A stretch of 10,784 nt of DNA from Planctomycetota bacterium (lineage in GTDB: Bacteria > Planctomycetota > Brocadiia > Brocadiales > Bathyanammoxibiaceae), in assembly GCA_030623665.1 (NCBI GenBank), contig JAUXLO010000039.1:1-10784 (forward strand), given 5' to 3'. The notes under the pieces were generated by a model that was not told the origin of the DNA, made no database searches, and saw nothing but the letters and a program-made list of their open reading frames with translations. The position numbers and the translations under genes were made by a program. Of this stretch, positions 1 through 10,784 are shown piece by piece (positions within the stretch are counted from its first letter, which is position 1; every line of letters begins with the position of its first letter).

Positions 1-435
1 CCACACATTGCATGGCCCTCCAGCGACTTTCTGATAACTTTTATCATCGAGAGGGGCCTTTATGTCCATGGCTATACAGTCAAGCAGTCCGTCTCTTATA
101 AGTTCTTCCAGTAAGGTGGGGTTTGTGCCGTTGGTATCGAGTTTTACTTTAAGGCCCAGGGCCTTAAGTTGTCTTAAGAGTTCCTTGAGACCGCTGTGGA
201 GGGTGGGCTCTCCGCCTGATATAACAACACCGTCTACCCAAGCCCTCTTTTTCTTCAGGGAACCTATTACTGCCTCAAGCGGTATGGTCTCCATGTCTTC
301 GGTTGGATTGACAAGGTGGGGGGAGTGGCAGTAAGGGCAACGGAAGTTGCAGCCGGGGAGGAAGATAACGGAACTTATCATACCCTCCCATTCGATAAGG
401 CTGTTTTCTATGAAACCTTTTATCTGCACAGGCAT
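1..435 (-). CDS. nrdG: Anaerobic ribonucleotide reductase activating protein, radical SAM (3' end outside window)
   Basis: This reading frame runs leftward from an ATG at 435 and stays open to the window edge, giving 145 residues without the C-terminus. Residues 29-36 read CNFRCPYC, the CxxxCxxC signature (Cys29, Cys33, Cys36) that binds the 4Fe-4S cluster of radical SAM enzymes. ISGGEPTLH follows at about residues 72-80, with the GGE motif that contacts S-adenosylmethionine, and then LDTNGT. The order and spacing fit the NrdG-type activases, which use SAM to abstract hydrogen from a C-terminal glycine of NrdD. The gene is the last visible member of the leftward nrdR-nrdD cluster, which supports NrdG over other small radical SAM activases. 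The start follows a weak ribosome binding site. The odd point is that the neighbouring NrdD has serine where the target glycine should be. Assignment to the activase family is firm; the exact substrate rests on context. Confidence 0.88.
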   Translation of the reverse strand, partial: MPVQIKGFIENSLIEWEGMISSVIFLPGCNFRCPYCHSPHLVNPTEDMETIPLEAVIGSLKKKRAWVDGVVISGGEPTLHSGLKELLRQLKALGLKVKLDTNGTNPTLLEELIRDGLLDCIAMDIKAPLDDKSYQKVAGGPCNVW

Positions 436-514
436 TTTAATTACTTGAGTTGTACCCCCGTCAAGTCCACCAAATTAACTACGGGAATAGATTCCCCGGA
501 TAAACAGATTACGG

Positions 515-832
515 TTATGATTTGGCGAGGTCTTGCTGTCCCACCAAAATCGGCTGGTCGTAAGAGAAAACACTCCCCATTCCCGGTGACGCGTAGTACA
601 CATTAGCGAAACCGTCCAGCCCAACCTCATGAAGCTTTATTTTGTAGTGCGCGCCAGAGGTCCGAGGTAGACTGCGTAGATGGTTTAATAGTTTCTCTGC
701 CACGTCATTGATGTCCACTGTCTCGGGGATTGGGTTGTACAGGTACAGACCAATCAGGAAGTCTGTCTCGTACGAGGTAATCTTTTTTTCCAGCTCTGGC
801 AACCTTTCCGTCGATTCTTCCGTTTCCCACAT
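515..832 (-). CDS. Small conserved-looking protein of unknown function between nrdD and nrdG
   Basis: I do not recognise this 105-residue protein. It begins with a strongly acidic segment (MWETEESTERLPELEKK), has a probable beta strand rich in hydrophobic and aromatic residues (FLIGLYLYNPIP, about residues 25-36), then a likely amphipathic helix (DINDVAEKLLNHLRSL) and a C-terminal half with GFANVYYASPGMGSVF. It has no signal peptide, membrane segment or metal-binding cysteine; there is no cysteine at all. A strong AAGGAG ribosome binding site lies about 7 bases before the ATG (upstream on the minus strand, near 839-844), which supports translation and fixes the start. It lies 44 bases after another small gene and 79 bases before nrdG, all leftward, so it is probably co-transcribed with nrdD and nrdG. 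It has no RxxGY sequence, so it is not a YfiD-like glycyl-radical spare part. A role linked to the reductase is only inferred from position. Confidence 0.72.
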   Translation of the reverse strand: MWETEESTERLPELEKKITSYETDFLIGLYLYNPIPETVDINDVAEKLLNHLRSLPRTSGAHYKIKLHEVGLDGFANVYYASPGMGSVFSYDQPILVGQQDLAKS

Positions 833-876
833 AAAGAATCTCCTTTATAGTGTTAGAGAGTTGTATGCGGTAAGTT

Positions 877-1095
877 TTATGTCTTGTCGATGTACCTCTG
901 TGCTTCGCCCAGTAGCTCACTCTTTGCCTTCTCGGCGGCCGCATTTGTCTTACAAAAACGGTGGAAGGATAAGAGGCCGGGGCCAGATTCTGCGTCGGTC
1001 ACGGTTATTGTTATCATTCCCGGAACATGCTGTTTCTGAACGTTGATTTTATAGCCCTTATACGCCTTTAAGGTTTGTGTTGCGTCTTGCTCCAT
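877..1095 (-). CDS. Very small protein of unknown function downstream of nrdD
   Basis: I do not recognise this 72-residue product. It is hydrophilic and looks like a compact soluble alpha/beta fold. A central strand-like stretch with GMITITVTDAESG (about residues 26-38) is followed by FHRFCKTNAAAEKAKSELL, a probable amphipathic helix, to the end at YIDKT. There is one cysteine and no signal peptide or membrane segment. The ATG at 1095 is preceded by a strong GGAGG ribosome binding site at a suitable distance (around 1106-1110 on the plus numbering), so the gene is very likely translated. It lies 112 bases after the nrdD stop and 44 bases before the next small gene in the same direction. No catalytic motif is visible. 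Co-transcription with the anaerobic reductase is inferred from strand and spacing. Confidence 0.68.
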   Translation of the reverse strand: MEQDATQTLKAYKGYKINVQKQHVPGMITITVTDAESGPGLLSFHRFCKTNAAAEKAKSELLGEAQRYIDKT

Positions 1096-1136
1096 TATCG
1101 GTTTCCTCCAGCGGTGAGATGAATTTTGATCTTATC

Positions 1137-1149
1137 GGGGGAAACCCCC
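1137..1149. repeat. Short GC hairpin between nrdD and the small genes
   Basis: Five G at 1137-1141 and five C at 1145-1149 form a perfect inverted repeat around a three-base loop. It lies in the 112-base gap after the nrdD stop. There is no run of T after it on the minus strand, so it is not a typical intrinsic terminator. If transcribed it could protect or delimit the nrdD message, but that is inference. Confidence 0.35.
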
Positions 1150-1207
1150 TCCATACAAGTGACCATTAAAAGTGTCTCTCTGCTCGACAATGGAACGATA
1201 CATGTGT

Positions 1208-3658
1208 TTAGACAGGCTCCATGAGTGTTGCGTTCTTGAATCTTTCCGCCAGGGTCCTTATCTTGGTGGTCTCCCAGTTGCCGAGTCTGGTTTCGTAGCT
1301 GTCCAGTCTCTGGATGCCGTATATGTTGTATGCATTACAGTGGTCGCATTGCTCTGTAAGCCTGGGCGAGAGGCGGTCACATACGGTGCAGACGGTGAAC
1401 TCTGGTGAGATAGTAACTTGGGCCGCCTGCGTGTTCTTAAAGGTCTTTTTGACCAGGTTCATGATGCTGGTTGCGGGAGGTCTTTCCTCTCCACAAAAGG
1501 CATGGATGATGGCACCGGATTCTATCAAGGTGTGGAATTTACTTTGGAGGATTATCCTGGTCAGCATGTCCACTGGAGCGTCTGGCCGGAGGTGGACGCT
1601 GTTTGTATAATAGAGTTCGTCCATTTCCGTGCTTCCTTTTACAAGCTCCCTTGACTGTGGATAATTCTTCACGTCTATCTTTGCCAGTCTTCTCGATGCG
1701 CTTTCTGCCGGCGTTTCCTCCAGCGAGAATTTCAGGTTATATTTTTTCCCCGCCTCTTTTACCTTCTGGTACATGAAGGCGATTATCCTCAGTCCCTGCC
1801 GCAGGGGTTCTTCGCCCTCGTGGAGCTCGGCGTCCATCATGTACTGGAGGCATTCGTTGAGGCCGAGTATGCCGACGATGTATGTTGATTTTTCGAGGTC
1901 CACGTAGGGCCTGCCGTCCTTGGCTTTTCGCCCTATCTGCCAGAGTGGCATCTCGGGACATGACATAAGCTTAGCGATGAATTCTTTCTTTTGAAGATGC
2001 GCCTTGATGCATATCTGTATGGTGTCGTCTATCTCCCTGTAGAGTTCTTCCCAGTTTCCCTTTCCTGCCCTGTAAGCGGCCTGGGGGAGGTTGACCGTGA
2101 CGTTCTGGAACCCGCAGAAGCGCATGCTCTCCGGATTGGTTATCATATAATCGTCCTCTATGGTGGTCCGGAGCCGGCAGCAGGCCGACAGTGTCACTTC
2201 ATCCCTGTCGAAGACGAAGTACGGCACGCCGTTTTCGCTGGCTATCTGGCAGGCGTACTCGAGGATTTTGTATTGGTCGGGGTCATCTAAGGTGTCTTGG
2301 TTTATGTGGAGGTCGCACTTCGGGAAGGCAAAGATATGGCCGTGGCAGTCGCCTGCCCGCCATACGTCCAACATGGCCATGGTGAAACGACGGGCCGTCT
2401 CGGAGTATTTGTCGTAGGTCTTTCCGGTGTATTTTCCTCCGGGGCCTATGGCGGGTATGTCTTTCATGTAGTTTGGCACGCCGGTATGGATGTTGAAATC
2501 TAGAAACAGGGTCTGACCCCCACGAGAAAAGGCGCTCTGGGAGCAACTGTATATGAGGTGCTGGGCCTCTTGGAGGAGCTGCTTCTGGCTCATGCCCTCG
2601 AGATATGGTGCATACAGTATATTTATGTAGCCTATGCCCAGGGCACCCGCATAGTAGGCCTGCATGGAGGCAAGGAAGGTGTTCAGGTGGCCGGTAAGGG
2701 TGCGGGCGTGTCGTGCCGGGGCGGAGACCGTGTCAAGATTATCGAGATGCAGACCGTACTTCTTCAGGTACTCCAGGGAATGGGAGGAGCAGTAGACCCT
2801 TGTCGGGTAACCCAGGTCATGGATGTGAACGGCACCGGAGAGGTGTTTCTCTGCCACGTCCTCGGAAAAGACCTCCTGGAGCGCGTACTGCTTAAGGGTG
2901 TTTTCGGCAATAGCGAGGTTTATTGCCTCCGGGTTGTTGGTGGCAATGTTGCTGTTCTCGTTAACTTTGGAGAATATGAGCTGGTCCAGGTCGTACTTGG
3001 GCATGCCTAGCGTGGCCTGCTTCTTTAGCTGGGTGTCGTAACCCCTCTCAAAGAGTTCGTTATCCACCAGCTCCCTTATCAGGAGGGTGGAGATGCGGCG
3101 GATACCGGAGGCAAAGACCCTCTTTTCTACCACGTTGGAAATCTCTATGGCCTCATCTATGGGGATACCGGCCTCCTTGTCCAGGGCTAACGCAATCTTG
3201 CTCTTGTTCCATTCGGAGGTCTCGTCGTGTATGTCAGTGTCTACCAGCAGGGCCGCATCGGTTGTGTCCCGACCTTTATTTGTCCTTTTCCTGACCTTCA
3301 GTATCTCTCTGTGCCGTGCCCTCTTGTCCCTGTAGCGGATATAGGCCTTTGCCGTCTTGGCATGGCCGGTATTTATAAGTACGTCCTCTACCATATCCTG
3401 TATGTCTTCTATGTTCGGGGTGTTCCCGTTGAATTTCTTTTTCAATAAATGGGAGACCAGCTCGGCCAGTTCGTCAGCCATCTTTCGGTCGTCGCCGCCT
3501 ACTGCGTGCGCCGCCTTGAAAATGGCATTGGCTATCTTTCTTTCGTTGAATGGTGCCAACCTCCCGTCACGTTTTCTCACGGTCTCTATGTGGCTCACAG
3601 GTTCTCTTCCTTTCTTGTTTGCTCGAAAAAAGTCCTTTCCCTTTGTTTCGCTAATCAT
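1208..3658 (-). CDS. nrdD: Anaerobic (class III) ribonucleoside-triphosphate reductase with Ser at the glycyl-radical position
   Basis: The 816-residue product reduces ribonucleoside triphosphates to deoxyribonucleotides in class III reductases. Residues about 24-115 form an ATP cone, the allosteric nucleotide-binding domain. The reductase core then shows HIHDLGYPTRVYCSSHSLEY (Cys290), YAPYLEGMS, SRGGQTLFLDFN and PAIGPGGKYTG. VPYFVFDRDEVTLSACCRL follows, with the adjacent Cys493 and Cys494 where the family carries its thiyl-radical cysteine, and then GLNECLQY. The overall pattern is that of the archaeal/Thermotoga-like NrdD branch. Near the end, Cys757, Cys760, Cys771 and Cys774 make the usual zinc site. 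Thirteen residues after Cys774, where the family has glycine in RxxGY, this protein has RLDSY with Ser787; the tryptophan at +8 and the following basic helix still align. The ATG is preceded by GAGGAAAG, a good ribosome binding site. nrdR is upstream and nrdG downstream. Family assignment is certain; whether it works by the normal radical mechanism is open. Confidence 0.95.
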   Translation of the reverse strand: MISETKGKDFFRANKKGREPVSHIETVRKRDGRLAPFNERKIANAIFKAAHAVGGDDRKMADELAELVSHLLKKKFNGNTPNIEDIQDMVEDVLINTGHAKTAKAYIRYRDKRARHREILKVRKRTNKGRDTTDAALLVDTDIHDETSEWNKSKIALALDKEAGIPIDEAIEISNVVEKRVFASGIRRISTLLIRELVDNELFERGYDTQLKKQATLGMPKYDLDQLIFSKVNENSNIATNNPEAINLAIAENTLKQYALQEVFSEDVAEKHLSGAVHIHDLGYPTRVYCSSHSLEYLKKYGLHLDNLDTVSAPARHARTLTGHLNTFLASMQAYYAGALGIGYINILYAPYLEGMSQKQLLQEAQHLIYSCSQSAFSRGGQTLFLDFNIHTGVPNYMKDIPAIGPGGKYTGKTYDKYSETARRFTMAMLDVWRAGDCHGHIFAFPKCDLHINQDTLDDPDQYKILEYACQIASENGVPYFVFDRDEVTLSACCRLRTTIEDDYMITNPESMRFCGFQNVTVNLPQAAYRAGKGNWEELYREIDDTIQICIKAHLQKKEFIAKLMSCPEMPLWQIGRKAKDGRPYVDLEKSTYIVGILGLNECLQYMMDAELHEGEEPLRQGLRIIAFMYQKVKEAGKKYNLKFSLEETPAESASRRLAKIDVKNYPQSRELVKGSTEMDELYYTNSVHLRPDAPVDMLTRIILQSKFHTLIESGAIIHAFCGEERPPATSIMNLVKKTFKNTQAAQVTISPEFTVCTVCDRLSPRLTEQCDHCNAYNIYGIQRLDSYETRLGNWETTKIRTLAERFKNATLMEPV

Positions 3659-3705
3659 CTTTCCTCTTTTAGAAATTCATTTAGTATGTTCCGCGTGTGA
3701 GAATA

Positions 3706-3766
3706 AGTAATGCTTCGCCTCATGCGTACATACCTGCCTTTAGCGTAGCTCATACGCTGCATTACT
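3706..3766. repeat. Nested inverted repeats in the nrdR-nrdD spacer
   Basis: Two perfect inverted repeats lie in the 115-base gap between nrdR and nrdD. The outer arms are eight bases (AGTAATGC at 3706-3713, GCATTACT at 3759-3766). The inner pair is AGCGTA at 3742-3747 and TACGCT at 3753-3758 with a five-base loop, directly next to the outer right arm. A leftward transcript could fold into a branched hairpin between the two genes. No T run follows on either strand, so termination is unlikely. Message processing or differential stability of the repressor and enzyme parts is a possible role, by inference only. Confidence 0.45.
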
Positions 3767-3773
3767 AAGAAAC

Positions 3774-4244
3774 TTACTGCCTCTTCTTCCCTTCACGCTT
3801 TATGAGAGGTTTCACCTCTTCCATGAAGTCGCTGATGTCTTTAAACTCACGGTAAACGGATGCAAACCTTACGTACGCCACCTTGTCCAGGCCCTTCAGC
3901 CTTTGCATGATTTGTTCGCCGATGTGCTTGGCGGGCACCTCACGGTCGAATCTGTTATACAGGTCGCGTTCTATCTCAGAAACGGCAGCCTCGATCATGT
4001 CGGTTGATATAGATCTTTTCTCACAGGCCTTCTCAATGCCGATGCGTATCTTGCCCCTGTCAAAGGCCACCCTGCGGCCGTCCTTCTTTATCACCTTTAG
4101 TGGAGTTTCCTCCATCCTCTCATAGGTGGTGTAGCGCCTACCGCAGCTCTGACACTCACGGCGACGCTTTACGTTGAGGCCGTCTGCCGAGGGCCTCGAG
4201 TTTATTACCTTGTCATTGTCCTGCTTGCAATAGGGGCACTGCAT
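3774..4244 (-). CDS. nrdR: Transcriptional repressor of ribonucleotide reductase genes
   Basis: The 156-residue product matches NrdR over its whole length, which is usual for the family. An N-terminal zinc ribbon has Cys3, Cys6, Cys31 and Cys34 (MQCPYC and ECQSCG) with the typical RRRECQSCGRRYTTYER stretch. An ATP cone follows at about residues 46-136 (LKVIKKDGRRVAFDRGKI, then a helical part). The conserved VAYVRFASVYREFKDISDF segment lies near the end. NrdR senses ATP and dATP through the cone and binds paired 16-bp NrdR boxes in front of reductase genes. Here it is the first gene of the leftward cluster with nrdD and nrdG. Box-like sites lie about 220-265 bases upstream of its start, so it probably represses itself and the reductase together. 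No clear Shine-Dalgarno sequence precedes the ATG, but the zinc-ribbon start fixes it. Confidence 0.96.
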   Translation of the reverse strand: MQCPYCKQDNDKVINSRPSADGLNVKRRRECQSCGRRYTTYERMEETPLKVIKKDGRRVAFDRGKIRIGIEKACEKRSISTDMIEAAVSEIERDLYNRFDREVPAKHIGEQIMQRLKGLDKVAYVRFASVYREFKDISDFMEEVKPLIKREGKKRQ

Positions 4245-4474
4245 GAATGGGCCACTGGGTTTTTGCTGGCTTTGCGCACGAGAGAGGTTTTTTGTGTGGT
4301 CGTGCTATCTGCTCCATGGCTGCCGAGATGTCATTTTGATTGACTTCATGCGACACAGCGAGGTCCTTTTCTTACGGCCAGACATACGGTCCACAACTGC
4401 CACCCCCAGAGAAGAAGACATATAAATAAGCATGTTGCATACTAAACATACAATATTTAGTATCGCAAGATATT
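4245..4474 (-). other. Long untranslated leader of nrdR, no convincing gene
   Basis: If transcription starts near 4475, the nrdR message has a leader of about 230 bases. I see no known riboswitch pattern and no gene with good support. The minus strand has short open frames. One of 26 residues (4305-4385) is strongly basic at its start (MSGRKKRTSLCRMK), but its ribosome binding site is weak. The first box-like site (4448-4463) lies inside this leader. The length is unusual for an autoregulated repressor gene and leaves room for a second level of control or an internal promoter. Confidence 0.4.
4448..4463. promoter_or_regulatory. NrdR-box-like site 1 (extra copy)
   Basis: ATACAATATTTAGTAT matches 13 of 16 positions of the NrdR box consensus acaCwAtATaTwGtgt as I know it. 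It has the best score of the three sites but sits directly beside site 2, sharing one base, at 15 bp centre to centre rather than the usual 31-32. It may extend the operator or be a chance AT-rich match. Confidence 0.45.
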
Positions 4475-4478
4475 GTAT
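4463..4478. promoter_or_regulatory. NrdR box, promoter-proximal, over the expected start site
   Basis: This 16-bp site matches 12 of 16 consensus positions, including the central CAAnATATTG-like core. It covers the expected transcription start of the leftward nrdR promoter. Its centre is exactly 31 bp from that of the box at 4494-4509, the spacing typical of cooperative NrdR operator pairs. Confidence 0.62.
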
Positions 4479-4481
4479 AGG

Positions 4482-4510
4482 CTTTTACACTATGCACTAC
4501 ATATTGTCAA
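4482..4510 (-). promoter_or_regulatory. Leftward promoter of the nrdR-nrdD cluster
   Basis: On the minus strand a perfect TTGACA (-35, at 4505-4510) is followed after 17 bases by TAAAAG (4482-4487), which matches the -10 consensus TATAAT at four of six positions. A-rich sequence lies upstream. Start of transcription is expected near 4475. One NrdR box overlaps the -35 and spacer and another covers the start site, the arrangement expected for repression. A TATACA further downstream is too far from the -35 to pair with it. Confidence 0.6.
4494..4509. promoter_or_regulatory. NrdR box overlapping the -35 region
   Basis: GCACTACATATTGTCA matches 12 of 16 positions of the NrdR box consensus, with an intact CwAnATATTG core. 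It overlaps five of the six bases of the -35 hexamer and lies 31 bp centre to centre from the box at 4463-4478. Binding of NrdR to the pair would block polymerase at the nrdR promoter. Confidence 0.62.
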
Positions 4511-4566
4511 GGGAAATCTCAGGATTTTTTGCAGAAATTTTTTATAGAGGAACCTCTTAATCATTT

Positions 4567-4727
4567 TGAGACCTCTGCAAAACGTACAAACCTGTCATTG
4601 CGAGGAGAGGAAGCGACGAAGCAATCTCATAAGTGATTTTAACTAAAGAATATGAGATTGCTTCGCTTCGCTCGCAATGACAGTACGTATCATTACTTTG
4701 AATTTTTCGCATTTTTCAGAGGTCTCA
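4567..4727. repeat. MITE-like palindromic element, 161 bp, non-coding
   Basis: Perfect 11-base terminal inverted repeats (TGAGACCTCTG at 4567-4577, CAGAGGTCTCA at 4717-4727) enclose a second, longer palindrome. CTGTCATTGCGAG at 4592-4604 pairs with CTCGCAATGACAG at 4671-4683. CGAAGCAATCTCAT at 4617-4630 pairs with ATGAGATTGCTTCG at 4652-4665. The tip is an AT-rich loop of about 20 bases. There is no open frame of useful length. The terminal repeats plus strong internal dyad symmetry suggest a miniature inverted-repeat element moved by a transposase encoded elsewhere; a REP-like hairpin family is the alternative. No clear target duplication is visible because both flanks are T-rich. It lies between the end of rdgB and the nrdR promoter and could insulate the two transcripts. 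Confidence 0.75.
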
Positions 4728-4925
4728 TTTTTTAAGGGGTGGAAGCAAACGACCCTGAACTAATGGACTTCCTTGATGACGGGTTTCCAGCGGGGCATGT
4801 TATAAACTAAATGTTGTGGGGTGTATGCCAAAGGCGATGCATCTTTGACGTAACGTCTCGGGGCGAACTCGCTCCGCCTCAGGCAGATTGGGCGAGTCCT
4901 CAGAACGACGATCATACATGGTCTT
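4728..4925. other. Intergenic stretch after rdgB, no confident gene
   Basis: About 200 bases between the palindromic element and the rdgB stop. On the plus strand a 23-codon open piece from GTG 4739 to TAA 4808-4810 reads like protein sequence (PELMDFLDDGFPAGHVIN) and may be the remnant 3' end of a lost gene. Near rdgB, arms ACTCGC (4867-4872) and GCGAGT (4892-4897) with an inner GCCTCAGGC form a weak composite hairpin. It could end the leftward arg-rph-rdgB transcript, but no T run follows it. Confidence 0.35.
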
Positions 4926-5531
4926 TTATTGGCCCGTGTCTGTTAGCGTTAAAAACTTTTTCCTAAATTTCCTGAGTGCGTGGGTGCGGTGACTTATCTG
5001 GTTCTTTATCTCCGGGCCCAGTTCGGCGAAGGTTTTGTCGTACTCGGGCAGGTAGAAGACCGGGTCATAACCAAACCCGTGTTCGCCTTTGGATTCTTTG
5101 GCTATGAGCCCTGCACACTGCCCCTCCACTACAAATATGAGGCCGTCTGGTTTGGCCAGTGCGATGGCGCAGCAGAACCTGGCGGTACGTTGTTCCATTG
5201 GCAGTCGCTCAAGCGCCTTAAGGAGTTTTAGATTGTTGTCGTTATAGGTGGCGTCCTTGCCTGCGTAGCGGGCCGACGTCACGCCGGGTTCCCCGCCGAG
5301 GGCGTCCACCTCAAGCCCTGAATCGTCGGCCACGGTCCACTGGCCGGTAGACCTTGCCCATTCGACGGCCTTTTTCGCGGCGTTCTCACGGAAGGTCTGG
5401 CCGTCCTCAACGACCTCCGGCAGTGGGCTGAATTTCTCTGGGCCGATGAGTTCCACGGGGAGGTCATGGAGGATTTCACGGACCTCTTTTAGTTTATCCG
5501 GGTTGGTCGTACCTATGAGTATCCGGTGCAC
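4926..5531 (-). CDS. rdgB: Non-canonical purine NTP pyrophosphatase (XTP/dITP diphosphatase, RdgB/HAM1 family)
   Basis: The enzyme hydrolyses ITP, dITP and XTP to the monophosphates and pyrophosphate, keeping deaminated purines out of DNA and RNA. From the GTG at 5531 the product is 201 residues, close to the roughly 200 of the family. The family signatures are in order: ILIGTTNPDKLKEV at the N-terminus (substrate-binding TxNxxK), VADDSGLEVDALGGEPG at about 67-83 (acidic metal site), SARYAG, GFGYDPVF at 152-159 and SHRTHAL at 180-186. The frame is open further upstream to a GTG at 5600, but those 23 extra residues resemble nothing in the family. Neither start has a clear ribosome binding site, so the start is chosen by family alignment. 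It follows rph at a distance of 224 bases on the same strand; rph and rdgB are commonly adjacent in bacteria. Confidence 0.92.
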   Translation of the reverse strand: MHRILIGTTNPDKLKEVREILHDLPVELIGPEKFSPLPEVVEDGQTFRENAAKKAVEWARSTGQWTVADDSGLEVDALGGEPGVTSARYAGKDATYNDNNLKLLKALERLPMEQRTARFCCAIALAKPDGLIFVVEGQCAGLIAKESKGEHGFGYDPVFYLPEYDKTFAELGPEIKNQISHRTHALRKFRKKFLTLTDTGQ

Positions 5532-5612
5532 TGAATTTTTTATCGTCTTATCGTTGACAAAATGTTTTGTCGTGCAGGTAACCCCTGTAGTGACAGTCAC
5601 CTACGCCAGAAG

Positions 5613-5636
5613 CAAGTCCGCCTACGGCGTGACTTG
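5613..5636. repeat. Near-perfect stem-loop between rph and rdgB
   Basis: CAAGTC at 5613-5618 pairs with GACTTG at 5631-5636, and CGCC at 5619-5622 pairs with GGCG at 5626-5629, leaving one unpaired T and a three-base loop. This gives ten base pairs in the rph-rdgB spacer. No T run follows on the minus strand, so it is more likely a processing or stability element, or part of a dispersed repeat, than a terminator. Confidence 0.45.
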
Positions 5637-5755
5637 TCTCTCCTCGCCAGGGGGGGAGGGAAAGCTTATCGGCTTATGACCGTTGCGTACGAGATAAAGC
5701 GGTGATGTGAAGATAGAAAATGTTTAGTGTAACGGCAAAGGTCCCGCGGTATGAT

Positions 5756-6502
5756 TTAACAGGTCGGGATTATCTCTATATTGCCTAATACCTCTTTCTG
5801 CAGCCTGGTCAGTTCCACAATACCATTCTTGGCCAGTGTAAGCATCTCTGCCAGCTGGTCATTGCTAAACGTGTGTTCCTCTCCCGTGCCTTGTATCTCG
5901 ACGAATTTTCCGGTACCGGTCATAACCACATTCATGTCCACCTGTGCGGCCACGTCTTCAGCATAGTTCAGGTCTACCAACACCTCGCCCCCCACAACGC
6001 CCACACTCACGGCGGCAATAGTATCCTTTAGCGGGGGACCGGTAAGCTGTTCCTTTTCTTTCATTTTGTTGAAGGCATCTACCATGGCCACGTATGCGCC
6101 CGTCACAGCGGCGGTGCGTGTTCCCCCATCGGCCTGAAGGACATCGCAGTCAATCCATATAGTCCTCTCTCCGAGTTTTGTCATATCCACCACCGCCCTC
6201 ATGCACCTGCCGATAAGGCGTTGTATTTCCTGTGTGCGCCCGTTAATGCGGCCTCGGCTTGACTCCCTGGAGGTACGGGTAAGAGTGGAGGCTGGAAGGA
6301 GGGAATATTCCGACGTTATCCAGCCCTGACCGGTACCTAAGAGGTGGCGGGGTATGCCATCCTCTACACTGGCGGTGCAGATTACCTTTGTGTCCCCGGT
6401 CTCTATCAGTACAGAACCCGCGGCAAACTTCGTGTAGCCCCTATGTATCACCACGGGTCTGAGTTCGCCTGGTCTTCTACCATCTGCTCTCATATCGCCC
6501 AT
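5756..6502 (-). CDS. rph: Ribonuclease PH
   Basis: RNase PH is a phosphorolytic 3'-to-5' exoribonuclease that trims the 3' ends of tRNA precursors, using phosphate and releasing nucleoside diphosphates. The 248 residues cover the whole family length (E. coli 238). Visible signatures are [13 protein letters not shown] at the start, [10 protein letters not shown] at 61-70, the arginine-rich [19 protein letters not shown] at 81-99 that shapes the RNA-binding ring, and [11 protein letters not shown] at 126-136 with the phosphate-binding arginine (Arg129). [19 protein letters not shown] at 177-195 carries the acidic catalytic residues (Asp183, Asp189). An in-frame ATG three codons later (6493) would start exactly at the family's usual MRxDGR and has purine-rich sequence before it, so the true start may be there. 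The gene lies 94 bases after argF on the same strand. Confidence 0.96.
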
Positions 6503-6532
6503 CCATTAAAAGGCCGGGCCCGCTAAGGGGCA

Positions 6533-6561
6533 AATAAGGTCGTGTCACGACGAATCTTATT
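6533..6561. repeat. Interrupted inverted repeat between argF and rph
   Basis: GTCGTG (6539-6544) and CACGAC (6546-6551) form a perfect hairpin around one central T. The flanking AATAAG (6533-6538) and CTTATT (6556-6561) extend the stem past a four-base bulge. The leftward transcript would carry it between argF and rph. No strong T run follows, so a terminator role is weak. Confidence 0.35.
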
Positions 6562-6596
6562 TCGTGTCATTGCTTTTGCCTTCTAACCACGCATTC

Positions 6597-7523
6597 TCAC
6601 GAACCGGCAAGGAGGAGTAGTTTTAGTATCGCCTTCTGTACGTGCAGGCGGTTCTCAGCCTGGTCGTACACGATGGAGTTGGGGCCGTCTAATACCTCGT
6701 CGGTTATTTCTTCACCTCGGTGGGCAGGCAGGCAATGCATAACCAGCGCGCCGCTCTTTGCCTGCGCTACCAGGGGGGCATCAACACAATAGCCCTGAAA
6801 ATCCCTTCGCCTCTTTTCTGTCTCCGCCTCTTGACCCATGCTCACCCAGGTGTCGGTATAGATAACGTCAGCGTCCTCGACCGCTTCCCTTGGGTTATTA
6901 CTTATCGTCAAAGAATTTCCCTTTGTCAGTGTTTTTATCTTGTCGAGAAATGCATTATCCAGTTCGTATCCCTTTGGGGATGCAATGCGGAAGGTAACAC
7001 CCAACCTTGCACAAAGCAGCGCAAGCGAGCGGGCCACGTTGTTCCCATCGCCGATAAAGGACACCTTCAGACCCTTAAGCGTCTCACGCTTTTCCATGAT
7101 GGTGTAGAGGTCCGTCAGCGCCTGGCACGGGTGGTAGTAGTCGGAGAGGGCATTGATTACCGGGATGGTGGAGTTCTTTGCCGTCTCTACCACGGTTTTA
7201 TGGGTAAAGGTCCTTAGTACTATCGCATTTACGTATCTTGAAAGGGTCATGGCTACGTCCCGGACCGATTCCCGGTGACCCAGGTCTATATCCTGACGGC
7301 TCAAATAGATGGCACTACCCCCTAGCTGCCCCATGGCTACCTCAAATGAGACCCGCGTCCTGAGCGAACTCTTTTCAAACACCAGCGCCAGGGTCTTTCC
7401 CTCAAGGGGCTTGGCAGTCTTCCCTTCGGCCTGTGAAGACTTCAGCTCCCTGGTCATATGGAAGATCTTGTTTATGTCATCAAGAGATAAGTCAGCTATA
7501 GTAACGAGATGTTTCGGCTGCAT
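6597..7523 (-). CDS. argF: Ornithine carbamoyltransferase
   Basis: The enzyme joins ornithine and carbamoyl phosphate to give citrulline in arginine biosynthesis, as a cytoplasmic trimer. All family sites are visible in its 308 residues: SSLRTR at 52-57 (carbamoyl-phosphate loop, Leu in place of the Thr of STRTR, a variant also seen in other OTCases), HRESVRD near 83-89, HPCQALTDL at 131-139, GDGNNVARS at 158-166, SMGQE at 228-232 (ornithine loop) and HCLPAHRGEE at 263-272 with the catalytic cysteine Cys264. The SMGQE loop and HCLPxxR separate it from aspartate and N-acetylornithine carbamoyltransferases, although substrate choice is judged from sequence only. It starts 15 bases after the argD stop, so the two genes are translated from one message. 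Confidence 0.96.
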   Translation of the reverse strand: MQPKHLVTIADLSLDDINKIFHMTRELKSSQAEGKTAKPLEGKTLALVFEKSSLRTRVSFEVAMGQLGGSAIYLSRQDIDLGHRESVRDVAMTLSRYVNAIVLRTFTHKTVVETAKNSTIPVINALSDYYHPCQALTDLYTIMEKRETLKGLKVSFIGDGNNVARSLALLCARLGVTFRIASPKGYELDNAFLDKIKTLTKGNSLTISNNPREAVEDADVIYTDTWVSMGQEAETEKRRRDFQGYCVDAPLVAQAKSGALVMHCLPAHRGEEITDEVLDGPNSIVYDQAENRLHVQKAILKLLLLAGS

Positions 7524-7538
7524 ATTTTTCCGTGTTCC

Positions 7539-8732
7539 TTATTTATATTCTTCCAGCGTGTCTTCCAGGATGGCTATCCCGGCGTCGATGTGCTTCTTCT
7601 TCACATTAAGCGGGGGCATAAACCTGATAACGTTTTCGTGTGTGCAGTTAAGGATAAGACCCCTTTCCAGGCACTTCTTCACAAGGGTCGCGCCCTCCTT
7701 CTCGAGCTCAATACCGATCATAAGGCCAATGCCCCTCACCTCTTTCATAAGGCCGGGAAATTTTTCTGCCAGGGCGTTAAGTCTCTCCATAGAATACGTG
7801 CCCATCTCAGAGGCGTTATCCAGGAGCCTTTCCATTTCAATCGTTTCAAAGACGGCTATACCCGCCGCGCAGGCGAGAGGGTTGCCGCCGAAAGTGGAGG
7901 CATGACTACCAGGCACCAGGCTGTTTGCAAGGTCCGGCCTTGCCACCATCGTACCAATGGCTGTGCCATTTCCCAGAGACTTGGCCAGCGTCATGATATC
8001 GGGAGTTATCCCGTAGTGATGATAAGCAAAGTACTTGCCTGTACGCCCCATACCGCACTGAACCTCGTCTAAGATGAGAAGCAACCTGAGCTCGTCACAG
8101 AGACGCCTCAGGCCTTTGAGGTACTCCTGGGATGCGATGTTTATTCCGCCCTCTCCCTGTATCGGTTCCAGCATAACTGCACAGGTCTTGTCGTCCACGG
8201 CCCTTTTCACCGCCTCAAGGTCGTTGAAGGGTACAAACGTAAAACCCTCCAGCATAGGTGAGAAGCCTTTATGGTACTTTGGTTGCGCAGTGGCAGCGAG
8301 TGCAGCCATGGTACGCCCGTGAAAAGAGTTATGCATGGTAATTATTTTATATTTTTCTTGGGGGCTGTAATGTATTCTGGCCAGCTTGATGGCGGCCTCG
8401 TTAGCCTCGGCTCCGCTGTTACAGAAGAAACACAGGCCCCCGAAGGAGTTGTTCGAGATGAGTTTGGCCAGCCTCCCCTGGGCCGCAGTGTAAAATATGT
8501 TTGGGGCATGGACAAGGAGCTTCGCTTGCCTGATGATAGCGCTTGCCACCCTGGGGTGACAATGGCCCAGACTGCTCACCGCCCAGCCGGAAAAGAGGTC
8601 CAAATACCGCCTGCCGTCACTATCCCAAAGATACACTCCCTTACCCCTGGTCAGGACCACCGGGTTTCTGATATAATTGGGTATAACGTACTTTTTGAAA
8701 CCCTCTATTGTGCTGTTAGTATCGATTTTCAT
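7539..8732 (-). CDS. argD: Acetylornithine aminotransferase
   Basis: This PLP enzyme (class III aminotransferase) converts N-acetylglutamate semialdehyde and glutamate to N-acetylornithine and 2-oxoglutarate in arginine synthesis. Its length, 397 residues, is normal for ArgD (E. coli 406). Motifs are SGWAVSSLGHCHP near 48-60, FCNSGAEANEAAIKLAR at 103-119 (phosphate-binding), FHGRTMAALAATAQ at 137-150, EPIQGEGG at 189-196, ILDEVQCGMGRTG at 220-232 with Asp222 contacting the pyridine nitrogen, TLAKSLGNG at 248-256 with Lys251 as the PLP-binding lysine, and STFGGNPLACAAG. An AAGG ribosome binding site precedes the ATG. Pairing with argF points to ArgD rather than ornithine or 4-aminobutyrate aminotransferase; a dual role in lysine synthesis (succinyl-diaminopimelate) is known in this family and cannot be excluded. 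Confidence 0.94.
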   Translation of the reverse strand: MKIDTNSTIEGFKKYVIPNYIRNPVVLTRGKGVYLWDSDGRRYLDLFSGWAVSSLGHCHPRVASAIIRQAKLLVHAPNIFYTAAQGRLAKLISNNSFGGLCFFCNSGAEANEAAIKLARIHYSPQEKYKIITMHNSFHGRTMAALAATAQPKYHKGFSPMLEGFTFVPFNDLEAVKRAVDDKTCAVMLEPIQGEGGINIASQEYLKGLRRLCDELRLLLILDEVQCGMGRTGKYFAYHHYGITPDIMTLAKSLGNGTAIGTMVARPDLANSLVPGSHASTFGGNPLACAAGIAVFETIEMERLLDNASEMGTYSMERLNALAEKFPGLMKEVRGIGLMIGIELEKEGATLVKKCLERGLILNCTHENVIRFMPPLNVKKKHIDAGIAILEDTLEEYK

Positions 8733-8770
8733 TGGCCTTATCTTATGCGCGCGGGTGACTACGCCAGGGT

Positions 8771-8799
8771 ATTATTACACACCGAAAAAGGACAATCAA
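8771..8799 (-). promoter_or_regulatory. Probable leftward promoter of argD-argF
   Basis: On the minus strand TTGATT (8794-8799) and AATAAT (8771-8776) are 17 bases apart, matching the -35 consensus at four and the -10 consensus at five positions. Transcription would start near 8764, about 31 bases before the argD ATG. I see only a loose half of an Arg-box-like sequence near 8812, not enough to call ArgR control. Confidence 0.45.
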
Positions 8800-8862
8800 G
8801 TTGAATTATCGTTGTCATACTCCCCGGACCTGGAATAGGAAACCTCTGTACGGGCCCGGCCC

Positions 8863-8891
8863 TTGTAATGACTTCAACAGATTATTATAAT
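8863..8891 (+). promoter_or_regulatory. Probable rightward promoter of the lipoprotein gene
   Basis: TTGTAA (8863-8868) and a perfect TATAAT (8886-8891) are separated by 17 bases. Transcription would start near 8898, giving a leader of about 47 bases with an AAGGAG ribosome binding site at 8928-8933 before the ATG at 8945. A GC-rich GGGCCC block lies just upstream. Confidence 0.6.
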
Positions 8892-8944
8892 TGCCTTTCG
8901 GTAAGGAAGATGTTATTTTCCTCACTTAAGGAGTGAGATAAGAG

Positions 8945-9418
8945 ATGGTCGATAAGGGATATGGAATGAGGTTGATCGGGGCGGCACTTGTAACGCTTTT
9001 GCTTGCCGGGTGCACTAGCATGTCGGAGAGCTGGGGCGTCGGCTTTATGCAAGGCGTAAGGGCCGTTCCTAAACACGACTTCACCTCTGAGGAAAAGAAG
9101 CAGGCAATTGAGGCGAAGGTACGCTTTGAAAAACCCTTCAATGCGGAATTAAAGAAAAAACTGGCTGAGAACGAGCTGTCAGGCCTAAAGGGCTGGTTAA
9201 TCTTCTTCGACTTCTTTTCCGACGGGACTATCAAGACTGCCAATGTCTGGATATACACCTACTGGGGAAAGGAGCAGAGATACAATGTCTACAGCGTCCC
9301 GCTGAAATCCTTCCTAGACAAGGCCCAGCTTCCTGCCATAGTAGAAGATTCAACACAAGAGGTTACAAGTTTTTTGCTGCGCAAGGCCGCCAGCAGATAT
9401 CGGCAAACAGTGGATTAG
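8945..9418 (+). CDS. Putative outer-envelope lipoprotein of unknown function
   Basis: I do not recognise the family of this 157-residue protein. The N-terminus is a lipoprotein signal: a basic start, a hydrophobic run (LIGAALVTLLLAG) and the lipobox LAGC with Cys23 as the lipid-modified first residue of the mature protein. The mature part is rich in lysine and aromatic residues, with a helical region (SEEKKQAIEAKVRFEKPFNAELKKKL is charged throughout) and then strand-like WLIFFDFF and VWIYTYW segments. It has no other cysteine. The start at 8945 has an AAGGAG site 11 bases upstream; the in-frame ATG at 8966 (residue 8) is possible and would leave the signal intact. It is the only plus-strand gene here, divergent from argD and ending 11 bases from the end of the MCE gene on the other strand, so it is a separate transcription unit. 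Location in the envelope fits its neighbour, but a shared role is inference. Confidence 0.8.
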   Translation: MVDKGYGMRLIGAALVTLLLAGCTSMSESWGVGFMQGVRAVPKHDFTSEEKKQAIEAKVRFEKPFNAELKKKLAENELSGLKGWLIFFDFFSDGTIKTANVWIYTYWGKEQRYNVYSVPLKSFLDKAQLPAIVEDSTQEVTSFLLRKAASRYRQTVD

Positions 9419-9429
9419 TTGGAGTCCAC

Positions 9430-10386
9430 CTAAAAGGAACTATATATTACGCCGCTGAAAGCGCCTCGCGGCATGATGGCTCTAAACCCGTTGACTGTCT
9501 CTGTTAGATTGGCCATCATATTCTGCAGGTCTTCATAGAGGTCCTCACTTCTTACCAGTTTACCCAGGGTACCTTCACCCCTGACAATCTGGCCCAGGAT
9601 GATATTGGCGTTTTCTACCGAACCCTTCAGGTCTTCGAACAGTTCTTCATCCATAATCAGCTTTCCCATAGTGCCCTCGCCCTTGGACATCTTGGCCAGG
9701 ATAAGGTTTGCGTTACTCACGGTCCCCTTGAGGTCTTCAAATAGCTCATCATCTTCCAGGAGTTTACCTATAGTCCCTTCCCCCCTGGAGATCTTGCCCA
9801 TAATATAGTTGGCGCTGGTCACCGCACCCTTTAGTTCATCGAATATCTCGTCATCGGTAAATAATTTCCCCATTGCGCCCTCTCCCTTCTCCAACTTGAC
9901 CAGAATCGTCCGGGCGCTCTCCAGGGTCTCGGTGAGTATCTCGATACTGCTCATAGCCTCGTCAAATTTTACCAGCATGTCACTAAACCCGGGGACGTCG
10001 ACACCCTTTATCACACTACCCGGGGGCAGCACCGGTCTGTCCGGCGGTACCAGGCTTATGTCAACGTAGCTCCTGCCAAAAAGAAAATCAGGGACGATTA
10101 CCGCGACGGAGCCCTCTCGTATTAGAGTCTTCTTGCTGATGGCCATTATTACCAGTATCTTGTCATCTTCAATACTCACGTCCTTGACATCCCCGACGTT
10201 CATTCCAGAAAGAGAGACCTTTGAGCCACTTTTCAGGCCCTTTGTGCTGTTGAAATAGGCCTTGTATTCATTGCGCTTCTTGAAAAAGCGGCCTATTTGC
10301 TCCACTCTGAAGGTGATGAGCCCGAAGATAACCATGCCGATGATGAAAAATATACCGACCTTCTTTGCCTGTGCCGGCGAAGCCAT
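9430..10386 (-). CDS. MCE/MlaD-family phospholipid transport protein with four C-terminal 34-residue repeats
   Basis: MlaD-type proteins are anchored in the inner membrane and form hexameric rings that pass lipids between the membranes together with an ABC permease and ATPase. Residues about 10-26 are one hydrophobic membrane segment near the N-terminus. An MCE domain follows at about 40-115, with YKAYFNSTKGLKSGSKVSLS, GMNVGDVKDV and FLFGRSYVDISLVP. A helical linker (about 135-160) leads into four tandem repeats of exactly 34 residues (161-296), each with GEG-x-x-GKL followed by an acidic (D/E)LFEDLKG part. At 318 residues it is much longer than E. coli MlaD (183), the difference being this tail. 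A GGGAGG ribosome binding site precedes the ATG. It starts 19 bases after the stop of an MlaF-like ATPase gene, which fits an mla-type operon. I leave the symbol blank because several MCE paralogues share this layout. Confidence 0.9.
   Translation of the reverse strand: MASPAQAKKVGIFFIIGMVIFGLITFRVEQIGRFFKKRNEYKAYFNSTKGLKSGSKVSLSGMNVGDVKDVSIEDDKILVIMAISKKTLIREGSVAVIVPDFLFGRSYVDISLVPPDRPVLPPGSVIKGVDVPGFSDMLVKFDEAMSSIEILTETLESARTILVKLEKGEGAMGKLFTDDEIFDELKGAVTSANYIMGKISRGEGTIGKLLEDDELFEDLKGTVSNANLILAKMSKGEGTMGKLIMDEELFEDLKGSVENANIILGQIVRGEGTLGKLVRSEDLYEDLQNMMANLTETVNGFRAIMPRGAFSGVIYSSF
9499..9906 (-). repeat. Four tandem 102-bp coding repeats (34 residues each) in the MCE gene
   Basis: Repeats cover residues 161-194, 195-228, 229-262 and 263-296; the GEG triplets fall at 168, 202, 236 and 270, exactly 34 apart. 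Each unit reads roughly ILxKhx(K/R)GEGxhGKLxxDxELFEDLKGxVxNAN, where h is hydrophobic. DNA copies have diverged while the protein pattern holds, so the array is old and under selection rather than a recent expansion. The fourth copy is the most degenerate toward its end. Confidence 0.85.
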
Positions 10387-10405
10387 AACGACACACCTCC
10401 CTTTT

Positions 10406-10784
10406 TCAAGGGGTTTTTTCAGCCCCCTGTCTCTTAAACCTGCTTATAAATTGTTCGACGATAGGGTTTGTACTCTGCCAAAACTGATCCGGCGAACCTT
10501 GTTCTACTATCTTACCCTCGTATATCATTGCAATGTGGTCTGCCGTCTTAAATGCGGAATCCATATCGTGGGTCACTATGACCGTTGTCTTTCTTAATTT
10601 ATTCTTCAGCTCAATCATCAAAGCATCAATGCGCTCTGCCATAACAGGGTCAAGGCCCGTAGTAGGTTCATCAAATAAGATGATATCGGGGTCCATCGCC
10701 AGTGCCCTGGCGATTCCCACCCTCTTCTTCATTCCGCCGCTCAATTCCCCGGGTAGCTGCGACTCCTTGCCCTCCAGCCCGACA
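10406..10784 (-). CDS. MlaF-like ABC transporter ATPase (5' part outside window)
   Basis: The open frame enters from the right edge, and 125 residues of the C-terminal half are visible. It contains [12 protein letters not shown] with the ABC signature LSGGM, then [22 protein letters not shown] (Walker B with its catalytic glutamate, and D-loop) and [11 protein letters not shown] with the switch histidine. [19 protein letters not shown] near the end is a usual ATPase C-terminal segment. The Walker A motif and Q-loop lie outside. LSGGM with a following basic KKR and the adjacent MCE gene point to the MlaF family, which powers phospholipid movement by an MlaE permease; MlaE is expected just upstream, outside the window. 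The apparent start at 10744 is an internal TTG inside the signature motif and not the real start. Confidence 0.9.

Follow-up and report, generated by a model that had tools for sequence, protein, structure and literature searches.

How could a class III ribonucleotide reductase work when the glycine expected to carry its radical is replaced by serine? In this enzyme family an activase abstracts hydrogen from a loop glycine; the resulting glycyl radical, on a loop seated inside the barrel, oxidises a cysteine. The window, the whole stretch of 10,784 nucleotides analysed here, comes from a planctomycete draft genome (G000; 196 contigs, 82% complete) and carries nrdD, encoding a class III catalytic subunit, as an 816-aa frame (1208–3658, minus strand) matching Pfam PF13597 (NRDD; 384 bits, cut-off 26.2) and NCBIfam TIGR02487 (NrdD; 375 bits, cut-off 326). 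Codon 787 reads AGC (1298–1300, minus), placing Ser787 at the radical-glycine site in a loop RLDSY, and the RxxGY motif of class III NrdD is absent from the same polypeptide. Codon reading and alignments alike confirm the original prediction of a serine here; Cys757, Cys760, Cys771, Cys774, Tyr788 and Trp795 also lie where it put them. RITGY of 8p23, which we take to be the NrdD of P. copri, aligns pairwise opposite RLDSY, and no other conserved glycine occupies the radical position. All 51 intact-loop NrdDs have Val-Gly-Tyr at 786–788, so that Asp786-Ser787 of the window departs from an otherwise invariant motif.

The rest of the expected apparatus is in place, again as predicted. The ATP cone (residues 26–114; 3317–3583, minus) matches Pfam PF03477 with 104 bits, and the four-cysteine zinc site (1337–1390, minus) is complete. 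The activase gene, nrdG2 (1–435, minus; radical SAM; TIGR02495, 154 bits, cut-off 131; PF04055), is cut by the contig edge, its partial product being of the NrdG type that accompanies class III enzymes. The nrdR regulator gene lies upstream of nrdD (3774–4244, minus; TIGR00244, 196 bits, cut-off 125). Between nrdD and nrdG2 lie two small open frames (518–832 and 880–1095, minus) with no Pfam match.

Comparison of 51 intact with 43 decayed NrdDs (leaving out a duplicate window row, the short G200 and G357, the tailless G024 and G049, and the other-type G121 and G186) revealed change throughout the radical loop, which spans residues 777–806 in the window protein (1241–1330, minus). None of the 13 loop columns invariant in intact NrdDs is still invariant in the decayed ones (44% cell agreement), as against 148 of 171 such columns in the core (98.6% cell agreement). 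The nine cysteines checked (Cys290, 448, 493, 494 and 515, and the four of the zinc site) are kept in 43/43 decayed rows, the window protein included, and Trp795 (1274–1276, minus), a possible docking element, in 40/43. One decayed row (G004) is merely cut after the zinc site, and in four (G003, G005, G313 and G367) the site itself is Gly although the rest of the loop has decayed. The radical-site residue is Ser in 13 of the 43 rows, and T, E, G, D, C, P, A, N, L, K, H, I or a gap in the rest; in f1, the family to which the window belongs, S, D, N and G all occur there. Loops of family f4 lack one residue, and in f39 the loop is missing altogether. Among the best 120 proteins listed as nearest to the C-terminal part of NrdD, the closest loops are RLDSY, RLDGY, RLDDY, RSDNY, RTDSY and RIDSY; Scalindua-type proteins have a loop one residue shorter without the glycine motif, others, among them one named Anammoxibacter, have CCS-type loops, and ordinary RIVGYF or RIVGYY is found in Brocadia, Jettenia, Wujingus and other Planctomycetota. 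On these alignments, the original observation holds but covers too little: decay extends over the entire loop, and Ser is one of several states. Two NrdD homologues of family f55 (L281 in G186 and L282 in G121) have RIADY, with Asp at the glycine site, and retain the zinc cysteines but not Cys290, 493, 494 or 515; these probably have a different, non-reductase function.

A search of the window genome for other reductases, as had been proposed, returned a partial class II enzyme (two PF02867 matches on contig C11) and no second NrdD catalytic gene. PF13597 gave two matches, the window NrdD and a 30-residue stretch on contig C43 with an intact NrdD-type radical loop, TRIVGYYSRTSNWNKSK. This stretch is the end of a 125-aa open frame (L125; C43, 3855–4229, minus) that carries TRIVGYYSRTSNWNKSKIGELKDRHRGNYSV, an NrdD-type radical loop, and the small RxxGY protein that the original prediction had suggested looking for is thus present. 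Its loop motif is TRIVGYYSR, and an alignment of 46 relatives shows no variation at Gly95 or around it. The only Pfam match of the standalone protein is PF13597 (23.4 bits, just below the cut-off of 26.2), and the PFL-type Gly_radical domain (PF01228) was not found in it by Pfam; as a small standalone protein with an intact glycyl-radical loop, it nevertheless resembles GrcA/YfiD. The gene is not adjacent to nrdD, and its neighbours on C43 encode a SLOG/TIGR00725 protein, a phosphomethylpyrimidine kinase and a Memo-like protein, none of them reductase genes. At E ≤ 0.001 there are 300 relatives; among the 120 listed, the named taxa are Planctomycetota, mostly Brocadiales, and most entries are annotated as hypothetical protein. 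A PFL-type partner was considered and rejected, PF01228 occurring in 6/62 Brocadiales genomes, always in frames of >800 aa, and in none of the contigs of the window genome.

Conservation of the two loops differs between families. In f1 the NrdD body has a mean pairwise identity of 0.88, as against 0.52 for the NrdD loop and 0.90 for the standalone loop, and in f4 the corresponding values are 0.90, 0.66 and 0.97; in f3, where NrdD loops are intact, they are 0.92, 0.96 and 0.93. As far as sequence conservation tells, constraint is shifted from the NrdD loop to the standalone loop, with the enzyme otherwise retained.

The reading that we favour, with a probability of roughly 0.85, is that the window NrdD is half of a split class III reductase that would receive its radical in trans from the standalone protein. 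NrdD, its own loop decayed, would contribute the barrel and cysteines together with zinc site and ATP cone. NrdG2 would install a glycyl radical on Gly95 of the small protein, whose loop would dock in the NrdD barrel at the place of the built-in loop, perhaps guided (this is a guess) by the kept zinc site and Trp795, and the radical would then pass to the active-site cysteine of NrdD. AlphaFold models were too weak to show docking of the small protein on NrdD. The window protein is most likely, then, a homologue that would work like a class III enzyme only together with the small protein. The original prediction had left four explanations side by side; that of a separate glycyl-radical subunit is well supported, a standalone loop protein being encoded both in this genome and in others across Brocadiales, and the other three (base-call error, inactive enzyme and unusual serine chemistry) fare poorly, as set out below.

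NrdD tail and standalone frame were read in each of 62 Brocadiales genomes, including that of the window. The tail is decayed in 26 (eight in f1, two in f2, one in f3, 14 in f4 and one in f5) and intact in 31, all in f3 (presumably Brocadiaceae); it was not seen in five, being cut at a contig end in G004, with no NrdD found in G011, G047, G050 and G051. A standalone gene is present in 58/62 genomes (the profile gave 60/62, and G023 and G037, where the sole match was the genome's own NrdD tail, were excluded), and TR[IV]VGY is kept in all 63 distinct standalone sequences of the order. Standalone genes accompany 24 of the 26 decayed loops (exceptions G009, 96% complete, and G061, 77%) and 29 of the 31 intact ones (Fisher p = 1), and because they are equally common with both, co-occurrence inside the order proves little. 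A lone decayed loop, RIGDYF, occurs inside the intact-loop family (L062; G035, Brocadiaceae) with a standalone gene present, apparently a recent separate loss. Second, divergent standalone copies are found in four Brocadiaceae genomes (L103, L102, L104 and L098 in G015, G025, G026 and G029, respectively); that of L103 is probably prophage-borne, since viral record L292 has an identical one.

Across the 392 phylum genomes searched, the standalone profile identified further small frames, most of them in f39. NrdD was sought in 23 of the genomes with such a frame and in the genomes of seven named loci (30, some duplicated). Among the 23, the loop is lost in 18, intact in G362 and cut in G132 and G350, with no NrdD found in G296 and G288. 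As a control, RIVGY or RVVGY is kept in 12/12 same-type NrdDs from phylum genomes without a standalone gene. Against the split reading, as with G009 and G061, the loop of G113 is lost and no standalone gene was seen there (73% complete); its genus mate G132 has one. Outside the order, the phylum sample thus comprises decayed loops with (18) and without (1) and intact loops with (1) and without (12) a standalone gene (Fisher p = 7e-7), a value given little weight because it ignores relatedness. Left out of this table are two RIADY NrdDs, tails cut at contig ends (G071, G132, G149 and G350), ten high-scoring T4-like NrdDs (three of them read) and three further ones, and all lower-scoring PF13597 matches; for some genomes the phylum searches scored only part of the first-look candidates. 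The T4-like NrdD frames of G089 (L285, 317–2672), G283 (L284, 348–2634) and G336 (L267, 1–1063) run no further than the zinc site or its vicinity, and the glycine loop is encoded in a frame of its own that follows or overlaps them; these are apparently independent splits, or assembly frameshifts.

A tree of the NrdD body (77 rows) implies about six changes between intact and decayed loops, at least three of them forced by well-supported branches. Where standalone status is known, 36/39 rows with decayed loops and 18/29 with intact loops have a standalone gene, and an independent-pairs test on this tree was not significant. Intact NrdD and standalone protein also occur together in three Elusimicrobia-type genomes, the search around one of which covered five genomes. 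Their joint presence in Brocadiaceae, G362 and Elusimicrobia would fit an order of events in which the spare part came first and dependence later: the small protein was probably at first a replacement part for NrdD damaged by oxygen and may have become indispensable, several times, where the built-in loop was lost.

One alternative is that the window NrdD is inactive and fading, with a class II enzyme making dNTPs and the small protein a relic or in some other role. The partial class II reductase of the window genome is compatible with this, so that NrdD could be dispensable there, and class I/II reductases (PF02867) are present in 40/62 genomes of the order. Against it, the core of decayed NrdDs is conserved to the extent given above, the window genome has no PFL-type glycyl-radical enzyme for the small protein to serve, and decayed NrdDs are the only reductase found in several genomes. 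Six order genomes with a decayed loop and a standalone gene (G001, G002, G052, G053, G055 and G058; 86–95% complete) gave no match to PF02867 or the NrdJ model TIGR02504, positive controls G007 and G046 being matched by the latter. PF02867 is likewise absent from all 16 genomes of f39, in which the loop is lost in 14/14 window-type NrdDs found; the genomes are mostly drafts, and missing reductases could be assembly gaps. G336 of f39 also has parts of a second, T4-like NrdD. An inactive enzyme, the second of the explanations originally offered, is accordingly unlikely.

A radical on Ser787 itself, of the kind known from the aminoacyl radical enzymes of PMC11528403, is very unlikely. Seryl alpha-carbon radicals exist in PFL-like enzymes (same source), and Ser is the commonest residue at the site, though in the short Scalindua-type loops the aligner chose where it falls. 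The site nevertheless drifts across the 43 decayed rows, varying within f1 itself and lying in a shortened loop in f4 and a missing one in f39, and in that source the known seryl enzymes are PFL-like, with NrdD only the outgroup of their tree. Ser is not conserved in f1, and Pfam and NCBIfam place the window protein in NrdD rather than among PFL-like enzymes.

Even more doubtful is a small protein that acts only as an emergency spare after oxygen damage, the window NrdD using another radical entry. Standalone genes do accompany intact NrdDs (29/31 in the order, G362 and the three Elusimicrobia-type genomes), but a decayed loop leaves nothing of NrdD's own to be damaged there, and conservation has been lost from the NrdD loop while being kept in the standalone loop. 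A sequencing or assembly error at 1298–1300 has next to no probability in spite of the 196-contig draft, being refuted as a full explanation by relatives with the same Ser in separate database entries (P0122 and P0126–P0128) and by a loop that is non-standard throughout the family.

Standalone loops are also found in viral records. In IMG/VR, 57 loci (L291–L347) match the standalone profile: one full NrdD and 56 standalone frames, which amount to 40 distinct sequences and share R[IV]VGY throughout. No NrdD catalytic gene was seen in 29 of 30 such viral records searched, but the records may be fragments and the absence counts for little. One standalone gene (L303, 3001–3444, plus) is flanked by genes for a portal protein and a head-decoration protein, and is therefore phage-borne. 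Phage record G442 encodes an NrdD (L348, 1483–4206, minus) that has long in-frame, possibly intein-like inserts and ends after the zinc cysteines, as well as a 106-aa standalone protein (L322, 2959–3276, plus), and is possibly a complete split reductase in one phage. One viral standalone query had no matches in INPHARED annotated phages; in PHROGs the host standalone had none, and of four viral queries two had none and two were weak (E 0.02 and 0.09). The phage copies suggest a simple means for phages to raise or protect the host dNTP supply; if the split reading is correct, phages would supply a radical subunit of their own and so put the host reductase to work.

More broadly, we think it rather probable that these genes represent a further reductase architecture, in which the class III radical sits permanently on an exchangeable subunit, with several origins, probably from spare parts, as the only route to DNA precursors in some families, and exploited by phages. 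The evolution of a separate radical subunit would then become testable in living systems. Class III NrdD and spare-part proteins are each known; most likely new is class III chemistry with its radical store on a detached subunit. In the portions of the sources available, a review table assigns the stored radical of class III to a glycine within the enzyme (PMC4390871), class III genes are recorded in two anammox MAGs with the glycyl loop unmentioned (PMC9909701), and nothing on a detached NrdD radical loop appears in PMC3019208, PMC9531940 or PMC12288474. No report of such a protein was found among the literature matches listed, a scope with subscription papers and bioRxiv mostly outside it. 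Whether glycyl-radical enzymes other than PFL have spare-part proteins is posed as an open question in the accessible text of PMC8683613; the present case bears on it, and would show how a spare part could turn essential.

The nearest known systems are GrcA/YfiD of E. coli and Y06I of phage T4, the latter a phage spare part serving PFL (PMC8683613, as far as its accessible text goes). In these, as here, a small standalone glycyl-radical loop has been copied from a larger enzyme, and phage versions exist in both cases. The loop here is of NrdD rather than PFL type and the likely partner is a ribonucleotide reductase, and the built-in loop has been lost for good in many lineages, so that the part would be obligatory. 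According to PMC12338860, formate production by E. coli PflB G734A depends on GrcA, none being made in its absence; as a full-length enzyme with its glycine replaced, working in vivo, this is the closest precedent for Ser787. Compared with the class III NrdDs of P. copri, T. maritima and T4, the window protein shares fold family, ATP cone, cysteines, zinc site and NrdG-type activase, but the radical glycine would lie outside the catalytic polypeptide. The aminoacyl radical enzymes also have Ser in place of the radical glycine, although there, according to the part of PMC11528403 available, the residue is the radical carrier in another family, whereas here the site drifts freely. The split class II enzyme NrdJa/NrdJb is likewise a reductase in two chains, although in the accessible parts of PMC4390871 and PMC9669993 the split is not of a glycyl loop. 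In class I NrdA/NrdB the stored radical is in a separate subunit, as proposed here (PMC4390871 and PMC9669993, same parts), but the NrdB-type subunit is a metal-containing protein of the ferritin type, unlike the small loop protein. A class III enzyme that takes its radical from another polypeptide would nonetheless resemble the class I layout.
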